64,000 nucleotides of DNA from Haloarcula vallismortis ATCC 29715 (lineage in GTDB: Archaea > Halobacteriota > Halobacteria > Halobacteriales > Haloarculaceae). The DNA lies in the NCBI RefSeq assembly GCF_000337775.1, contig NZ_AOLQ01000004.1, positions 124,001 through 188,000 of the forward strand, in the 5' to 3' direction. This document shows positions 1 to 64,000 of the stretch, piece after piece. Position 1 is the first letter of the stretch. Each line of letters begins with the position of its first letter. The notes beneath the pieces were generated by a model. It worked only from the letters and a program-made list of their open reading frames with translations. It ran no database searches and was not told the DNA's origin. A program made the position numbers and the translations under genes.

Positions 1-121
1 CCCACGGCGCGTGGCTGTCGTGGCTACCCTGACCGCACGCACTGGCATCCACGTCGACAACACGATGGGTGGCCGTCAGCCGTTCACTCGGGCTTATGTC
101 CCCACCGAAGGAACGTCGAGT

Positions 122-820
122 ATGCAGATTCGCGTGTATGACGAGGGCGCTGCCAGAGATTGCCTCTTCGTCCTCGGCTGGGGGAACCGGTGTCGACACC
201 GGAACGTCCAGTGGCTCATCGATACGCTTGCCACGGCGTACCGCGTTCACGCCGTCGAACTGCCGACACACATCACCGACTACCGGCGGGAGTGGGTCGA
301 GCCAGTCCGGGAATACGCCGCCGACCTCGATGCCTTCGACCTGCTCGGGCACAGCGCCGGCGGGCTGACAGCGGCCCACCTCGACATCGACGGCATCGGC
401 AACCGAGTGTACTTGAGTCCCTGGTGGGACAGTGACTTCCCGGTTCCGGGGCCAGTGCTTGACGCTATCGCATCGCTCCCGATCACGAAACCGTTCATCC
501 CGGTCGATACGCTTGACGACGATGCCATCGGCGACCTGGCGACGGCCCAGCAGCTCGCGGACGCTCCGTCGTCAGTCTCGCCGGCGTTCCTTCGAACGGT
601 GTTGCGGGCCCAGCGGGCGCTTCCGCCGGCTCGCGATACCGCCGCGGCGGTTTGCTCGCTCACCGATAGCGTCGTCGACCCGCGTGCTGTCGGGGCGCGT
701 CTGCCGGCCGACCGTATCCGGTTGTACGACGGCGGCCACGAACTGTTCTCCTCGACCGGTCGCGAGGCCACCGTCGAGACAGTCATCGACACGTTACAGC
801 ACGGACCGGACGCGTTGTAA
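122..820 (+). CDS. alpha/beta hydrolase fold protein
   Basis: A 232-residue single-domain alpha/beta hydrolase. The nucleophile elbow GHSAGG is visible with Ser78, a candidate acid Asp lies in the segment SVVDPR, and a candidate catalytic His in DGGHELF near the C-terminus, so the triad order is canonical. There is no signal peptide, so it is probably cytoplasmic. The frame is open further upstream (GTG at 11, ATG at 65), but the residues there look unlike a domain start, and the first beta strand begins right after the ATG at 122. Substrate is unknown; esterase or thioesterase-like activity is only inference. The next gene, ncsA, lies 86 bp downstream on the same strand. Confidence 0.75.
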   Translation: MQIRVYDEGAARDCLFVLGWGNRCRHRNVQWLIDTLATAYRVHAVELPTHITDYRREWVEPVREYAADLDAFDLLGHSAGGLTAAHLDIDGIGNRVYLSPWWDSDFPVPGPVLDAIASLPITKPFIPVDTLDDDAIGDLATAQQLADAPSSVSPAFLRTVLRAQRALPPARDTAAAVCSLTDSVVDPRAVGARLPADRIRLYDGGHELFSSTGREATVETVIDTLQHGPDAL

Positions 821-906
821 GGTGTGGCTGTGACCGACTCATAGACCTTGCCCGCTGGGGCCGAGACGAAACCCTCTCACCATTGCGGGCACGACTACTC
901 GTCACG

Positions 907-1902
907 ATGGAGTGCGACAAATGCGGCGAGAACGCGGTGTTACACGCGGCCTATTCCGGGCTGCACCTCTGTGAATCTCATCTCTGCCGAGCGGTCACGA
1001 AACGGGTCCGTCGTCGCATCCGCGAGGACGGCCTCGTCTCCGACGACGCCACTGTCGAGGACCCAGAGACGTGGGTCATCGGTCTCTCTGGCGGGAAAGA
1101 CAGCGTCGTCCTCACGCAGATTCTGCACGATACGTTCGCAGAAGACCCCCGCATCGAACTGGTAGCACTTTCTATCCACGAGGGTATCGAGGGCTACCGC
1201 GACGCGAGTCTGGAGGCCTGTGAGGAACTGACCGACGACCTCGGTATCGAACACGTCACCGTCTCCTACGCCGAGGAGTTTGGCGTCCAGATGGACGACG
1301 TCGTCGAGGACGACCCCGAGGGGATGGCCGCCTGTGCCTACTGTGGCGTGTTCCGTCGCGACCTGCTCTCGAAGTATGCCGAGGAACTCGACGCCGACAA
1401 ACTGCTGACCGGCCACAACCTCGATGACGAGGCCGAGACGGCGCTGATGAACTTCCTCGAAGGCGATATCTCCCAGATCGCCAAGCATTTCGAGGCGTCG
1501 CTGGGACCGTTTGACTCGTCTGCCGACGCGCCTACGGAACAGACACGCGAGGCCCAGGACCACCACATCCCGCGGGCCAAGCCGCTCCGCGACATCCCCG
1601 AAAAAGAGGTCGCGCTGTACGCCCGCTTCAAGGACCTCCCGGCACACATCACCGAATGTCCCCACGCCGAGGAGGCTTACCGCGGCGAGATACAGGACCT
1701 CATGCTCGGCCTCGAGGAGAACCACCCCGGGACCCGGCACTCGATTATGGCCGGCTACGAGAAGCTCGCGGCGCTCGCTGCCGACACCTACGGCGGCGAG
1801 GACAGCGATACCGACTACGGTGAGTGTAACAACTGCGGCGCACCGACAGCGCGAGACCTCTGCCGGAAGTGTAATCTGCTGGACGCGCTGGAAGCGGTCT
1901 GA
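907..1902 (+). CDS. ncsA: tRNA 2-thiolation protein NcsA (Ncs6/TtuA family)
   Basis: ATP-pyrophosphatase that adenylates the wobble uridine of tRNAs for 2-thiolation. In haloarchaea the sulfur is delivered by the ubiquitin-like protein SAMP2 (family knowledge). An N-terminal zinc finger starts at CDKCG, the PP-loop SGGKDS starts at Ser61, CAYCG lies mid-protein, and a second C-terminal zinc finger (CNNCG...CRKC) closes the 331-residue chain, the usual family length. I start at ATG 907 because the zinc finger begins immediately there; an upstream in-frame start at 883 adds only a few residues. It converges with ftsZ2, and the ncsA/ftsZ2/cdrS neighbourhood is, to my knowledge, the same in Haloferax. 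Confidence 0.9.
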   Translation: MECDKCGENAVLHAAYSGLHLCESHLCRAVTKRVRRRIREDGLVSDDATVEDPETWVIGLSGGKDSVVLTQILHDTFAEDPRIELVALSIHEGIEGYRDASLEACEELTDDLGIEHVTVSYAEEFGVQMDDVVEDDPEGMAACAYCGVFRRDLLSKYAEELDADKLLTGHNLDDEAETALMNFLEGDISQIAKHFEASLGPFDSSADAPTEQTREAQDHHIPRAKPLRDIPEKEVALYARFKDLPAHITECPHAEEAYRGEIQDLMLGLEENHPGTRHSIMAGYEKLAALAADTYGGEDSDTDYGECNNCGAPTARDLCRKCNLLDALEAV

Positions 1903-2023
1903 CGCGTCGTCGCCCTGTCTGACACTGCGACGAATCTGTTCTGACTGCCATCACACCGGACGCGCCGCTCACGGTTTGCGTCGCTCGTGGCTGTAGAAAC
2001 CGAAAGAAGAATCGCGGACGTCG

Positions 2024-3265
2024 CTACTTGTTCGTCCGGATGACGTCGAGTCCGTTGTTCTTCTCGCGCTGGTCTTGCCCGCCGTCGGTCTCGCTGTAGC
2101 CGGCGTTGCGACCGCCGCTGTTCTGACTCCCGCCGCCGTTCGGGGCGGGGGTGTCGAAGCTTTCGACGTTGTCTGAGGCGTCGAAGGACGTGTCGTCGCT
2201 GACTTCCTGAATCGCCTCGCGGGACTTGTTGGCCTGTTTCTGGGTCGTCGGACCGAGCACCTGGGCGGACTGGACGCCGGTCATGATGGCCATGACCCGC
2301 ACCTTGCCCTTGTACTCTTCCTGAATCCGTGCGCCCCAGATGACGTTGGCGTCGGCCTCAAGTCGCTCGGTGATGTTCTGTGCGATGCCCTCGGCCTCCT
2401 TCAGCGTGAGGTCCGGGCCGCCGGTGATGTGGACCAGGCCGCCGCTCGCGCCGCGGTAGTCCACGTCAAGCAGCGGATGGTTCATCGCGTCCTTGACGAC
2501 CTCTTCGGTCTTGTTCTTGTCCTGAGTCTCGCCGACCAGCATCACCGCGACGCCGCCCTGATTCATGATGGATGTCATGTCGGCGTAGTCGAGGTTGATG
2601 AGGCTCGGCTGTGTAATGGTCTCAGAGATGCCCTTGACGGTCTCGGCGATGATCTGGTCCATCACGGAGAATGCCTTGCCGATTGGCAGGTTCGGGACGT
2701 AATCGAGCAGGCGGTTGTTGTCAAGCACGATGATGGAGTCCGCCTCGTTGCGGAGCTTCTCCAGCCCTTCCTCGGCCTTGACTGTGCGGGCCCGCTCGAC
2801 GTTGAACGGCGTCGACACCATGCCGACGACGATTGCGCCCTGTTCCTTGGCGATCTTCGAGACGACGGGGGCGGCACCCGTCCCGGTTCCGCCACCCATG
2901 CCAGCGGTGACGAACACGAGGTCAGCGTCGCCCAGCACTTCCTTGATAGTCCCCTGTGCCATCTCAGTGGCGCGCTCGCCCATCGACGGGTCACCGCCGG
3001 CACCGAGGCCGTTGGTGAGGGACTTGCCGACCAGAATCTTCGTGTCGGCCTCGATCATCTTGAGGTGCTGTTTGTCCGTGTTGATGGCCACGGTGTCGGC
3101 GCCCTCGACGCCGATGTTGTACAGGCGGTTGACCGTGTTGTTGCCGGCACCACCACAGCCGACGATAACGATGCGCGGGTCGCCGAACCCGTCGACATCC
3201 TCGTCGGACATCCGCTTCTTTTCTTGCTCGTCGCGTTCGAGGGCCTCGTTAACGATATCCTGCAT
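2024..3265 (-). CDS. ftsZ2: cell division protein FtsZ2
   Basis: Tubulin-superfamily GTPase, one of the two FtsZ paralogues that build the haloarchaeal division ring. The tubulin signature GGGTGTG is at residues 124-130 and the T7-loop NLDYAD at 224-229, so the catalytic interface is intact. A Gly-, Asn- and Asp-rich linker (about 360-400) leads to a short conserved tail GLDVIR near the C-terminus, which probably binds ring partners. I assign FtsZ2 rather than FtsZ1 from the MQDIV N-terminus, this tail, and linkage to cdrS. The start is 2 bp after the cdrS stop, with AAGGTG just upstream as a ribosome-binding site, so the two genes are almost certainly cotranscribed. Confidence 0.95.
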
Positions 3266-3267
3266 CG

Positions 3268-3444
3268 TTACACCTTGGCCCAGGACCGCTTCTTTTCGGA
3301 GGCTTGTTCGGAGCCTTCCTCGGCGAGCATTTCCCGAACCGCCGAGCGAATCGCTTCGCTCCGATTGGGGTACTCGCCCGTCTCGACCATCTGTTCGACC
3401 TCTTCAATCTGCTGCTTCGGAATCCGTAGTGTCACACGCTCCAT
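3268..3444 (-). CDS. cdrS: ribbon-helix-helix cell division regulator CdrS
   Basis: A 58-residue MetJ/Arc/CopG-type ribbon-helix-helix DNA-binding protein. The beta strand MERVTLRIP is followed by two helices ([14 protein letters not shown] and [14 protein letters not shown]) and a short charged tail. The frame is open to 3501, but the RHH fold starts at ATG 3444, so the upstream residues are excluded. In Haloferax and Halobacterium the homologue controls ftsZ2 and other division genes (established knowledge). Here it is the first gene of the cdrS-ftsZ2 unit and is preceded by an 18-bp palindrome at 3561-3578 suited to RHH dimer binding. Confidence 0.93.
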
Positions 3445-3560
3445 GTTTGGTAGTTCCCCTTGGGTAAGACGGCCCGGACGGAGCGTGTTTACGCCCCGCA
3501 CGAGTGTTTACACAGCGAAACCGCAGTACGGGGGCGGCATCCCCCCGCGTTCGTCGCTGT

Positions 3561-3578
3561 GTAAGACGACCGTCTTAC
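3561..3578. promoter_or_regulatory. palindromic operator upstream of cdrS-ftsZ2
   Basis: GTAAGACGACCGTCTTAC has two perfect 8-bp arms around a 2-bp centre. On the minus strand it lies just downstream of an AT-rich TATA-like stretch (about 3602-3611), so it would sit at the transcription start of cdrS-ftsZ2; a second TATA-like element abuts it at 3582-3589. A lone half-site GTAAGACG recurs at 3464-3471, nearer the cdrS start. It is a candidate site for CdrL and/or CdrS; binding is inferred. Confidence 0.65.
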
Positions 3579-3643
3579 GCAGAATAAACCACTGACCCTG
3601 ATGTATTAAAACTTACGGGCAGTGTCATACACTTTCCCGTTTA

Positions 3644-3678
3644 CAGCGTTTGAGGGCTTCTATCTGGCGTAAACGCTG
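3644..3678. terminator. hairpin just downstream of cdrL
   Basis: An 8-bp inverted repeat, CAGCGTTT at 3644-3651 and AAACGCTG at 3671-3678, with a 19-nt loop. It begins 2 bp past the cdrL stop codon on the minus strand. It could terminate or stabilise the cdrL transcript, or be another protein-binding site. No clear U-tract follows. Confidence 0.35.
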
Positions 3679-3680
3679 AC

Positions 3681-4307
3681 TTAGGTCTGATCGAGCACAT
3701 CTGCTGCAGGCGTTCGTCTCCCACAGCCCGGGCAGAATCCCCAGTCTGACCGGAGTTCATCGCCGCAATCACAGAACACTCGACGGGACGACTTCTCACC
3801 GCAGTTCGGGCAGTAAACGTGGTCAGAACCCAGATTCTCACCGCATTGCGCGCATGTCTTACGTTCCTCTGTGTCGGACCTGTCCCGCGTTTCCGGCTCT
3901 GTCTTACGCCCGCTCCTGTCGGATGCCTGATGTTCACTGTGAGACCGCTCGTCCTCTGCACTCGCACCACGGTCAGCGGTGCGCCGTCGCTCGGTCTCGG
4001 CGTTCGCTGCCCCTCCGCTTACGCCGTCTAACGAGATGTTTACGTTGACATCCTGTGGTGGCGAGCGGTGGTGTCGCGTTTGCAGTCGGTCGGCGATGAT
4101 ACTGTCGACACGTTCTTCGATGAGTTCGTCAATTGTCTCGGCGTCGGTCACGGACTCTGACGCCGATGACGGTGGCTCCGACGCTGACGCAGAGGCGTCT
4201 CCGAGATACTCCCGGAGCGCTTCGCGCATGACCTCGCTCTTCGAGGCGTCGAACGCCTCGAGTTGGTCGATGAGGTCATCGTCAGCACGGAACGTTATCT
4301 TACTCAT
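3681..4307 (-). CDS. cdrL: cell division regulator CdrL: RHH domain plus zinc ribbons
   Basis: A 208-residue two-part protein. Residues 1-35 are a ribbon-helix-helix (MSKITFRADDDLIDQLE, then SKSEVMREALREYL). A long acidic, Ser/Asp/Arg-rich linker runs to about residue 145. The C-terminal ~60 residues hold two zinc ribbons with Cys pairs CAQC, CPNC, CDC and CPGC. In other haloarchaea the homologue binds the cdrS-ftsZ2 promoter (established knowledge). It lies directly upstream of cdrS on the same strand, with its own promoter: AT-rich elements at 4322-4345 and palindromes at 4358-4474. The zinc ribbons may mediate protein contacts; that part is inference. Confidence 0.85.
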   Translation of the reverse strand: MSKITFRADDDLIDQLEAFDASKSEVMREALREYLGDASASASEPPSSASESVTDAETIDELIEERVDSIIADRLQTRHHRSPPQDVNVNISLDGVSGGAANAETERRRTADRGASAEDERSHSEHQASDRSGRKTEPETRDRSDTEERKTCAQCGENLGSDHVYCPNCGEKSSRRVFCDCGDELRSDWGFCPGCGRRTPAADVLDQT

Positions 4308-4357
4308 CGGACTCGGTGAAGGTATTATACAGGATGGTATTTTAATCTTCCCGCGCT

Positions 4358-4474
4358 GTCTGACGCCCGTCAGCTACCGGCATGACGCGATACCGCTCTT
4401 CCCGCTCAGATTCCGCTCGGAGACTACGTTGACCGGTCTATCAGACATCTGTGAGCGGGTCAGACGTGTCTGAC
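4358..4474. promoter_or_regulatory. cluster of palindromic half-sites upstream of cdrL
   Basis: CTGACG-CC-CGTCAG is a perfect palindrome at 4360-4373, just upstream of the cdrL TATA-like region. GTCAGAC-GT-GTCTGAC is a perfect palindrome at 4459-4474, and a single TCAGAC lies at 4441. The half-site GTCAGAC differs by one base from GTAAGAC in the cdrS operator. The spacing suits dimeric RHH proteins; function is inferred. Confidence 0.5.
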
Positions 4475-4572
4475 ACCGATCAGTGTGCCACTCCGCGTCG
4501 TGTGACCGTTCGGCGCACCTTCCACGAATAACAACCCTTAAGTCCAGACGGCGGGGTATTTTCGGGTGTCGA

Positions 4573-4646
4573 CCGCCCTTAGCTCAGACTGGTAGAGCAG
4601 TCGACTGTAGATCGACTTGTCCCCCGTTCAAATCGGGGAGGGCGGA
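4573..4646 (+). tRNA. tRNA-Tyr (GTA anticodon)
   Basis: A 74-nt cloverleaf. The acceptor stem CCGCCCT/AGGGCGG is fully paired with discriminator A. The D arm contains AGCTC...GAGCA. The anticodon stem GTCGA/TCGAC holds loop CTGTAGA with anticodon GTA at 4607-4609, and the T arm has GTTCAAATC. The C1-G72 pair is the archaeal/eukaryal tyrosine identity element. No intron is visible, and CCA is not encoded at the 3' end. Confidence 0.95.
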
Positions 4647-4782
4647 CTTGGTTTTCAGCCGGTGTCGACTGGATGTGAACAGGGGTTAGTCTATCCTGTG
4701 GCTTCGAACAACCGGGCTCCGTGAAACAACCCTGTTCAGCAGGTCGGTGAAATGAAACCCCCGAGGCCGGCGCAGTGGAGCG

Positions 4783-5964
4783 TTAGAACCGCTCGCTCAT
4801 CGCCGCCAGTCCGGCGTCCACGTCGACGGCCGCGCCCTGTTCGCGCAGCGCGTTACCTAGCGCCGCGAGCAGGTAGCTGACGTTCTGTCGTCGGGCCGAA
4901 TGACCCATGCAGCCGATGCGCCAGATGTCGCCCTCCAGCGCGCCCAGCCCGCTGGCGATTTCGAGGTCGTACTCCGCAAGCAAGTGCTGGATGACCGCGC
5001 CGTCGTCGACGCCGTCGGGCACGCGGACGGTGTTCAGGCTCGGGAGCCAGAAATCGTCGGGGGCATTCATCTCAAGGCCCATCCCCTCGACGCCGGCTTT
5101 CAGCGCGCCAGCGACGTGCAGGTGGCGGTCCCAGCGTTCTTCGATGCCTTCCTCGGCGACGAGTCGCAGCGCCTCACGGAGCGCGTAAACGTTCGTGATG
5201 GGTGCGGTGTGGTGGTAGGCACGCTCGTCGCCCCAGTACCCCTCCAGCAGCGAGATGTCCAGATACCACGAGCGAGCCTCGGACTCGCGGGTGAGGACCT
5301 TGTCCATCGCGTCGTCGTTGAGCGTGAGCGGGCTTGCACCTGGCGGACAGGAGAGGCACTTCTGGGGGCCGGAGTAGGCCACGTCGATGTCCCACTCGTC
5401 GACGCGGAGTTCGACGCCACCCAGCGAGGTGACGCTGTCGGCGATGACCAGTGCGTCGTTCGCGTGGGCGATGTCCGTCAGCTCTGGCACGGACGGCTGA
5501 AGGACGCCAGTGCTGGTCTCGGCGTGGACGAACCCGAACACGTCCGGGCTGTGCTGGGCGAACGCATCCTCGACCGCCGCTGGGTCGAGCGGCTGGCCCC
5601 ACGGCGCGTCGACGGTGACGATCTCGCCGCCTGCGCGCTCGGCCATGCTTGCCATCCGGCCGCCGAAATAGCCGTTCGTCGGGACGAGCATCGTATCGCC
5701 CGGCTCGACGACGTTGCCGATGGCCGCTTCCATCGCTGCGGAGCCAGTGCCCGAGACCGGAATCGTCCACTTGTTGTCTGTTCGGAACGTGTACCGGAGG
5801 AGGTCTTGGACCTCGTCCATGATCTCGATGAACGAGGGGTCGAGGTGACCGACCAGCGGCGTGCTCATCGCGTTGAGTACGCGGGGGTGCACATCGCTCG
5901 GGCCGGGACCCATCAGTGTTCGATCCGGTGGCGTCAACTCACCGACAGCAGGTGCCACATCCAT
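4783..5964 (-). CDS. class V PLP aminotransferase (alanine-glyoxylate / serine-pyruvate type)
   Basis: Fold-type I PLP aminotransferase, about 393 residues. N-terminal LMGPGPSDVHPRVL and SGTGSAAMEAA are typical of the AGXT family; the PLP Asp lies in IADSVTSLGG and the Schiff-base Lys in SGPQKCLSCPPG. Members move amino groups between Ala, Ser or Asp and glyoxylate or pyruvate; the true donor cannot be read from sequence. ATG 5964 is chosen over 5991 because a TTTTAA element at 5991-5996 sits 30 nt upstream, fitting a leaderless transcript; the longer start would lie on the TATA box. A glyoxylate link to the malate synthase far downstream is possible but speculative. Confidence 0.85.
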   Translation of the reverse strand: MDVAPAVGELTPPDRTLMGPGPSDVHPRVLNAMSTPLVGHLDPSFIEIMDEVQDLLRYTFRTDNKWTIPVSGTGSAAMEAAIGNVVEPGDTMLVPTNGYFGGRMASMAERAGGEIVTVDAPWGQPLDPAAVEDAFAQHSPDVFGFVHAETSTGVLQPSVPELTDIAHANDALVIADSVTSLGGVELRVDEWDIDVAYSGPQKCLSCPPGASPLTLNDDAMDKVLTRESEARSWYLDISLLEGYWGDERAYHHTAPITNVYALREALRLVAEEGIEERWDRHLHVAGALKAGVEGMGLEMNAPDDFWLPSLNTVRVPDGVDDGAVIQHLLAEYDLEIASGLGALEGDIWRIGCMGHSARRQNVSYLLAALGNALREQGAAVDVDAGLAAMSERF

Positions 5965-5990
5965 ATCGTGCGTTACCCGGTGACTGGGCA

Positions 5991-5996
5991 TTAAAA
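5991..5996 (-). promoter_or_regulatory. TATA-like element of the aminotransferase gene
   Basis: TTTTAA on the minus strand, centred about 30 nt upstream of ATG 5964. It supports the shorter start and a leaderless mRNA. Confidence 0.5.
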
Positions 5997-6223
5997 TCCG
6001 TGGTCACAACTCTCTGGACAGGATAGGGTCAATCTCACGCCTCCGCTGGAAGCGTAACTCGCCCGTCGTATGACTGTAGAACGAACATCACATCTGCGCT
6101 GCCGGTCACTGACCGCCACAACCCTACTCCATAATCGCAACCGCCAGACGCCGCTGGTATGAAATGTGTGAACGATCTACCCCGTTTTTACTCTCGTACT
6201 GCCAAGGTGGCGTGTGGTCGTCG

Positions 6224-6373
6224 ATGGGATTGTTCGATAACGTTGCGTCCCCTGGGGAGGAACAGAGCCGCCGGTACACCTGTCTGGTGTGCCGGGCGTC
6301 GTTCGACGTTCAGTACCACTCCTGTCCGGACTGTGGTGCGTACGATATCCGCCGGACGAAGTGGCTCACGTAG
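6224..6373 (+). CDS. small zinc-ribbon protein
   Basis: A 49-residue protein with a single four-Cys zinc ribbon: CLVC at about residues 24-27 and CPDCG at about 36-40, separated by a short beta hairpin. Haloarchaea carry many such one-finger proteins, most of unknown role; some influence swarming, biofilm or translation. I start at ATG 6224 (MGLFDNV) because the residues encoded upstream are not domain-like. It stands alone between the aminotransferase and an aldo/keto reductase. Specific function unknown. Confidence 0.7.
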   Translation: MGLFDNVASPGEEQSRRYTCLVCRASFDVQYHSCPDCGAYDIRRTKWLT

Positions 6374-6491
6374 CCTCCGGCGTCCACGTTGGCACGTCCA
6401 CCGGACTGCCTGCTATCGGGCGACACTGCCCTTTTTTAGCTTGGTGCCGCGTACCACAGACACCAAGTGACCGCCGCCGGTACGGTCGTAC

Positions 6492-7481
6492 GTGAACCGA
6501 CGACAGTTAGGGACGACAGGGTACGACGTGACAGCTGTCGGGCTCGGAACCTGGAACATCGGTGGTGACTGGGGCGATGTCTCGGCTGAGGAAGGACGAG
6601 ATACGGTCCGGACCGCGCTTGATGCGGGCGTCGACTTCATCGATACCGCCGACGTGTACGGCGACGGCTTCAGTGAGCAGCGCATCGCCGAAGTGCTCGA
6701 CGAACGCGAGGTCCGCGACGAAGTGACCGTCGCGACGAAGGCCGGCCGCCGGCTTGACCCGCATACGGCAGAACGCTACAACTACGAGAACCTTGCCGAG
6801 CACGTCGACCGCTCGCGGGAGTTCCTCGGGGTTGACACGCTCGAACTCCTGCAACTGCACTGCCCACCGACCGACGCCTACTACCAGCCGGAGACGTTCG
6901 ACGCCCTGGCGCAGTTGAAAGAGGAAGGGAAGGTCGATCACTGCGGCGTCAGCGTCGAACGCGTCGAGGAAGCGCTGAAAGCCATCGAGTATCCGGAAGT
7001 CGAGACGGTCCAGATAATTTTCAATATGTTCCGCCAGCGACCCGCGGAGCTGTTCTTCGAGGAGGCCAAGCGCCGCAGCATCGGCGTCATCGTCCGGGTC
7101 CCGCTGGCTTCTGGGCTCCTGACGGGCAAGCTCTCCCGGGATATGGAGTTTCCCGAGAACGACCACCGAAACTTCAACATCGAGGGCGAGGCGTTCGACC
7201 GCGGCGAGACTTTCGCGGGCCTCCCGGTTGATGCGGGTTTCGACGCCGTCGACGAACTCAGCGGCTACGTCCCCGAGCGGATGACGATGGCCCAGATGGC
7301 GCTGCGCTGGATTCTGGACCACGACGCGGTGTCGACGGTTATCCCAGGCTCGACCAACCCCGAACACGTCCGGGCGAACGCAGCCGTCAGCGAGATGGCC
7401 CCGCTCTCGAATCAGGTCCACGGCGCGGTCCGAGACATCTACGAGGAGTACGTCTTCGAGGACGTCCACCACCGCTGGTAG
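6492..7481 (+). CDS. aldo/keto reductase
   Basis: NAD(P)H-dependent (beta/alpha)8 oxidoreductase of 329 residues. N-terminal LGTTGYDVTAVGLGTWNIGG and the catalytic Asp/Tyr segment DTADVYGDGFSE (Asp, Tyr) are present, along with KAGR (Lys), QLHCPP (His) and a C-terminal cofactor loop VIPGSTNPEHVRANA. The start is GTG at 6492; the next in-frame codons read straight into the conserved N-terminus and no ATG fits as well. Substrate is unknown; family members reduce aldehydes and ketoses or act on sugar derivatives. It is monocistronic, with a long non-coding stretch downstream. Confidence 0.88.
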   Translation: MNRRQLGTTGYDVTAVGLGTWNIGGDWGDVSAEEGRDTVRTALDAGVDFIDTADVYGDGFSEQRIAEVLDEREVRDEVTVATKAGRRLDPHTAERYNYENLAEHVDRSREFLGVDTLELLQLHCPPTDAYYQPETFDALAQLKEEGKVDHCGVSVERVEEALKAIEYPEVETVQIIFNMFRQRPAELFFEEAKRRSIGVIVRVPLASGLLTGKLSRDMEFPENDHRNFNIEGEAFDRGETFAGLPVDAGFDAVDELSGYVPERMTMAQMALRWILDHDAVSTVIPGSTNPEHVRANAAVSEMAPLSNQVHGAVRDIYEEYVFEDVHHRW

Positions 7482-7965
7482 CCGCCACTTCGCAGATATA
7501 TATGATTACATACATCTTTTCACGCCGGTATAGTACGATTAGAGTCCCAAAACGTGGATCAGGATTCTATTGAAGAGGACGTCGCTGTACGTGTATTAAT
7601 CTACGAAAACTGACCATTCAACGGACGACATACATATGAATACAGACAGTTTCTGGGTGTCGTTATGTAAGGATTCAATAACGTGTCTGACGTGCTATCG
7701 AGTGTGCTGCGCCTCTCAATAGCAACTACCACTCGGCAGTCAGCAGACGATAGGTATGCTCCTGCCACCGTAAGCGTCCGTCCTGAGAAAACTCGGGTGG
7801 GACGACATTGAACGGCTCTCTGCTGCAGGCCGATGTCGGCGGGACGATTCCCGAAGACGAGCTCAGTCTCAGCTCGGGCCCGTAAGGAGCCTGCGGTTAC
7901 TTTACGGACGTGTTGGGGACCGAGGCCGGGTGGCAAACCCGGCGTGGAACCGTCCCGTACAGGGG

Positions 7966-8031
7966 AGCATGGAACGGTGGGCGTCGGGAGAGTACGAGCA
8001 CGAAGCGTGCTCGCACATAGTCTTCCATGCT
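7966..8031. repeat. nested inverted repeat (stem within stem)
   Basis: Outer arms AGCATGGAA (7966-7974) and TTCCATGCT (8023-8031) enclose a tight inner hairpin CGAGCACG-AAG-CGTGCTCG (7995-8013). Both are perfect. The arrangement could fold as a structured RNA or mark the end of a mobile element. Confidence 0.5.
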
Positions 8032-8190
8032 ATCCACTGTTTGTTATACAGCTCTTTATCTGCTGACAGCCGACAGGAGGACGCTACCGAACGCCGTTAC
8101 GCCGGCTGGAAGGACATCGCTGTTGAACGCCGTAACTGGCGCTTCGGCAGGTGTTACAGCCACTGGCTTCGGCTATTACTGGCCGTTTGT

Positions 8191-8284
8191 GGCGAACTAG
8201 TCGCCTGCTACCGGCCGGACTTTAGTTCGCCACCACACTCGCTCCGGTGTGGGACAAGTCGGCCCACTGCGGATGCGACGCAGT
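8191..8284. repeat. three consecutive hairpins
   Basis: GGCGAACTA/TAGTTCGCC at 8191-8199 and 8223-8231, CCACAC/GTGTGG just after it, and CCACTGCG/CGCAGTGG ending around 8284. The last hairpin lies immediately downstream of the minus-strand gene that ends at 8290, so part of this array may act as its terminator. Confidence 0.45.
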
Positions 8285-8289
8285 GGTTC

Positions 8290-8625
8290 TTACTCTTCGG
8301 CAGTGAGTTTCGGGCCTGGCTTCCAGGTGTTGCCTTCGAGGACAACGAGGTCGTAGCGTTCGAGCACTTGGAGCGTATCGACGACCGCCTGCGCGTCGAA
8401 GGAGACGGTCATATCCTCGGGCAGTTGCTGTGCGATTGCACTGCGTGTCCCACCGTCCATCCGGACCACCGTATCAAGCAACTGTTCGAGGTCGTCGAGC
8501 AGCGAGACGAGCGATGTCGACCCCTCGTCTTCTGTTGCCAGTTTCGACATGACTTCGTCGTAATTTCCCGATATCTCCATCGATACGGACACGGCTTCGC
8601 CTTCGAGGTCTTCTTCGTCTCCCAT
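8290..8625 (-). CDS. small acidic hypothetical protein
   Basis: A 111-residue, strongly acidic protein that I do not recognise. Residues 1-20 are hydrophilic, the middle (SLVSLLDDLEQLLDTVVR) forms an amphipathic helix, and the C-terminal half (AIAQQLPEDMTVSFDAQAV, then LQVLERYDLVVLEGNTWKPG) could be a small winged-helix or alpha/beta domain. A TATA-like stretch at 8646-8650 on the minus strand points to leaderless initiation at ATG 8625 rather than 8643 or 8706. Soluble, probably cytoplasmic; function unknown. It is flanked on both sides by long non-coding DNA. Confidence 0.6.
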   Translation of the reverse strand: MGDEEDLEGEAVSVSMEISGNYDEVMSKLATEDEGSTSLVSLLDDLEQLLDTVVRMDGGTRSAIAQQLPEDMTVSFDAQAVVDTLQVLERYDLVVLEGNTWKPGPKLTAEE

Positions 8626-9389
8626 AGGTCCGGATATGTGCATACTTATAGAAATACGTTTCTGTATACCGAACAACGTGTGTATCTTTCGCTTGTTTCT
8701 CTGCAAAACCCCTCTCGCCGCCTATCCGCATATTAGGAATGGTATAGCCATATGTGGGAGTTATAAGAATATATCTCTCCTAGAAAGAACCAAAACGCGA
8801 GATACATAGACATAAGTGCCTTTTTGAGAACAGAAATGGATATTTGTGTGCATAAAGCGTGATGGGGCACCACTCATGGTATTTTACAACTGTTTGTTCT
8901 GGTCAGCAGGCGTCGCCAACCGCTGACTGTTGCAGTAAACAGAACGGCACCGATGCTTCGCTGTGGTGCCAACAGACACGCGGAATCTAGCCCGACATAC
9001 AGGACACAGTTCAACGAGATAGCGACTTAGCGCCCCAGTCTGGCCGCTCAATCGGGCTGACTGTCGACCGGACTGCTGGCTACCGGATAACAAAAGTACG
9101 GGTATTATCCTCCTCGATCTGATTCTCGCGAAACCGAACGGACAGGCTGTGAACGTCCAAGTGTGGCGCACCACAGCAATTGTTCTAGTATACGGAACTC
9201 TACACAGCAGAACGTCGCACTCACAGACGAGAGTTATCAGAAGAGCGACAGTGGAGCCTGTGTGGCGATACCGCTGTGTCACTGCTACTGTTCCAGAGCC
9301 GTTCGGTGGTCAGATTCCAGTCCACAGGAAACACCCACCGTGACAGTACACGGCCAAATCTATATGTGGGTAGCTGTCACACATTGTGT
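8626..9389. other. intergenic region with no convincing gene
   Basis: About 760 bp between divergent genes. It is AT-rich near 8740-8870. A minus-strand frame at about 8887-9015 has a zinc-finger-like Cys pattern (CPVC then HRC and a further Cys), but has no plausible start or promoter. The right edge (9360-9366) holds the promoter of the next gene. Nothing else is supportable. Confidence 0.35.
9360..9366 (+). promoter_or_regulatory. TATA box of the first acyl-CoA dehydrogenase gene
   Basis: CTATATG, centred 27 nt upstream of ATG 9390, consistent with leaderless transcription starting at the ATG. Confidence 0.55.
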
Positions 9390-10529
9390 ATGGCGTTTAG
9401 CTTGACCGCCGAGCAGACGGCAGTCCGAGAAGCGGTGCGTGAGTTCGGCGAGAACGAGATCGAGCCGCTCGGAACAGAATGTGACAGGGAGAAGCGCTAC
9501 CCAGCGGAACTGATGGAGCAGGCGGCACAGTACGACCTTATCGCGCCGGAAGTTCCCGAGAAGTACGGCGGCGCAGGGATGGACAGCCTCACCGGCGTCA
9601 TCGTCACCGAAGAACTCTGGCGGGCCGACCCAGGCATCGGGAGCGCCATCGGCTCCCGTGGCTTCGGGTCGACTATGATCCATAAGTACGGCGACGAGTG
9701 GATGAAAGAGACGTGGCTGCCGCGCATTACGGGCGGCGAGTCGGCGTGTGCCAGCGCCATCAGCGAACCCGCCCACGGGTCGAACGTGGCCGGCATCGAG
9801 ACCTACGCCGAACGGGACAGTGACGGCTGGGTACTCAACGGGCAAAAGATGTGGATCACGAACGGCACCGTCGCCGACGTGATGGTCGTGATGGCAAAGA
9901 CCGACCCCGACGCCGGCCACGAGGGTATCAGTGCGTTCCTCGTGCCGACGGACACCGACGGCCTGCAGGCCGAGAAAATCGACAACAAACTCGGCATCCG
10001 CGCGTCGGATCTGGCCGAAATCATCATTGACGACGTGCGCGTGCCCGAGGAGAACCTCATCGGTGAGGAAGATGCTGGCTTCTATCAGCTGATGGACTTC
10101 TTCGCCAGTGGGCGGGCGAACGTGGCCGCACAGGCCGTCGGCACCGCCCAGGCCGCCATCGACGACTCGATCCAGTACGCGAACGAGCGCGAGCAGTTCG
10201 GCCAGCCCATCAGCGAGTTTCAGGCTATCGAGCACAAGCTCGCCGAGATGGCGACCAACGTCGAAGCCGCGCGGTCGCTCACCTACCGTGCCGCGAGCGC
10301 CATCGACTCCGATGACCTCGACGAAGCGGCGAAGTGGGCCAGCATGGCCAAGCTGTTCGCCAGCGAGCACGCCGTCGACGTGGCCGACGAGGCGATTCAG
10401 GTCCACGGCGGCGCGGGCTACGTCACCGACCACAACGTCGAGCGGTACTACCGCGACGCCCGCATCACCAAGATTTACGAGGGGACCAGCGAGATACAGA
10501 AGAACATCATCGCCGACCGCGTGCTGTGA
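9390..10529 (+). CDS. acyl-CoA dehydrogenase
   Basis: FAD-dependent acyl-CoA dehydrogenase of 379 residues, the normal length. N-terminal helical domain, middle beta domain with CASAISEPAHGSN and KMWITNG, and a C-terminal helical domain with REQFGQPISEFQAIEHKLA. The catalytic Glu lies in YEGTSEIQ near residue 364, as in short/medium-chain enzymes. It oxidises an acyl-CoA to the trans-2-enoyl-CoA and passes electrons to ETF (family knowledge). The frame opens upstream at 9276, but ATG 9390 matches the family N-terminus and is positioned 27 nt from a TATA box. It begins a block of acyl-CoA enzymes. Confidence 0.92.
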   Translation: MAFSLTAEQTAVREAVREFGENEIEPLGTECDREKRYPAELMEQAAQYDLIAPEVPEKYGGAGMDSLTGVIVTEELWRADPGIGSAIGSRGFGSTMIHKYGDEWMKETWLPRITGGESACASAISEPAHGSNVAGIETYAERDSDGWVLNGQKMWITNGTVADVMVVMAKTDPDAGHEGISAFLVPTDTDGLQAEKIDNKLGIRASDLAEIIIDDVRVPEENLIGEEDAGFYQLMDFFASGRANVAAQAVGTAQAAIDDSIQYANEREQFGQPISEFQAIEHKLAEMATNVEAARSLTYRAASAIDSDDLDEAAKWASMAKLFASEHAVDVADEAIQVHGGAGYVTDHNVERYYRDARITKIYEGTSEIQKNIIADRVL

Positions 10530-10557
10530 CCGCACTGAGGCTGAGAGACCGCGAAGT

Positions 10558-11001
10558 CTACCGCCGGAGCGTCAGGAACTCGGCCGAAAAGACGGCTTCG
10601 TCGGCCTGATTCAGGGCGGTGACCTCGGTCCGGACGACGCCCGTCGCAACCGGGTGGTCCCGACGTTCTTTGTCGACAATTTCGGCCTCGACATGCACTG
10701 TCTCTCCCAGAAACACCGGTTTGATGAACCGGAGGCGGTCGATGCCGTAGAACGCGACCATGTGCCGCTTTTCGGCCTCGTCGCGGGCCTGCCACAGTAA
10801 TCCGGTGACAACCGAAAACACCAGCGCACCGTGTGCGATGCGCTCGCCGTACCCCGAGTCGGCCATCCGCTCGGCGTTCGTGTGGAGGTGATTGAAGTCC
10901 CCGCTGACACCGGCGAAGTTGACCACATCGGCCTCGGTGATGGTTCGCCCCGACGTGGTGAAGCAGTCGCCGACTTCGACTGCGTTGAACTCACCGGCCA
11001 T
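10558..11001 (-). CDS. MaoC-like hot-dog dehydratase
   Basis: A 147-residue single hot-dog protein. Hydratase-2 motif: AGVSGDFNHLHTNAERMADSG with the catalytic Asp/His pair, followed by RIAHG. Family members are (R)-specific enoyl-CoA hydratases or mesaconyl-CoA hydratase relatives. It converges tail-to-tail with the acyl-CoA dehydrogenase (28 bp gap). It would hydrate the enoyl-CoA made by that dehydrogenase or by others in the block; exact stereochemistry and chain length cannot be read. Confidence 0.85.
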   Translation of the reverse strand: MAGEFNAVEVGDCFTTSGRTITEADVVNFAGVSGDFNHLHTNAERMADSGYGERIAHGALVFSVVTGLLWQARDEAEKRHMVAFYGIDRLRFIKPVFLGETVHVEAEIVDKERRDHPVATGVVRTEVTALNQADEAVFSAEFLTLRR

Positions 11002-11296
11002 CGTACCGCCCCTCGCACGTGACTGCGGAACGACGCTTCGGTTTCTGGTCGAGTCGCCACTGCCGCGTCCGCACCCGCTGGTCCCGGGACTGCGGTCTGC
11101 TACTGTTGCTGGACATACACGTCGTCACCGTGTCCCGCGCCGGTGTTAATGGTACCGGGGTTCTCCGGTTGCTCTCACCACCGCAACGATACGCAGTACC
11201 CACAGCTGACTCTGGCTGTTCAACTATATTCAACGGAACCCGGCAGAGAGCACTCAGGACGTAGCTTTATTGGGGATGCCCGAGATGTCGGAAGCG

Positions 11297-12085
11297 ATGT
11301 CAAAGCCACACACGGAGCGGTTTAATCTGGAGGGGCAGCGGGCGATTATCACGGGCGCATCGAGCGGCATCGGCCGGGCAATCGCGGCGGAGTTCGCGGC
11401 CGACGGAGCCGACGTAGTTGTCTGCTCGCGCGAACAGGACAACGTCGGCCCCGTCGCCGACGAGATCAACGACAGCGACCGGTCCGGTGACGCGGTCGCC
11501 ATCGAATGCGACGTAACAGACCGTGAGGCCGTCGAGGCGCTGGTCGAGGCGACCGTCGACGAGTTCGGTGGGCTGGACGTGCTCGTGAACAACGCCGGCG
11601 CGAGCTTCATGGCCGGGTTCGACGACATCAGCGAGAACGGCTGGAAGACCATCGTCGATATCAATCTCCACGGGACCTACCACTGCACGCAGGCGGCCGG
11701 CGACGCGCTGGCCGACGGCGACGGCGGGACAGTCATCAACCTCTCCAGCGTCGCCGGCGAACAGGGCGCACCGTATATGAGCCACTACGGGGCCGCCAAG
11801 GCCGGCGTCAGCAACCTCACGTCGACGCTGTCGGCGGAGTGGGCTGACCGCGACATCCGCATCAACTGCATCGCGCCGGGCTTTGTCGCCACGCCGGGCG
11901 TCGAGTCACAGATGGGCGTCAGCGCCGACAACATCGACCGCGACGCCGTCGAGCGCCGTATCGGTCTCTCGGAGGAAATCGCCGACATCGCGCGGTTCCT
12001 CGCCAGCCCGGCGTCGTCGTACATCGTCGGCCAGACTATCACCGCCGCCGGCGTCCCACGGCTCGAAGAGACGCCCGACATCTGA
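11297..12085 (+). CDS. short-chain dehydrogenase/reductase
   Basis: Classical SDR of about 262 residues. Cofactor motif TGASSGIG at about residues 19-26, NNAG mid-protein, catalytic YGAAK with a preceding Ser in NLSSVAG. An acid-rich position after the second strand (VVCSREQ) leaves NAD versus NADP open. Possible starts are 11276, 11285 and 11297; I prefer 11297 (MSKPHTERF) because TTTATT at about 11266-11271 lies 28 nt upstream. Its place among acyl-CoA genes suggests a hydroxy/oxo-acyl or alcohol substrate, such as FabG-like or 4-oxoacyl reduction; this is inference. Confidence 0.85.
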   Translation: MSKPHTERFNLEGQRAIITGASSGIGRAIAAEFAADGADVVVCSREQDNVGPVADEINDSDRSGDAVAIECDVTDREAVEALVEATVDEFGGLDVLVNNAGASFMAGFDDISENGWKTIVDINLHGTYHCTQAAGDALADGDGGTVINLSSVAGEQGAPYMSHYGAAKAGVSNLTSTLSAEWADRDIRINCIAPGFVATPGVESQMGVSADNIDRDAVERRIGLSEEIADIARFLASPASSYIVGQTITAAGVPRLEETPDI

Positions 12086-12121
12086 GCTTCGGGACCAGTA
12101 CCGACGGCTGGGACCGCGGTG

Positions 12122-12850
12122 TCACTCCCCGTCCGAGACCCCGAGCCAGTCCGGTAACTCCCGGAGGTCGTCGAGCGCGATATCCACGGCGGGTCCGCTC
12201 TTGGCTCCGTAAGCGACCGTCCACAGCCCGGCCTGTGTCCCGCCGTCCATGTCGTGCTCGTAGCGGTCACCGATCATCACGGCCCGCGCCGGTGTGACCC
12301 CGGCCTTTTCGAGCGCCGTTTCGAACATTGCGGGGTCCGGCTTGGTTCGACCGACGGCCTCCGAGGCGGTGTACGAGTCCATCGCGCCCCAGACGCCGAA
12401 GGTCCGCAACAGGTGCTCGCCCTCGGTGTCGTCCACGTCGCTGATGACGCCCTGATGGAGCGGTGCAGCAGCCAGCTCCTCGATAGCCGCGACGGCGTCG
12501 GGGTTGGGCTCGACCTGTTCGTCGCGGATTCTTTGAAACAGTGCTTCCCACTCGGTTTCGTCGGGGTCGACTGTCAGAATCTCGTCGACTGCCAGCCGGT
12601 AGCCCTCGCGGGCCGGCCGGAACTCGGTGCCATCGCGCTCGTCGAAGTACGCTCCGAGAACCGCCCGCCATCGTTCGAGGGCCGCGTCGGAACCGGTGGC
12701 CGCCGGGTACTCCGCACACAGGCGTTCGACAAACTCGCGGTGGGCCGCCCGGACGGACGCCATCCGAAGGATGACGCCCCCGATGTCCCAGAAGACGGCC
12801 TCGACATCTGGACTCTCGCTCACGGCTGCGGCTTGAACTGGCCCGGGCAT
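12122..12850 (-). CDS. HAD-superfamily hydrolase
   Basis: A 242-residue HAD phosphatase-like protein. Motif I is FWDIGGVIL with the nucleophile Asp22; the usual second Asp is Gly here, as in several subfamily IA members. A helical cap occupies about 35-120, motif II is in GVISDVDD, motif III Lys in GRTKPDP and motif IV Asp in MIGDRYEHDMDGG. The frame continues open for 400 codons upstream, but that is antisense to the next gene; ATG 12850 is the sensible start. It diverges from an ACAD10/11-like dehydrogenase, with a 141-bp shared promoter region. Human ACAD10 carries a HAD domain fused to such an enzyme. Confidence 0.82.
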   Translation of the reverse strand: MPGPVQAAAVSESPDVEAVFWDIGGVILRMASVRAAHREFVERLCAEYPAATGSDAALERWRAVLGAYFDERDGTEFRPAREGYRLAVDEILTVDPDETEWEALFQRIRDEQVEPNPDAVAAIEELAAAPLHQGVISDVDDTEGEHLLRTFGVWGAMDSYTASEAVGRTKPDPAMFETALEKAGVTPARAVMIGDRYEHDMDGGTQAGLWTVAYGAKSGPAVDIALDDLRELPDWLGVSDGE

Positions 12851-12991
12851 GAAACTACCGCCGACGCCCGGTGTCGTGGTGGGTACGCCGCGGTGACGTA
12901 CCGGCACACGATTCCGGCAAATAAACGACCGACCACGCGTTCGCTGTGCTCCAACACTTATAATGTCGACGTGCGAGAACGAGACTGTGCC

Positions 12992-14209
12992 ATGATATCG
13001 TTCACCGATTCCGAGGCCGCGACTGAACTCGCCGAGCGTGCCAGCGACCTGATGGACGAGGTGGTCATCCCGCGGGAGCGCGAACTCGCGGGCGGGACCG
13101 CGATCTCGGACGCGACTGTTCGGGACCTCCGCGCTGCTGCGCGGGAGTACGACGTGTACGCCCCGCAAATTCCCGAAGAACACGGCGGCATGGGCTATGA
13201 CTTCCGGGACGTGTTGCCGACGTTCGAGGAAGCGGGTCGAAGCCTTCTCGGCCCGATTGCGATGCGGGTCGACGCGCCCGACGAGGGCAATATGCACCTG
13301 CTGGAGATGCAAGGCACGGACCTCCAGAAATCGGAGTATCTGGACCCACTCGTTGAGGGTGAAATACAGTCGGGCTTCGCGATGACCGAGCCGATGCAGG
13401 GCGCGGGCTCCGACCCGAAGATGATACGCACCACGGCGCAGAAGGACGGCGATGAGTGGGTCATCGACGGCCACAAGTGGTGGACGACTGGCGGCGTCGA
13501 CGCCGATATCCTGCTCGTTTTCGCCCGGACGGACGAGGATGTGCATCCGTACCAGGGGTGTTCGGTGTTTATCGTCCCGGCCGACGCCGACGGCGTGGAC
13601 ATCGTCCGGAACGTCCCGCACATGGGCAGCCAGGGCGACCCGAAGGGCCACGCCGAAATCGAGTTCAATGGCGTCCGCGTCCCCGAAGAGCACCTGCTGG
13701 GCGAGGAAGGCAACGGCTTCCAGCACGTCCAGCAACGGCTCGGCCCGGCGCGGCTCACCCATTGTATGCGTTTCTCGGGAATGGCCGAGCGGGCGCTGTC
13801 CATCGCCAAAGCCTACACCACCGAACGGCAGGCCTTCGGCGATTCCGTGGCCGACAAACAACACGTCCGGTTTGAAATCGCCGAACAGGAGACACAGATT
13901 CAGGCCGCGCGGGCGCTGGTCCGGGCCGCCGCGGACGCCATCGCCGCCGGCAACGAAGCCCGCGTCGAGGTGTCGATGAGCAAAGTGTTCGCCGCCCGGG
14001 CGACACAGGACGCCATCGACACCGCGGTCCAGTTCTGTGGCGGCAACGGCATCGGCCGGGACCTCCCGCTGGCGGACTTCTACGAACTGGTCCGGACGTT
14101 CCGCATCGTCGACGGCGCTGACGAGGTCCATCTCCGGACCATCGCCCGCGAGGCCTTCGAAGACGTGGACAGCGAGGAGCTGGAGCCGGTCCGCCGCTAC
14201 CGCGAGTAG
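12992..14209 (+). CDS. acyl-CoA dehydrogenase, ACAD10/11-like
   Basis: A 405-residue flavin dehydrogenase. The N-terminal half has IPEEHGGMGYDFRDV and TEPMQGAGSDPKMIRTTA; the middle has GHKWWTTGGVDADI; the C-terminal half has LGPARLTHCMRF, RQAFGDSVADKQHV and CGGNGIGRDLPLADFY. The terminal segment FRIVDGADEVHLRTIA resembles ACAD10/11 and LvaC rather than the YEGTSEIQ type. Those relatives act on 4-phosphohydroxyacyl-CoA, releasing phosphate to give 2-enoyl-CoA (family knowledge). ATG 12992 is the natural start of the family N-terminus. A matching APH-fold kinase gene lies 2.3 kb downstream, which supports this subfamily. Confidence 0.85.
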   Translation: MISFTDSEAATELAERASDLMDEVVIPRERELAGGTAISDATVRDLRAAAREYDVYAPQIPEEHGGMGYDFRDVLPTFEEAGRSLLGPIAMRVDAPDEGNMHLLEMQGTDLQKSEYLDPLVEGEIQSGFAMTEPMQGAGSDPKMIRTTAQKDGDEWVIDGHKWWTTGGVDADILLVFARTDEDVHPYQGCSVFIVPADADGVDIVRNVPHMGSQGDPKGHAEIEFNGVRVPEEHLLGEEGNGFQHVQQRLGPARLTHCMRFSGMAERALSIAKAYTTERQAFGDSVADKQHVRFEIAEQETQIQAARALVRAAADAIAAGNEARVEVSMSKVFAARATQDAIDTAVQFCGGNGIGRDLPLADFYELVRTFRIVDGADEVHLRTIAREAFEDVDSEELEPVRRYRE

Positions 14210-14236
14210 GGAGCCGAGCCGCTATCGGAACGGTCG

Positions 14237-16201
14237 CTACGTCCCTTCGAACTCCGGTTCACGGTCGGCCGCAAACGCCGCCGTTCCTTCTTTCACATCG
14301 TCGGTCGTCAACAGGAGCGCAAAGGCCTGGCTTTCCATCTCGAGGCCGGCGTCGAGGCTCTGGTCGGCTCCCTCGTTCATCACGCGCTTGGCCTTCCGGA
14401 GGGCAATCGGCGCCCCCGAGACGAGGTCATCGACGAACGCCTCGACAGTAGCGTCGAACTCCTCGGCCTCGACGGCGCGGTTGATGAGCCCCCAGTCGGC
14501 CGCCCGCTCGGCGGAGATGTGCTCGCCGCGGAAGACGAGCTCCTTCGCTCGGGCGTCGGTCAGCATTCGAATTGCGCGCTGTGTCCCGCCACCGCCGGGC
14601 AACAGGCCGAGTGTGATTTCGGGGAAGCCGAACTCCGAGTCGGTCGTCGCCAGCCGGAGGTCACAGGCAAGAGCGAGTTCCAGCCCCGCACCGAGACAGT
14701 AGCCGTCGATGCACGCCAGCGTCGGCCGGGGATACTCTGCGACGGCGGTGAACACCGCTGTCGGCTCCGAGGTCTGGGCGGGGTCGCGGTCCGCGAACCC
14801 GGAGATATCGGCCCCGGCGGAGAAGGCGCGGTCCCCGGCACCCGCGAACACAACGGCCCGGACGTCGTCGTCATCGACCGACGAGAGCAGATCCACGACC
14901 TCGTCGGCGAGCGTCTCGCTGATGGCGTTCATCCGCGACGGGCGGTCGAGTTCGACCTCCAGCAGGCCATCGTCGTCCAGCGCCCAGTTGATAGTGTGAT
15001 AGTCGCCCGGGTCGTCACCGGTGTCGTACTCGTGGAAGCCCCGGCCCGCATCTTTTCCGGTGTGGCCTGCTTCGACGAGCTCGACGAGGTAGTCGGCTGG
15101 CTCGTAGCGGGCGTCGCCGTACTCCTCGTGGAGCGTCCGAAGCTTTTCGAGGATTGTATCGAGGGCGATGTCGTCGGCCCGACGGCAGGTCCCTTCGGGG
15201 AATCCGGCCCCGAGTCGCATCCCCGTATCGATGGCGTCCGGCGTCGCCACGTTGTCGCCGACGAGCTTCGCGGCTTCGTTCGCCATCACCGCCTCGACGC
15301 GGAGATGGTCGAAGCCGTCAGCGTCTTCGGGGCCGTAGTCCGGGCCGTCGCCGTCGTCGTAGTCATAGTACCCCTCACCGGTCTTACGGCCGAGAGTCTG
15401 GTTTTCGACCTTCTCCGCCATGATGGGTGGAATCGGCGTCCCAGCCTCCTTGCGGACGTGGTAGCCGATGTCGATGCCGGTCAGGTCGCTGAGTTCGAAC
15501 GGCCCCATCGGATAGCCCCGCTTGTGGACCATTGCGGCGTCGGCCTGGCGGATGGTCGCCTCGCCCGCCGAGACCATCCAGGCCGGCTCGCTCATGAACG
15601 GCCCGAGGACGGAGTTGACGACGAACCCGCGCACGTCCTTGCGGACGTAAATCGGCGTCTTCCCGATGGACTCGACGAACTCGTAGCCCTGCTCGGCCGT
15701 CTCGTCGGTCGTCTGCTCGCCGTAGATGACCTCGACGAGGTCCATCTTCACCGGCGGATTGAAGAAGTGGAGTCCAAGCACCGAGTCCGGCCGCTCCGTC
15801 GCTGTGGCAATCTCTGTGATCGACAGCGAGGAGCTGTTGGTCGCCAGCAGCGCATCATCGGGTGCGGCGGCGTCGACGGACTCGAAGATGTCCTGTTTCA
15901 CCGAGAGCTGTTCCGGGCCGGCCTCGATGACCAGATCGGCGTCGCTAACCGCCGCCTCCAGATCGGTCGTTGTCACGACCCGCGCCGCCACGTCGTCGGG
16001 GGTCTCGTCGAGTCGTCCCTTCTCGGCGAGCTTGTCGAGCGACCACTCGATTTCGCTGTAGGCATTTTCGACGATATCTTCATCGATGTCACGCAACACG
16101 ACGTCGTAGCCGGCGATTGCCGTGACCTCGGCGATACCGTGGCCCATCGTTCCCGCACCGAGCACTGCCACTGTCGCTATTTCTGGCTGGTCTGCTGCCA
16201 T
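14237..16201 (-). CDS. fused 3-hydroxyacyl-CoA dehydrogenase / enoyl-CoA hydratase
   Basis: A 654-residue bifunctional beta-oxidation enzyme. Residues 1-~390 are a 3-hydroxyacyl-CoA dehydrogenase: Rossmann motif VLGAGTMGHGIA, catalytic His in GLHFFNPPVKMDLVE, and two C-terminal helical domains (GFVVNSVL, YPMGPFELSDLTGID). Residues ~400-654 are a crotonase with oxyanion-hole segments AFSAGADISGF and CLGAGLELALACD. Domain order is the reverse of bacterial FadB and typical of archaeal fusions. I start at ATG 16201, where the Rossmann strand begins, not at 16231. It would convert enoyl-CoA through 3-hydroxyacyl-CoA to 3-oxoacyl-CoA; no thiolase is present in this window. Confidence 0.92.
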   Translation of the reverse strand: MAADQPEIATVAVLGAGTMGHGIAEVTAIAGYDVVLRDIDEDIVENAYSEIEWSLDKLAEKGRLDETPDDVAARVVTTTDLEAAVSDADLVIEAGPEQLSVKQDIFESVDAAAPDDALLATNSSSLSITEIATATERPDSVLGLHFFNPPVKMDLVEVIYGEQTTDETAEQGYEFVESIGKTPIYVRKDVRGFVVNSVLGPFMSEPAWMVSAGEATIRQADAAMVHKRGYPMGPFELSDLTGIDIGYHVRKEAGTPIPPIMAEKVENQTLGRKTGEGYYDYDDGDGPDYGPEDADGFDHLRVEAVMANEAAKLVGDNVATPDAIDTGMRLGAGFPEGTCRRADDIALDTILEKLRTLHEEYGDARYEPADYLVELVEAGHTGKDAGRGFHEYDTGDDPGDYHTINWALDDDGLLEVELDRPSRMNAISETLADEVVDLLSSVDDDDVRAVVFAGAGDRAFSAGADISGFADRDPAQTSEPTAVFTAVAEYPRPTLACIDGYCLGAGLELALACDLRLATTDSEFGFPEITLGLLPGGGGTQRAIRMLTDARAKELVFRGEHISAERAADWGLINRAVEAEEFDATVEAFVDDLVSGAPIALRKAKRVMNEGADQSLDAGLEMESQAFALLLTTDDVKEGTAAFAADREPEFEGT

Positions 16202-16456
16202 ACGCCTAGTGTCTATTGCAACACATATCAATCATCCCCTGGTATCGACTGTGGTTCGTGGGATGACGAGTATTGCCACCGGGAAGCCTCGACGGGCTCC
16301 GATTCCGCGGCTCGCTACGCTCCTCAGTCGTTGCACTCCCTGCAGTGCTTACGTCGCCGGGGTTCCCGGAGCCGATGGCCCCCCGTCGGCTGTTCTGGAT
16401 GGTGCAGGCACCGCAGATACAATTTAAACGGCCACTCCTGACGATACAGCTTGTTT
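16202..16456. other. intergenic gap between two minus-strand genes
   Basis: About 255 bp separates the APH-kinase stop from the fusion-enzyme start. It contains the AT-rich promoter stretch of the fusion gene (near 16220-16235) and otherwise GC-rich DNA with no credible gene. I see no strong repeat. Confidence 0.4.
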
Positions 16457-17527
16457 CTAGAGCGGCTCGTCGCCCTCGATAATCCGGATCGCGCGGTCAG
16501 CCAGCGCCGGGACGCGGTTCTCCATCAACGGATAGAACGGGTCGTCGGCGTTGCCCTCCAGATAGCGGCGGTAGAACATCTCGCCGAGGGCGGCGAGCTT
16601 GTACACGGCGAGCGTTCGATAGAACCGCTCGTGTTCGAACGTCAGGCCGGTCTGGGTTTCCCAGCGGTCGACCAGATCTCGACGGGTCGGGTAGCCCGGG
16701 GCTTCGATGAACTCCGTCGCGAGGTCGGGAATCTCCGGCTCGGGGTCCTTGGCGTCGCGCCAGTACGAAAGCATCCAGCCGAGGTCGGCCCGTGGGTCGC
16801 CCAGCGTCGCCATCTCCCAGTCGAAGACGGCGGCGAGCTCCGGGTCGTCACCGGGCCCGAACAGCACGTTGTCGAGCTTGTAATCGCCATGGACCAGTGT
16901 CTCCGGGTGGTCCGCAGGGCACTCCTCCTGTAGCCACGAGCCGACCCGCTCCAGTTCCGGGATGGTTCGGGATTCGGCCGTCCGCTCGAATGCCCAGGCT
17001 AGCTGTTTCCCCCAGCGCGTGACCTGCCGCTTCGGATACCCTTTCGCACGGCCGAGGTCAGACAGGCCAACGGCTGTGGGAGCAACCTCGTGGATGGCCG
17101 CGAGGGTATCCACCAGTTCCGTTCCGACTGCCTCCCGAGCGTCGTCGTTCGCGAAGCGCGCTGGCTCTGCGTCTCGGATGACGGTCCCTTCGACGCGAGC
17201 CATCACGTAGAAATCACTGCCGATGATATCGTGGTCATCACAGGCCAGCACCGTGGGCGGGACCGGGACAGCTGTGTCCTGCAGGGCGTCGATGACGCGA
17301 TACTCCCGCAACACGTCGTGGGCCGTCTCGGCGGTCTGGCCCGGCGGCGGCCGCCTGACGACCAGTTCTCGGTCGCCCCAGGTGACAAACAGCGTCTCGT
17401 TGGAGTGGCCCTGCTCGTGGCGCGCAACGTCAAACGTCTCGGCCGGGCCGATCTCGCTCGTAAGGAATTCTTCGAGCGTACGTTCGTCGACCAGTCGCTG
17501 GTAGTAGTCGCTGCTGTGTTCAGTCAT
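16457..17527 (-). CDS. APH-fold phosphotransferase, ACAD10/11 and LvaA type
   Basis: A 356-residue aminoglycoside-phosphotransferase-fold kinase. ATP-site strand ELVVRRPPPG, catalytic loop LVHGDYKLDNVLF (Asp and Asn) and metal-binding VFDWEMATLGDPRADLGW. The wording of these motifs is that of the kinase domain of ACAD10/11 and of bacterial LvaA, which phosphorylate the 4-hydroxyl of 4-hydroxyacyl-CoA, not of antibiotic-resistance enzymes. It lies 44 bp from an enoyl-CoA hydratase gene on the same strand, and close to an ACAD10/11-like dehydrogenase and a HAD hydrolase. Substrate is inferred. Confidence 0.85.
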   Translation of the reverse strand: MTEHSSDYYQRLVDERTLEEFLTSEIGPAETFDVARHEQGHSNETLFVTWGDRELVVRRPPPGQTAETAHDVLREYRVIDALQDTAVPVPPTVLACDDHDIIGSDFYVMARVEGTVIRDAEPARFANDDAREAVGTELVDTLAAIHEVAPTAVGLSDLGRAKGYPKRQVTRWGKQLAWAFERTAESRTIPELERVGSWLQEECPADHPETLVHGDYKLDNVLFGPGDDPELAAVFDWEMATLGDPRADLGWMLSYWRDAKDPEPEIPDLATEFIEAPGYPTRRDLVDRWETQTGLTFEHERFYRTLAVYKLAALGEMFYRRYLEGNADDPFYPLMENRVPALADRAIRIIEGDEPL

Positions 17528-17570
17528 GATCGTTGATTGGATTCCGTGTCATGAAAAACTGCGGGTCGCA

Positions 17571-18365
17571 TCACCGGCCGGCGAACTCCGGTCGCCGGTC
17601 TGTCAGGAACGCCTCGACACCCTCCCTGTGGTCGGCGGTCTCGAAGACGATGCCCTGCGCGGTCGCCTCGTCGCGCTGGGCGCGGTCGAAGGACTTCTCC
17701 AGTCCGTCCTGCAGCAGTCGCTTCGAGTGCCGGAGGGCGACGGTCGGGCCATCGGCGATGCGGCTGACGGTCGCCTCGACTTCGGATTCGAACGCCTCGG
17801 CGTCGTAGACGTGATTGAACAGGCCCAGCTCCGCGGCTCGCTCTGCGTCGAGTATCTCGCCGGTGAACACGAGCTCTTTCGCGACGTTCGTCCCGACGAT
17901 TCGTGGGAGCAGATACGAGGTGCCGGCGTCGACGCCGAGACCGACCTGCCGGAACACGAAGCCGATGCTGGCCGACTCACTCGCCAGCTGGATGTCACAG
18001 GCGATAGCGAGGTTCGCGCCGGCCCCGACGGCCGACCCGTCGACCTTTGCGACGGTCGGGACCGGGAGCGCGACGACTCTGGCGATGGTATCGCGGGTCC
18101 GTCGAGCGAGTTCGCTGACGGCGTCGTCGGTCGGGTCGTCGTTCGTGAGCCGCTCGCTCATCCCCTCGATGTCGCCGCCGGCAGAGAACGACTCGCCAGT
18201 GCCCGCGATGACGACACATCGAACGTCGGACGCTGTCTCGATAGTGTCGAGGTGTCGCTCTAGCGCGTCGTACACCGGTTGTGTGAGTGCGTTCCGCGTC
18301 TCTGGTTCGTTCAGCGTCAGCGTGGCGATACCGTCGTCGATGGAGAGCAGGACAGACTCGCTCAC
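17571..18365 (-). CDS. enoyl-CoA hydratase/isomerase
   Basis: Crotonase-fold protein of 264 residues, the standard length. Oxyanion-hole motifs GESFSAGGDIEGM and GSAVGAGANLAIACD. The second acidic catalytic position around QVGLGVDAGTSYLLPR appears as Asp rather than the paired Glu of the classic hydratase, so isomerase or another crotonase activity is possible. It is upstream of, and 43 bp from, the APH-fold kinase gene on the same strand, so they are probably an operon. It diverges from the acyl-CoA ligase gene. Confidence 0.87.
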   Translation of the reverse strand: MSESVLLSIDDGIATLTLNEPETRNALTQPVYDALERHLDTIETASDVRCVVIAGTGESFSAGGDIEGMSERLTNDDPTDDAVSELARRTRDTIARVVALPVPTVAKVDGSAVGAGANLAIACDIQLASESASIGFVFRQVGLGVDAGTSYLLPRIVGTNVAKELVFTGEILDAERAAELGLFNHVYDAEAFESEVEATVSRIADGPTVALRHSKRLLQDGLEKSFDRAQRDEATAQGIVFETADHREGVEAFLTDRRPEFAGR

Positions 18366-18496
18366 CGGATATCACTCCGTCGTAGCTGCATGGGGTCGCT
18401 TCACACGGTCCCGGTATAAATTTACCGCTAGTTCACAGTTTCAGCTAGCGCCGGCCACACACTGAGTCTGCCAGGCCACCGCAGTTCGAGGACTAG

Positions 18497-18504
18497 TTTT
18501 AACA
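18497..18504 (+). promoter_or_regulatory. TATA box of the acyl-CoA ligase gene
   Basis: TTTTAACA centred about 28 nt upstream of ATG 18529. It favours that ATG over the upstream in-frame codon at 18514 and a leaderless mRNA. Confidence 0.55.
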
Positions 18505-18528
18505 TATCGGTGTGTGTTGACACGGAGT

Positions 18529-20184
18529 ATGCCAGGTGGTGCACCACTCAACCTCCGGTCATTCCTGTGGCGTGGCGAGAACGTGTTCCCAGACAGCGAA
18601 ATCGTCTCGCGGACACATCAAGGGATTCACCGGTACACGATAGCGGAGTACGCCCAGCGCGTCCGAAAGCTGGCCTCGGCGCTTGAACAGGCGGGTATCG
18701 AACGCGGCGACAGAGTCGGGACGTTCGCCTGGAACAACCACTGGCATCAGGAGGCCTACTACGGGGTCGCCTGTATGGGCGCGCAGGTCCACATGATCAA
18801 TCTCCTCCTCCCCGACGAGCATATCCGGCACATCGTGGCCGACGCCGAGGACGAGATTCTCATCGTCGACCCCGTCATGCTGGAGAAACTCGAAGCGGCG
18901 TACGACGAGGATGCCTTCGCCTCCGTCGAGCAGTACATCGTGATGGGAGACACCGTCCCCGAAACGTCGCTGGAACCGGTCGTCGACTACGAATCGTTCA
19001 TCGCCGACGGCGACCCCGACTACTCCTTCCCGCAACTGCCCGAGGACCAGCCCGCGGGGATGTGCTACACCTCGGGGACGACAGGCAAGCCGAAAGGCGT
19101 CGAGTACACCCAGAAGATGTACTGGACACAGGTCATGTCGCTGATGACCAGTCAGGCCGGTATCAAGACTGACGACGTGGAGTTGACCTACGTCCCGATG
19201 TTCCACGTCAGCGGCTGGTGTCGCCCGTTCACGACGATTGCTGCCGGAGCCAAGACAGTCCTTCCCGGGCCGAACCCGTCAGCCGAGGACCTGGCGAAGC
19301 TTATCGAGGAAGAGGACGTGACCGTCTCCGCAGCGGTCCCGACCGTCTTCATGGAGCTGCTAGAGTACGCCCGTGACACCGACGTAGACTTCTCGTCGGT
19401 CCGGTACTTCACCAGTGGTGGGTCCGCGACGCCGCGGTCGCTGATGGAAGACTACAAGCAGGAGTTCGACGTGGACCTCATCTCCGGCTACGGCATGACC
19501 GAAACGTCACCGGTCACACACGCCTACGAGCCCAAGCCCGGAATGACGGACCTGCCGGAAGAGGAACTGTTTGACCTTCGGAGCCACTCTGCGGGCCTGC
19601 CGATTGCCGGCCTGGAGTTCAAAGTCGTCAACACCGACGGCGAAGAAGTGCCCTGGGACGGCGAGTCGCTGGGCGAACTCTGGATGCGCGGCCCGTGGGT
19701 CACACAGGAGTACTACAACGCTCCCGATGCGACCGAACAGGCCGTCACCGACGACGGCTGGTTCAAGACCGGTGACATCGTCCGGGTGAGTCCGGAGGGG
19801 TACGTCGACGTGGTCGACCGGATGGACGATCTCGTCAAGAGCGGCGGCGAGTGGATAGCAAGCGTCGAGGTCGAGAACGCGGTCATGGGCCACGACGAGG
19901 TGGTCGAAGCCGCTGTCGTCCCTGTCCCGCACGAACGCTGGGACGAACGCCCCGCCGCGTTCGTCGTCACACGCGATGCTGTGGCCGACGAAGCCGCGTT
20001 GCGCCAGGAGATCAAAGACCTCGTCGCCGAGTCGTATCCGTCGTGGTGGGTCCCCGATGCCATCCGTCTTGTCGACGGGATTCCCAAGGGCGCGACCGGG
20101 AAGTTCTCCAAGCAGACGCTCCGTGACGAGTACGTCGACGAGTCGGTCATCGAGACTGTCGCCGAAAACGCCCCGGCGACGTAA
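18529..20184 (+). CDS. acyl-CoA ligase (AMP-forming)
   Basis: ANL-superfamily acyl-CoA synthetase of 551 residues. AMP/phosphate loop YTSGTTGKPKGVEYT, acyl-site and A5 motif SGYGMTETSP, hinge GWFKTGDIV and DLVKSGGEW, and the C-terminal adenylation Lys in PKGATGKFSKQ. It activates a carboxylic acid to the CoA ester via the acyl-adenylate; motifs place it with medium/long-chain ligases but do not fix the substrate. The start at 18529 is set by a TATA box 28 nt upstream. As the only ligase of this block, it is the likely entry enzyme for the acid handled by the neighbouring acyl-CoA genes. Confidence 0.9.
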   Translation: MPGGAPLNLRSFLWRGENVFPDSEIVSRTHQGIHRYTIAEYAQRVRKLASALEQAGIERGDRVGTFAWNNHWHQEAYYGVACMGAQVHMINLLLPDEHIRHIVADAEDEILIVDPVMLEKLEAAYDEDAFASVEQYIVMGDTVPETSLEPVVDYESFIADGDPDYSFPQLPEDQPAGMCYTSGTTGKPKGVEYTQKMYWTQVMSLMTSQAGIKTDDVELTYVPMFHVSGWCRPFTTIAAGAKTVLPGPNPSAEDLAKLIEEEDVTVSAAVPTVFMELLEYARDTDVDFSSVRYFTSGGSATPRSLMEDYKQEFDVDLISGYGMTETSPVTHAYEPKPGMTDLPEEELFDLRSHSAGLPIAGLEFKVVNTDGEEVPWDGESLGELWMRGPWVTQEYYNAPDATEQAVTDDGWFKTGDIVRVSPEGYVDVVDRMDDLVKSGGEWIASVEVENAVMGHDEVVEAAVVPVPHERWDERPAAFVVTRDAVADEAALRQEIKDLVAESYPSWWVPDAIRLVDGIPKGATGKFSKQTLRDEYVDESVIETVAENAPAT

Positions 20185-20332
20185 GACGCAGCCGAAACGT
20201 GGCGGCGCTTTCCGGTCGTCAGCCACCGTCCCGACGGCGGTGTTCCGATACTGCACAGCTGTTGCCACTGAGCCAGCCAGAACAAGTCCAGCCGCAGATA
20301 GGTATTTATGATAGCTCTGTGACTGTTGTCGT

Positions 20333-21394
20333 ATGCGAGCCGCTGTCATTGAGGAGCACGGCGAACCGCTCACGATTCAGGACGTGCCCTATCCGGAGCC
20401 TCAGTCGGATCAGGTCGTCATCGAGACAGAGGCCTGCGGGGTCTGCCGGAGCGACTGGCACGCCTGGCAGGGGGACTGGGAGTGGTTCGGCATCCAGACC
20501 GGTCCCGGGCAGATTCTGGGCCACGAACCGGCGGGCGTCGTCGCCGACGTGGGCGCGGATGTCGAACAGTTCTCCGAGGGAGACCGCGTCACGGTCCCGT
20601 TCCACCTCGGCGACGGGTCGTGTCAGTACTGCCAGCGCGGGCACGCGAACATCTGCGAGACATCGATGCCGCTTGGCTTCCTCGACGCCGCACCGGGGGC
20701 GTTCGCCGAGGCGTTCCCCGTCCGCGAGGCAGATTTCAACTGCGTCAGACTACCGGACACCGTCGACTTCACCGAGATGGCCGGCCTCGGCTGTCGGTTC
20801 ATGACGGCGTACCACGCGCTGACCGACCGGGCGGACCTCAGGCCGGGCGATGCCGTCGCGATTCACGGCTGTGGCGGCGTCGGGCTGTCGGCGGTCCACA
20901 TCGCCGATGCGCTGGGGGCCGAACCGATTGCGGTCGACGTACAGGAGGGCAAACTCGACCGGGCGCGGGACCTCGGCGCGGCGACGACAATCAACGCCGC
21001 CGAGACGGACAACGTCCCCGCCGAGGTCCATGCTGTCACGGACGGCGGGGCCGACGTGGCAATCGACGCGCTGGGCATCGCCGAGACGTGTCGCAACGCC
21101 GTGCAGTCGCTGGGCAAGCAGGGGACCCACGTCCAGGTCGGCCTCACCACCGACGAGGAGGCCGGAGAGATTTCGCTGCCGGTGGACACGATGACGCTTC
21201 AGGAGATTGATTTCCACGGCTCCTACGGGATGCCGCCGATCCGCTACGACGAACTGTTTCGGCTCGTCGACGCCGGGACGCTCGACCCCTCGAAGATTGT
21301 CGGGGAGACGCTCGCCCTCGATGCCGTGCCGGACACGCTTGCCTCGATGGGCGAGTACGAGACCGTCGGCATCCCCGTCATCGACGAGTTCTGA
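20333..21394 (+). CDS. zinc-dependent alcohol dehydrogenase
   Basis: A 353-residue medium-chain dehydrogenase/reductase. Catalytic zinc ligands: Cys in ACGVCRSD, His-Glu in GHEPAGVV. NAD(P) fold HGCGGVGLSAVHIA. The structural-zinc lobe reads GDGSCQYCQRGHANIC: three of the usual four Cys are present, and the first appears replaced by Asp, a substitution I associate with some archaeal enzymes. It follows the acyl-CoA ligase on the same strand with its own AT-rich promoter near 20303-20310. Likely converts a primary or secondary alcohol to aldehyde or ketone. With the aldehyde dehydrogenase at 22341 it could feed an acid to the ligase. Confidence 0.9.
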   Translation: MRAAVIEEHGEPLTIQDVPYPEPQSDQVVIETEACGVCRSDWHAWQGDWEWFGIQTGPGQILGHEPAGVVADVGADVEQFSEGDRVTVPFHLGDGSCQYCQRGHANICETSMPLGFLDAAPGAFAEAFPVREADFNCVRLPDTVDFTEMAGLGCRFMTAYHALTDRADLRPGDAVAIHGCGGVGLSAVHIADALGAEPIAVDVQEGKLDRARDLGAATTINAAETDNVPAEVHAVTDGGADVAIDALGIAETCRNAVQSLGKQGTHVQVGLTTDEEAGEISLPVDTMTLQEIDFHGSYGMPPIRYDELFRLVDAGTLDPSKIVGETLALDAVPDTLASMGEYETVGIPVIDEF

Positions 21395-21428
21395 GACACG
21401 CCGGCACTGTTCTGCGGGTCGCCGGCAC

Positions 21429-22244
21429 CTACGAACGCTTCGCTGTCAACCACTCGACGGCGAAGTCTACCATTGGCTGTTGTGCGAGGAGTTTCGACTC
21501 GCCGACGCCGACAGTGCCTGCCTCGACGGCGCTGGGGTGTGCACACTCGAACGCATCGCCACAGGCTTGGAAGTCCTCATCGTTGAGTTCGATATCCTCC
21601 CAGTGGCGCCATTCGCGCTCACCGTCGGCGAGGACGGCACTGGCATGTGTGACGGTATCGGTGTCGATGTCGGCGCGGTACTCGGCGAGGTGGAGCGACG
21701 TGTTTGTCGTATGTGACGTCCCGAGAAACATGACTGTCCCATCACGGTCGTAGACCTCGGACAGCGGTGATGTCTCCCCGAGCGAGTAATTGTAGGCGTG
21801 ACCGCCAACAATGGCCTCGGCATCGGTACCCCACGCGGCGAACGAATGCTGTGGGTGGGCACTCCGATGGACATCTGGATACGTGCGAAAGCATTCGGCG
21901 ATTGCACCCATCCCTCGAGTTGGCGTCACTGCCGGTCGGTACGGGGGGAACTGCTCGCGAATCGTGTCATCCCACGAGTCCGGGACTGGTGGATTCTCCA
22001 TATTGTCGGGGTCCCTGTTGCCTGGCGAGTGCGTTGGCATCACCACCGCCCCGCTCTCGGTGACGACACGCTGCAAGGCGTCTACAACCGCTGGTGCGCC
22101 ACCACAGACCCATCCCAGTTCGGACAGCGACCCGTGGACCAGTACTGTTTCCCCGCTTTTGAGACCCAGTGTACGGAGGTCGTGTGCTATCGAATCTACG
22201 GTGACCGGTTCCGCTGAACGGTCGACCGGGCGCGGTGTGTCCAT
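21429..22244 (-). CDS. AAC(3)-family acyl-CoA-dependent N-acyltransferase
   Basis: A 271-residue member of the AAC(3)/YokD antibiotic acetyltransferase family. N-terminal VLVHGSLSELGWVCGGA, central PTHSPGN, then the His-containing segment SAHPQHSFAAWG and GETSPLSEVYDRDGTVMFLG, all typical. Family members transfer an acyl group from CoA to an amine; only some act on aminoglycosides, which do not target archaeal cells in the usual way. A metabolic amine substrate is therefore more likely here (inference). It is on the minus strand, between the alcohol and aldehyde dehydrogenase genes. Confidence 0.8.
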   Translation of the reverse strand: MDTPRPVDRSAEPVTVDSIAHDLRTLGLKSGETVLVHGSLSELGWVCGGAPAVVDALQRVVTESGAVVMPTHSPGNRDPDNMENPPVPDSWDDTIREQFPPYRPAVTPTRGMGAIAECFRTYPDVHRSAHPQHSFAAWGTDAEAIVGGHAYNYSLGETSPLSEVYDRDGTVMFLGTSHTTNTSLHLAEYRADIDTDTVTHASAVLADGEREWRHWEDIELNDEDFQACGDAFECAHPSAVEAGTVGVGESKLLAQQPMVDFAVEWLTAKRS

Positions 22245-22340
22245 GAGGGATGATAGCCGAAAGTGGGCATAAGTTTCGTGTTCGCCTAGCCTACAGAGCC
22301 GTTATCCTGAGCCACCTGCTGTGGCCCTATAGTTGACAGC

Positions 22341-23810
22341 TCAGAGCAGCTGGTAGTCGCGCTCTTCGTGCTGGACGGATATCCACTTGGTCTCGGTCAG
22401 TTCGTCCATGATCCACTCGCCGTTGTACCGGCCGAGGCCGGAGTTTTTCATCCCGCCGAACGGGGCGTTGGGTTCGTCCTGAATCGGGTGGTCGTTGACA
22501 TGGACCATCCCGGCGTCGATCTGGTCGGCGATGGTCCGGCCGTGTTCGATATCACCGCTGTACACGCCCGCGGCGAGACCGTACTCGGTGTCGTTGGCGA
22601 GTTCGACGGCTTCCTCGTCGGACTCGAACGGGATGACCGGAGCGACGGGGCCGAAGTGTTCGTTGCACGCCGCGGACATATCGTTGGTACACTCCGAGAG
22701 GACGGTCGGTTCGAGGAACAGGTCCTCGGCCTCGCCGCCCGTTTCCAGCGTCGCGCCGGCGTCGACGGTCTGCTCGATGAACGAGGTGAGTTGCTCGACC
22801 TGACTCTCGTTGATGATCGGGCCGAACTCCACATCATCGTCAAGCGGGTTCCCGATGGTCAGCGACTCCGCGTGTTCGACGAGCGTCTCGACGTACTTGT
22901 CGTAGACGTCCTCGTGGACGAGATGGCGATTAATCGAGATGCACACCTGTCCCTGATGGCCGAACGCGCCGACGGAGCCGGCCTTTGCGGCCGCTTCGAT
23001 ATCGGCGTCCTCGGTGACGACGAACGGTCCGTTCCCGCCGAGTTCAAGCGCCGGCAGGGCGAGTGCGTTTCCGGCCTGACTGGCCACGGACCTGCCGACT
23101 GCCGTCGACCCGGTGAACGACATCACGCGAGCGATTGGGTGGCCGGCCATCCGGTCGCCGATGTCGGAGCCGTGGCCCGTGACGACGTTGACGACGCCGT
23201 CCGGGAGGCCAGCCTCCTCGGCGATGTCGGCCAGCAGGAGCCCGCCGGTAATCGGCGTGTCCGTCGCGGGCTTGATGACGACAGTGTTGCCGAGCGCGAG
23301 CGCGGGCCCGAGCGCTCGCGTCGTGAGGTGCAGCGGGAAGTTCCACGGCGAGATAATCCCGACGACGCCGGCGGGCTCGCGGACGATGTGATGGTCCTTG
23401 TCTTCGTGATACATCGAGTCACGGACTTCCTCTTCCGGCGGAACCATCTCCAGTGCGCTCTGGAAGTCCGCCATCGCGAAGTTGGCCTCGGCAGTTGCCT
23501 TGGCCTGTACGCTGCCGGACTCCGTTGCAAGCAGTTCGACGATTTCGTCGAGTCGGTCCTGCATTACCGCAATCATCGACTGGACGTACTCGTTGCGCTC
23601 TTCGCGCGGTAGCGCCGCCCAGTCAGACTGGGCCGCTTCGGCGGCCTGATAGGCATCGTTGACATCCCCCTCCGTCCCAGCGGGGACCGCTGCGATTTCC
23701 TCGCCTGTCGCAGGGTTCGTCACTGGGATTGTAGCAGGCGTTCCGGCGTCGCGCCACTCACCGTCGATGTACAGTCGGCTCCACGCCGTCTGGCTATCTA
23801 GTTGCGACAT
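22341..23810 (-). CDS. aldehyde dehydrogenase (NAD(P)+)
   Basis: A 489-residue ALDH-superfamily enzyme. Oxyanion Asn in SPWNFPLH, cofactor motif FTGSTAVGRSVA, general-base Glu in LELGGNGP and catalytic Cys in GHQGQVCISINRH. Full length and intact. It oxidises an aldehyde to the acid; motif style is close to benzaldehyde/succinate-semialdehyde-type enzymes, not decisive. A TATA-like ATAAAA on the minus strand (23837-23842) lies 30 nt from the start. It is divergent from the glutaryl-CoA dehydrogenase-like gene, sharing an 82-bp promoter region with it. Confidence 0.92.
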   Translation of the reverse strand: MSQLDSQTAWSRLYIDGEWRDAGTPATIPVTNPATGEEIAAVPAGTEGDVNDAYQAAEAAQSDWAALPREERNEYVQSMIAVMQDRLDEIVELLATESGSVQAKATAEANFAMADFQSALEMVPPEEEVRDSMYHEDKDHHIVREPAGVVGIISPWNFPLHLTTRALGPALALGNTVVIKPATDTPITGGLLLADIAEEAGLPDGVVNVVTGHGSDIGDRMAGHPIARVMSFTGSTAVGRSVASQAGNALALPALELGGNGPFVVTEDADIEAAAKAGSVGAFGHQGQVCISINRHLVHEDVYDKYVETLVEHAESLTIGNPLDDDVEFGPIINESQVEQLTSFIEQTVDAGATLETGGEAEDLFLEPTVLSECTNDMSAACNEHFGPVAPVIPFESDEEAVELANDTEYGLAAGVYSGDIEHGRTIADQIDAGMVHVNDHPIQDEPNAPFGGMKNSGLGRYNGEWIMDELTETKWISVQHEERDYQLL

Positions 23811-23892
23811 TCTATGCTAGCGACAGCGCCACGGACTTTTATCCCTTTGGCACCGGGCAAACGCTTAATTGAACCCCGGCCACAGATCCTGT

Positions 23893-25056
23893 ATGATCGA
23901 TTACCTCGGTCTCGAAAGCGACCTCGGCGAGGAAGAGCGGATGGTCCGGGACACAGCCCGGGACTTCGTCGAGAACGAAGTCAAGCCCGATGTCGGACAG
24001 CACTGGATCGATGGGACGTTCCCGACAGACCTCATCACCGAGATGGGCGAACTCGGGTTCTACGCGCCGAACCTCGACGGGTACGGACTGCCGGGGCTCA
24101 GTGAGACAGCCTACGGCCTCCTGTTGCAGGAACTGGAGGCCGGTGACAGCGGCCTGCGCTCGATGGCCAGCGTACAGGGCGCACTCGTCATGTACCCGAT
24201 TCACGCCTACGGTAGCGACGCCCAGAAAGAGGAGTGGCTGCCGGCGCTGGGCAGCGGCGAGCGGGTTGGCTGTTTCGGCCTGACCGAGCCCGAACACGGG
24301 TCGAACCCGTCGGCGATGGAGACGACGGCCGAGCGCGACGCCGACGGCTACGTCCTGAACGGCTCGAAAACGTGGATCACAAACGCGCCCATCAGCGACC
24401 TCGCGGTGGTCTGGGCGAAAGTCACGTCCGCCGATGGCGACCCGGTTCGAGGCTTCCTGGTCGAGACTGACCGCGACGGCGTGACGACGAACAAGATAGA
24501 CGAGAAGCTCTCGCTGCGCGCGTCGATCACGGGCGAGATCAGCGTGCAGAACGCCCGCGTCCCCGAAGAGAACGTCCTGCCGGGCGTCGAGGGGATGAAG
24601 GGGCCGCTGTCCTGTCTCACGCAGGCCCGCTACGGCATCGCCTGGGGGACGGTCGGGGCCGCCATGGACTGTTTCGAGACCGCCCACGAGTACGCCACTG
24701 ACCGCGAGCAGTTCGGGAAGCCCATCGCCGGATACCAGCTCCAGCAGGAGAAACTCGCGGAGATGGCGACCCAGATATCGCTGGGCCAGTTGCTCGCCCA
24801 CCGGCTTGCTGACCTGAAGGAACGCGGGGACCTCCGCCCGGAGCAGGTCTCGATGGCCAAGCGCAACAACGCGCGGATGGCCCGCGAGCAGTCACGAGTG
24901 GCCCGCGAGATGCTCGGCGGCAACGGCATTACGGCCGATTACTCCCCGATGCGGCACCTGACAAACCTCGAAACCGTCTATACCTACGAGGGCACGCACG
25001 ACATCCACTCGCTCATCATCGGGCACGACCTGACCGGTATCCCGGCCTTCGAGTAG
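23893..25056 (+). CDS. glutaryl-CoA dehydrogenase-like acyl-CoA dehydrogenase
   Basis: A 387-residue acyl-CoA dehydrogenase. FAD-binding segments GCFGLTEPEHGSNPS and KTWITNAPISD, substrate helix YATDREQFGKPIAGYQL, and the catalytic Glu in YTYEGTHDIHSLIIG with the tail TGIPAFE. The EGTHDIH...TGIxAF ending is characteristic of glutaryl-CoA dehydrogenases, which oxidise and decarboxylate glutaryl-CoA to crotonyl-CoA; a simple acyl-CoA substrate cannot be excluded. ATG 23893 is set by CTTAAT at 23864-23869 (26 nt upstream). Downstream, an IclR regulator is convergent. Confidence 0.87.
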   Translation: MIDYLGLESDLGEEERMVRDTARDFVENEVKPDVGQHWIDGTFPTDLITEMGELGFYAPNLDGYGLPGLSETAYGLLLQELEAGDSGLRSMASVQGALVMYPIHAYGSDAQKEEWLPALGSGERVGCFGLTEPEHGSNPSAMETTAERDADGYVLNGSKTWITNAPISDLAVVWAKVTSADGDPVRGFLVETDRDGVTTNKIDEKLSLRASITGEISVQNARVPEENVLPGVEGMKGPLSCLTQARYGIAWGTVGAAMDCFETAHEYATDREQFGKPIAGYQLQQEKLAEMATQISLGQLLAHRLADLKERGDLRPEQVSMAKRNNARMAREQSRVAREMLGGNGITADYSPMRHLTNLETVYTYEGTHDIHSLIIGHDLTGIPAFE

Positions 25057-25116
25057 GACGGCCGTTCGACGTAGCCCGATATACGGAACGACCTCGCCGA
25101 CGCACAACTGCGCTTC

Positions 25117-25887
25117 TCAATCGTACGTGAGGTCGATTTTCAGCTCGCTGGCTTTCCGTTCCAGCAGATCGGGGTACGTCGATTCGATGTCGTCCCGGCT
25201 CACCCGGCCGTTCGGCCCGAAGACGCTCAACGCGCCGATGAGGTCGTCCTCGTGGTTGTACACCGGCACGCCCGCCGCGCGCAGGCCGTCCATGTGTTCG
25301 GACATATTGGTCGCATACCCCTGCTCGCGGACCTGTTCCAGTTCTTCGAACAGCACGTTCCGGTCGGTAATCGTGCTCGCCGTCAGCTCTTCGAGGGCCG
25401 TGGCTTCGACGAACGCCTCGATGCGTTCGTCAGACCACTCCGCGAGGATGGCTTTCCCCGAAGCGAGCGCGTGCAGCGGCCGGCGTTTGCCGATCATCGT
25501 GTCGCTTTGCAGTGGATTCCGGCCGCCGGCCCGATGGAGATACACGCCTTCGAAGCCCTCCTCGACCAGAAACAGCGCCCGCTCGTCGGTCTCTATCGCC
25601 AGTTCGATGACTTTCTGCTTGGCGACGAGATAGCCCGGCCGCCGTATCCGCGGCGGTTCGCTGAGTTGCAAAAACCGGAGTGAAAGCCGGTACTCCCCAT
25701 TCTCCTCGACGAGATAGTCCATGTCGTGCAGCGTCTTGAGGTGCCGATACACCGTGCTCTTTGCCAGATCCATCTCCGCCCGGATGTCCGCGATTGTCGC
25801 GCCGCCCGCGTCCCGAACCAGCGCCAGAATCTCGAACGACGTCCGGGTCGTCGACACTTCGGACGTTCCGTTCTCGTTTTCGAGCAT
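25117..25887 (-). CDS. IclR-family transcriptional regulator
   Basis: About 256 residues. N-terminal winged helix (SFEILALVRDAGGATIADI, MDLAKSTVYRHLKTL, wing YLVEENGEYRLS), then the IclR effector domain with LHALASGKAILAEW and C-terminal AAGVPVYNHEDDLIGALSVFG. I use ATG 25887; the frame is open to 25926, but that ATG overlaps a TATA-like GATTATG. The effector is unknown. The palindrome at 25931-25943, upstream of the promoter element, may be its operator. Candidate targets are its own gene and the divergent hydrolase gene at 26014. Confidence 0.85.
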   Translation of the reverse strand: MLENENGTSEVSTTRTSFEILALVRDAGGATIADIRAEMDLAKSTVYRHLKTLHDMDYLVEENGEYRLSLRFLQLSEPPRIRRPGYLVAKQKVIELAIETDERALFLVEEGFEGVYLHRAGGRNPLQSDTMIGKRRPLHALASGKAILAEWSDERIEAFVEATALEELTASTITDRNVLFEELEQVREQGYATNMSEHMDGLRAAGVPVYNHEDDLIGALSVFGPNGRVSRDDIESTYPDLLERKASELKIDLTYD

Positions 25888-25930
25888 ACGGAGTTGTGAC
25901 CGCTTAGTGACATCAGCGTTTCGCATAATC

Positions 25931-25943
25931 GACCATGATGGTC
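25931..25943. promoter_or_regulatory. palindrome between IclR gene and hydrolase gene
   Basis: GACCAT-G-ATGGTC, a perfect 13-bp palindrome in the divergent intergenic region, 44 bp upstream of the IclR start. Plausible operator; not tested. Confidence 0.4.
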
Positions 25944-26013
25944 CGGCAGCTCGAATGCAAGCAGTAGCTATCTGCTGGTCGGTCCCACCGCCGAACCGAA
26001 CCTAACTTGTAGT

Positions 26014-27168
26014 ATGCGACCGGATTCAACACAGACCATGCCACAGCTTAGCGCAGGCGATGTCGAACAGCTCCGGGCCCAGTTTGAGCGACAACTCGAT
26101 GTCGGGCTGCACCACGGCGCACAGCTGGCGGTGTACGTCGACGGCCATCTGGTCGTCGATTTCGCCGGCGGCTCCACGGGTCCCGACGGCGACGAAACGA
26201 CGCCCGAGACGCGCCACGTGCTATTTTCCTGTACGAAGCCGTTCGCCGGCGTCGGCCTGCACCAGCTCGTCGAGCAGGGCGAACTCGACTATGACGACCG
26301 GGTTATCGAACACTGGCCGGAGTTTGCCGACGACGGCACACAGAAAGCATCGATCACAGTCCGGCAGGTCCTCAGCCACACTGCCGGAATTCCGTTCGGT
26401 GAGTTCGACGAACAGTACGAACGCTGGGGCGACTGGGACGCCGTCGTCGCGGCGATGGAAGACATCGACCCCGTGTTCGAGCCCGGAACGACACCGGCGT
26501 ATCACGCCATCAACTACGGCTGGCTGGTCGGTGAACTCATCCGACGGTGTAGCGGCCAGCCGGTCGAGGAGTACGTCTCGGAGAACGTGTTCGAGCCGCT
26601 CGGGATGGACGATACCGGTATCGGTCTGCGGGACGACGAACCAGACACCGTGGCGACCCTGGCCGGCTACGAGGCGTTCGAGCGGTGTCACGATATCGAC
26701 GAGGGACTCGATGATCCTGCTGGGTCCGCTGCGGCGTTCAATCAGGAAGCGATGCGCCGGACGGTGATTCCCGCGGCCAACGGTATCGGCACTGCCCGGG
26801 ATATGGCCCGGTTCTACGCCTGTCTCGCAAACGGCGGGTCGCTGGACGGGACAGAACTACTGACCGAAGCGACCGTAGACGAAGCGACCACGACCCACGC
26901 CGAAACCGAGTCCGACGGCACGCTGTCGCGCCCGGCCCGCTACGGCCTCGGCGTCTGGACCGGCGGCCTGGCCGCTGATATGTTCGGGGCCGCCAGCAAA
27001 GAGCGAATGTTCGGCCACGCCGGCCTCGGGAGTTCGTTCGGCTGGGCCGACCCCGAGCTGAACGTCGGGTTCGCGCTCGTCACGAACGGTATCCGCGACG
27101 AGTCCTTCGAACACGCCGCTCGCGTCGGCCAGCTTTCCGACGCCGTCCGGCTGCTGTTACAGGACTGA
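26014..27168 (+). CDS. serine beta-lactamase-fold hydrolase (class C / EstB-like)
   Basis: A 384-residue penicillin-binding-like serine hydrolase. The active-site SxxK is SCTK with Ser72 and Lys75, the second motif YxN is in YHAINYGWLVGE, and the third element resembles HAGLGSSFGW. No signal peptide is seen, so a cytoplasmic esterase or peptidase-like role is more likely than antibiotic resistance. ATG 26014 is used; ATG 26038 is an alternative. The gene diverges from an IclR regulator, so it may be regulated by it. Substrate unknown. Confidence 0.82.
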   Translation: MRPDSTQTMPQLSAGDVEQLRAQFERQLDVGLHHGAQLAVYVDGHLVVDFAGGSTGPDGDETTPETRHVLFSCTKPFAGVGLHQLVEQGELDYDDRVIEHWPEFADDGTQKASITVRQVLSHTAGIPFGEFDEQYERWGDWDAVVAAMEDIDPVFEPGTTPAYHAINYGWLVGELIRRCSGQPVEEYVSENVFEPLGMDDTGIGLRDDEPDTVATLAGYEAFERCHDIDEGLDDPAGSAAAFNQEAMRRTVIPAANGIGTARDMARFYACLANGGSLDGTELLTEATVDEATTTHAETESDGTLSRPARYGLGVWTGGLAADMFGAASKERMFGHAGLGSSFGWADPELNVGFALVTNGIRDESFEHAARVGQLSDAVRLLLQD

Positions 27169-27291
27169 CGGCGTCGCCTTGCGGCGCATCGTCGCAGGCG
27201 TTTCCGCCCCTCTGGAACGAGATTCAGGCACCCAGCCGCGGTAGCGCCGTGTGGCCCCGGTTTTTGTATGGCTCGGCTCTAACGCTCCGAT

Positions 27292-28590
27292 ATGAACTTC
27301 CCCAACCGAGGCGACGTGGACCACCTCATTGACCCACAGCCGCTGCCGGAGTTCGCTCGTGTCCAGTACGAGCCGGAGACGGCCGCCGTCGACGACCCGT
27401 CGGCCGCGGTGCGTTCCGAAGTCGACCGATTCGACTTCGATGGGCTGGAGCCGGGTGCGAGCGTCGCCGTCGCCGTCGGTAGCCGCGGCATCCACGGTAT
27501 CGACGACATCGCCGAGGCCGTCGTTGAGGGTGTTCGCGAGCGGGGCTTCGAGCCCGTCGTCGTCCCGGCGATGGGGAGCCACGGCGGGGCGACACCGGCG
27601 GGCCAGCGCGAGGTGCTGGAGAGTCTGGGCATCACCGAATCGCGCCTCGGTGTCCCCATCGACGCCCGGATGGACACCGACCAGATCGACACCGTCACTG
27701 TCGGTAGTACCGAATTTCCGGTCCACGTCTCGACGGCGGCACAGGAGTCGGATGCCGTTGTCGTCGTGAACCGAGTGAAACCCCACACGAATTACAGCGG
27801 TCGCATCGAGAGCGGTCTGACGAAGATGACTGTGGTCGGGCTGGGCAAGCAACACGGCGCGAAGGCGTTCCACTCAACAGCCATCAAAGAGGGGTACGTC
27901 GAGACACTCGAAACCGCGCTACCGGCCGTCGAAGCGGCGCTACCGCTCGTCGGTGGCGTAGCGCTTGTCGAGAACTTCCACGAGGAGACGGCCCACGTCG
28001 AAGCGATTCCCGCGGGCTCGTTCACCGACCGCGAGCCAGCGTTGCTAGAGCAGGCCTACGACGAGATGGCGACGCTTCCGGTCGACGACATCGACCTGCT
28101 GGTCGTCGACGAACTCGGGAAGGACGTTTCCGGCGCGGGAATGGACACGAACGTCATCGGCCGCTACCGCGTCCTCAACGCGCCAGACCCCGATGAGCCG
28201 TCGATTAAGCTGCTGTACGCCCGTGGACTCACCAAGGCGACGAAGGGCAACGGCAACGGAATCGGACTGGCCGACATCACCCGCCGTGCCGCTGTCGACC
28301 AGCTGGACCTGCAGAAGACGTACGCGAACGCACTCACCAGCGGGTCGACAGCGAAGGCAAAGCTCCCACTCGTCGCGCCGGACGACGAGTTCGCCATCCA
28401 GACGGCGCTGTCTGCGCTTGGCGGCTACGACCCCGACACCGCCCGCATCGTCTGGATACAGACCACACAGGACCTCTCGACGCTCCACGTTTCCGAGCCG
28501 CTTATCGAGGACCTGCCGCCCGCCGCCGACGTCACCGGCCGCGAGTCGCTTGCGTTCACTGACGGCACCGCGTCGTTTACCCGGGACTAA
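27292..28590 (+). CDS. LarA-like (DUF2088) nickel-dependent racemase homologue
   Basis: A 432-residue protein with the length and layout of LarA lactate racemases. The N-terminal domain contains AVGSRGIHGIDDIAEAV and VPAMGSHGGATPAGQ; the cofactor region contains VKPHTNYSGRIESG then LTKMTVVGLGKQHGAK, with a Lys and a His where LarA binds its pincer-nickel cofactor. Substrate is uncertain: homologues act on various 2-hydroxy acids. The cofactor genes larB, larC and larE are not in this window. The convergent next gene is a D-2-hydroxyacid dehydrogenase, which fits a lactate-like substrate (inference). Confidence 0.75.
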   Translation: MNFPNRGDVDHLIDPQPLPEFARVQYEPETAAVDDPSAAVRSEVDRFDFDGLEPGASVAVAVGSRGIHGIDDIAEAVVEGVRERGFEPVVVPAMGSHGGATPAGQREVLESLGITESRLGVPIDARMDTDQIDTVTVGSTEFPVHVSTAAQESDAVVVVNRVKPHTNYSGRIESGLTKMTVVGLGKQHGAKAFHSTAIKEGYVETLETALPAVEAALPLVGGVALVENFHEETAHVEAIPAGSFTDREPALLEQAYDEMATLPVDDIDLLVVDELGKDVSGAGMDTNVIGRYRVLNAPDPDEPSIKLLYARGLTKATKGNGNGIGLADITRRAAVDQLDLQKTYANALTSGSTAKAKLPLVAPDDEFAIQTALSALGGYDPDTARIVWIQTTQDLSTLHVSEPLIEDLPPAADVTGRESLAFTDGTASFTRD

Positions 28591-29027
28591 CTCCTGGGTT
28601 GCGACGGTTCCGCCGTGCCTCTGGAACAATTTCTAACAACTGTACATTCGTTTCTCTGGCCACAGAGTGTCAGTAAGCTGATTGTATCAGAACAGGGGAC
28701 GGTCCGAGCCGACGCAGGAACTAGATGCGAGCAGAACCACGAGCAGTAATTTCCAGTTAGGGGAAATCGATTCCTCACTGCGAAAGTATATACATATGCG
28801 CCGAATATATAGCTATAAACGGGCAAGATACAACCATATTAACCAAGTATCGATAGAAAATCTCAGTTATAATATACTCTAGTCAAATATAGGGGCAAAA
28901 ATCGACAAAATTGGAATCTATCGTGTCAGGACCAACTCAATTATCGTCAGACACATGAGTGGCTGGGACATCCCAGACACTGTCCAGCGGGACTCTCTCT
29001 AGAGGGTGCGAACGGTTGCCGACCCTG
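28591..29027. other. AT-rich gap between convergent genes
   Basis: About 437 bp. The part from about 28780 to 28920 is markedly AT-rich with several TATA-like runs, unlike the GC-rich surroundings. A small hairpin CTGGGA-CA-TCCCAG lies at 28963-28976 close to the end of the minus-strand dehydrogenase gene. No open frame is convincing. It may hold two transcript ends or an undetected small RNA. Confidence 0.4.
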
Positions 29028-32000
29028 TCACACTGACCGTCCGACCGTCGTCGTGTCCGGTAGTCGCTCGGCGACGACTTCGATAGGATGTGGCGGAATC
29101 TCGTCGACGCCGTCGCGGTCGCCCAGCTGCGAGCGGCAGGACCCACCCGGGGCAACGACGCGGTCACCGTCGCTCTCGTCGACCTTGTCGAACAGCAGCC
29201 GCCCGATAGTCTTCGAGAGGTCGTAGTGCTCGTCGTGGTAGCCGAAGCTCCCGGCCATACCACAGCACGTCGAGTCCAGCGGGTCGACCTCGTAGCCGAC
29301 GCGGCGCATGACGCCGACAGCGTGGTGGTCTTTGTTGGTCCCTTTCTGGTTGCAGTGGCCGTGGTAGCTGACTGACCCGGCGACCCCGAGTGACCGGTCA
29401 TCGACCGGTAGCGCGTCATCGAGCCGGAAGGTGTCGAGGTATTCCAGCACGCCGTAGGCGCTGTCAGCCACCCGCGAGACCTCGGGACTGTCGAGGAGGT
29501 CACGGTACTCGTCCTGGAACATCACGGCGTCGGAGGGTTCGACGAACACGATGTCCCACCCCTCCGCGACGCGGTCCGAGAGCAGGGTCACGTTCGTCTC
29601 GGCCCGTTCGCGGGCCAGGTCCAGCATGCCGGTGGAGTACGCCGCCCGCCCGGACGGCGCGGTGTCGTCTGGAATCCACACGTGGATACCCGCGGCTTCG
29701 AGTGTCTCGATGGCGGCCTTGCCGGCCGCCGGGTACGAGTAGTTCGTATACGTGTCGGGGAACAGCAGGACTTTGCGGTTGGCCTCGGCCCGCGAGACGG
29801 CCGAGCCGCCGCGGTCGTCAAACCAGTCCCGCAGCGTTTCCCGGCGGAAGATGGGGAGTTCGCGCTCCGGCGCGATGCCGAACAGTTTCTGCATGACGAC
29901 ACGCGCGCCCGGGACCGCTGTCGCCCAGTTCGAGACTGGGGCCAGCGCCGACCCAATCTTCGAGGCCGTATCGATGTTGGCGAACAGGCGCTCCCGGAGG
30001 CTGGCTCTCTCCGCCTCGTGGTGCTGATGTTTCAGTTCGGTCTTGAGCTTCGCCATGTCGACGCCGGTCGGGCAGTCGCTCTTGCAGCCCTTGCAGCCGA
30101 CACAGAGGTCGAGCACTTCCTCCTGGAAGCGGTCGGAGTGAATCTCCTCTTCGTCGAGGTCGCCGCTGATGGCCGATCGGAGCAGGTTCGCACGGCCCCG
30201 CGTCGTCTGGACTTCTTCTTCCGAAGCGCGATAGGTCGGACACATAACGTCCCCGTCCGTCTGTCGACAGGTCCCACAGCCGTTACATAATTCGACGAGC
30301 TCCGAGAAGCCGCCCTCATCCTCGAAGTCGAGGGTCGTCTGTGGCTCCAGAGACTGGTAGTCGGGACCGTACCGGAGGTTCTCGCGCATGTCCGCGCCGA
30401 CGCCGCGGTCGGCATCGGGGCCGATATCCTCCGCGCCCTCGCGGTAGACGACGTTGCCCGGGTGCATCCACCACTGTGGGTCGAAGGCAGTCTTTACTTC
30501 CTTGAACGCGTCCCAGAGCGTCTCGCCGTACATCTTGGGAGTGAACTCCGTCCGGGCCATCCCGTCGCCGTGCTCGCCGGAGAACGACCCGTTGTGTTCG
30601 AGCACGAGGTCGGTCACGTCGTCCGTGATCGAGTGCATATCCTCGATGCCCGACATCTCTTTCAGATTGAGAATCGGACGGATATGCAGCGTCCCGGAAC
30701 CGGCGTGAGCGAAGTACGCGGCGGACGTGTCGTGGTCGGCCAGCACTTCTTCAAACTTCTCGACATATTCGGCGAGTTCTGCCGGCGGGACCGTCGCGTC
30801 CTCGATGAACGGGTACGGCTTGGGGTCGCCGTCCATGGACATCAGGAGCGGGATGGCCGCCTTCCGGAGCTTCCAGAGGTCGTCCTGGTCGGCCTGTGTA
30901 TAGGCCTCGACCACGTCGAAGGCTTCCCCCTCGTCGACGAACCGCTCGTTGGTGCGAGCGATGGCCGCCTCGAAGTCGTCGTGCAGTTCCGAGTCGTATT
31001 CCAGCATCAGCGCGGCCGCTGCGCGGTCGGGAATCGGGTCGACGTACTCGGCGTAGCCGTCGGAGCCGGCCGCAAGCCTGAACACCTCGTCGTCCATCAG
31101 CTCGACCGCGCTGACGCCGTAATCAAGCGCCACCGGGACCGCTTTCATCGCGTCCGTGAGGTTATCGAAGCAGTACAGCGCCAGCGCGGTCTCTTCGGGG
31201 ACGGTCACGAGCGAAAGCTCAGCTTCCACGATAACCCCGAGGGTTCCCTCACTCCCAACGAACAGCTTCGCGAGGTTCAGCACCCGCTCGCCGTCGCCGT
31301 TCTCGTAGATGACGCGGTCGAGGTTGTAGCCCGACACTCGGCGCTTGAGGTCCGGGTAGCGTGTCTCGATTTCCTCGGCGTTCTCCTCGACGATTTGGCG
31401 GACCGTCCGGTAGATATCGGCCTCGCGGTCGTCCTTGTCCACGATGTCGTCCCACTCCGGCGAGTCGATGACGACCTCGCGGGCGTGGATGAGTGAGCCG
31501 TCAGAGAGAACAGCCGTCACCGCGTCGGTGTACGCGTCGGTGATACCGTACCTGACGGAGTGCGCGCCGGTGGAGTTATTCCCGATGCCGCCGCCGACCG
31601 AGGCACGGTTCGACGACGCCGGGTCAGGGGCGAATTTCAGGCCGTACTCGGCCAGCGCGTCGTCAAGGTCGTCCTGCACCACGCCGGGCTGGATGTGCGC
31701 CGTCTGCTCGTCCGGCCGAATATCGAGTATGTCGTCCATGTGCCGGGACATATCCAGCACGACACAGCCCGGCCCGACAGTCTGTCCAGCGAGCGACGAC
31801 CCGGTTCCACGGGGCAGTATCGGAACGCCGTGGCCCGTCGCCACTTCGACGGCCGCTCGCACGTCGTCGATATCGGTCGGATACACGACGCCTGCCGGTT
31901 CGGCGCGGTAGATACTCCCGTCTGTCGCGTACAGAATCCGGGCGTATTCGTCGAACTCAACCCCACCCGAGACCTGCGAACGGAGCGCTTCCGCCAGATC

Positions 32001-32078
32001 TCGATACGCGTCGACATCCGGTCGATTCAGGTCCAGTTCCTGTGCTGACCAGGTGTCCTCGACGTTTTCAATCGCCAT
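29028..32078 (-). CDS. D-2-hydroxyacid (D-lactate/glycolate) dehydrogenase, FAD plus Fe-S fusion
   Basis: A 1016-residue fusion like E. coli YdiJ or GlcD+GlcF. Residues ~40-500 are a VAO/GlcD-type FAD domain (PRGTGSSLAGQTVGPGCVV; SVGGGIGNNSTGAHS) with its C-terminal cap (AHAGSGTLHIRPI; GEHGDGMARTEF). Two 4Fe-4S motifs follow, CNGCGTCRQ near 596 and CVGCKGCKSDCP near 658, then a Cys-rich domain with CCGMAGSFGYH near 934. It would oxidise D-lactate, glycolate or D-2-hydroxyglutarate and pass electrons to the respiratory chain; membrane association is likely peripheral. A TATA-like TTTAAT sits 28 nt upstream of the ATG. Complete, with no truncation. Confidence 0.9.
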   Translation of the reverse strand: MAIENVEDTWSAQELDLNRPDVDAYRDLAEALRSQVSGGVEFDEYARILYATDGSIYRAEPAGVVYPTDIDDVRAAVEVATGHGVPILPRGTGSSLAGQTVGPGCVVLDMSRHMDDILDIRPDEQTAHIQPGVVQDDLDDALAEYGLKFAPDPASSNRASVGGGIGNNSTGAHSVRYGITDAYTDAVTAVLSDGSLIHAREVVIDSPEWDDIVDKDDREADIYRTVRQIVEENAEEIETRYPDLKRRVSGYNLDRVIYENGDGERVLNLAKLFVGSEGTLGVIVEAELSLVTVPEETALALYCFDNLTDAMKAVPVALDYGVSAVELMDDEVFRLAAGSDGYAEYVDPIPDRAAAALMLEYDSELHDDFEAAIARTNERFVDEGEAFDVVEAYTQADQDDLWKLRKAAIPLLMSMDGDPKPYPFIEDATVPPAELAEYVEKFEEVLADHDTSAAYFAHAGSGTLHIRPILNLKEMSGIEDMHSITDDVTDLVLEHNGSFSGEHGDGMARTEFTPKMYGETLWDAFKEVKTAFDPQWWMHPGNVVYREGAEDIGPDADRGVGADMRENLRYGPDYQSLEPQTTLDFEDEGGFSELVELCNGCGTCRQTDGDVMCPTYRASEEEVQTTRGRANLLRSAISGDLDEEEIHSDRFQEEVLDLCVGCKGCKSDCPTGVDMAKLKTELKHQHHEAERASLRERLFANIDTASKIGSALAPVSNWATAVPGARVVMQKLFGIAPERELPIFRRETLRDWFDDRGGSAVSRAEANRKVLLFPDTYTNYSYPAAGKAAIETLEAAGIHVWIPDDTAPSGRAAYSTGMLDLARERAETNVTLLSDRVAEGWDIVFVEPSDAVMFQDEYRDLLDSPEVSRVADSAYGVLEYLDTFRLDDALPVDDRSLGVAGSVSYHGHCNQKGTNKDHHAVGVMRRVGYEVDPLDSTCCGMAGSFGYHDEHYDLSKTIGRLLFDKVDESDGDRVVAPGGSCRSQLGDRDGVDEIPPHPIEVVAERLPDTTTVGRSV

Positions 32079-32180
32079 ACCAGCATTCAGGAGTAATAAT
32101 CATTAAAGTCTGTGGCATGCGGTCACAATTCGCTCTGGGTCGCCCGCCAGCTATTTGCCGGAGGGAACTGGAAGCGATGT

Positions 32181-32561
32181 ATGGGCAACGCAAGCATACT
32201 CCACATGTGCCTGAACGTGGCCGACGCCACAGAATCGATCGCGTTCTACGAGCAGTTCGGCTTCGAGGAGTCCTGGCAGTTCACCACGCCGGACGGTGAA
32301 ACGACAAACTACTACGTGGCCGACGACAGCGGCATCGAACTGCAACTCTCGGAGACAGAGGGGGAGACGAGCTTCGAGATGGGGACCGGCTGGGACCACC
32401 TCGCACTCGGTGTAGACGACGTTGACGCAACGGTCGACCGCATTGACCACCACGGCGTCGTCAAGGAGCCAGGCCCCCAGCCGGAGGCCGGCGCGTACAC
32501 GGCCTTTGTCGCGGACCCTGACGGCCATCACGTCGAACTCATCGAACCGCTCGAAGACTGA
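32181..32561 (+). CDS. glyoxalase I / VOC-fold protein
   Basis: A 126-residue vicinal-oxygen-chelate protein with two beta-alpha-beta-beta-beta modules. Metal ligands in glyoxalase I positions: His in SILHMCLNV, Glu in IELQLSE, His in GWDHLALGVDD, Glu in HHVELIEP. This set matches lactoylglutathione lyase (GloA). Haloarchaea lack glutathione and use gamma-glutamylcysteine, so the thiol would differ (established for the group). The start is ATG 32181, just before the first strand; ATG 32205 is possible. It diverges from the D-2-hydroxyacid dehydrogenase, consistent with methylglyoxal going to D-lactate and then pyruvate. Confidence 0.83.
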   Translation: MGNASILHMCLNVADATESIAFYEQFGFEESWQFTTPDGETTNYYVADDSGIELQLSETEGETSFEMGTGWDHLALGVDDVDATVDRIDHHGVVKEPGPQPEAGAYTAFVADPDGHHVELIEPLED

Positions 32562-32661
32562 CCAGTTCGAGGGCTGAGGGGTCACAGACCGAAGCGTTCG
32601 AAAACAGAAGCGCTCGAAAACCGAATGCGCCCACGGCGTTTCGAATGGCGAAACGCGGTAG

Positions 32662-33969
32662 CTAGTTTCCGACAGCCGTGGCGCGTTCGACGATGTCAGC
32701 GCCGTACATCTCCTCCAGTTCCTCGTGCTGGTCCGGCCGGTGCTCGTAGACGTCCTGGAACAGCGTGATGGGCGTCTGGGCGGCCTGATAGGTGGCTTCG
32801 TCCCACATCCGGTCCTTGCTGACCTCGACTTCGACGCCGTCGATGACCAGCGTCGCAGCCTGTGTCATTGCGATGGCACCCTTGCCGGCTTCCTTTGCGG
32901 CCTCGAACTCCTCCATCGAGTCGACGATGTCGTTCATGCTGGGGATGTACGCGGTGCGGTCGAGCAGTTCCTCGGTGAGTTCGTCCTCGTCGAGTTCCAG
33001 TCGCTCGCCGCCCGCCTGCAGGACGTAGCCGCCGTCACCGTCCGCTTCCAGCGAGAGGTCGTCGCCGTCGTACACCTGTGTGCCGTCCTGTGCTTCGAGT
33101 TCGACCTCCTGACCGCCGACGTCAAGCAGCCAGCTCCCGGTCTTCGGTGGGAGCGGGGCCGTGTTCGCCTCCACGACCTGGCCCGGCGTCAGCGACCAGA
33201 TGCCGGTCATCCCCTTCGCGCGGTTGTCCTTCATCCGCTCGCGGTAGCCCTCGACGTCGCGGATGTCGTCGTAGGGGCCGTCGACGGCGATGAGGCCCGC
33301 GGCGCTGGCCCCGCGGGAGGTGTTGTGCCGCAGTTCGGGCCACGGCGGAAGCTCGCCGGTGGGCGTCATCGCGCGCATGTCCTTCGTGTAGTCGACCTCG
33401 CCGTCGACGAGCAGGAACATGCGTTCGAGGTTGTTCGAGGGTTTGCCCATCTCGTCTCGCAGATCGCCCATCGCCAGTTCGGCCTCGCCGCTCTCGACGA
33501 TGACCGACATGGAGAGGCTCCCTTCCGCAAGTCCGTGCTCATTCTCGATGATGGTGAAGAACTCGTCGGCCTTCTTCCAGTCGTCGATGTCGCCGACTTC
33601 CGGGATGACGAAGCCGTCGATGTGTTCGACCGCGCCGTTCTCGGGGTCGGTGATCTCCAGCATCTGCTGGAATCCCTGATAGCGGGTCGCCGGAGACTCG
33701 CGGTGCCAGACGACGCGTGGGTGGATCTCTCCGGGGAACTCGGCGCCCTGGTTGGCGACGACATCGATGATGTTCTCGACGCCCTCCTCACGCATGTTCG
33801 GTGCCGTCGCGTCCTCGTTGTCCGGGACCCAGACGTCCGGGGCCTGCAGGCCGCGGAGCTGGCCGGCGCTTCGCAGCATCTTCGCGGAATCCTCCTCCCC
33901 GTCGACGGCTGTCGGCGAGGTAAAGAACGTTCTGACGAACTCGCGGTCGTAGTGTCGCGTCACACTCAT
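32662..33969 (-). CDS. aceB: malate synthase, haloarchaeal type
   Basis: Condenses glyoxylate with acetyl-CoA to malate. The 435-residue sequence matches the short haloarchaeal malate synthase family, distinct from bacterial A and G types: REFVRTFFTSPTAVDGEEDSAKMLR, VWVPDNEDATAPNMREEG, VIPEVGDIDDWKKADEFF, and the C-terminal VYEHRPDQHEE. I start at ATG 33969, with TTTAAC on the minus strand about 32 nt upstream. In Haloferax an isocitrate lyase gene adjoins it; here it does not, so glyoxylate may come from the methylaspartate cycle known in Haloarcula. It diverges from an IclR regulator gene. Confidence 0.92.
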   Translation of the reverse strand: MSVTRHYDREFVRTFFTSPTAVDGEEDSAKMLRSAGQLRGLQAPDVWVPDNEDATAPNMREEGVENIIDVVANQGAEFPGEIHPRVVWHRESPATRYQGFQQMLEITDPENGAVEHIDGFVIPEVGDIDDWKKADEFFTIIENEHGLAEGSLSMSVIVESGEAELAMGDLRDEMGKPSNNLERMFLLVDGEVDYTKDMRAMTPTGELPPWPELRHNTSRGASAAGLIAVDGPYDDIRDVEGYRERMKDNRAKGMTGIWSLTPGQVVEANTAPLPPKTGSWLLDVGGQEVELEAQDGTQVYDGDDLSLEADGDGGYVLQAGGERLELDEDELTEELLDRTAYIPSMNDIVDSMEEFEAAKEAGKGAIAMTQAATLVIDGVEVEVSKDRMWDEATYQAAQTPITLFQDVYEHRPDQHEELEEMYGADIVERATAVGN

Positions 33970-34363
33970 AACTCGTCTCAAAAAACCAAACGAACTGTGT
34001 TAAATCTACCGTCCACCGTCGACCGGAACATCAAGCAGAGCAGTCCTTCCACCGTCTCCCGGCATATTCGAAATAACGAAATACATCGGAATGAAATCAT
34101 TTGAGGCCTGTCTACCCAGATGAGACAACAGCCGGCGGCGTATACTGATCTGTCGGTATCTCGTGGCCGTTCGGTCGTCACGTTACAGAATTCCGATGGC
34201 TTCGGTTGCTGGTCTCGCGCTATCGAACCCGATTTTCCGTTTCGTATTTTCGAATGCCCATGTCGGTGGACACACGAAGTGACAGCCATCTCGCCGAACG
34301 TGTCGTCCCGGAAGCCAGCGAAGAGCGGTTGTCACAGCCGATACGGCAATTTTATTCGAGCGG

Positions 34364-34377
34364 CACCAGTACTGGTG
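34364..34377 (+). promoter_or_regulatory. palindromic operator at the IclR gene start
   Basis: CACCAGTACTGGTG, a perfect 14-bp palindrome placed between the TATA-like AATTTTATT (about 34348-34356) and ATG 34382. A protein bound here would block initiation, so autoregulation of this IclR gene is likely. Binding is inferred. Confidence 0.55.
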
Positions 34378-34381
34378 TCTA

Positions 34382-35146
34382 ATGACACGGGCAAAAACGG
34401 ACTCGGTCCGGGCGACGCAGACCTCGCTGTCTGTACTCTCGGGTATCAAAGACCTCGGTGGGGGTGCCACGCTGGTTGAGCTCGCCGACTCGCTGGAGCC
34501 GGCCAAGAGCACGATATACAAACATCTGGTGACGCTGGAAGACGAGGGGCTGGTCGTGGAACGGGACGGCGAGTACCGGATCGGGCTTCGGTGGCTGGAG
34601 TTCGGCGGCATGGCACAGCGCTACGACGGCATCTACGAGGTCGCAAAGCCAGAGGTCAGGCAGATGGCCGTCGAGACCGGCGAACTGGCGAACCTGATGA
34701 TCGAGGAGCAGGGCTACGGCAGCTACATCCATACGTCCAGTGGCGACCAGGCGGTCGCTCTCGATACGCGACTCGGGAAGCGCATCCACCTGCACAAGAC
34801 CGCTATCGGCAAGGCGCTCCTATCGAGTTTCGATGACGACCGGGTCGCGGAAATCATCGAGACCCGCGGGCTGCCAGCCGAGACGGACAACACCATCACA
34901 GACCGCGAGACGCTGTTCGCGGAGCTAGAGACGATCCGAGAACGCGGTGTTGCCGACGATACCGAGGAACGGGTCGACGGGACCGGCTGTGTCGGGGTTC
35001 CCATCGATACCGGCGACCGCCGCGAGGCCGCCATCAGCATCACCGCACCGATCAACCGACTCCAGTCGCCGGGCCGCAAGGCGCAGCTCATCGACACGGT
35101 ACAACAGGCCGCCAACGTCATTGAGGTCAATCTGGCCCACGAGTAA
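34382..35146 (+). CDS. IclR-family transcriptional regulator
   Basis: A 254-residue IclR protein. Winged helix at 15-75 (SLSVLSGIKDLGGGATLVEL, LEPAKSTIYKHLVTLEDEGL, wing VVERDGEYRIG) and effector domain with IHTSSGDQAVALDTRLG, LHKTAIGKALLS and TGCVGVPIDTG. A TATA-like element lies about 30 nt upstream, with a 14-bp palindrome between it and the ATG. It is divergent from malate synthase across a 412-bp gap, so control of acetate or glyoxylate metabolism is a reasonable guess. Effector not known. Confidence 0.87.
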   Translation: MTRAKTDSVRATQTSLSVLSGIKDLGGGATLVELADSLEPAKSTIYKHLVTLEDEGLVVERDGEYRIGLRWLEFGGMAQRYDGIYEVAKPEVRQMAVETGELANLMIEEQGYGSYIHTSSGDQAVALDTRLGKRIHLHKTAIGKALLSSFDDDRVAEIIETRGLPAETDNTITDRETLFAELETIRERGVADDTEERVDGTGCVGVPIDTGDRREAAISITAPINRLQSPGRKAQLIDTVQQAANVIEVNLAHE

Positions 35147-35643
35147 CTGCCCTGGTTGTGTTATCAGCAGTCCAGTCTCTCGCTATCGGCGACGGTCGCC
35201 TGATATCGGGCCCACTCTAATACCAGTACAGTTGTTATTCCACAGCCGAGTGCCGCACTCGTGGTGACTGAGCCGAACCGGGTCAGGGAGATTCACGGGA
35301 CACTCGATACCTCCGTGTGCCCCCACTGCTGGGTTGATATACTCGCTTGTGGTCTTCTATTCTCTAGTTTATAAAGACATTTTCGAAATATGGTCATAAA
35401 GCCGGAATAAAGATATGTGAAATCGAATTATGGCGATATTAGCGTATATTTGGTTGTATATGGGCACTATAAACTCCCGTATGGGGTTAGATAATCAAAT
35501 TGAGAACAATATCTGCCAGATATACGTCTATATTGGTCCGCCGATGGCACCTGTGGTTATCTGGAGTCCCAGAAACAGTGTCAAAAGACCACCAGCTGGG
35601 TGTCGACAAGGCTGTTCCTTCAAAGAGCGAACGCACACCGGCC
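35147..35643. other. AT-rich gap between convergent genes
   Basis: About 500 bp with no credible gene. From about 35340 to 35540 it is strongly AT-rich, with many TATA-like sites and short frames only. No clear inverted repeats or RNA gene recognised. Confidence 0.4.
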
Positions 35644-35970
35644 TCACAGACTTATCACGAGGAGAGCGAAGTACGTCACGAGTCCCCAGCACGCCGTCGC
35701 GACGACGACCGGCCCCACGAAAGCGGCGAGACCGCCAGCACACGCCAGGAGCGCGACTGCCGAACCGGTCCGCACACCGCGGCGCTCCCACAGCGACGCC
35801 ACGGGCGTATCGAGTACGAACAGCGCTTCGACACCCAGTGCACTGGCGACGCCGACAGCGACGGCGGATTCGGTCCAGAGCGTACTGAGTGCGCCGGCCC
35901 GGCGCAGATACGCGACGAGTACCAGTCCACAGAGCAGCGCAAACCCGGCATCGCGTCGGTAGCTGGGCAC
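35644..35970 (-). CDS. small integral membrane protein
   Basis: A 108-residue hydrophobic protein with three to four predicted membrane helices (AGFALLCGLVLVAYL; TESAVAVGVASALGVEALFV; GSAVALLACAGGLAAFVG; VVATACWGLVTYFALLV) and short basic loops (YRRDAG, ERRGVR). Not recognised; it resembles unannotated haloarchaeal membrane proteins. The hydrophobic pattern and third-position GC bias support a real gene. It diverges from the GH13 gene at 36068, only 97 bp apart. Function unknown. Confidence 0.6.
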   Translation of the reverse strand: MPSYRRDAGFALLCGLVLVAYLRRAGALSTLWTESAVAVGVASALGVEALFVLDTPVASLWERRGVRTGSAVALLACAGGLAAFVGPVVVATACWGLVTYFALLVISL

Positions 35971-36067
35971 AGAGACGGTACACGCCGTAGCCAGAAAGCG
36001 ATGCCGCTGGTGGCGGGACGCTCGCGGCTACCCCAAGTACAAAGACACTGTCAATCGCAGTGAACCT

Positions 36068-38071
36068 ATGCACCATCCTGGACCGCCGCGATTCGTGGCG
36101 ACGGGTGACGAGGTCGAACTCGCGCCCCGCGACCCGGACCCGACGGCGACATACAGTTGGCACATCGCGCGTGCACCAGTACAGTCTACTGCCACGCTCG
36201 GTGACGACCCGGTCGAACAGTTCGTCCCCGATACGCCGGGCAGATACACTATCCGGCTTAATGCGCCGGACGGCAAGCACGACCTCACCGTCCGCGCGTT
36301 CCCGGGGCAACTCGAATCGAGCGGCGCACACACCTCTGGCCGTTCCGGTCGCTCAGGCGGCCAAAGCGGTGGCGTCTCCGGCGGGCAACGCGGCTCCGGC
36401 CGTAGCGGCAGCGGCGAGTACACCCAGACAGGGGACGACAGTGACGGCGACGGTGGCGGCGGCCGGCCCCGCCTGACGTTGCGGCCGGAGATCAAGGGCG
36501 ACGAGGCCGTAGTTCGGGCGGACTGCAGTCCCCACCCCGAAGGAACCGAGATAGCCGCCGACCTCGCCGTCGAGTTCCTGCTGGACGACCGCGACGACAT
36601 CGACACCGACGCGGTGACCCGGGACGGGACGGACCTCCGGATTCCGCTGGATGCGCTCCCGGAGCGCGCTCGCATCCATGCCGTTGCAGTCGGGGACCAC
36701 GGCTACAGCGTACCTGACGCCGTCGAGTTCACGCGCGATGGGGGCGGCGTCGAGACAGTGACGAGCGGCGGGGGCGTCGCCGCTGAACGGCCCTACGATG
36801 CGCCGGCCTGGGCCGAGGACTCGGTCATCTACGAGATATACGTCCGCACGTTCGCCGGCGAGAGCGATGACTCGCCGTTCGATGCCATCGTCGACCGTCT
36901 CGATTATCTCGACTCGCTCGGCGTCGACGTCATCTGGCTCACGCCGGTGTTACAGAACGACCACGCACCGCACGGCTACAACATCACTGATTTCTTCGAG
37001 ATTGCGTCGGACCTCGGCACCCGCGCGGACTACGAGCGGTTCATCGAGGCGGCCCACGACCGCGGGTTCAAGGTGCTGTTCGACCTCGTCTGCAACCACT
37101 CGGCGCGGACCCACCCCTACTTCGAGGCCGCCCGCGACGACCCGGACAGCGAGTACCGCGACTGGTACGAGTGGCGAAGCGATACCGAGCCCGAAACCTA
37201 CTTCGAATGGGAGCACATCGCGAACTTCAACTTCGATCACCTCCCGGTCCGCCGGCACCTGCTCGATGCGGTCGCGCAGTGGGCCGAACTGGTCGACGGG
37301 TTCCGCTGTGATATGGCCTGGGCCGTCCCGAACAGCTTCTGGCGCGAGATTCACGACTACTGCAAGGACCGCGACAACGAGTTCCTCCTACTAGACGAGA
37401 CCATCCCGTACATTCCCGACTTCCAGGCCGGGCTGTTCGATATGCACTTCGACTCGACGACCTACGCCGCGCTCCGGCAGGTCGGTGGCGGTGCCGACGC
37501 CGAGGCCGTCCTCGGTGCCATCGAGGGCCGGGCGGAGATTGGCTTCCCGGACCACGCCTCGTTCATGCTGTACGCGGAGAACCACGACGAGACGCGCTAC
37601 ATCGTCGACTACGGTCGGGACGCCGCCGAGGCCGCCGCGGGCGCGCTGTTCACGCTCCCGGGCGCGCCGCTGCTGTATGCCGGCCAGGAGTTCGGCCAGC
37701 GCGGCCGGCGCGATGACCTCGCGTGGGACCACGCCGACGAGACGCTCCAGTCGTTCGTCAGCGACCTCTCGGCGGTCAGACACGACCAGCCGGCGCTGTC
37801 GGCGGATGCAGACCTCGTCCGAATCCCGTACGAAGTCCGGGACGGACCGTCCGACCGCGTCGTCGCGTACGCACGGGCAACTGCAGACGATGCGGCTGTC
37901 GTGGTACTCAACTTCAGCAACGAGGCGACGACGGTTGCGCTACCGGCCGGGACCGACGACACCGACCTCGTTTCCGGGGAGCCCCGCGGCGGTGCTGGTG
38001 ACGGGAACGCGACCGTTACAGTCGAGAGTGTGGGCGTGTTCTCGGCTTCTGAGAGCGATCTGCGCCAGTAA
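36068..38071 (+). CDS. GH13 alpha-amylase/neopullulanase-like, cytoplasmic
   Basis: A 667-residue GH13 glucanase. N-terminal beta domain (1-80), a Gly/Ser/Arg-rich linker (about 85-130), a second beta domain (about 135-225), the TIM barrel from about 250 (SVIYEIYVRTF), and a C-terminal beta domain. Catalytic residues are in place: nucleophile Asp415 in FRCDMAW, acid/base Glu444 in LLLDETIPY, and Asp507 in ENHDE. No signal peptide or Tat motif, so it acts inside the cell, on maltodextrins or glycogen-like polymer. It is followed 125 bp later by the GH15 gene. Confidence 0.9.
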   Translation: MHHPGPPRFVATGDEVELAPRDPDPTATYSWHIARAPVQSTATLGDDPVEQFVPDTPGRYTIRLNAPDGKHDLTVRAFPGQLESSGAHTSGRSGRSGGQSGGVSGGQRGSGRSGSGEYTQTGDDSDGDGGGGRPRLTLRPEIKGDEAVVRADCSPHPEGTEIAADLAVEFLLDDRDDIDTDAVTRDGTDLRIPLDALPERARIHAVAVGDHGYSVPDAVEFTRDGGGVETVTSGGGVAAERPYDAPAWAEDSVIYEIYVRTFAGESDDSPFDAIVDRLDYLDSLGVDVIWLTPVLQNDHAPHGYNITDFFEIASDLGTRADYERFIEAAHDRGFKVLFDLVCNHSARTHPYFEAARDDPDSEYRDWYEWRSDTEPETYFEWEHIANFNFDHLPVRRHLLDAVAQWAELVDGFRCDMAWAVPNSFWREIHDYCKDRDNEFLLLDETIPYIPDFQAGLFDMHFDSTTYAALRQVGGGADAEAVLGAIEGRAEIGFPDHASFMLYAENHDETRYIVDYGRDAAEAAAGALFTLPGAPLLYAGQEFGQRGRRDDLAWDHADETLQSFVSDLSAVRHDQPALSADADLVRIPYEVRDGPSDRVVAYARATADDAAVVVLNFSNEATTVALPAGTDDTDLVSGEPRGGAGDGNATVTVESVGVFSASESDLRQ

Positions 38072-38167
38072 TACGCGCGGACGGGTCCGTTCAACAGTAG
38101 CGGCTCTGTCCGCCCGGGGACGCAGTCGTGGCCTCGAAGTATCACTAATTTGTCCGAACCACAGGAG

Positions 38168-38174
38168 TTTATAG
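38168..38174 (+). promoter_or_regulatory. TATA box of the GH15 gene
   Basis: TTTATAG centred 26 nt upstream of ATG 38197. It supports that start over the Met codons at 38188 and 38191, and leaderless translation. Confidence 0.55.
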
Positions 38175-38196
38175 AGATTGGTCTGCTTTGATGTGT

Positions 38197-41100
38197 ATGC
38201 GGCTTTCGACAGCGCTCAACGAATACAAGCGAACTCGTCACGAGCGCTTTCCAGAGGAGTGCAGGACTGTTTCAGGCTCTTTCTCGGGGCACGGTGATCG
38301 GCTCGTACACGTCGGCGAAGACGGGACACTGCAGGACTACTCCGATTCGCTCTCCGGGCTCTCCGGTATCGACCGCTCCCGGCTCGGGGTGATGCTTGGA
38401 GACGAGACACGGTGGTTCAGTGACTTAGAGACCATCAGACAGCACTACTACCGTGAGACGCGGCTCGTCGAGACTGAATACGACGCGGGGTCGTTCACGG
38501 TCCACCAGTACGATCTGACGCTGGGCCGGGCACACGTCACACATGTCGCAATGCGTGGGGCCGTGCCACAGGACGCCAAGCTCGTGGCGTTCGTCACGCT
38601 GGCTCCCGATGGCAGCGACAGCGGCGTCGGCTCGCTGATTCACGAGGACGCCGGACCCGATAACTCGCGCGTGCTCGAAGTGTACCACCGTCGAGAGCAC
38701 GATTACCTCGCCTCGTCGACCGGGTTAGACGCCGTCGCCGGACAGCGACCGGAACGCCTCGGCGAAATACTCGAAGACAGCCCGATAGAGTTCCCGCGGT
38801 CGGAGCCGGTCGAGCGACGCGATCAGACGCGGCTCACCGGTGATTTCCTCGTAACTGCGCCGCTTGACCGGGCCGGGCGCAGCAAGGACACGACGCTCGT
38901 CAGCCAGCTGTCGAACCACGACGAGGTCGACCGGGAGACAGCGCTGCTGGACCTCGCCGACTGTGTGCGAGAGCACACGACCTCCGACGACCTCCGGGAG
39001 GCCGGGCGGGAGCGAACGCGTATCGACGTGGCCGAGTCCATGACACGCTCGGACTCGATACGGATGGACCTGCGGGTGCTCGACCTGCTGTCCTCGCCGA
39101 CCGGCGGTCGCATCGCTGCCCCGGAGTTCGACCCCTTCTACTCGAACTCCGGCGGCTACGGTTACGTCTGGTTCCGCGACGACGCCTCGGTCTCCCGGCA
39201 TCTGCTCGAAGCCGGCGACCGCCTCGACATAGACACCGGCGAGATGTTACTTGAGAGTGCGGCGTTCCTCTGTGACAGCCAGCTCTCGGACGGGCGGTGG
39301 CCCCACCGCGTCTGGGCCGACACCGGGGATATCGCCCCGGGCTGGGCCAACGCCCGGGTCGAACACAACGCCGAATCGCCGGAGTATCAGGCCGACCAGA
39401 CCGCAACCGTCACTGCCTTCCTCGCGACGTTGCTGCGAACGCACCGTAGCAAGATGGACGCCGAACTGACGGCGATGGTTCGAGGGACTATCGAGGCGGC
39501 CGTCGACACGCTCACCGAAGATATTGCGGCCAACGACCTCCCCGAGCCGTGTCAGAACGTCTGGGAGGACTCTATCGGCCAGTTCACGCATACTACTGCG
39601 ACGTTCATCGAGGCCTTTGCCGCTGTGGGCCGTGCTCCGATGCCCGAATCGGTCTGTGAGCGGAGTCTGGCGGCGGCCGACCGGTTGCTCGACGGACTCG
39701 ATACGCTCTGGGACGAAGACCTGAGCGTGTACGTGATCGGGCTGACAAACGGGACGCCGGACCACCGTATCGACGCTGCGGGGCTTCACCTCGCGGACGC
39801 GCTGCAGGAATACGACAGCGTCGAGTCGACGACGCTCTCTGACCAGCACCTCACCCGTCTGGCGGACCACGTGAGCACGACGCTGGACACGCTCTTCCGG
39901 AACCCGACCGAAAGCCGTGTCGCGGGACTGGCCCGCTACGAGGGCGACCGCTGGCGGACCGGCCACCAGGATAACGAGAAGATATGGACCGTCACGACGG
40001 CGATGGGGGCACTCGCCGCCGCCCGTGTCGGCGACATGCTGAACGAGCGCGACGAGAGCGGCGACGCGTACCTCGACCGCGCGAGTGACCTGTACGAACT
40101 GCTTGAGGGGGATGGACCGCTCACGACCGACGCCGGCTACCTCGCCGAACAGGCCTTCGACGACGGCGACCTCGACAGTGCGACGCCGCTTGGCTGGTCC
40201 CACGCGTTGCGGCTCCACGCGACTGCGCGTCTGGGCGAACTGAACGCGCTCCCGACGACATCGGCCGGAACTGAGGGACCGAGCGAGCGCCCGACCTGGA
40301 CGACCGGGGAGAAGTACGGCGTCGGCACCGTCGCCGACCACGACGAACCGGACTCCTCGCGCGTCTGGTTCACGCTCACTGAGGGCGCGTTGACGGAGGC
40401 CCGCTACCCGCAGGTCGACCTGATGAACCTGCGGACGCTCGACTTTCTGGTCCGGTGTACCGACGAGACGGACTACGCCGTCCGGACCCACCGTGAGAAC
40501 CGCCGGACTGACGACAGCGTCAGGCGACGCGTCGAACCCGTCGACGACGAGGCGCTCCTCTATCGCCACGTCTTTACCGAGACCGGCGACGGACAGGGCC
40601 ACGAGTGGACGCTCACCGTCGACTACGCGACCGACCCCGAACACGATGCCATCGTCGCCGACGTGTCCTTCAGCGCCGACGACGGCAAGAGCTACGACGT
40701 GTTCTCGGTCGCCGACATCGCGCTCACGAGCACGGTCACCGAGGACCGCGCAATCAGATACGGTCAGCCCGGGAGCTATCACCTTGTCGGCCGGAATCCC
40801 CGCGCCTACACCGACCAGACTGACAACGACCTGCTCGTCGACGAGAACGGCGACGCCTACTCTATCGCCGTGGCGATGGCCGCGGTGGGACGCTTCGACT
40901 GGGCCACCGTCGGTGCGGCCGGTAGCGACCGTCTCGACGGGCTGTACTCCGACGGGGACCTCCCCGACCCAGTCGAGTCCATCGACGGGACGAACCTCGT
41001 CCTCATCGGCCGGCTGGACTCGGGAACCAGAGTTAGCGACACAGTCGCACTTGGCTTCGCGCGACAGGCTGATACCGCTGCCGCGCTGGGCGAAGCCGAC

Positions 41101-42732
41101 GGCGCGCTCGACCGCGGCTACGAGACGGTCCGCGCCGAGTACGCCGACAGCTGGGCCGAGTTCCTCGCGGACAAGCAACTCCCGGCGTCGGTCGCCGACG
41201 ACAAAGCGCTGGCAAACCAGTACCGAACCGCGCTGATGACGCTCTTGGCTGTGGAGGACAAGACCTACCACGGGGCGTCCATCGCCTCGCCGTCCGTGCC
41301 GTGGGGCGAAGCCGTCCACGCCGAGGAGCCCAAGGGCTATGGCTACAACTTCGTGTGGTCACGAGACCTGTATCAGGTGTTCAGCGTGTTCGACGCCATC
41401 GGGTCGCTGGACATCGCGACGGACCAGCTGGAGTACATCTACGAGTACCAGCAGGACGACGCCGGCTTCATCCCGCAGAACACCTACGTCAACGGGACGA
41501 CCCGCTGGGGCGGCGAGCAGATGGACAACATCTCGTTCCCGCAGGTGATGGCCTACCGCCTCGCCGAGAGCGGCGTCGACTTCGAGGACGTCGAGTACAG
41601 CTACGAGAACGTCCGTCGGTCGGCAGAGTACGTCGTCCGTCACGGCCCCGAGACCGCTCAGGAGCGCTGGGAGGAGGAAGCCGGCTTCTCGCCGTCCTCG
41701 ATTGCGGCCGAGATCGCGGGGCTCGCGTGTGCGGCGAAGCTCGCACTCGACACCGGTCACGAGGCCGACGCGCTCGTCTGGCTGGCGCTGGCCGACCAGT
41801 GGGCGAACAACGTCGAGGCCTGGACTGCAACTGAGACCGGGACCGAGCGCCACACCAACACGCCCTACTACACGCGGATAACGCTCGACGGCAACGCCGA
41901 GATGGGCCACCTCCGGACGCTCGCCAACGACGGCCCGACGCTGGACGAACGGAACATCATCGACGGCGGCTTCCTCGAACTCGTCCGGCTGGGTATCAAG
42001 CCCGACGACGACGAAGCCATTCGGAACTCCCTCGTCGAGGTCGACGACACCATCAGCGTCGACACGGAGTATGCGCCCGGGTTCTACCGGTACAACGGCG
42101 ACGGCTACGGTGAACGTGGCCGGGACGATCAGGGTGCGCCGTGGACGGTCGAACACAAGGGGAAGGGTCGCCTCTGGCCGCTGCTGACCGGCGAGCGCGC
42201 CGAGTACGAACTCCACCGCGACGACCCGGATATCCCGCCCGAGAACTGCCTGCGGATGATGCAGGACGTGGCGAACTCGGGGCGGATGATCGCCGAGCAG
42301 ATCTGGGATCGCGGCCACGCGACCGAGTACGACTGGGAGTTCGCCGAAGGGACCGGCTCGGCGACGCCGCTGGCGTGGTCGATGGCCCAGTACGTCCGGC
42401 TTGCCCACGGTATCAGTGCCGGCGAACCGGTCGAGACGCCGGCCTTCGTCGACGACCGCTACCGAGAGCGGCGGGCGCACACCCCTGATCGCAGCCCCGC
42501 GCTCCGCGTCGATACGCAGTTCCGCGGGAACGAACTGGTCGTCTCCGGCGAGACCACCGGCGTCTGTGTCGTCGTCAAGACGCCTGCCGACATCAGGTAC
42601 ATCTCTATCGATGACCGTGAATTCGAGGTCGCAGTCGATGTCGACCCCGGTGAGAATCAGGTGATTGTCGCCGCCGCAGACGACGAAGACCTGGTCACCG
42701 CCGGGACAACTGTCTGGCAGCTCAACCTGTAG
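38197..42732 (+). CDS. tandem GH15 glucoamylase/glucodextranase-like protein
   Basis: A 1511-residue protein with two complete GH15 halves. Architecture as read: N-terminal beta domain (1-~300), catalytic domain A (~300-690), a glucodextranase-N-like beta domain (~695-975, KYGVGTVADHDE), catalytic domain B (~975-1440) and a short C-terminal beta domain. Both halves keep the catalytic pair: acid Glu457 in VWEDS with base Glu651 in LAEQ, and acid Glu1159 in RWEEEAG with base Glu1367 in IAEQ. No export signal. It would release glucose from the non-reducing ends of alpha-glucans. Normal GH15 enzymes have one such domain, at roughly half this size. Confidence 0.88.
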   Translation: MRLSTALNEYKRTRHERFPEECRTVSGSFSGHGDRLVHVGEDGTLQDYSDSLSGLSGIDRSRLGVMLGDETRWFSDLETIRQHYYRETRLVETEYDAGSFTVHQYDLTLGRAHVTHVAMRGAVPQDAKLVAFVTLAPDGSDSGVGSLIHEDAGPDNSRVLEVYHRREHDYLASSTGLDAVAGQRPERLGEILEDSPIEFPRSEPVERRDQTRLTGDFLVTAPLDRAGRSKDTTLVSQLSNHDEVDRETALLDLADCVREHTTSDDLREAGRERTRIDVAESMTRSDSIRMDLRVLDLLSSPTGGRIAAPEFDPFYSNSGGYGYVWFRDDASVSRHLLEAGDRLDIDTGEMLLESAAFLCDSQLSDGRWPHRVWADTGDIAPGWANARVEHNAESPEYQADQTATVTAFLATLLRTHRSKMDAELTAMVRGTIEAAVDTLTEDIAANDLPEPCQNVWEDSIGQFTHTTATFIEAFAAVGRAPMPESVCERSLAAADRLLDGLDTLWDEDLSVYVIGLTNGTPDHRIDAAGLHLADALQEYDSVESTTLSDQHLTRLADHVSTTLDTLFRNPTESRVAGLARYEGDRWRTGHQDNEKIWTVTTAMGALAAARVGDMLNERDESGDAYLDRASDLYELLEGDGPLTTDAGYLAEQAFDDGDLDSATPLGWSHALRLHATARLGELNALPTTSAGTEGPSERPTWTTGEKYGVGTVADHDEPDSSRVWFTLTEGALTEARYPQVDLMNLRTLDFLVRCTDETDYAVRTHRENRRTDDSVRRRVEPVDDEALLYRHVFTETGDGQGHEWTLTVDYATDPEHDAIVADVSFSADDGKSYDVFSVADIALTSTVTEDRAIRYGQPGSYHLVGRNPRAYTDQTDNDLLVDENGDAYSIAVAMAAVGRFDWATVGAAGSDRLDGLYSDGDLPDPVESIDGTNLVLIGRLDSGTRVSDTVALGFARQADTAAALGEADGALDRGYETVRAEYADSWAEFLADKQLPASVADDKALANQYRTALMTLLAVEDKTYHGASIASPSVPWGEAVHAEEPKGYGYNFVWSRDLYQVFSVFDAIGSLDIATDQLEYIYEYQQDDAGFIPQNTYVNGTTRWGGEQMDNISFPQVMAYRLAESGVDFEDVEYSYENVRRSAEYVVRHGPETAQERWEEEAGFSPSSIAAEIAGLACAAKLALDTGHEADALVWLALADQWANNVEAWTATETGTERHTNTPYYTRITLDGNAEMGHLRTLANDGPTLDERNIIDGGFLELVRLGIKPDDDEAIRNSLVEVDDTISVDTEYAPGFYRYNGDGYGERGRDDQGAPWTVEHKGKGRLWPLLTGERAEYELHRDDPDIPPENCLRMMQDVANSGRMIAEQIWDRGHATEYDWEFAEGTGSATPLAWSMAQYVRLAHGISAGEPVETPAFVDDRYRERRAHTPDRSPALRVDTQFRGNELVVSGETTGVCVVVKTPADIRYISIDDREFEVAVDVDPGENQVIVAAADDEDLVTAGTTVWQLNL

Positions 42733-42755
42733 ACTCTCTCATAAGTGAGAACCAC

Positions 42756-42762
42756 TTTATAA
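42756..42762 (+). promoter_or_regulatory. TATA box of the nucleotidyltransferase gene
   Basis: TTTATAA centred 24 nt upstream of ATG 42783. It implies the gene has its own promoter rather than read-through from the GH15 gene. Confidence 0.5.
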
Positions 42763-42782
42763 TTCGGCTCTGACTGTAGGGT

Positions 42783-43727
42783 ATGGACGCGATAGTTCTA
42801 GCTGGCGGCTACGCGACGCGGCTGTGGCCAATTACGCGGCGTCGACCGAAGATGTTGCTCCCGGTCGGTGAAACGACTGTCATTGACGGTGTCCTGCAGT
42901 CACTGGAAGCCGACGACCGGGTCGACACGACCTACCTGAGCACGAACGAGGCCTTCGCCGACGAGTTCGAGGCCCACATCGACGAGATGGGCTACGAGAA
43001 GGTCCAGCTCTCCGTCGAGAGCACGGAAGACGAAGACGAGAAGTTCGGCGTCGTCGGCGCGCTCGCGCAACTGATCGAGCGCGAGGGCATCGACGACGAC
43101 CTGTTTATCATCGGTGGGGACAATCTCATCGGCTTCGACCCCTCGGAGTTCCTCGACTTCTTCGAGGAGCGCGACGGCCCGGCGCTCGCAGCCTACGACG
43201 TTGGCTCACGGGAGAAAGCCAAGTCCTACGGACTTGTCGAACTCGACGGCGAACGTGTCGTCGACTTCCAGGAGAAGCCCGACCATCCCAACAGTACGCT
43301 CGTTTCTATCGCCTGCTACGCCTTCCCGGCCGACTCGCTTCGCTTCGAGGAGTACCTCTCGGGCGACAACAACCCCGACGAACCGGGCTGGTACATCGAC
43401 TGGCTGCAACAGCAGGAACCGGTGTCCGCCTTTACCTTCGACGACGTCTGGTTCGACATCGGGACGCCCGAGTCGTATTTCGAAACCGTCGAGTGGAAAC
43501 TCGACGGCGGGTCGCTCATCCACCCCGACGCGACCGTCGAGAACTCCGAGATCGGGAACACTGTCCACGTGATGGCCGGAGCGGAAGTGACCGACAGCAG
43601 CCTCGACCGGACCATCGTCTTCCCGGACGCTGAGGTCAACGACTGCGACCTCGACGAAACGATTCTGGGCGAGGACGTGGCCGTCGAGGGGTACAACATG
43701 TCGGGGTCGCTCATCATCAACCGCTGA
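42783..43727 (+). CDS. sugar-1-phosphate nucleotidyltransferase
   Basis: A 314-residue NDP-sugar pyrophosphorylase. Signature LAGGYATRLWPITRRRPKMLLPVG, Asp for metal in IIGGDNLIGFDP, EKPDHPN for sugar phosphate, and DVWFDIGTPESYFE. The C-terminal ~70 residues form a short left-handed beta helix (ATVENSEIGNTVHVMAGAEV). It makes an NDP-hexose, most likely NDP-glucose from glucose-1-phosphate; the nucleotide cannot be read. With the GT4 gene at 44195 it could supply a glucan or glycan polymer. Confidence 0.88.
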   Translation: MDAIVLAGGYATRLWPITRRRPKMLLPVGETTVIDGVLQSLEADDRVDTTYLSTNEAFADEFEAHIDEMGYEKVQLSVESTEDEDEKFGVVGALAQLIEREGIDDDLFIIGGDNLIGFDPSEFLDFFEERDGPALAAYDVGSREKAKSYGLVELDGERVVDFQEKPDHPNSTLVSIACYAFPADSLRFEEYLSGDNNPDEPGWYIDWLQQQEPVSAFTFDDVWFDIGTPESYFETVEWKLDGGSLIHPDATVENSEIGNTVHVMAGAEVTDSSLDRTIVFPDAEVNDCDLDETILGEDVAVEGYNMSGSLIINR

Positions 43728-43856
43728 TGGCTCGCGGCGATGGAGCCAGCGTTCGAGTGCAAGATGTGATACGATTCGCCACCAGCCACGAGACCGCTGG
43801 CGAAGGACTAAGTGACAGAGCGTCGTTGACTCGCTGTAGGCAAGCTATCTGACAAC

Positions 43857-44186
43857 ATGGCACAATCAGAAACGGAGCAAATATCGTTCGAGATGACAAT
43901 CGACGAGGGCCGGACCAGGATTGACGTCTCGGGCGACCGCGATACGGCCGTCGTCGTGCGTTCGGCGTCGGGCGAGAAGATATATCTGCCGCCGGAGGAT
44001 TTCGACCGCCCGCCGGAGGACAGACAGACACCGTACGACAGTCCCTATCAGTCGGCCGACGGGACCGCCGACAGCCCGTATCGGACGCAAACGGACACGA
44101 CGTCCGTAACAGGGCTAGAGCCGACCGCCGACGGCTACCTTATCGTTCATCCGGAACCGGTCACGGACGTTCGCTTCCTCCGGTAA
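43857..44186 (+). CDS. conserved-looking hypothetical protein, Hsp20-like in outline
   Basis: A 109-residue, beta-rich, hydrophilic protein. The first third (SFEMTIDEGRTRIDVSGD) and last third (DGYLIVHPEPVTDVRFLR) look like strands of a small beta sandwich, and the middle is a Pro/Asp/Tyr-rich linker (PPEDRQTPYDSPYQS). It is reminiscent of small alpha-crystallin domains but too short to claim. It sits tail-to-tail with the GT4 gene (8-bp gap) and 129 bp after the nucleotidyltransferase. Function unknown. Confidence 0.55.
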   Translation: MAQSETEQISFEMTIDEGRTRIDVSGDRDTAVVVRSASGEKIYLPPEDFDRPPEDRQTPYDSPYQSADGTADSPYRTQTDTTSVTGLEPTADGYLIVHPEPVTDVRFLR

Positions 44187-44194
44187 GTGGGCGG

Positions 44195-45271
44195 TCAGGC
44201 TTCGTCCAGAACCTCGTGGTAGAATTCGACGTGTTCGTCAGCGACTTCGCCCCAGGTTCGAACGTCGTACTCGATAGGCGTCGACAGCGATAGCGCGTGT
44301 TCGATCCCCTCGGCGATGGAGTCCGAATCGGGCTCGACCTCGATGACGCAGTCCTCGTTGAGCAGTTCCGCGGCTCCGCTCTCACAGGCGACGACGCGCG
44401 TCCCGACCGACAGCGCTTCGACGATTGTGATACCGAAGGGCTCCGCCAGCGACGGCGAGACGAACAGGTCCGCGCTGTTGTAGTAATCCCCGAGTTCCGA
44501 CTGTGGGAGATACCCCGGAAAGTAGACCCGGTCCTCGACGCCCAGTAGCTCCGCGAACCGTTCGAGCTGTTCAGTGAGATGCCCTGAGCCGCCGAGTACG
44601 AGGCTCACGTCGTCCCGACCAAGCTTCGAGAGCGCGTACAGCAGGTACGACAGGCCCTTCTGGTCGGTGTGTCGGCCGACGAAAAACAGCATCTTTCCGT
44701 CGATACCCAGTTCCGATTTGATGTCCCGGCCCGTCGGCTCCACCGACGAGAACCCGTTGTAGATGACCGTCGAGTCGGCATCGTACTGCTCGCGGATCCG
44801 TCGCTGCGTGAACTTGCTCACCGCGACGATGTGGTCTGAGCGGTTGGCGACCCGCTGTTCGGTTTCGACTTCCCGCTGTGGCGGGTTCACGTTCCGGTCC
44901 GCCGACAGCGAGTGGAACGTCGAGATCCATTCGACATCGTGGGCCGATTTGGCCCGCGAACCGGGATTGTAACCGAACCAGTCGTTCGTATGGATGATGT
45001 CCGCGTCGGCCGCTTCGTCGGCGAACTCCCCAGCTAATCGGCCGATACGGGTGATGATGTCGCCACTGCCCGTCGAGACGCCGTGAATGCCATCACGGTC
45101 CGGCGGCGCGTACTCAGCGGGCAACACCAGCTCGAACTCGACGTCGTCTCTCGGTTCGAGCTGTTCGAACAGCTCCCCGATAGCGGTATCAAGCCCGCCG
45201 GTGATGTTGGGTGGGAACCCCCAGCCAAGCATCAGAACGTTCGGTGGCATCTCTGTTACTGGCTCACTCAT
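44195..45271 (-). CDS. GT4-family glycosyltransferase (glycogen synthase-like)
   Basis: A 358-residue GT-B glycosyltransferase. The N-terminal motif MLGWGFPPNITGGLDTAIGEL has the Gly-rich acceptor loop seen in GT4/GT5 glycogen and sucrose-phosphate synthases. The C-terminal half has FVGRHTDQKGLSYLL, GGSGHLTEQL and the E-x7-E donor motif around SLAEPFGITIVEALSVGTRVVA. I start at ATG 45271 because a TATA-like ATATATA lies 28 nt upstream; the longer frame has no support. It is divergent from malQ and next to an NDP-sugar synthesis gene, which suggests alpha-glucan synthesis. Cell-surface glycan synthesis is the alternative. Confidence 0.82.
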   Translation of the reverse strand: MSEPVTEMPPNVLMLGWGFPPNITGGLDTAIGELFEQLEPRDDVEFELVLPAEYAPPDRDGIHGVSTGSGDIITRIGRLAGEFADEAADADIIHTNDWFGYNPGSRAKSAHDVEWISTFHSLSADRNVNPPQREVETEQRVANRSDHIVAVSKFTQRRIREQYDADSTVIYNGFSSVEPTGRDIKSELGIDGKMLFFVGRHTDQKGLSYLLYALSKLGRDDVSLVLGGSGHLTEQLERFAELLGVEDRVYFPGYLPQSELGDYYNSADLFVSPSLAEPFGITIVEALSVGTRVVACESGAAELLNEDCVIEVEPDSDSIAEGIEHALSLSTPIEYDVRTWGEVADEHVEFYHEVLDEA

Positions 45272-45391
45272 CGTAGCATCAAATGGATACAATATATATG
45301 TTTGCGTGCGCCCCTCTCTGGCCCCACAGGCAGCCACGACAGCAACCAACAACCCCGCCCATTGAAATGCCTGTCAGGGCAACAGGTGCGT

Positions 45392-46882
45392 ATGCAATTC
45401 GAACGGCAGAGTGGCGTATTTCTCCACCTGACGTCGCTCCCGGGGCCACATGGCATCGGTGACCTCGGGTCCGGCGCACGGGCGTTCGTCGATTTCCTGG
45501 ACCGGGCGGATCAGTCGCTGTGGCAGTTCTGTCCGCTCGGTCCCACGGCGAGTATCCATGGGAACTCCCCATATCAGTCGTCGTCTGCCTTCGCCGGAAA
45601 CCCACTGCTCATCGACCTCCGCGATCTCGTCGACCGCGGCTATCTCACCACGGACGAGGTCGAACCGCCGGGCGCCCTCTCACAACAGCACGTCAACTAC
45701 GACCGCGTGACCGAGTTCAACACGGGTCGGCTCCGGGACGCGTACGCCACCTTCGACGAGAGCGCAAGCGACGCGGACCAGCAGTCATTTACCGAGTTCT
45801 GTGAGCGCGAGGCCGGCTGGCTCGACGACTACGCGCTGTTTACGGCGCTGAAAGCCGAGTTCGACGATGCCGGCTGGATGGACTGGCCGGACGATATCAG
45901 AACGCGCGAGTCGGCGGCCATGGAGCGATACCGGGACGAACTGGCCGACGATATCCGCTACCATAAGTTCGTCCAGTGGTGTTTCGATAGCCAGTGGCAG
46001 GCACTGGCCGAGTACGCGGCCGAGCGGGATATCGGTCTCGTGGGTGACCTACCCATCTACGTCGGCCTCGACTCGGCAGACGTCTGGGCGTACCCCGAGG
46101 TGTTCCGACTCGACGACGACCACCACCCCGCGGAGGTGGCCGGCGTTCCGCCCAATCCCGGCGACGACGGCCAGCGGTGGGGCAACCCGGTGTACGACTG
46201 GGAGACGCTACGAGAGAACGATTACGGCTGGTGGGTCGACCGATTCGAGCGGCTGTTCGACCTCGTCGACATCGCCCGCATCGACCACTTCAAGGGCTTC
46301 GACGAGTTCTGGTCGATTCCGGCCGAGGCCGAGGACCCGGCCGCCGGACAGTGGCGCGACGGCCCCGGCGCGCACTTCTTCGAGACGGTCGAAGGCCGGC
46401 TCGGCGACCTGCCGTTTTTCGTCGAGGACCTGGGCTTTCTCGACGAGAGCATCGTCGCGCTGCGGGACCGGTTCGGCTTCCCCGGCATGCGCGTGCCGCA
46501 GTACGCCGACTGGTGCGAGGAGGGGCATATGTACCAGCCGATGCACTACCCCGAGTCGGCCGTCGGCTACACCTCGACGCACGACACGGACACCATCGTC
46601 GGCTACTACCGCGACCTCGCGGACCGGCAACGGGACTGCCTCCACTACAACCTCGGCACCGACGGGGACGAAATCAACTGGGACCTCATCGAGGCGGTGT
46701 GGAACTCGAACGCGGTCGTCGCGATGACGACCATGCAGGACCTGCTCGGCCTCGATAGTGACGCCCGGTTCAACGTCCCCGGCACGGCGACCGGAAACTG
46801 GGAGTGGCGAGCGACCGAAGCGGCGCTGGACGACGAGGTCGCCGAACGGCTCCGCCAGGTCACCGATAGAACGATCCGCTGA
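45392..46882 (+). CDS. malQ: 4-alpha-glucanotransferase (GH77)
   Basis: A 496-residue amylomaltase. Start region FERQSGVFLHLTSLPGPHGIGDLG is diagnostic; SPYQSSSAFAGNPLLIDL and GDLPIYVGLDSADVW (Asp) are present, the catalytic nucleophile region is DIARIDHFKGF, the acid/base Glu lies in FVEDLGF, and the transition-state Asp in YTSTHDTDTI. It transfers maltodextrin units between chains. Start at ATG 45392, where the family N-terminus begins. It is convergent with the eIF2B-like gene, with the two stop codons 5 bp apart. No signal peptide, so it acts in the cytosol with the two glucosidases. Confidence 0.93.
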   Translation: MQFERQSGVFLHLTSLPGPHGIGDLGSGARAFVDFLDRADQSLWQFCPLGPTASIHGNSPYQSSSAFAGNPLLIDLRDLVDRGYLTTDEVEPPGALSQQHVNYDRVTEFNTGRLRDAYATFDESASDADQQSFTEFCEREAGWLDDYALFTALKAEFDDAGWMDWPDDIRTRESAAMERYRDELADDIRYHKFVQWCFDSQWQALAEYAAERDIGLVGDLPIYVGLDSADVWAYPEVFRLDDDHHPAEVAGVPPNPGDDGQRWGNPVYDWETLRENDYGWWVDRFERLFDLVDIARIDHFKGFDEFWSIPAEAEDPAAGQWRDGPGAHFFETVEGRLGDLPFFVEDLGFLDESIVALRDRFGFPGMRVPQYADWCEEGHMYQPMHYPESAVGYTSTHDTDTIVGYYRDLADRQRDCLHYNLGTDGDEINWDLIEAVWNSNAVVAMTTMQDLLGLDSDARFNVPGTATGNWEWRATEAALDDEVAERLRQVTDRTIR

Positions 46883-46887
46883 GGGCT

Positions 46888-47739
46888 TCAGAACTGCAGG
46901 ATGCCGTCTTCCGTGACGACCGTATCGAGTAGCCGGGTCGGCGTCGCGTCGTAGCCCGGGTTCCCGATGTCGAACCCCTCTGGCGGTTCGAGCATCACGT
47001 CGGCCCCTTGCCGGAACGTGTTTCGAAACGTGAAGCCGCTGCCGATGAACTTCGACGAGGTCCCGACGACGGTCACTGGCACGTCCATCTCGTTGGCCGT
47101 CGCGGCCAGTGGCAACGTCCCGATACGGTTGTACACCACGTCGTCGATGAGGCAGTTCATGCCGACGAAGACGCGGTCGGCCTCCGAGAGGTAGTGGCCC
47201 GCCGCGCCATCGACGATAAGTGTCACGTCGGCCCCGTCTCGGTCGGCCAGCTGGCGGGCGGTTCGACGGCCCAGGAAATGTGGCCGGGACTCTCTTGCGT
47301 ACAGGTGGAACTCCTTGCCGTCGTCCAGCGCCCTCATGAGCGTCGCCATCACCGTCGAGGAGTTCTCGTGTGTCACCAGCACGTCGCCGTCGTCGATGAG
47401 CGTCGTCGCCCGCTCGGCCGCGCGGTCTTTGCTGGTCTCGATCTCCGTGACAACCTCGTCGATTGTGTCGAGCAGTCGCTCTTTGGCCGCCGAGACGGAG
47501 TCGAGGTCGGCGTCTTTCAGGTCCGTGACGATACGCTGCTGTGTCGTGTACAGCGGTGCGTGCGAGCGGTTCGCTCGCTGGAGTGCGCTGCTGTTGCGTT
47601 CGACGACCCGCAGGAAGTCCTCGACCGTGTGGCACTCGCGATCTGTCAGTTCCCGAAGCGCCTTCGCGGCTTTCACGGCGGCAATCGAGGAACTCTGTGT
47701 CTCCATCTCCTCGATCTGGCGCACGGTCTCGTTTATCAT
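46888..47739 (-). CDS. eIF2B-alpha / ribose-1,5-bisphosphate isomerase family protein
   Basis: A 283-residue member of the eIF2B-MtnA-R15Pi fold. Helical N-terminal domain (residues 1-110) and C-terminal Rossmann-like domain with DVLVTHENSSTVM, ARESRPHFLGRRTARQLA, VDGAAGHYLSEADRVFVGMN and NEMDVPVTVVGTSSKF. In Archaea, members act as ribose-1,5-bisphosphate isomerases or unassigned sugar-phosphate proteins; a translation role is doubtful. I use ATG 47739 since TTATAA at about 47763-47768 lies 26 nt upstream, favouring leaderless initiation there over 47760. Convergent with malQ. Confidence 0.8.
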   Translation of the reverse strand: MINETVRQIEEMETQSSSIAAVKAAKALRELTDRECHTVEDFLRVVERNSSALQRANRSHAPLYTTQQRIVTDLKDADLDSVSAAKERLLDTIDEVVTEIETSKDRAAERATTLIDDGDVLVTHENSSTVMATLMRALDDGKEFHLYARESRPHFLGRRTARQLADRDGADVTLIVDGAAGHYLSEADRVFVGMNCLIDDVVYNRIGTLPLAATANEMDVPVTVVGTSSKFIGSGFTFRNTFRQGADVMLEPPEGFDIGNPGYDATPTRLLDTVVTEDGILQF

Positions 47740-47826
47740 GAGAGCATGTGCGGCTGCCATCCTTATAACGGTACAGTCAGCTGATAGCCCTTTCCCGCGG
47801 GTTGCATCAGGCTACGATGTGGCCGG

Positions 47827-49047
47827 CTACGCGGACTCGACCACGTCTTGGTCGGTCGGCCCCTGACCGTCGAACTCGGCCACGAGCGCGTCCAGTTGCT
47901 CCGGGTCGTCGACGCTCGGGAGCCTTCGCTCCGCGGTCCGGCAGTCGGCGTCGACGCCGAGGCTGTCACAGACGAGGTCGGCTGTCGCCTCGGCCATCTG
48001 CCGGTAGGTGGTCAGCTTGCCGCCGACGATGCTCGCCATGTTGTCGACCCCGTCGTTGGCGTGGTCAAGCAGGAAGAAGCCCCGCGAGATGCCGCGGCCG
48101 CGCTCCGCCTCGTCTGGCGCGTACAGCGGCCGGACGCCCCACCAGGTCCGAACTTCTGGGGCGTCCGCGACCGGGGGTAGCATCGCCGCACACTCCGCGA
48201 TGCTCTCCTCGATTTCCCACTGCTCTGTCTCGTACTCGTCCGGGTCCCGGACGGGCACGCTCGTCGTCCCGAGAACGACCTCGCGCCCGTGTGGCACGAC
48301 GATGTCGCCGTCGTCGGGGTCCCGACACCGATTGAGCACTGGCCCGAGGCCGTCGTACTCGACAGAGACCATCACGCCCCGCGTCGGTTGCATCTCGACG
48401 TCGAGGCCGGCCATCGCGGCGAGCTCGCCCGCCCAGGCACCGGTCGCATTGATGACGTGGCCGGCCTCGATAGTGTCCCCGACTGACCCGCCGACCTGCA
48501 CGCCAGCCACCTGTCCGTCCTCGACGAGCACGCCCTCGACGGGCGCATGTGGGTGAATGTCGGCCCCGTGGTCACGGGCGTCGGCGGCGTTTGCGGCGAC
48601 GAGCCGCGACGGGTAGATGACGGCGTCGGGAACTTCGAACGCGCGCTCCGTGTCAGCGGCGAGTTCGGGTACTCGTTCGCGCGCCTCGTCGGCGTCCAGC
48701 GTCTCGACGGGGATGCCGACTTCCTCACAGGCAGCCCGCTTGGTCTCGAAGTAGTCGGGGTCGTCCTCGGCGAGCTGGACGAACAGCCCGCCGGTGTCGC
48801 GGATACAGGCCCCGGCGATGTCCTTGAGAATCCGGTTTTCGGTGATGCACTCCTCGGCACCGACCCTATCCGCCTCGGCGTAGCGGGCCCCGCTGTGTAA
48901 CAGCCCGTGCGAGCGCCCGGAGGTGCCGCTTGTCAGCCCGTTCCGCTCGACAAGCGTCACGTCGACGCCACGGAGTGCGAGGTCACGAGCGACGCCAGCG
49001 CCGGTCGCGCCACCACCGACGACGAGGACATCCGTCTCAATTGCCAT
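47827..49047 (-). CDS. FAD-dependent glycerol-3-phosphate dehydrogenase-like (GlpA N-domain only)
   Basis: A 406-residue DAO-family flavoprotein. FAD motif VLVVGGGATGAGVARDLALRG, the signature GTSGRSHGLLHSGARY, then GVRPLYAPDEAERGRG and SIVGGKLTTYRQMAE near the end. Haloarchaeal GlpA is usually longer, with a C-terminal iron-binding domain; that part is absent and a normal stop codon ends the frame. glpB and glpC are not adjacent. It may oxidise glycerol-3-phosphate or a related 2-hydroxy or amine substrate with another electron carrier. No evidence of frameshift. Confidence 0.8.
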   Translation of the reverse strand: MAIETDVLVVGGGATGAGVARDLALRGVDVTLVERNGLTSGTSGRSHGLLHSGARYAEADRVGAEECITENRILKDIAGACIRDTGGLFVQLAEDDPDYFETKRAACEEVGIPVETLDADEARERVPELAADTERAFEVPDAVIYPSRLVAANAADARDHGADIHPHAPVEGVLVEDGQVAGVQVGGSVGDTIEAGHVINATGAWAGELAAMAGLDVEMQPTRGVMVSVEYDGLGPVLNRCRDPDDGDIVVPHGREVVLGTTSVPVRDPDEYETEQWEIEESIAECAAMLPPVADAPEVRTWWGVRPLYAPDEAERGRGISRGFFLLDHANDGVDNMASIVGGKLTTYRQMAEATADLVCDSLGVDADCRTAERRLPSVDDPEQLDALVAEFDGQGPTDQDVVESA

Positions 49048-49293
49048 GTATCTGGTTAGGGCGGCCGACGTAAGGCTCCTCCGACGCCGGGCGTTTTGGC
49101 GACTGTGCGTCCAATTTCACTGTCGGGAAACTGACCGTGGCCGACGAGCGCGAACCCAGCAAATCCTGCCGTATCGAAGGGGTGGGAGGTGGTTCCAGTA
49201 GCTATTGTTGTCGGTGCTGTAACCGCGTAAAACAGTAGCAACTTCCGCCCTGTCTCACTGCACTCCTCCCCTCGGAACGAACGGGATTCTCGA

Positions 49294-50070
49294 TCAGATA
49301 TCCTGCCCGGTCGGTCTGATCAGGAGTTCGTTTACGTCCACGCGGGCGGGCTGGCTCGTCGCGTACACGATGCCACGAGCGATATCGTCTGGGTGGAGCA
49401 TCGGGAGGTCCATCTCCGCGAACCGCTCAAGCACCTGCTCGTCCGGAACGTGTGTCGCGAGCTCCGTATCGACGGCACCCGGTTCGATAACTGTCGTCCG
49501 GATGCCCTGTGTCGTCACTTCCTGCCGGACCGCTTCAGTGAACGCGTTCACCCCGAACTTTGTCGCGTTGTAGCCGCTCGAATCGGCCGAGGCTCGGCGT
49601 CCCGCGACGGAGGAGACGTTGACGATGTGGCCGCTCTCCTGTTCTTGCATGACCGGAAGCACCGCATGAGTGAGGTTCATCAGCCCGAGCAGGTTCACCT
49701 CGACCATCTGCCGGAGGTTCGAGCGATCTGCCCGTTCCAGCGGTTCGAGGAGCATGACGCCGGCGTTGTTGACGAGGATATCGATACGACCGTACTCGTC
49801 GGTCGTCGCGTCGACCAGCGAGTCGATGTCGTCTTCGTCGGTCACGTCGGTCGGCACAACCAGCGCATCCCCGCCGGCCGATTCGATGCGGTCCGCAAGC
49901 GCTTCCAGTTCGTCAGCGCGGCGGGCTGCGAGTACAACACTCGCTCCCGCGTCGGCGAGGGCCTCGGCGGTCGCCTCACCGATTCCCGATGACGCGCCGG
50001 TGACAATCGCAACGTCGCCTGCAAGTCGCTGTGCGTCGTGGTCGTCTGCCGCAGATTCGTCTGACATCAT
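49294..50070 (-). CDS. short-chain dehydrogenase/reductase
   Basis: A 258-residue classical SDR. Cofactor motif TGASSGIGEA, second strand ending VLAARRADE (Arg pair typical of NADPH preference), NNAGVMLLEP, catalytic Ser in VSSVAGR and Tyr/Lys in YNATK, and PGAVDTELATHV. The sequence is close to the YdfG/serine-dehydrogenase-like branch, which reduces 3-hydroxy or 3-oxo acids; substrate not assigned. The N-terminal 15 residues are an acidic extension. It is 93 bp downstream of an HTH_10 regulator gene on the same strand. Confidence 0.86.
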   Translation of the reverse strand: MMSDESAADDHDAQRLAGDVAIVTGASSGIGEATAEALADAGASVVLAARRADELEALADRIESAGGDALVVPTDVTDEDDIDSLVDATTDEYGRIDILVNNAGVMLLEPLERADRSNLRQMVEVNLLGLMNLTHAVLPVMQEQESGHIVNVSSVAGRRASADSSGYNATKFGVNAFTEAVRQEVTTQGIRTTVIEPGAVDTELATHVPDEQVLERFAEMDLPMLHPDDIARGIVYATSQPARVDVNELLIRPTGQDI

Positions 50071-50163
50071 CGTTCCGTAGACGCGACAGCCACGAGCCTG
50101 CTTCGCTTACTGATAAGCCCATTTATACGGTGGCAGAGACGATGCGGTCGAACAGGGTGGCGG

Positions 50164-50841
50164 CTACTGCGCGAGTGCGTTCCGGAACTGGTCCGGGCCG
50201 ACCGTCGAACTGATGAGCTGTTTTTCGGCTCGACGCAGGAGGTCGGACGCCGCGGCGGCCGACACATCGAGCTTCTCGGCGAGCTCCGCCGTCGAACACC
50301 GACGCGGTGAGTCGTAGTATCCCGACGAGAGAGCGACAGACATCGCCCGATACTGCCTATCCGTGAGCCCGAACTGGTCGCGCTCGCCGGGGTTCTCGGG
50401 GTCCGAAGCGATGTTCAGTAGTTCGAGTGGGATGTCGTTGACCGCACACCGGTCCTGCAGCGCGCTGAAAGCGTCGTAATCCGAGAACACCTTCTGCTCC
50501 CGTATCCCGTCGCCGGTGACCGTCGCGTCCATCGCAACCCCCTCGAACTCTTCCGGGTCGTGTGACGCGATGAGACTCGACGCGTTGTTGACGACGACCT
50601 TGTAGAACCAGCCGTCAGCCGTCTGTCCGATCTCCGCTGCATCAGTGATCTGTGACCGTGCGTCCAACTCTCGTTCAAAGGCATCACGGGAGTCACTGTC
50701 GACGCTAACTGTAAGCAGTAGCTTTCCGTCTTCGAGACCGACGGCGTTCGAAATCGAGAGCTCGCCGCTCGGAATCGAGTCCGCCACGCCGACCAGCGGC
50801 AGCGTCTCGTCCGCGAGGAGGATTTCAGCAACGATGGCCAT
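50164..50841 (-). CDS. HTH_10-type (Bat-like) transcriptional regulator
   Basis: A 225-residue haloarchaeal regulator. The first ~150 residues form an alpha/beta sensor-like region (EILLADETLPLVGVADS; KLLLTVSVDSDS), and the C-terminal ~60 residues are the bacterio-opsin-activator HTH (LTDRQYRAMSVALSSGYYDS, STAELAEKLDVSAAAASDLL). A TATA-like ACTATATAC on the minus strand, centred about 26 nt upstream, fits leaderless initiation at ATG 50841. The neighbouring SDR is a possible target. Ligand unknown. Confidence 0.85.
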   Translation of the reverse strand: MAIVAEILLADETLPLVGVADSIPSGELSISNAVGLEDGKLLLTVSVDSDSRDAFERELDARSQITDAAEIGQTADGWFYKVVVNNASSLIASHDPEEFEGVAMDATVTGDGIREQKVFSDYDAFSALQDRCAVNDIPLELLNIASDPENPGERDQFGLTDRQYRAMSVALSSGYYDSPRRCSTAELAEKLDVSAAAASDLLRRAEKQLISSTVGPDQFRNALAQ

Positions 50842-50930
50842 GGCGTGTCATCGGATTCGACGTATATAGTCGCCAGCATCGCGCTTAGGGGAGCCACACC
50901 CTGACAGCACCGCGCCGGACTCGCTGCTAC

Positions 50931-51575
50931 TCAGTCAGCACCGGTCCCTGTCTCCCCGCCCAGCAATCGTTGCAGCTGTTCGATCAGGGAGCGGCCTGCG
51001 GGCTGCCCACGATACACCCGCACGGAATCAAAGCCGGCGTAGCCGTGGGCCCCGGATTCGTCCCGCTCCCAGTACAGCCATCCTGTCTCCTCCCCACCAT
51101 CGAGCCCCATCTCATCGACTGGGAACGTGAGAACGAGCGACGCCTTGCCGTCTTCAGCACCGTCGTCTGGGTCCCTTATTTCGCCATCATCGACAGGCCG
51201 AGCGCCCTCGCCGTTTTCGAGTGCGAGACGCGAACCGAACCGATAGCGGACGGCCCGCTCAGTGGGGTCGAAGGTCTCGCTGTCCCCGTCGCTGTTGACG
51301 AACGCTGACTGCTCGACTGCGACGGTGACAGTGTCGTGTTCCGAGAGGTCGATGAAGTTCTTCGCGTTCTCGGGCTGGATGTCGATTGCAATCTCGACCG
51401 GGAAATGAGCCGCCGCAACGCCGCTCAGGCTTGGCACCGCTGCTGCGGTCGCCGCTGCACCGAGTGAGCCTTTGAGGAGTCGTCGCCGTGTCGTGGTCGT
51501 CACCGCTGTGCCAGCATCCATTGTCGCCGACTGCGTTTCTTTCATCCAGTTGAACTGATGCGTAGGCGCAGACAT
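50931..51575 (-). CDS. Tat-exported hypothetical protein
   Basis: About 214 residues. A Tat signal TTRRRLLKGSLGAAATAAAV ends in AHFPVE, so the mature chain starts near there. The mature region (IDIQPENAKNFIDLSEHDTV, then VRYRFGSR and SLVLTFPVDEMGL) has the outline of a widespread extracellular beta domain beginning IDIKPG. No lipobox is visible. The N-terminal start is uncertain: ATG at 51575, 51545 or 51521, the last giving a normal short Tat leader. Function unknown; probably a cell-surface or secreted structural protein. Confidence 0.65.
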   Translation of the reverse strand: MSAPTHQFNWMKETQSATMDAGTAVTTTTRRRLLKGSLGAAATAAAVPSLSGVAAAHFPVEIAIDIQPENAKNFIDLSEHDTVTVAVEQSAFVNSDGDSETFDPTERAVRYRFGSRLALENGEGARPVDDGEIRDPDDGAEDGKASLVLTFPVDEMGLDGGEETGWLYWERDESGAHGYAGFDSVRVYRGQPAGRSLIEQLQRLLGGETGTGAD

Positions 51576-51815
51576 GGTAATTCTGGTGCATATGCCGAAA
51601 ATCTGAGTTCTGGGGGACGACAAGCGGATAAAAGTATGTTGACCCCGTTTCTTAGCGGTTCCTCGACAGTATCTGAAAGCTATTGTACTGGGATACCCTC
51701 ACGTTGTTAAGCTGACTCTATGGCATGGATGTCTATCCCCACTTTCTGTCTCTCGCCTCAGTTATATTTTGGGTAAATTTCGCAAAAACAAGTCTACAAC
51801 TTTAAGTACTACGGT

Positions 51816-51828
51816 CGGTTTAAAACCG
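51816..51828 (+). promoter_or_regulatory. palindrome between TATA box and start of the pilus ATPase gene
   Basis: CGGTTT-A-AAACCG, perfect 13 bp, immediately downstream of the TATA-like TTTAAG (about 51801-51806) and 3 bp before ATG 51832. Its position suits a repressor of the pilus operon; the protein is unknown. Confidence 0.45.
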
Positions 51829-51831
51829 CGT

Positions 51832-54069
51832 ATGACCGCACAGGCCGCCACGGAGACCGCACCGGTGGTCCCCGCACCAACGCCACCGGACGCCGCCGAC
51901 GCCTGGTACGCCCCGGACGTTCGTGAGCAAGACGAGGTGTATCCGGGCGTCGTCGTAACCGTCCGACAGGAACGAAGCGAATTCCGGTACGATGTTCGTG
52001 ATCCGGTACTTTCAGCATCAGAAGCCGACGCCCTGTCGACTGTCGAAGCACACTTCGCAGGTGCGAACATCGAGCGACCGCGGACACGCGAGGGTGCCGT
52101 CGAACGAATGAACGGGGGGTTCGACGCGAAACACCGCCGGGTCATCGACCGACTGATCGATGCGTCGCCAGCGAGCCGTCGCCGGATAGAGTACCATGCG
52201 CTCTCCTCACTGGCGTGTTTCGACGACCTCACCCCGTACGCGCTTGACTCCCGCATCGACGTTGCCGACGTGACCGACGACGGCGTGGTCGTCCACACCG
52301 ACGACTACGCCCCGGCCGAGACCGACCTCGGACCGGAGCCGGCGTTTCTCAATCGCTTTGCGAGCGAGCGCGTCGAGCGCCACACCGTCCGGTTTCAGGG
52401 GTTCGAGATACCGGTCATTGTCTACCGCGAGCATCTCCTCGGTGCGGACCCGTTCACGACAAAGTATGCGGTCCGAGAGCCGGATCTGCTGCCCGGCGAC
52501 GAGCAACTCATCGAGGTGTGCAAGGAGCGCGTCTGGGAGACCGGCGTCGACGGCGTCGTTCAGGACCGCGTCGAGTTTGTTCGGGAGCGTGCCCGCTCGC
52601 TCCTGGCCCGCCAGCTAACCGTCCGCAATACGACCGAGTGGGTCGACGCCGCCCGCTATCGGCTCCGGTCGGCGCTGGCCGAACTCGACCTCGCCGTGCC
52701 GCCGGTCGACCACCGCTTCGCCGACGACCGCCTCGACGACCTGCTGTACTACGTGCTCCGGGACCTGGTCGGCTACGGCAAGCTCACTGTTCCAATCCGG
52801 GACCACACGCTGGAGGACATCGAGGCGAACCGGGTCGACGAACGCGTGAAGGTCCTCCCGCGTGCCGACCTCGGTCACGACGGCCGTGTACCGACCAATC
52901 TCGCCTTCGATTCGGAGGCCGCATTCGTCAATGTCGTCACGCAGTTGGCTGCCGACGACGGCGTCGAACTCAACGCGTCGAACCCGAGTGCGAAAGTCAA
53001 CATCGACCCAGACGGGGACGGTCTCCACGACGCCGACGACACTATCCGCTGTGCTGTTGCTCTGCCGACTATCAGCGAAGGCGGTCCTCACATCTCTATT
53101 CGGAAACAGTCGGGCGATGCGATGACACCGGTGGACCTAGTCCAGCGGGATTCACTGCCGACGGAACTGGTCGCCCTGCTGTGGCTCCTGTACGAGTCTC
53201 ACGGCGTCGTCCTCTTCTCGGGACCAACCGGAGCCGGCAAAACGACCCTTATGAATGCACATATGCCCTTTGTTCCGTATCGGGACCGCCCCATCAGTAT
53301 CGACGAAGGGTCACGCGAAGTCCGAATTCCCCACGAGACGGGTGTTTCGCTCACAACCCGGGACCACGAGCGGGACCACCGTCGCGTGACGATGGCCGAT
53401 CTGATGACACAGTGCAATTATCTGAACCCAGATGTCGAGGTCATTGCGGAGATCAACACAGCCGCATCGTTCGAAACCTTCGCTGAAACGCTCAACACAG
53501 GTCACGGCGTTATCGGGACGACCCACGCCGATGACATCGAATCGCTGGTCAACCGCGTTATCGAGAAGGGCGTACCGACCTACCTGCTCAAAGAGATCGA
53601 CCTCGTCGTGTTCCCCCGACACGTCGATGGGGAGCGCTACGTCGGCGACGTAGTCGAGTTCGTCGACGACCCGTCTGTCGCCGAAGGTGGGAACGGCCGG
53701 AGCGGGACGATACACAAGGATGGGACGACTATTCACTGGAACTCCGTCTGCTGGCGGCGGCCCGACGGAAGCTTCGAATTCGCCTACGACCACCCGCAGT
53801 TCGGCGACGACCAGCGGCAAGTCGACACTGGTATTTTCGACCGACTCTCGGACCTCCGTGATGAACCAGTCCCGGCCGTCGAGGACGCGTTCCACCGTCG
53901 CCACCGGTACGTCCAGTACCTCGTTCAGGAGGGACTGACTGATTTCGACGACCTGTTTGGCGTGCTGGCCGACCTGGAGACGAACGAGGCAGCGACCGTC
54001 GAGCGACTGCGACGACAGGCCGGTACCCCCGACAACCCGCAACTGGAGGTCGGGACGGGTGACGACTGA
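51832..54069 (+). CDS. type IV pilus assembly ATPase (PilB-like)
   Basis: A 745-residue archaeal PilB/GspE-type secretion ATPase. A long N-terminal extension (1-~400) precedes the ATPase core: Walker A GPTGAGKT at residues 464-471, and the downstream Asp/Glu box VEVIAEINTAASFETFAETL with His box TGHGVIGTTHADD. It powers pilus subunit extrusion at the cytoplasmic membrane. ATG 51832 is chosen: TTTAAG lies about 29 nt upstream. The platform gene overlaps its end by 11 bp. Heads a seven-gene operon. Confidence 0.92.
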   Translation: MTAQAATETAPVVPAPTPPDAADAWYAPDVREQDEVYPGVVVTVRQERSEFRYDVRDPVLSASEADALSTVEAHFAGANIERPRTREGAVERMNGGFDAKHRRVIDRLIDASPASRRRIEYHALSSLACFDDLTPYALDSRIDVADVTDDGVVVHTDDYAPAETDLGPEPAFLNRFASERVERHTVRFQGFEIPVIVYREHLLGADPFTTKYAVREPDLLPGDEQLIEVCKERVWETGVDGVVQDRVEFVRERARSLLARQLTVRNTTEWVDAARYRLRSALAELDLAVPPVDHRFADDRLDDLLYYVLRDLVGYGKLTVPIRDHTLEDIEANRVDERVKVLPRADLGHDGRVPTNLAFDSEAAFVNVVTQLAADDGVELNASNPSAKVNIDPDGDGLHDADDTIRCAVALPTISEGGPHISIRKQSGDAMTPVDLVQRDSLPTELVALLWLLYESHGVVLFSGPTGAGKTTLMNAHMPFVPYRDRPISIDEGSREVRIPHETGVSLTTRDHERDHRRVTMADLMTQCNYLNPDVEVIAEINTAASFETFAETLNTGHGVIGTTHADDIESLVNRVIEKGVPTYLLKEIDLVVFPRHVDGERYVGDVVEFVDDPSVAEGGNGRSGTIHKDGTTIHWNSVCWRRPDGSFEFAYDHPQFGDDQRQVDTGIFDRLSDLRDEPVPAVEDAFHRRHRYVQYLVQEGLTDFDDLFGVLADLETNEAATVERLRRQAGTPDNPQLEVGTGDD

Positions 54070-55951
54070 GGGCAGCGGCACGCTCGGCTTGCTCGACCGG
54101 GGCCTGTATGCTCTATTCGCCCATCACGCCGAGGACGACCACCACGCAAGCACGCGCGACCGCTACCGAGCCGCCTATCCAAGCGCCGGCTTCGGCGTCT
54201 ACATCGCCAGGGTGTACGGACTCTCGTGGGTAGCGCTCTGTGTCGGTGTTGTCGGCACTGCCACGATAGCGATGCTCGTGCCGCCGCGGACCTTCGACTC
54301 GTTCGTCGCGGTGCTCCAACAGAGTCTTCCAGTGGTTAACAGACTGACACTACCAGAAGTCCCTCGGCTTCTCGTGGCCACTGTCCTCGGAACGGTCGCT
54401 GGACTCACGCTCAAACAGAGCGTGTTCGTCGCCGGCAACCGATACCTCTCGTGGGTCGCAAACGCGCGGCGCGCGGACATCGCAGCCACGCTCCCCGGCG
54501 CAGTCCGATACCTCAGAGTGCTCGCCTCCGGCACCCACGACCGGCGCGAGATGCTACGCGCCGTTGCCGAACAGGACGCCTACGGTGAGACGGCAGTCGC
54601 CTTCCGGCGCGCGCTTAATCAGGGCATTCTCACCGGCAGTCTCGACACTGGTATCGAACGAGTCGCCAGCGAAACACCTTCACGAGACCTGCTTGCACCG
54701 TTTCTGCTCAAGTTCCGCGAACACGCAAATCAGAGCGCAGAGGCGCTGGAGGGATATCTGGAGATGGAAGGACGCCTGCTCTCACACGAGCAGAGCCGAC
54801 AACACGAGCGCGCGACCGGCTATCTCGAACTGCTCGCGGAGTTGTTCGTCGTGTTGCTGGTGTTGCCTGCCCTCGTGGTGCTCATCGTCACCGTCATGGG
54901 AATCCTCGCTCCCGGTCTCTCCGAGCCTGTTGCGACGCCACTGGGCGAGACAACTGTCCGCGCCATCGTCGTCTATGGGAGTGCGGCGTTCGTGATGGCC
55001 ACCGGCCTGCTGGCTGCGTTTGTCGTCGCCACACTCCGGCCACGGAACACAGCCGCTCCGAGTTACAGCCTGCCGGATGGCCCCGTCGCACTACTTACAG
55101 CTATCCCTTCGAATCCAGCAAGCGCGCTCGTTGCCTGCGTCCCAGTGGGTGCTGTCGTCGCGGCGGGCCTCTGGTCACTGGGATACCGTCCGGTCAACGT
55201 CGCGCTCCTGTCCTACGCGACCGTCGGCGTCCCCGTCGGTGTGGTAACGGTCCGCCGGGCCAGAGCAGACGACGCGAAAGACCGAGAGATTCAGGACTTC
55301 GTTCACGCTGTCGCTGGCCACGTTGCGCTGGGCCGCCCGTTTCCCGAAGCGGTTCAACGCGTCGCCGACGACGTGGAACTCGGTGCGCTTGCCAGCGATG
55401 TCCAGTCGCTCGCGTTTACGCTCTCACTTGGTGACAGTCCCGGCGACGCCGCGGCTGATAGACGGGCCGCGGCGCTGGACCAGTTTGTCGACCGCGTCGG
55501 CACACCGATGGCTGAACAGACTATCGGACTCGTCGTCGGGGCACTGGATACGGGGAGTGATGCCGAAGATGTGTTCGAAACATTACAGACCGAGATTGGC
55601 CAACTTTACCATCTTCGGAAATCTATCCGCTCAGCGCTGCTCGTCTACGTCGCGGTCGGCTGGACGACGGCGCTGCTTGTTATCGGCATTACGGTCGCCG
55701 TTAACGTCTACGTCCTCGACAGCTTCGCGCAGCTATCGTCGGTTTCGGGTGGCGCGAACATCGCTTTCGACCCGACTGCAATCAAGCCCGCCCGGGAGCA
55801 ATACCGGTTTTACGTCGTCACACAGGCGACGATGCTGGCCTGTGGCTGGTTCGCTGGCACGGCGAGTCGCGGCGTCTACGAGGCGCTGTTGCACTCCTCC
55901 GGACTGGTACTCATCGCTTACGTTGTCTTTGCGGGGGCTGGTCTGATTTGA
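54059..55951 (+). CDS. type IV pilus membrane platform protein (PilC/TadC-like)
   Basis: A 630-residue polytopic membrane protein with two T2SSF-type repeats. Cytoplasmic helical segments (AATLPGAVRYLRVLASGTHD; IQDFVHAVAGHVALGRPFPEAV) are each followed by hydrophobic segments; about eight to nine membrane helices in total. It recruits the ATPase and holds the pilus base. Starts at GTG 54059, which overlaps the ATPase stop and has GGAGGT 8 bp upstream, a proper Shine-Dalgarno; no ATG is better. The next gene overlaps its stop by 4 bp. Confidence 0.9.
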   Translation: MTTEGSGTLGLLDRGLYALFAHHAEDDHHASTRDRYRAAYPSAGFGVYIARVYGLSWVALCVGVVGTATIAMLVPPRTFDSFVAVLQQSLPVVNRLTLPEVPRLLVATVLGTVAGLTLKQSVFVAGNRYLSWVANARRADIAATLPGAVRYLRVLASGTHDRREMLRAVAEQDAYGETAVAFRRALNQGILTGSLDTGIERVASETPSRDLLAPFLLKFREHANQSAEALEGYLEMEGRLLSHEQSRQHERATGYLELLAELFVVLLVLPALVVLIVTVMGILAPGLSEPVATPLGETTVRAIVVYGSAAFVMATGLLAAFVVATLRPRNTAAPSYSLPDGPVALLTAIPSNPASALVACVPVGAVVAAGLWSLGYRPVNVALLSYATVGVPVGVVTVRRARADDAKDREIQDFVHAVAGHVALGRPFPEAVQRVADDVELGALASDVQSLAFTLSLGDSPGDAAADRRAAALDQFVDRVGTPMAEQTIGLVVGALDTGSDAEDVFETLQTEIGQLYHLRKSIRSALLVYVAVGWTTALLVIGITVAVNVYVLDSFAQLSSVSGGANIAFDPTAIKPAREQYRFYVVTQATMLACGWFAGTASRGVYEALLHSSGLVLIAYVVFAGAGLI

Positions 55952-56673
55952 TTGGCGACACCGACGCGCAGTCACACGTCGTCGGCGTGGTGTTGCTGCT
56001 GGGACTGACTGTCGTCGCGCTCGGCGGACTGACAGCTGTCGTCGGAACTGTCGTCGATGGGCACACTGCAACCGCTGACGAGGCCCGCGTCGCCAACACG
56101 TTCGAGACGGCGTTCCGGCCGGTCGAGCAGACAGGCCATCAGACTGTTCGCGTCCGGTTTACCGAGGGGCGGCTGACCACAGCAGAGCGAGAGCTCCGGG
56201 TCCTCAACGAGTCTGGCGTCCAGCGGACGGTCTCCATCGATGCGATAGTGTACGACTCCGGCGACAACCGCGTTCGGTTTCTCGGCGGGAGCGTCGTCCG
56301 CGGGACAGCGGGCAACGCCTGGCTCGAAACGGACCCGCCAGTGACGGCGACCCGGGACGACACGGCAGTCATCGTCGGTGCGCCGCTCGTCAACGCCAGT
56401 GGCGGAACGGTATCCGGGACAGGCGGCGTCTCTGCAGGCATTCGACAGAACGTCAGCCACGAACGCGAGCGGCTCCCGGCCGCCAACTACAGCGTGGCTA
56501 TCGAGACGGAGACGCCCCGTCCGCTCACCGAGTACTTCCAGCGGGTCGGTGCAACCACGCGAGTCAGGGACATCGATGGCGACGGCGTCCAGAGCGTCGT
56601 GGCGACGTTCCCGGGCCGACGAACGCTATATCTGGTCCGTCACGACATGCGGACGGAGGTAAGACATGGATAA
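55948..56673 (+). CDS. type IV pilin-like minor pilin 1
   Basis: A 241-residue protein with one N-terminal hydrophobic helix: charged DTDAQSHVV, then GVVLLLGLTVVALGGLTAVVG, and a long beta-rich ectodomain. The arrangement resembles archaeal pilins (class III signal, DxQ-type hydrophobic start). Start codon is TTG at 55948, overlapping the platform stop (TTGA). The exterior part has Asn-Xaa-Ser/Thr sites (e.g. NES, NAS, NVS, NYS) for N-glycosylation. Likely a minor pilin or pilin-associated protein. Confidence 0.7.
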   Translation: MIGDTDAQSHVVGVVLLLGLTVVALGGLTAVVGTVVDGHTATADEARVANTFETAFRPVEQTGHQTVRVRFTEGRLTTAERELRVLNESGVQRTVSIDAIVYDSGDNRVRFLGGSVVRGTAGNAWLETDPPVTATRDDTAVIVGAPLVNASGGTVSGTGGVSAGIRQNVSHERERLPAANYSVAIETETPRPLTEYFQRVGATTRVRDIDGDGVQSVVATFPGRRTLYLVRHDMRTEVRHG

Positions 56674-57112
56674 CCGCGCGCTCAGTACCGTCGTCGAGAA
56701 ACTACTGAGCATGGGGCTGGTACTGCTGTACATCGGATTAGTGACGACGACCTTGTACGGCGGCACCGTCCCGGCGTATCAGTCTGCCGTTGGAGCGGAA
56801 CTCGGTGACCGAACGCTCGCCGAAGCGACGGCCCGCGTCGAACAGGCCGTCCCGCCCGACGCCCGGGTCGTCTCGGCGACCGTTCGGGTGTCGCTGCCGG
56901 AGACTATCGACGGGGCGGGATACAGCATCCGGACTGACGGGGATGCTCTCGTCCTCGACCACCCCAGCCCCGAAATCGGCGGTCGAACACAGCCGCTGTT
57001 GCCCGACAGAGTCGATACCTTCGAAGGCGAGTGGCAGAGTGGCAGTCCGACTGTCGTCGCTGTCTCCGGAACACAGGGGAGCGTGACAGTGACACTGGAG
57101 GCGGAGCGATGA
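56666..57112 (+). CDS. type IV pilin-like protein 2
   Basis: A 148-residue protein beginning MDNRALSTVVEKL, with the hydrophobic run SMGLVLLYIGLVTTTL and a short beta ectodomain. The RALS stretch before the helix resembles a prepilin cleavage site. Overlaps the preceding frame by 8 bp, with GGAGGT upstream of ATG 56666. Conserved companions of haloarchaeal pilus operons look like this; no specific role known. Confidence 0.7.
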   Translation: MDNRALSTVVEKLLSMGLVLLYIGLVTTTLYGGTVPAYQSAVGAELGDRTLAEATARVEQAVPPDARVVSATVRVSLPETIDGAGYSIRTDGDALVLDHPSPEIGGRTQPLLPDRVDTFEGEWQSGSPTVVAVSGTQGSVTVTLEAER

Positions 57113-57813
57113 CCCTGTCCAACCATCGCTCTGACGACACCGTGCGCGCCCAGACATCGCTACCAGCGCTGGGCGTCGCACTCGTGTTGCTGACCGTTGT
57201 CACCGGTCTGGGGGTCGCGATGGCTGACACCGCGATTGCCGGCGCTGACCGGAGTCCCGACGAGCGACGGGTCGCCGCCGCGATTGCAGACCGACTCGTC
57301 GCGGCGGACGGACCGCTGGCCGCCCGGAGCAACGTGTTCAACCAATCCAATGTGGACGGCTTCGACCAGACGGCGCTGGAGCGGAGCGCACCGTCGGCCA
57401 GTGAGCATGCGGTCAGCGTCGAGTTGGCTGACGAGGAGATAGCACGCAGCGGCACGGTTCACAGCGGGACGCGAATCAGTCGCCTCGTTGTGGTCGAGTC
57501 TCGGGAGTCACGAACACTCACGCCTGCCCTGACAACGACCGACGCGGTGACGCTCCCCCGCCGGAGCGCGCAAGCCACGGTCACTATCGATCCACCAGCC
57601 GGTACGACCGTCTGGACGGTCCGCGCTAACGACCGGGTTGTCCTTCACAATCGGAGTGGATTGAGTGGCAGCCACACGGTCTCGCTAGTGCCCTACGAGA
57701 CGACAGAGCTACGATTCCAGCGCGCTGGGCGACTCGAATCCGGGAACGTGACCATCAGCTATGACGCCCCGCGGTCGACGAAAGAAACCCTGGTGGTGAC
57801 CGTCGATGCGTAG
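57109..57813 (+). CDS. type IV pilin-like protein 3
   Basis: A 234-residue protein with N-terminal RAQTSLPALGVALVLLTVVT, one membrane helix, and a beta-rich exterior with NQS and NRS glycosylation sites. ATG 57109 overlaps the previous stop (ATGA), with GGAGGCGGAG upstream as ribosome-binding site. The QTS(L)P start before a hydrophobic helix is shared with the next protein, suggesting the same processing. Role not known. Confidence 0.68.
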   Translation: MTLSNHRSDDTVRAQTSLPALGVALVLLTVVTGLGVAMADTAIAGADRSPDERRVAAAIADRLVAADGPLAARSNVFNQSNVDGFDQTALERSAPSASEHAVSVELADEEIARSGTVHSGTRISRLVVVESRESRTLTPALTTTDAVTLPRRSAQATVTIDPPAGTTVWTVRANDRVVLHNRSGLSGSHTVSLVPYETTELRFQRAGRLESGNVTISYDAPRSTKETLVVTVDA

Positions 57814-58210
57814 AGCACAGTTGCCGCTGTCGCTCGTGGAGGTCGCCCTCGGGACAGTGCTGATTCTCGGCGTCGCGCTCGGGTTTGCTCTGGGGACGCC
57901 AGCGCCCGACAGGCAGGGACCACAGCTCGATGCGTACGCTTCGGACACGGCGGCACTTCTGGCCAACGACCCGCCGCGACACGACGGTGCAACGCGACTG
58001 CAGGAAGTCGTCGCGAGCCCGGCAGCCTTCGACCGCGAACAAGACGCGCTTTCGAACCGGGTCGCTCGCATCCTCCCCGACAACGTCCTGTTCCGGGTGG
58101 AAACACCGTACGGGGCAGTCGGAACACCGACGCCACAGGGCGTTAGCACCGGAACCGCAACTGTCCCGACGGGACACGGCAGTGTCAGGATTATCGTGTG
58201 GTACGCATGA
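57806..58210 (+). CDS. type IV pilin-like protein 4
   Basis: A 134-residue protein: MRRAQLPLSLVEVALGTVLILGVALGFAL is a basic start followed by one hydrophobic helix with a Glu at about position 5 of the mature part (SLVE), the hallmark of type IV pilins. The rest is a small beta domain. Overlaps the previous gene by 8 bp. Likely a minor pilin, perhaps at the pilus tip or priming complex (inference). Confidence 0.72.
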   Translation: MRRAQLPLSLVEVALGTVLILGVALGFALGTPAPDRQGPQLDAYASDTAALLANDPPRHDGATRLQEVVASPAAFDREQDALSNRVARILPDNVLFRVETPYGAVGTPTPQGVSTGTATVPTGHGSVRIIVWYA

Positions 58211-58740
58211 CTCGGCGCGGCCAACTCGTCCTCGTTGCGGCCACGGTCGTGGCTGTTGCACTTGTCCCAATCCTCTTTGCGTCCCTGCAACTGGGCTATC
58301 ACGACGATGTTCGGGCGACAGCCGACTACCACGATGACCCTTCAGTTGACGCGCTTCGGGTCCTCGAACGTGCCGTCGCAACCGAGAGCGCGTCGATTCC
58401 GAGCCAGTACGCCTGGGCCGAGAACGATTCGGCAGTGGCAACCGTTCGCACTGGGCTGGGGCCTCGGCTTGACCGCCTCCAAACATCCCGAATTGAGGAC
58501 GGTGTCCATTACAATATAACCTACAATGAGACTGCAGCACAGCAGTGGGAGGACGCGAACTGTCCGTCAGGACCAGCCCGCCAGTTCGGGGACTGCGCCA
58601 CCGACCGTGGCGTCGTTGTTCAGAACCGTGTGGACCGAACGCACGTGCTTGCCGTCGGTTTCGATGTGACCACGACGACCGAACGCGGTGCAACCACTGT
58701 CACCGTGGTTCTGGAACCCAGCGGTCGGTCGTCGCGGTAA
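58207..58740 (+). CDS. type IV pilin-like protein 5
   Basis: A 177-residue protein: MTRRGQLVLVAATVVAVALVPI, a single N-terminal membrane helix, then an acidic ectodomain with NIT glycosylation sequon and two Cys (NCPSG, GDCATD) that might form a disulfide. The start ATG 58207 overlaps the previous stop (ATGA). Last gene of the operon; 55 bp later, genes turn to the minus strand. Confidence 0.7.
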   Translation: MTRRGQLVLVAATVVAVALVPILFASLQLGYHDDVRATADYHDDPSVDALRVLERAVATESASIPSQYAWAENDSAVATVRTGLGPRLDRLQTSRIEDGVHYNITYNETAAQQWEDANCPSGPARQFGDCATDRGVVVQNRVDRTHVLAVGFDVTTTTERGATTVTVVLEPSGRSSR

Positions 58741-58795
58741 GCGGACCAAATCAAAAACTGGCCCTTGCACCACAAATCAGCAGACGGCGTGTGCG

Positions 58796-59308
58796 TTACT
58801 CCGTTGTGCCCGGCGTCTCGGTTCGGGCCTGGGACCTGATTTGTTCGAACGTAGCTTGCGGAAAGAGGCCGGTGACACTGTCGAGAGAAAGCGTGTCGAT
58901 AAGGCCGGCTGGCGGGCCGGTGACCAGCAGTGCACCGGCTTCGGAGACGGAGTCGTCGATGGTGAGACCGAGATCGGATGTCGCACGCTCGTTAAAGGAG
59001 CTGATTGCCTCTTCGATCAGGCTCTCCTGTGCGGTGCGGTATTCCGACTGTGCCTCGCTTTGGGTGAGGTTTCCGCTCTGGAGTTCGGACTGGATCTCCT
59101 GTTGTCGTTCCTGTAACTGCGCCTGGTCCGGTTCGACGCCGACCGTCACCGTCGCGGGCTCCGCGTCCGCGGTCTGGCTTTGGGGTCCTGTTCCCGATTC
59201 CGTGCCGTCGCTGTTACCGCTCTGGAGGGCGTTACAGCCGGCCAGCGATACTGTCGCGGTCGTTCCGGCGAGTTGCATGAAGCGGCGGCGCGTGGACTCG
59301 AATTCCAT
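58796..59308 (-). CDS. Tat lipoprotein, hypothetical
   Basis: A 170-residue predicted lipoprotein. Tat motif STRRRFMQLAG, hydrophobic run, and lipobox LAGC with the Cys that would be lipid-modified. A Ser/Gly/Thr linker precedes a mostly helical domain (QAQLQERQQEIQSELQSGNLTQ, coiled-coil-like) and a C-terminal part GLIDTLSLDSVTGLF. Anchored outside the cell. It faces the pilus operon tail-to-tail, and diverges from the photolyase gene. Function unknown. Confidence 0.75.
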   Translation of the reverse strand: MEFESTRRRFMQLAGTTATVSLAGCNALQSGNSDGTESGTGPQSQTADAEPATVTVGVEPDQAQLQERQQEIQSELQSGNLTQSEAQSEYRTAQESLIEEAISSFNERATSDLGLTIDDSVSEAGALLVTGPPAGLIDTLSLDSVTGLFPQATFEQIRSQARTETPGTTE

Positions 59309-59440
59309 TATCGGCTAGCACGGGTCCCGCGGGGTAACCTTTCTGGTAGCGAAATGGGCCCACTGTGCCGGTCACTGAGACCACTACCTCGAACTACCTG
59401 GTTTCAGGAGCCGAAAGACAGTGGTGTCTGCGGTCCAACG

Positions 59441-61060
59441 ATGATTCGATTGGTGCATATGCCGGGACTGGGGTCGGACGACACGCTCATACCACAGGGA
59501 GACGCAATTCCGACGCTTGCCGACGACGAGGCCGGCACAGTCGTCTGGCATCGCGAACACCTGCGGATTCGCGACCAGGCCGCGGTAGCGAGGGCTGCGT
59601 CGTCCGAGTATATGCTTCCGCTGTTCGTGTTCGACCCGGCGTTCTACGGCGCGGAGGGCCTGGCCTGTGACAGCCGCGTCCGGTTCCTGCATGACTGCCT
59701 GACCGACCTCTCGGACCAGTACCACACAGCGACCGGTCGTGGGCTCACCTACGCCCACGGGGACCCCGTGGACGTGCTGGGGCGGTTCCGCGAGGCAGGC
59801 TGGGACATCGTGACGATGGCCGTTCCCACAGGGCGCTACGGCCGGCAGCGGGACCGCCGTGTGCGGGACCAGTGTGACGTGACATTCATCGACGGCGACG
59901 GACTGGTGCGGGACCGAGTAGAAACTCGCGAGGGGTGGCAGGACGACGTGTCGGCGTGGTTCGCTGCCGACCAGTACGACTGGGACCCAGGCACGGTCAG
60001 CTCACGGAGCTTCGACACAGGCGTTGACATCGGCACTATCGAGGACCACTACGATATCACGCCGTCGAAATCCGCTGTCCCTCGCGGCGGGACCGGTCCT
60101 GCGCACGAGCGGCTGTCGGCGTTCGCCGAGCGGCTCGACGACTATCCCGGTAACATCTCCGCGCCGACAGACGCCCGAGATGGGACCAGCGGGCTCTCGC
60201 CGTATCTCGCCTTCGGCTGTCTCTCCGTGCGGCAGGTCATCCAGTACATCAATGAGTACGCACCCGACGGTCGCGGAAAAGAGATGTTCATCTCGCGGCT
60301 GTTCTGGAACAAACACTACGAGCAGAAACTCGAAGACTGGGCTGGCTGGCTCGATACGGCAGTTAATCCGGTGTTCGAGGGATTCAACGCGGAACAGTAC
60401 GACCCTGACCTGGTGGCCGCTTGGAAGCACGGCCGGACCGGGTTTCCGATGGTCGATGCGTCGATGCGCTGTCTCAAAGAGATGGGCTGGCTCAACTTCC
60501 GGATGCGGGCGATGTGTGCCTCGGTGTACTACCACCTCCTCCAGCAGCCCTGGCGAATCGGCGCGGATTGGTTCTACCACCACCTCATCGACGCTTCGGC
60601 AGCGATCAACTACACCCAGTGGCAGTCACAGTGTGGACTGATCGGCAAGCCGGCCCTTCGGCTGTATAATCCCCGTAAGCAGGTCCGCGATCAGGACCCG
60701 GACGGCGAGTTCATCCGCCGATGGGTGCCCGAACTCGAAGCGCTTCCCGACGAGTACCTCGACCGTCCCGAAGGGACGCCGGTTCACGTACAGGCGTCCT
60801 GTGGTGTCGACATCGGCGAGGACTATCCGCGGCCGGTCGTCGACTACGACGTGGCCCGGCAGGCCTTCCGCCGGCGTTACGAGGCGGTTCGTGCCGATGC
60901 GGCCGACGCTCTGAGCGATTCGACTATCGCGCGCCGGGCCTCTTTCTCCGGTGGCCGCGAAGCCGCTGCACGTATCGCTGCAGAACATGGGACGGATGCG
61001 TCGACCGGCGCGGAAGACGGTGGGACCCAGACAAGCCTCGGTTCGTTCAGTGACGAATAG
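59441..61060 (+). CDS. photolyase/cryptochrome-family DNA repair flavoprotein
   Basis: A 539-residue photolyase-fold protein. N-terminal alpha/beta antenna domain (VVWHREHLRIRDQAAVARAA; MLPLFVFDPAFYGAEG) and C-terminal FAD domain with TSGLSPYLAFGCLSVRQ, RLFWNKHYEQKLEDW, RTGFPMVDASMRCLKEMGW and NYTQWQSQCG. Repairs UV-induced pyrimidine dimers using blue light (family role); some haloarchaeal paralogues may instead be photosensory. The FAD contact positions look intact. ATG 59441 is used; ATG 59459 is an alternative. The Gly/Ser/Thr-rich C-terminus after about 500 is variable. Confidence 0.87.
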   Translation: MIRLVHMPGLGSDDTLIPQGDAIPTLADDEAGTVVWHREHLRIRDQAAVARAASSEYMLPLFVFDPAFYGAEGLACDSRVRFLHDCLTDLSDQYHTATGRGLTYAHGDPVDVLGRFREAGWDIVTMAVPTGRYGRQRDRRVRDQCDVTFIDGDGLVRDRVETREGWQDDVSAWFAADQYDWDPGTVSSRSFDTGVDIGTIEDHYDITPSKSAVPRGGTGPAHERLSAFAERLDDYPGNISAPTDARDGTSGLSPYLAFGCLSVRQVIQYINEYAPDGRGKEMFISRLFWNKHYEQKLEDWAGWLDTAVNPVFEGFNAEQYDPDLVAAWKHGRTGFPMVDASMRCLKEMGWLNFRMRAMCASVYYHLLQQPWRIGADWFYHHLIDASAAINYTQWQSQCGLIGKPALRLYNPRKQVRDQDPDGEFIRRWVPELEALPDEYLDRPEGTPVHVQASCGVDIGEDYPRPVVDYDVARQAFRRRYEAVRADAADALSDSTIARRASFSGGREAAARIAAEHGTDASTGAEDGGTQTSLGSFSDE

Positions 61061-61129
61061 GCGTACAGACATGTCCAGTGTTGCCAAACGCCAAAGAGGC
61101 TAAGATGGTTGCCCACGCAGACATGGCCA

Positions 61130-61945
61130 ATGGCCGACGGTCCGGGCGACATTGTTTTCGAGGATTGCAAGTACCTTACCGGGTCACCACAGCGGTTCGC
61201 GGTGCTGGCCCAGCTCCGGGAGCGTCCGGCACGGCCAACCGAGCTGTGTGATTCGGTAGATGCGACCCGAACCACGATCCAGCGGATTCTCGCAGGGTTC
61301 TCCGAGCGCCAGTGGGTCGTCAAGCGGGACGGTGAGTACCGACTCACGGTGACTGGACAGCGGGTGTTCGACCGGTACAGGGCGCTCGTCAGCGAGGTCG
61401 AGCAAGCCCGGGCAGCCGGTCCGCTGGCTGCCCACCTCGGGCCCATCGCGGCAGACCTGCCTGCGGACCTGCTTGACCCTGACTGTCTCACGACGAGTTC
61501 CGAGCAGAATCCGCTGGCAGCGGTCAATCGGTTCACCGACTGGATACACGAAGCCGAGGGAGACGTTCGAGCTATCTCACCGATCGTAACGTCGGTGTTC
61601 AACGACGCCGCAGTGAAACTCCTCGAAACAGGGACGCACATCGAGTTCATCATCGACCACAGCGTGCTCGAACGGTCCGCGTCCGATTTCTCGGATGCAC
61701 TGGAGCGAGGCCTCGAACACGAGAACATCGACACGTACGTCCACGACACCACGCTCGATATCGGCCTCGCGCTGGACCGCTCGCGAGTCTGTCTGGCAGC
61801 CTACGACGACCGGAACAACCTCCGGGCGATAGCGGAATCCGACGCCACAGCGGCGTATCGCTGGGCCGAGACGGTGTTCGATCGACATACAGAGCGGTCA
61901 GAACCGCTTGCAGCAGTCCTGCCTGTACAGGAAAACAATCCGTGA
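61130..61945 (+). CDS. winged-helix regulator with FilR1-like sensor domain
   Basis: A 271-residue regulator. N-terminal winged helix (RFAVLAQLRERPARPTELCD, ATRTTIQRILAGFSERQWV, wing VKRDGEYRLT), a helical linker, and a C-terminal sensor (about 115-265: NRFTDWIHEAEGDVRAISPI, EFIIDHSVLERS, DRSRVCLAAYDDRNNLRAI) like the domain of archaeal methanogenesis-regulator-type proteins. Haloarchaea have dozens of these. Start at ATG 61130 rather than a TTG at 61109. It lies 69 bp after the photolyase gene on the same strand. Ligand and targets unknown. Confidence 0.82.
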   Translation: MADGPGDIVFEDCKYLTGSPQRFAVLAQLRERPARPTELCDSVDATRTTIQRILAGFSERQWVVKRDGEYRLTVTGQRVFDRYRALVSEVEQARAAGPLAAHLGPIAADLPADLLDPDCLTTSSEQNPLAAVNRFTDWIHEAEGDVRAISPIVTSVFNDAAVKLLETGTHIEFIIDHSVLERSASDFSDALERGLEHENIDTYVHDTTLDIGLALDRSRVCLAAYDDRNNLRAIAESDATAAYRWAETVFDRHTERSEPLAAVLPVQENNP

Positions 61946-62084
61946 CGGGCCGGTGTGAGGGCCGAAGGGAGTACTGGTCAGCGCTCCAGCACTCGCTGGA
62001 GGGCGGGATAGCGTATCCCCGGACAGTGGTATAGCCGGTAGGGGCCTATACTTATTCGCTGTAACTGTTTCGGACGACAACACA

Positions 62085-62103
62085 TGTTACAGGGGTTGTA
62101 ACA
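62085..62103. promoter_or_regulatory. inverted repeat between two regulator genes
   Basis: TGTTACA-GGGGT-TGTAACA, perfect 7-bp arms. It lies between the two regulator genes and does not overlap a gene. Candidate binding site; unknown protein. Confidence 0.4.
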
Positions 62104-62172
62104 TCCGAGAAAGATCATTCCGTTTTACCACGGGGTGAGAGGTCATCTGGCGACAACAGTAGCTAGCGTTTC

Positions 62173-62211
62173 TATACTGTCACCGAGGCTGAAATAATCG
62201 CCGACAGTATA
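62173..62211 (+). promoter_or_regulatory. inverted repeat covering the TATA box of the small winged-helix gene
   Basis: TATACTGTC at 62173-62181 and GACAGTATA at 62203-62211, perfect 9-bp arms. The right arm contains the TATA box of the gene starting at 62238 (about 28 nt away). Likely operator for self-repression. Confidence 0.5.
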
Positions 62212-62237
62212 AGTATGTGGCAATCGTTGACAGAAGT

Positions 62238-62471
62238 ATGTCTCCGCCTGGACGAGAGATCCAGTACACCGAATCGGACGTTATCGAGGTGTTCAAACAC
62301 CGGAACGATTACGCGGAGCCACTCACGGCGTCGGAGGTAGCAGACAGACTCGGTTGTTCGCGCCGGACAGCACTGAACAAACTCCACGACCTCGAATCAG
62401 AGACGGATATCACGAGCAAGAAAGTCGGGGGACGGTCGCGGGTGTGGTGGATTCCAGTCCGGGCAGACTGA
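62238..62471 (+). CDS. small winged-helix DNA-binding protein
   Basis: A 77-residue protein that is essentially one winged helix: SDVIEVFKHRNDYAEPLTAS, recognition helix EVADRLGCSRRTALNKLHDLE and wing ITSKKVGGRSRVWWIP. No ligand domain, so it probably acts as a simple repressor or needs a partner. A 9-bp-arm inverted repeat (62173-62211) overlaps its TATA box, which suggests autoregulation. Start at ATG 62238. Convergent with the PAP2 gene, 4 bp apart. Confidence 0.78.
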   Translation: MSPPGREIQYTESDVIEVFKHRNDYAEPLTASEVADRLGCSRRTALNKLHDLESETDITSKKVGGRSRVWWIPVRAD

Positions 62472-62475
62472 GCCG

Positions 62476-63282
62476 TCACGGCGGGTCGCCTTCGGAGTGA
62501 AACCGGGGGCGTGTCGCGACGTACACACTGATGGCTCCGAGCAAGACTCCAAAGACGACGTCGGTCGCCCAGTGGATACCAAGCACCATCGTCGAGAGGA
62601 TGACACTGCCGGCCAGGAACGTCGCGACCGGGAGCCAGCGGGGATATTCCGCCCGGAGGCGGTAAGCCATGAGCGCGACTGTCACCGACAGCGACGTGTG
62701 CAACGACGGGAAGACGTTCGTATTGGCGTTGACCTGCGCCGTTACCAGCTGGAAGCGCGGTATCGTATCGAACAGGAGCGGTTCGACCATGTCCGGGGCG
62801 AAGTTTCGCGGGCCGTACGCGACGAACAGTATGTAACAGAGCAAGCCGATGCCGTAGTTGACCGCGTAGGCAAAGGCGGTTTCCCTGAGATAGCGCGTCG
62901 TCCCCAGCAGTAGCGTCAGCACCAGCGGAAACACCAGCAGGAACACGTAGCCGTATATGTACACGAACCCCAGATACAGCGTGAGCCACGCCGGTGCGAG
63001 CGACTGGAGCGAGGCGACAAACGCTCCCTCGACCGCGTAGATCGTTTTTGTGATATTACTCCCGATGAGCCAGGACAGTCCGACGCCGACATCACGGACG
63101 ACACTGTTGACCGCCAGTACAGCCACCAGCAAAAGGAGTGGACGGGCATTCTGCCGAAGCCGTGTCCGTAGCACGGGTAGTTCCGCCCGAATGCGGTCCG
63201 GGCCGACGACTGTGACGGCACCGACAGTGAGCAACAGCGAGACGACGACGGCGACTTCGGAGAAGACGGAGACGACGTTCAT
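62476..63282 (-). CDS. PAP2-family membrane phosphatase
   Basis: A 268-residue membrane protein with about six helices and the PAP2 acid-phosphatase signature: YGPRNF region, then PSLHTSLSVTVALM with catalytic His, and GIHWATDVVFGVLLG with the second His. Family members dephosphorylate lipid phosphates or transfer headgroups, on the outer membrane face. It resembles inositol-phosphorylceramide/phosphatidylglycerol-type PAP2 proteins in haloarchaea. Its start is 3 bp downstream of the stop of the following minus-strand gene, so they may be cotranscribed. Confidence 0.85.
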   Translation of the reverse strand: MNVVSVFSEVAVVVSLLLTVGAVTVVGPDRIRAELPVLRTRLRQNARPLLLLVAVLAVNSVVRDVGVGLSWLIGSNITKTIYAVEGAFVASLQSLAPAWLTLYLGFVYIYGYVFLLVFPLVLTLLLGTTRYLRETAFAYAVNYGIGLLCYILFVAYGPRNFAPDMVEPLLFDTIPRFQLVTAQVNANTNVFPSLHTSLSVTVALMAYRLRAEYPRWLPVATFLAGSVILSTMVLGIHWATDVVFGVLLGAISVYVATRPRFHSEGDPP

Positions 63283-63285
63283 ACG

Positions 63286-64000
63286 CTACGATTGGAGAAG
63301 CGTCCCCGAGTCGTACCGATAGCCGGCCTCCCGGAATGCCGACCGGACCTGCCCCGTGTCGAGTTCGCCGTTGGACCCGAGGAACGGGGTAACTGTGCCA
63401 CCTGGCACCCACTGCACTGTCTCCGGCACCAGCCCCGTCCCCGACAGCGGGCTGACGGCCGGCGTCGCGTAGCCGTCGAAGACGGTGTCGACGAGATGCT
63501 GGCGGTCGACGAGATGCGACAGGAGGTTGCGGAACCGGGAGTTCGACAGCGGCGCGGACCGGACGTTGAACCCGAGGAAGTAAAACGAGCCACTCTGGTC
63601 CAGCAACAGCGTGAGGTCGTCGGCCCGCCCGATACTCCGAACGAGGTCCGAGCCGACGCCGACGGCGGTCGCATCGGCATCGCCGCTCTCGACGAGTTCG
63701 ACGGCAGTGGCATCCGAGCCGACAAACCCGATCTCGACGGCGTCAAACGGCGGGTCGAGCGTGCTCGCTGCGACGCTGTCTGCGGGGTCCATTGCCGTAC
63801 TGAAGTGGTCATCGAACACCGTCAGCCGTAGCGACTCGCGGTCGCTCGCGGTGTCGAACTGCAGCGGGCCGCTCCCGACAGGTGGGATGGCATCAGTCAC
63901 GAGCGCTTCCGTCGTCGCGGCTCCGATACCGACCCCGCCGATGTCGGCCTCGTTCGCCCGCTCGCGCCAGACGTGCTCGGCCAACAGCGGCACGGTGAGC
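63286..64000 (-). CDS. solute-binding protein, family 5-like, partial
   Basis: The C-terminal ~238 residues of a gene that continues past the window edge. SBP_bac_5 features: SDRESLRLTVFDD, VGIGAATTEAL, LLDQSGSFYFLGFNVRSAPLSNSRFRNLLSHLVDRQHLVDTVF and a C-terminal YATPAVSPLSG. These bind peptides, nickel or other solutes for ABC importers; the rest of the transporter is off the window. The true start is not visible. It precedes the PAP2 gene on the minus strand with a 3-bp gap. Confidence 0.75.
   Translation of the reverse strand, partial: LTVPLLAEHVWRERANEADIGGVGIGAATTEALVTDAIPPVGSGPLQFDTASDRESLRLTVFDDHFSTAMDPADSVAASTLDPPFDAVEIGFVGSDATAVELVESGDADATAVGVGSDLVRSIGRADDLTLLLDQSGSFYFLGFNVRSAPLSNSRFRNLLSHLVDRQHLVDTVFDGYATPAVSPLSGTGLVPETVQWVPGGTVTPFLGSNGELDTGQVRSAFREAGYRYDSGTLLQS

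Follow-up and report, generated by a model that had tools for sequence, protein, structure and literature searches.

How the levels of the division tubulins are set in archaea is the question that the cdrS-ftsZ2 locus raises, CdrS and CdrL being among the few division regulators known in these organisms. The window analyzed here, by which we mean the whole stretch of 64,000 nucleotides of Haloarcula vallismortis DNA, carries on its minus strand cdrL (4307-3681), cdrS (3444-3268) and ftsZ2 (3265-2024). The first encodes a protein with an N-terminal ribbon-helix-helix domain and C-terminal zinc ribbons, whose cysteine pairs are invariant and which has homologues in 367 of 392 genomes; the second encodes a small ribbon-helix-helix protein of 58 amino acids, whose N-terminus (10 residues) is the same in 78 of 79 loci; and the product of the third matches the FtsZ family above the curated cut-off. 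An earlier note on this DNA had proposed that related palindromes upstream of cdrS and cdrL belong to an autoregulatory circuit in which CdrL and/or CdrS set the level of FtsZ2. The letters do lie where it had placed them, with GTAAGACGACCGTCTTAC at 3561-3578, GTCAGACGTGTCTGAC at 4459-4474, GTAAGACGG from 3464, TCAGAC from 4441, and CTGACGCCCGTCAG at 4360-4373. A perfect 7-bp inverted repeat, however, was also obtained in 10% and 13% of the shuffles of the two intergenic regions, so that on this genome alone the palindromes are within chance and it is their conservation across genomes that has to decide. Conservation, helix pairing, covariation, copy number, and site classes were all computed here.

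On alignment, the two palindromes behaved very differently. The one upstream of cdrS is almost invariant in 71 aligned leaders, whereas the one at 4459-4474 (a 7-2-7 arrangement) is genus-specific, as the block GACACGTCTGACC that contains it is shared by 14 close Haloarcula and lacking in relatives further away. The cdrS palindrome (O2; 3561-3578, minus strand) consists of arm A1, GTAAGAC (3572-3578), and arm A2, GTCTTAC (3561-3567), separated by a 4-bp spacer. On the tree of 71 loci, A1 underwent no substitution and A2 underwent two, and GCGTAAGACGG-NN-GTCTTAC is almost unchanged upstream of cdrS in the named haloarchaeal loci retrieved by means of CdrS; one locus (L041) was excluded because of a run of N over the palindrome region upstream of cdrS in the assembly. 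This palindrome is, moreover, essentially single-copy per genome: with at most one mismatch allowed, 7 of 10 genomes have one copy of GTAAGAC-N4-GTCTTAC and 2 of 10 have two, the second copy in both cases being a 1-mismatch site, while the Halorhabdus palindrome, whose spacer is 6 nt, was missed by the N4 pattern search.

The location of the palindrome relative to the promoter is equally constrained. The TATA box of cdrS-ftsZ2, TTTTAATA (3604-3611, minus strand), lies at a near-fixed distance from it, and a TATA-like box begins 32 bp upstream of arm A1 in 62 of 92 loci. Based on TATA spacing, transcription is predicted to start at the G of GCGTAAGAC (position 3580, minus strand), in which case the palindrome would span about +3 to +20 of the cdrS-ftsZ2 mRNA; being downstream of the predicted start site, it should be transcribed. 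A cdrS 5' UTR and transcription start site are marked in a figure of PMC8406309. The transcript that we predict in Haloferax, with a 123-nt leader followed by about 1,390 nt, fits the published bicistronic cdrS-ftsZ2 mRNA of ~1,500 nt, and fits less well the published monocistronic cdrS RNA of ~250 nt, which is somewhat short for a 123-nt leader and a 61-codon ORF. Further upstream we found a half-site (O1; GTATGAC, in its general form GTMWKAC; 3624-3630, minus strand) located 12 bp upstream of the TATA box. Across loci, O1 is matched in at least 6 of 7 positions in 88 of 92 cases (about 14 expected) and perfectly in 57 (0.6 expected), and mostly ends 13-14 bp upstream of the TATA box. Because it lies upstream of the promoter and outside the transcript, we take it to be read as DNA. 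The arrangement, a dyad near the promoter of a ribbon-helix-helix gene plus an upstream half-site, is that of a ribbon-helix-helix operator. In a family of loci that is probably Halobacterium and kin (L270, L271, L272, and L276), the upstream half-site belongs to a fuller dyad, GTAAGAC then GTTTAC, so that two dyads flank the cdrS TATA box there.

Once transcribed, the arms of the palindrome are predicted to have partners elsewhere in the leader, which is about 110-120 nt long and holds four related segments: A1 and A2 in the palindrome, A3 in the middle, and A4 before the ribosome-binding sequence. Arm A4, CCGTCTTAC (3464-3472, minus strand), sits directly upstream of the GGGG ribosome-binding sequence and is the 3' strand of a helix, P1, in which it pairs with 3570-3578; the A3 region, TCGCTGTGTAAACA (3505-3518, minus strand), is the 3' strand of a second helix, P2, and pairs with 3554-3567. 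The two palindrome arms are thus the 5' strands of two leader helices, A1:A4 and A2:A3, and the supposed extra half-site at 3464, although real and conserved, is conserved as the RNA pairing partner of arm 1. The combination of A1:A4 with A2:A3 is the minimum-energy fold in 74 of 79 leaders, and many leaders add a hairpin, P4, between A3 and A4, which results in a three-way junction. Our covariance model (R1) describes the whole element, with P1, P2 with its apical stem, and P4, and places it at 3463-3582 on the minus strand of the window. The folding z of 45 representatives averages -5.5, every one of them being below -2; for the P4 segment alone the mean z is -1.2, folding energy being the one kind of support available for this hairpin. 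The leader also holds a short upstream ORF (3508-3540, minus strand; ATG CCG CCC CCG TAC TGC GGT TTC GCT GTG TAA), which ends in arm A3 and looks lineage-specific, as the matching ATG is missing in several leaders (e.g., L012 and L016).

Inverted half-sites that are repeated along a sequence will be complementary to one another, and a reading in which the palindrome and the extra half-sites form nothing other than an operator array for CdrL and/or CdrS, with RNA complementarity as a by-product, had to be considered. The near-invariance of A1, A2, and A4, the position of O1 outside the transcript, the essentially single-copy palindrome, and the single CdrL ChIP peak found in the accessible text of PMC7439475 all speak for such an array. 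In P2, however, both complementarity and covariation reach 5-6 bp past the half-site. In this extension, leaders scored 445 with their own partners compared to 343±10 when partners were swapped, with a maximum of 382 over 2000 swaps. Two-sided cells numbered 98 compared to 46±5 in shuffles, with 0 of 500 shuffles as high, and the covariation was repeated in 46 loci outside model building (187 compared to 113±8.5), these two sets of pair counts being taken from alignments of related sequences. On the tree, the extension showed 19 compensatory same-branch events, compared to 2.7 in mismatched column-pair controls. Because RNAalifold, applied to the trimmed alignment, returned P1 alone, P2 was tested explicitly and on the tree. 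P1 is paired in 99.4% of alignment cells, and since its core pairs hardly vary, its covariation comes from the terminal pair only. This pair alternates between G-C, G-U, and A-U, with seven two-sided changes, and where A1 ends in A rather than G, A4 nearly always carries T (7 A-U pairs and one A-C); taken by itself, P1 has 2 compensatory events on the tree. Finally, the pairing survives in Haloarcula, the window included, although the half-site core of A3 (GTAAACA) is lost there. In light of the P2 extension, the terminal pair of P1, and the Haloarcula A3, we regard an array of DNA sites with incidental complementarity as unlikely. What is found upstream of this gene is a conserved secondary structure with covariation, and it suggests a second, RNA-level control of FtsZ2.

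The opposite reading is that a role in RNA is what preserves the arms, possibly by way of a two-state switch in which an A1:A2 hairpin forms first and is then replaced by A1:A4 and A2:A3, and that no protein sits on the palindrome DNA. Several observations would agree with it: the pairs of an alternative fold, A1:A2 with A3:A4, are 95% formable; one leader (L241) folds best as A1:A2 with a different downstream pairing; the palindrome persists in genomes without cdrL; and it is missing from the CdrS ChIP targets in the accessible portions of PMC8406309. The alternative pairs, however, do not covary above shuffles, and we rejected this fold as a conserved structure. Furthermore, the A3 arm accumulated 24 substitutions on the tree compared to 0-2 in A1, A2, and A4, and that A2 stays near-invariant while its RNA partner drifts argues that RNA pairing alone is insufficient to explain the palindrome. 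The same can be said of one locus (L240, in genome G010) where the palindrome is kept despite arm A4 being missing, so that P1 cannot form there. With O1 lying outside the transcript and a published CdrL ChIP peak upstream of cdrS-ftsZ2, an explanation by RNA alone seems to us improbable.

If a protein does bind the palindrome, its identity is ambiguous. According to the available text of PMC7439475, CdrL gave a ChIP-seq peak nowhere but upstream of cdrS-ftsZ2, published there without a motif, and the near single-copy palindrome matches this lone peak. On the other hand, nine genomes in which a profile search found no full-length cdrL, spread over five genera (g2, g28, and g38, together with part of g4 and of g12), keep an intact cdrS palindrome. 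Conservation of the palindrome therefore does not track the presence of cdrL, and we rejected CdrL as the sole reason for it. In these genomes (G012, G039, G003, G026, G038, G187, G283, G224, and G387), cdrL seems either to have been lost or never to have been acquired, and cdrS was kept. CdrS, present in all nine, is the obvious alternative binder, but ChIP does not place it there: as far as the accessible portions of PMC8406309 report, the 18 CdrS sites of H. volcanii do not include the cdrS and cdrL promoters, which counts against CdrS at these two promoters in Haloferax under those conditions.

The cdrL promoter, in turn, carries a different element. A site that we consider CdrS-type, AGCTGAC-GGGC-GTCAGAC (4358-4375, minus strand), lies 12 bp upstream of the cdrL TATA box, TTAAAATA (4338-4345, minus strand), which is conserved downstream of the site as TT(G/A)AAATA. 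The palindrome reported at 4360 is part of this conserved element, while the half-site at 4441, though its letters are present, is not conserved. Across loci, GTCNGAC-N4-GTCNGAC is matched in at least 10 of 12 positions in 58 of 79 cdrL promoters (0.1 expected), and ends about 13 bp upstream of the TATA box; it recurs at similar spacing in the ftsZ1 promoter (12 of 12 positions in 8 of 9 genomes), and in weaker versions (9-10 of 12) at Haloferax dacZ and psmB. Since ftsZ1, dacZ, and psmB are CdrS ChIP targets in the accessible portions of PMC8406309, we took GTCNGAC-N4-GTCNGAC as the CdrS motif. The window's genome has three more perfect sites of this type besides that of ftsZ1 (G000:C38:67125-67142, G000:C69:197211-197228, and G000:C69:327675-327692). 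A tRNA gene, probably Tyr, lies divergently upstream of cdrL (4573-4646, plus strand), and such a tRNA neighbor recurs in many other families.

When the cdrL site is set against the GTAAGAC-N4-GTCTTAC of cdrS, no single half-site is common to both promoters, which carry two different, related site classes; the shared GT(A/C)AGAC of the earlier note is inexact. In the ribbon-helix-helix fold, the N-terminal strand is tied to DNA contacts. The near-invariant and similar strands of the two proteins (MERVTLR in CdrS and MSKITFR in CdrL) are in keeping with half-sites that would be related but distinct. That one half-site serves the same protein at both promoters in simple autoregulation is scarcely credible: both classes are, admittedly, 7-mers of the form GT..GAC, mostly at 4-bp spacing, and RVTLR resembles KITFR, but the conserved cdrL-promoter site is of the class seen at ftsZ1, the palindrome at 4459 is genus-specific, and that of cdrS is kept without cdrL.

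The reading that we favor, and to which we would give roughly two chances in three, is that the cdrS palindrome is a dual-use sequence, at once DNA operator and part of a structured leader, within a cross-regulatory loop of CdrS and CdrL. Here we infer the protein at the palindrome, the sign of the regulation, and the effect of the leader. As DNA, the palindrome would serve a ribbon-helix-helix protein as its operator where transcription begins, in concert with the half-site that precedes the TATA box by about 13 bp; a protein bound at the start site would most likely repress initiation, and the upstream half-site would most likely activate or tune the promoter. As RNA, its arms would provide the 5' strands of two helices in the conserved leader, arm 1 pairing just before the ribosome-binding sequence and arm 2 with the mid-leader segment, and the third hairpin would complete the three-way junction, so that the extreme 5' end is tied to the ribosome-binding region. 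Such a leader would most likely set translation or stability of the cdrS-ftsZ2 mRNA. The loop would be closed by the CdrS-type sites at the cdrL and ftsZ1 promoters and by the binding of CdrL upstream of cdrS-ftsZ2. A ribbon-helix-helix circuit, as first proposed, is well supported by the CdrL peak, with its match in the essentially single-copy palindrome, and by the motif at CdrS targets in what is accessible of PMC7439475 and PMC8406309, although not in its original form, given the two site classes, the lineage-specific palindrome at 4459, the persistence of the cdrS palindrome without cdrL, and a CdrS ChIP lacking the cdrS promoter; and the leader helices formed by the arms and by the segment at 3464 would add a post-transcriptional layer that the transcriptional reading had left out.

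Post-transcriptional control of this operon was in fact suspected before, as Ribo-seq and RNA-seq in H. salinarum revealed a mismatch between its mRNA level and ribosome occupancy (PMC8303175). If our reading is true, a near-universal cdrS-ftsZ2 leader adds an RNA layer that could account for such mismatch. Within the order, our covariance model matches 363 of 392 genomes, with a single copy in nearly all of them. Searching phylum-wide (197 genomes), we obtained 30 matches, all within the window's own order, and occurrence outside haloarchaea was accordingly rejected. Given that 72% of the protein-coding transcripts of H. volcanii are leaderless (PMC4983044), so deeply conserved a leader is unusual. 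A broader proposal would be that of a haloarchaea-wide class of regulatory RNA controlling FtsZ2 synthesis, in which an operator-forming leader can first fold as an A1:A2 hairpin and then rearrange into the A1:A4 and A2:A3 junction, and protein occupancy or a cell-cycle signal sets transcription and translation from one 18-bp sequence; we put it forward tentatively, as possible but doubtful. An 18-bp sequence constrained at once by DNA binding and by RNA pairing would also be useful as a test case, since the two constraints can be told apart with single and compensatory mutants.

With regard to known systems, the lac operator is likewise a palindrome that lies where transcription begins and is copied into the 5' end of the message. 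Unlike in the lac operator, the cdrS arms are predicted to pair mainly with two downstream segments rather than with each other, and do so with covariation. Proteins of the CopG/Arc/MetJ ribbon-helix-helix type bind half-sites, in tandem or inverted, close to the promoters of their own genes, and there, as here, a ribbon-helix-helix gene is found beside a short dyad overlapping the start site; the cdrS dyad differs from such operators in that it would itself be transcribed, with arms that take part in conserved RNA helices, while the protein bound to it is putative. Among structured haloarchaeal mRNA leaders, the S15-Halobacteria ribosomal-protein leader (RF03143) is already in Rfam, and belongs to a different gene with a different architecture; a search of the region with this family gave a sole match, not significant, at the tRNA (16.7 bits compared to a cut-off of 49). 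Searched against Rfam as a whole, the cdrS leader had no match, the neighboring tRNA alone passing the gathering threshold, and we found no described cdrS or ftsZ2 leader RNA in the open-licence literature. A close precedent is provided by the work on the regulons of CdrL and CdrS in Halobacterium salinarum and Haloferax volcanii (PMC7439475 and PMC8406309), which concerns the same genes and promoters: the accessible portions report CdrL ChIP at cdrS-ftsZ2 and CdrS ChIP at ftsZ1, dacZ, and psmB, where we found the GTCNGAC-type motif, and make no mention of a start-site palindrome, a leader structure, a cdrL-promoter motif, or the persistence of the palindrome without cdrL. Start-site operators and structured leaders are both known kinds of element; their combination, which we did not find in Rfam or in the open-licence literature, is what appears to be new here, namely putative operator arms that double as 5' strands of covarying helices in the leader of an archaeal division operon.

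Follow-up and report, generated by a model that had tools for sequence, protein, structure and literature searches.

To our knowledge, few haloarchaeal small RNAs have a known role. Nearly 2800 small RNAs have been reported for one haloarchaeon (PMC6560208). The description of sRNA132 from Haloferax volcanii presents an intergenic, structured RNA whose fold was predicted by aligning relatives, and reports a deletion defect and a target operon for it; the predicted target sites given there lie inside frames or in 3′-UTRs, not at 5′ ends (PMC6560208). Transcript data of a halite community have yielded intergenic small RNAs conserved among Halobacteria, of which 22 are listed without an assigned function, in a report whose main text does not contain the name Haloarcula (PMC7002113). 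Archaeal RNase P RNA (RF00373) and SRP RNA (RF01857) are stable structured RNAs. The candidate RNA described here resembles sRNA132 in its intergenic position and in having a structure predicted from relatives, the halite-community RNAs in its conservation and intergenic position, and RNase P and SRP RNA in being predicted to be stably structured. Unlike sRNA132, for which a deletion defect and a target are on record, and unlike the RNAs drawn from transcript data, it is a candidate predicted from sequence comparison, and it is likened to sRNA132 by description.

The gap under study, 7482–8289 (808 bases; C4:131482–132289 of its own genome), lies in the window, the whole stretch of 64,000 nucleotides that was analysed, between an aldo/keto reductase gene and a neighbour gene of 112 codons whose DUF5797 match scores 19.4 bits against a cut-off of 25. 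When the gap was compared by blastn with 60 genomes, matches appeared in 15, its own included, all of the same genus; the window’s own locus and its 14 relatives make up the 15-locus comparison set. Local blastn and alignment show that the sequence from about 7905 is conserved beside the minus-strand neighbour gene at all 15 loci and that 7482–7904 is replaced, shortened or missing in many relatives. Read on the minus strand, the 15-sequence alignment has a conserved order of promoter-like block, variable spacer, hairpin 1, C-rich linker, hairpin 2, hairpin 3 and ..GGTCC (Table 1), and the RNA sits wholly between 7481 and 8290. We think it likely that the gap holds an independent gene for a small non-coding RNA, encoded on the minus strand, that would act in trans. 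Elsewhere in the gap, 7482–7749, just after the aldo/keto reductase gene, is 70–76% identical in four genomes of the genus (G019, G027, G003 and G031), with no gene that could be named. Between the RNA and the aldo/keto reductase gene, two relatives carry fragments of a gene for a BrkB/YihY-type membrane protein (L004:1343–1472 and L005:1915–2044); the BrkB-type gene (PF03631) is intact in L006, and the remnants suggest gene loss in the gap in more than one lineage.

Table 1 Features of the gap and its flanks, in window coordinates
Feature	Position	Strand	Basis or observation
Aldo/keto reductase gene	6492–7481	plus	Flanks the gap, on the strand opposite to the candidate RNA
Decayed 3′ end of a small protein gene (‘coding-like tail’)	7777–7885	plus	tblastn, two frames, E 0.001 and 4e-4
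Putative RNA 3′ edge (..GGTCC)	7917–7924	minus	GGT nearly invariant
Hairpin 3 (GCCGGG...CCCGGC)	7925–7943	minus	95.2% of cells paired
Hairpin 2, 11 bp including inner 3, apical loop UCCCCU	7949–7978	minus	Its two helices: 96.7% and 100% of cells paired
C-rich linker CUCUCCCGACGCCC, unpaired in the structure model	7979–7992	minus	Most columns invariant or nearly so, 15 loci
Hairpin 1, 9 bp, contains the inner arms of the nested repeat	7993–8015	minus	99.3% of cells paired, 15 loci
Spacer, variable sequence, fixed length	8017–8031	minus	Identity 0.599; length constant at all 15 loci
57-aa open frame, no conserved gene	8027–8200	plus	Stops, start and codon positions in 14 relatives
Promoter-like block AAAGAG..GTATAACAAA..GGAT (putative BRE/TATA element)	8032–8057	minus	Mean pairwise identity 0.914, 15 loci (measured on 8056–8032)
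Neighbour protein gene, 112 aa	8290–8628	minus, same strand as candidate RNA	DUF5797 match below cut-off

Across the 15 loci, mean pairwise identity is high in the block (0.914) and the RNA (0.896) and lower in the spacer (0.599) and the 3′ flank (0.588). TATAAC lies 35 nt upstream of CG(A/G)GCAC at every locus, with a constant distance from TATA to hairpin 1. A spacer free in sequence and fixed in length is the pattern expected between a promoter and a start site, and transcription is predicted to begin near 8019–8021, a position that rests on the usual spacing from TATA to start. Despite its fixed distance to the RNA, the block is a poor fit to the haloarchaeal TTWT/CGAAA motifs used for comparison (PMC4983044).

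The neighbour gene adjoins the RNA on the same strand at 15 of 15 loci, a constancy also expected if the RNA were a piece of that gene’s 3′-UTR released by processing, and in L079 (genome G004), the relative that has diverged most, only 48 nt separate the stop of the gene from the block, compared with about 230 nt in the window. We nevertheless regard a 3′-UTR origin as unlikely, because the RNA is preceded by the promoter-like block at fixed spacing, conservation is poor between the gene and the block, and the gene is present in 26 of the 32 genomes of the genus whereas the RNA is found in 15, leaving 11 that have the gene and no recognisable RNA. L079 also shows that the block and the RNA stay together, as there the distance from gene to block has changed and the block, its spacing and the RNA have been kept.

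The RNA core extends over about 100 nt, from about 8019 to 7917 on the minus strand, and is formed by three hairpins and the C-rich linker. Its first hairpin belongs to a nested inverted repeat that the initial annotation had pointed out and that is present as described, with outer arms at 7966–7974 and 8023–8031 and inner arms within 7993–8015. Conservation applies to the inner hairpin, with its nearly complete pairing across the comparison set, and not to the outer arms, which form 9 of 9 pairs in the window and, at the other 14 loci, 4–8 of 9 in the plus reading and 5–8 of 9 in the minus reading. Because of their overlap with hairpin 2 and with the sequence preceding the predicted start, the outer arms were kept out of the RNA model. 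Mean pair probability in hairpin 1 is at least 0.93 in 14 of the 15 sequences and 0.58 in L007. Within hairpin 2, UGCUCCCCUGU is invariant across the 15 loci. The loop of hairpin 3 undergoes single-base length changes, which argue against a protein being read through it on either strand; together with the intergenic position and the poor conservation of the overlapping 57-aa frame in relatives, they mark the RNA as non-coding. In L014 the pair probability of hairpin 3 is 0, a value put down to a MAFFT placement one base off, which lowers the pairing counts of this hairpin. Conservation drops at the putative 3′ edge, to 0.84 and then 0.57 in successive 10-column steps, and visual inspection showed no T-run terminator. 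A two-fold switch was weighed because CGUAC in hairpin 1 and GUACG in hairpin 2 are complementary, and was rejected: the alternative fold is about 14–25 kcal/mol worse than the three-hairpin fold and its pairing has a probability of 0.0 in all 15 sequences.

Taken as a whole, the 808-base gap folds well on the plus strand (z −5.0, from 20 shuffles only). The window’s core (7916–8020, 105 nt) has a fold z of −5.9 on the minus and −2.7 on the plus strand, and none of 299 random 105-nt stretches of the window reaches −5, the lowest being −3.34. Over the 15 loci the minus-strand z ranges from −3.27 to −5.67 and lies beyond the plus value each time, narrowly so in L006; one of the 299 random stretches equals or passes the weakest locus. 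Standard pairs occupy 397 of 405 stem cells (98.0%) in the minus reading and would occupy 355 in the plus reading, a gap that owes much to two invariant G–U pairs of the chosen model, so that a count of one-sided changes is fairer. Of the stem pairs changed on one side only, with pairing preserved on just one strand, six favour the minus and one the plus strand, a small count. Double-sided changes affect 1 of 27 pairs, a level reached by 63 of 500 shuffles; being rare and not beyond shuffles, they leave the structure to rest on strand bias, energies and constancy, not on covariation.

The stems are near-palindromic and would also form in a plus-strand transcript that started before 7917 and ran through the hairpins. 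RNAalifold on a 170-nt alignment does give a lower consensus energy on the plus (−84.4) than on the minus strand (−79.7), and at 4 of the 15 loci (L006, L007, L009 and L012) the minimum energy of the core is lower on the plus than on the minus strand. Such a transcript is nonetheless quite improbable, given that z is weaker on the plus strand at every locus, that the stem changes favour the minus strand, and that the other side offers no conserved block and a sequence before 7905 that is replaced in many relatives. Short perfect inverted repeats could instead mark a DNA-level element, that is, protein-binding palindromes devoid of RNA function. The strand-biased keeping of pairs, the conservation of a linker and a loop that are unpaired in the model, and the strong fold make this highly improbable, and the candidate RNA is likely to be encoded on the minus strand.

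The initial annotation had seen in the gap the possible debris of a mobile element, in which a plus-strand coding-like tail vaguely resembled TnpB C termini and the nested repeat might belong to an omega RNA. The tail is real, but it is the end of a decayed gene other than TnpB. The corresponding small protein is intact in relatives such as L006 and L012, where it finds nothing above cut-off in Pfam (best DUF7130, E 0.09), and it may be PRC-barrel-like. With that visual resemblance as the one point in its favour, debris of a TnpB or IS200/IS605 element with an omega-RNA-like end can hardly account for the locus. The four PF07282 matches of the genome lie on contigs C38, C15 and C2 and at C4:85154, none of them at C4:131482–132289, and the three plus-strand frames tested gave no match to any TnpB family of Pfam or NCBIfam. 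The element matches once in its own genome, and its neighbour gene is the same at 15 of 15 loci. What stands of the proposed structured RNA is the conserved three-hairpin core, which is read on the minus strand and not interpreted as an omega RNA.

A frame ending at 8200 and likened to a membrane anchor did not survive comparison either. In the 14 relatives, reading the 57-aa frame meets an earlier stop in 10, a stop at the same codon in 1, one at codon 62 in 2 and none within 80 codons in 1; L008, L010 and L011 remain open beyond its end, and its ATG is kept in 1 of the 14. Differences fall at the three codon positions in numbers of 121, 116 and 100 (11 comparisons with the window’s copy), without a third-position excess, an even spread as in non-coding DNA, and the likeness of the first 11 or so codons comes from DNA-level conservation of the promoter-like block. 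A PetC membrane-anchor reading was rejected at E 0.0017 and 18.5 bits, against a curated cut-off of 37.1, with the frame absent from most relatives.

A covariance model built from the 15 loci, R1, matches the window at 7916–8019. Its strong matches (E 2.9e-13 or better) fall in 15 of the 32 genomes of the genus, one in each and in the same 15 as found by blastn; across the order they fall in 14 of 293 genomes, all within the genus, the fifteenth, G023, being missing from that list. Other R1 matches (E 0.07–0.99) were judged to be chance, and the weak ones in G001 and G026 are on different contigs from the neighbour gene. Applied unfiltered to 14 neighbour-gene loci (11 in the genus and 3 outside it) from genomes with no strong match, the model reached at best 12.1 bits (E 0.28), again judged chance. 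A pattern for the RNA core retrieved six named records, all of them Haloarcula (H. amylolytica, H. sebkhae, H. mannanilytica, H. salina, H. japonica and H. argentinensis). The element had no match in plasmid and phage collections or in one pattern scan of viral contigs. At the Rfam 15 gathering score the whole window yields a single tRNA (4573–4646) and no match for the candidate RNA, and a permissive Rfam search of 7400–8400 gave one chance match (E 1.2). Among the titles and opening lines of abstracts screened, none described this Haloarcula RNA.

Several known RNA classes were considered and set aside. RNase P and SRP RNA have no match in the window at gathering score, and the genome’s copies above cut-off lie on contigs C69 and C25. 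A second RNase P RNA-like match was observed outside the window (G000:C4:256035–256276, L024; 52.1 bits, E 1.4e-13, below the 84-bit cut-off), in addition to the copy above cut-off on C69. A riboswitch or mRNA leader was rejected for the window, where the next gene, that of the aldo/keto reductase, is on the opposite strand; this applies to the window and not to every relative, as a gene for a DUF326 Cys-rich protein lies downstream of the RNA on the same strand in two of them (L010:1005–1352 and L014:1019–1393). H/ACA and C/D guide RNAs were discounted on visual inspection only.

We infer the transcription, exact ends and mode of action of the small RNA from these conserved features. A promoter at about 8057–8043 would drive transcription from near 8020 to about 7917, and the product would fold into three hairpins connected through the C-rich linker. 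As a trans-acting small RNA, it may serve as a stable scaffold that presents the linker and the invariant UCCCCU apical loop to a partner, which could be G-rich mRNA stretches or a protein. In its own genome, the complement of the linker with one mismatch allowed occurs at 3 further sites, against 2 for a control pattern, with no enrichment, and the exact 11-base complement of the apical loop occurs only at the RNA’s own locus. With both searches empty, imperfect pairing or protein binding is left, and antisense action is as yet without support. A lack of start-site targets would not be decisive, as the predicted sites of sRNA132 lie away from 5′ ends. That the RNA belongs to a clade-specific Haloarcula family with a structural and not an antisense role, using the C-rich linker and the UCCCCU loop to bind or sequester a protein, is a possibility we entertain only tentatively.

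The locus looks like a previously unrecorded candidate small RNA gene of Haloarcula, found so far in part of the genus and of a kind that is already well populated. A ‘broken, hairpin-rich gap’ can conceal a gene on the opposite strand. With sharp bounds, a fixed neighbour and defined genomes that have or lack the RNA, the candidate gene is directly testable by knock-out or by comparison of species.
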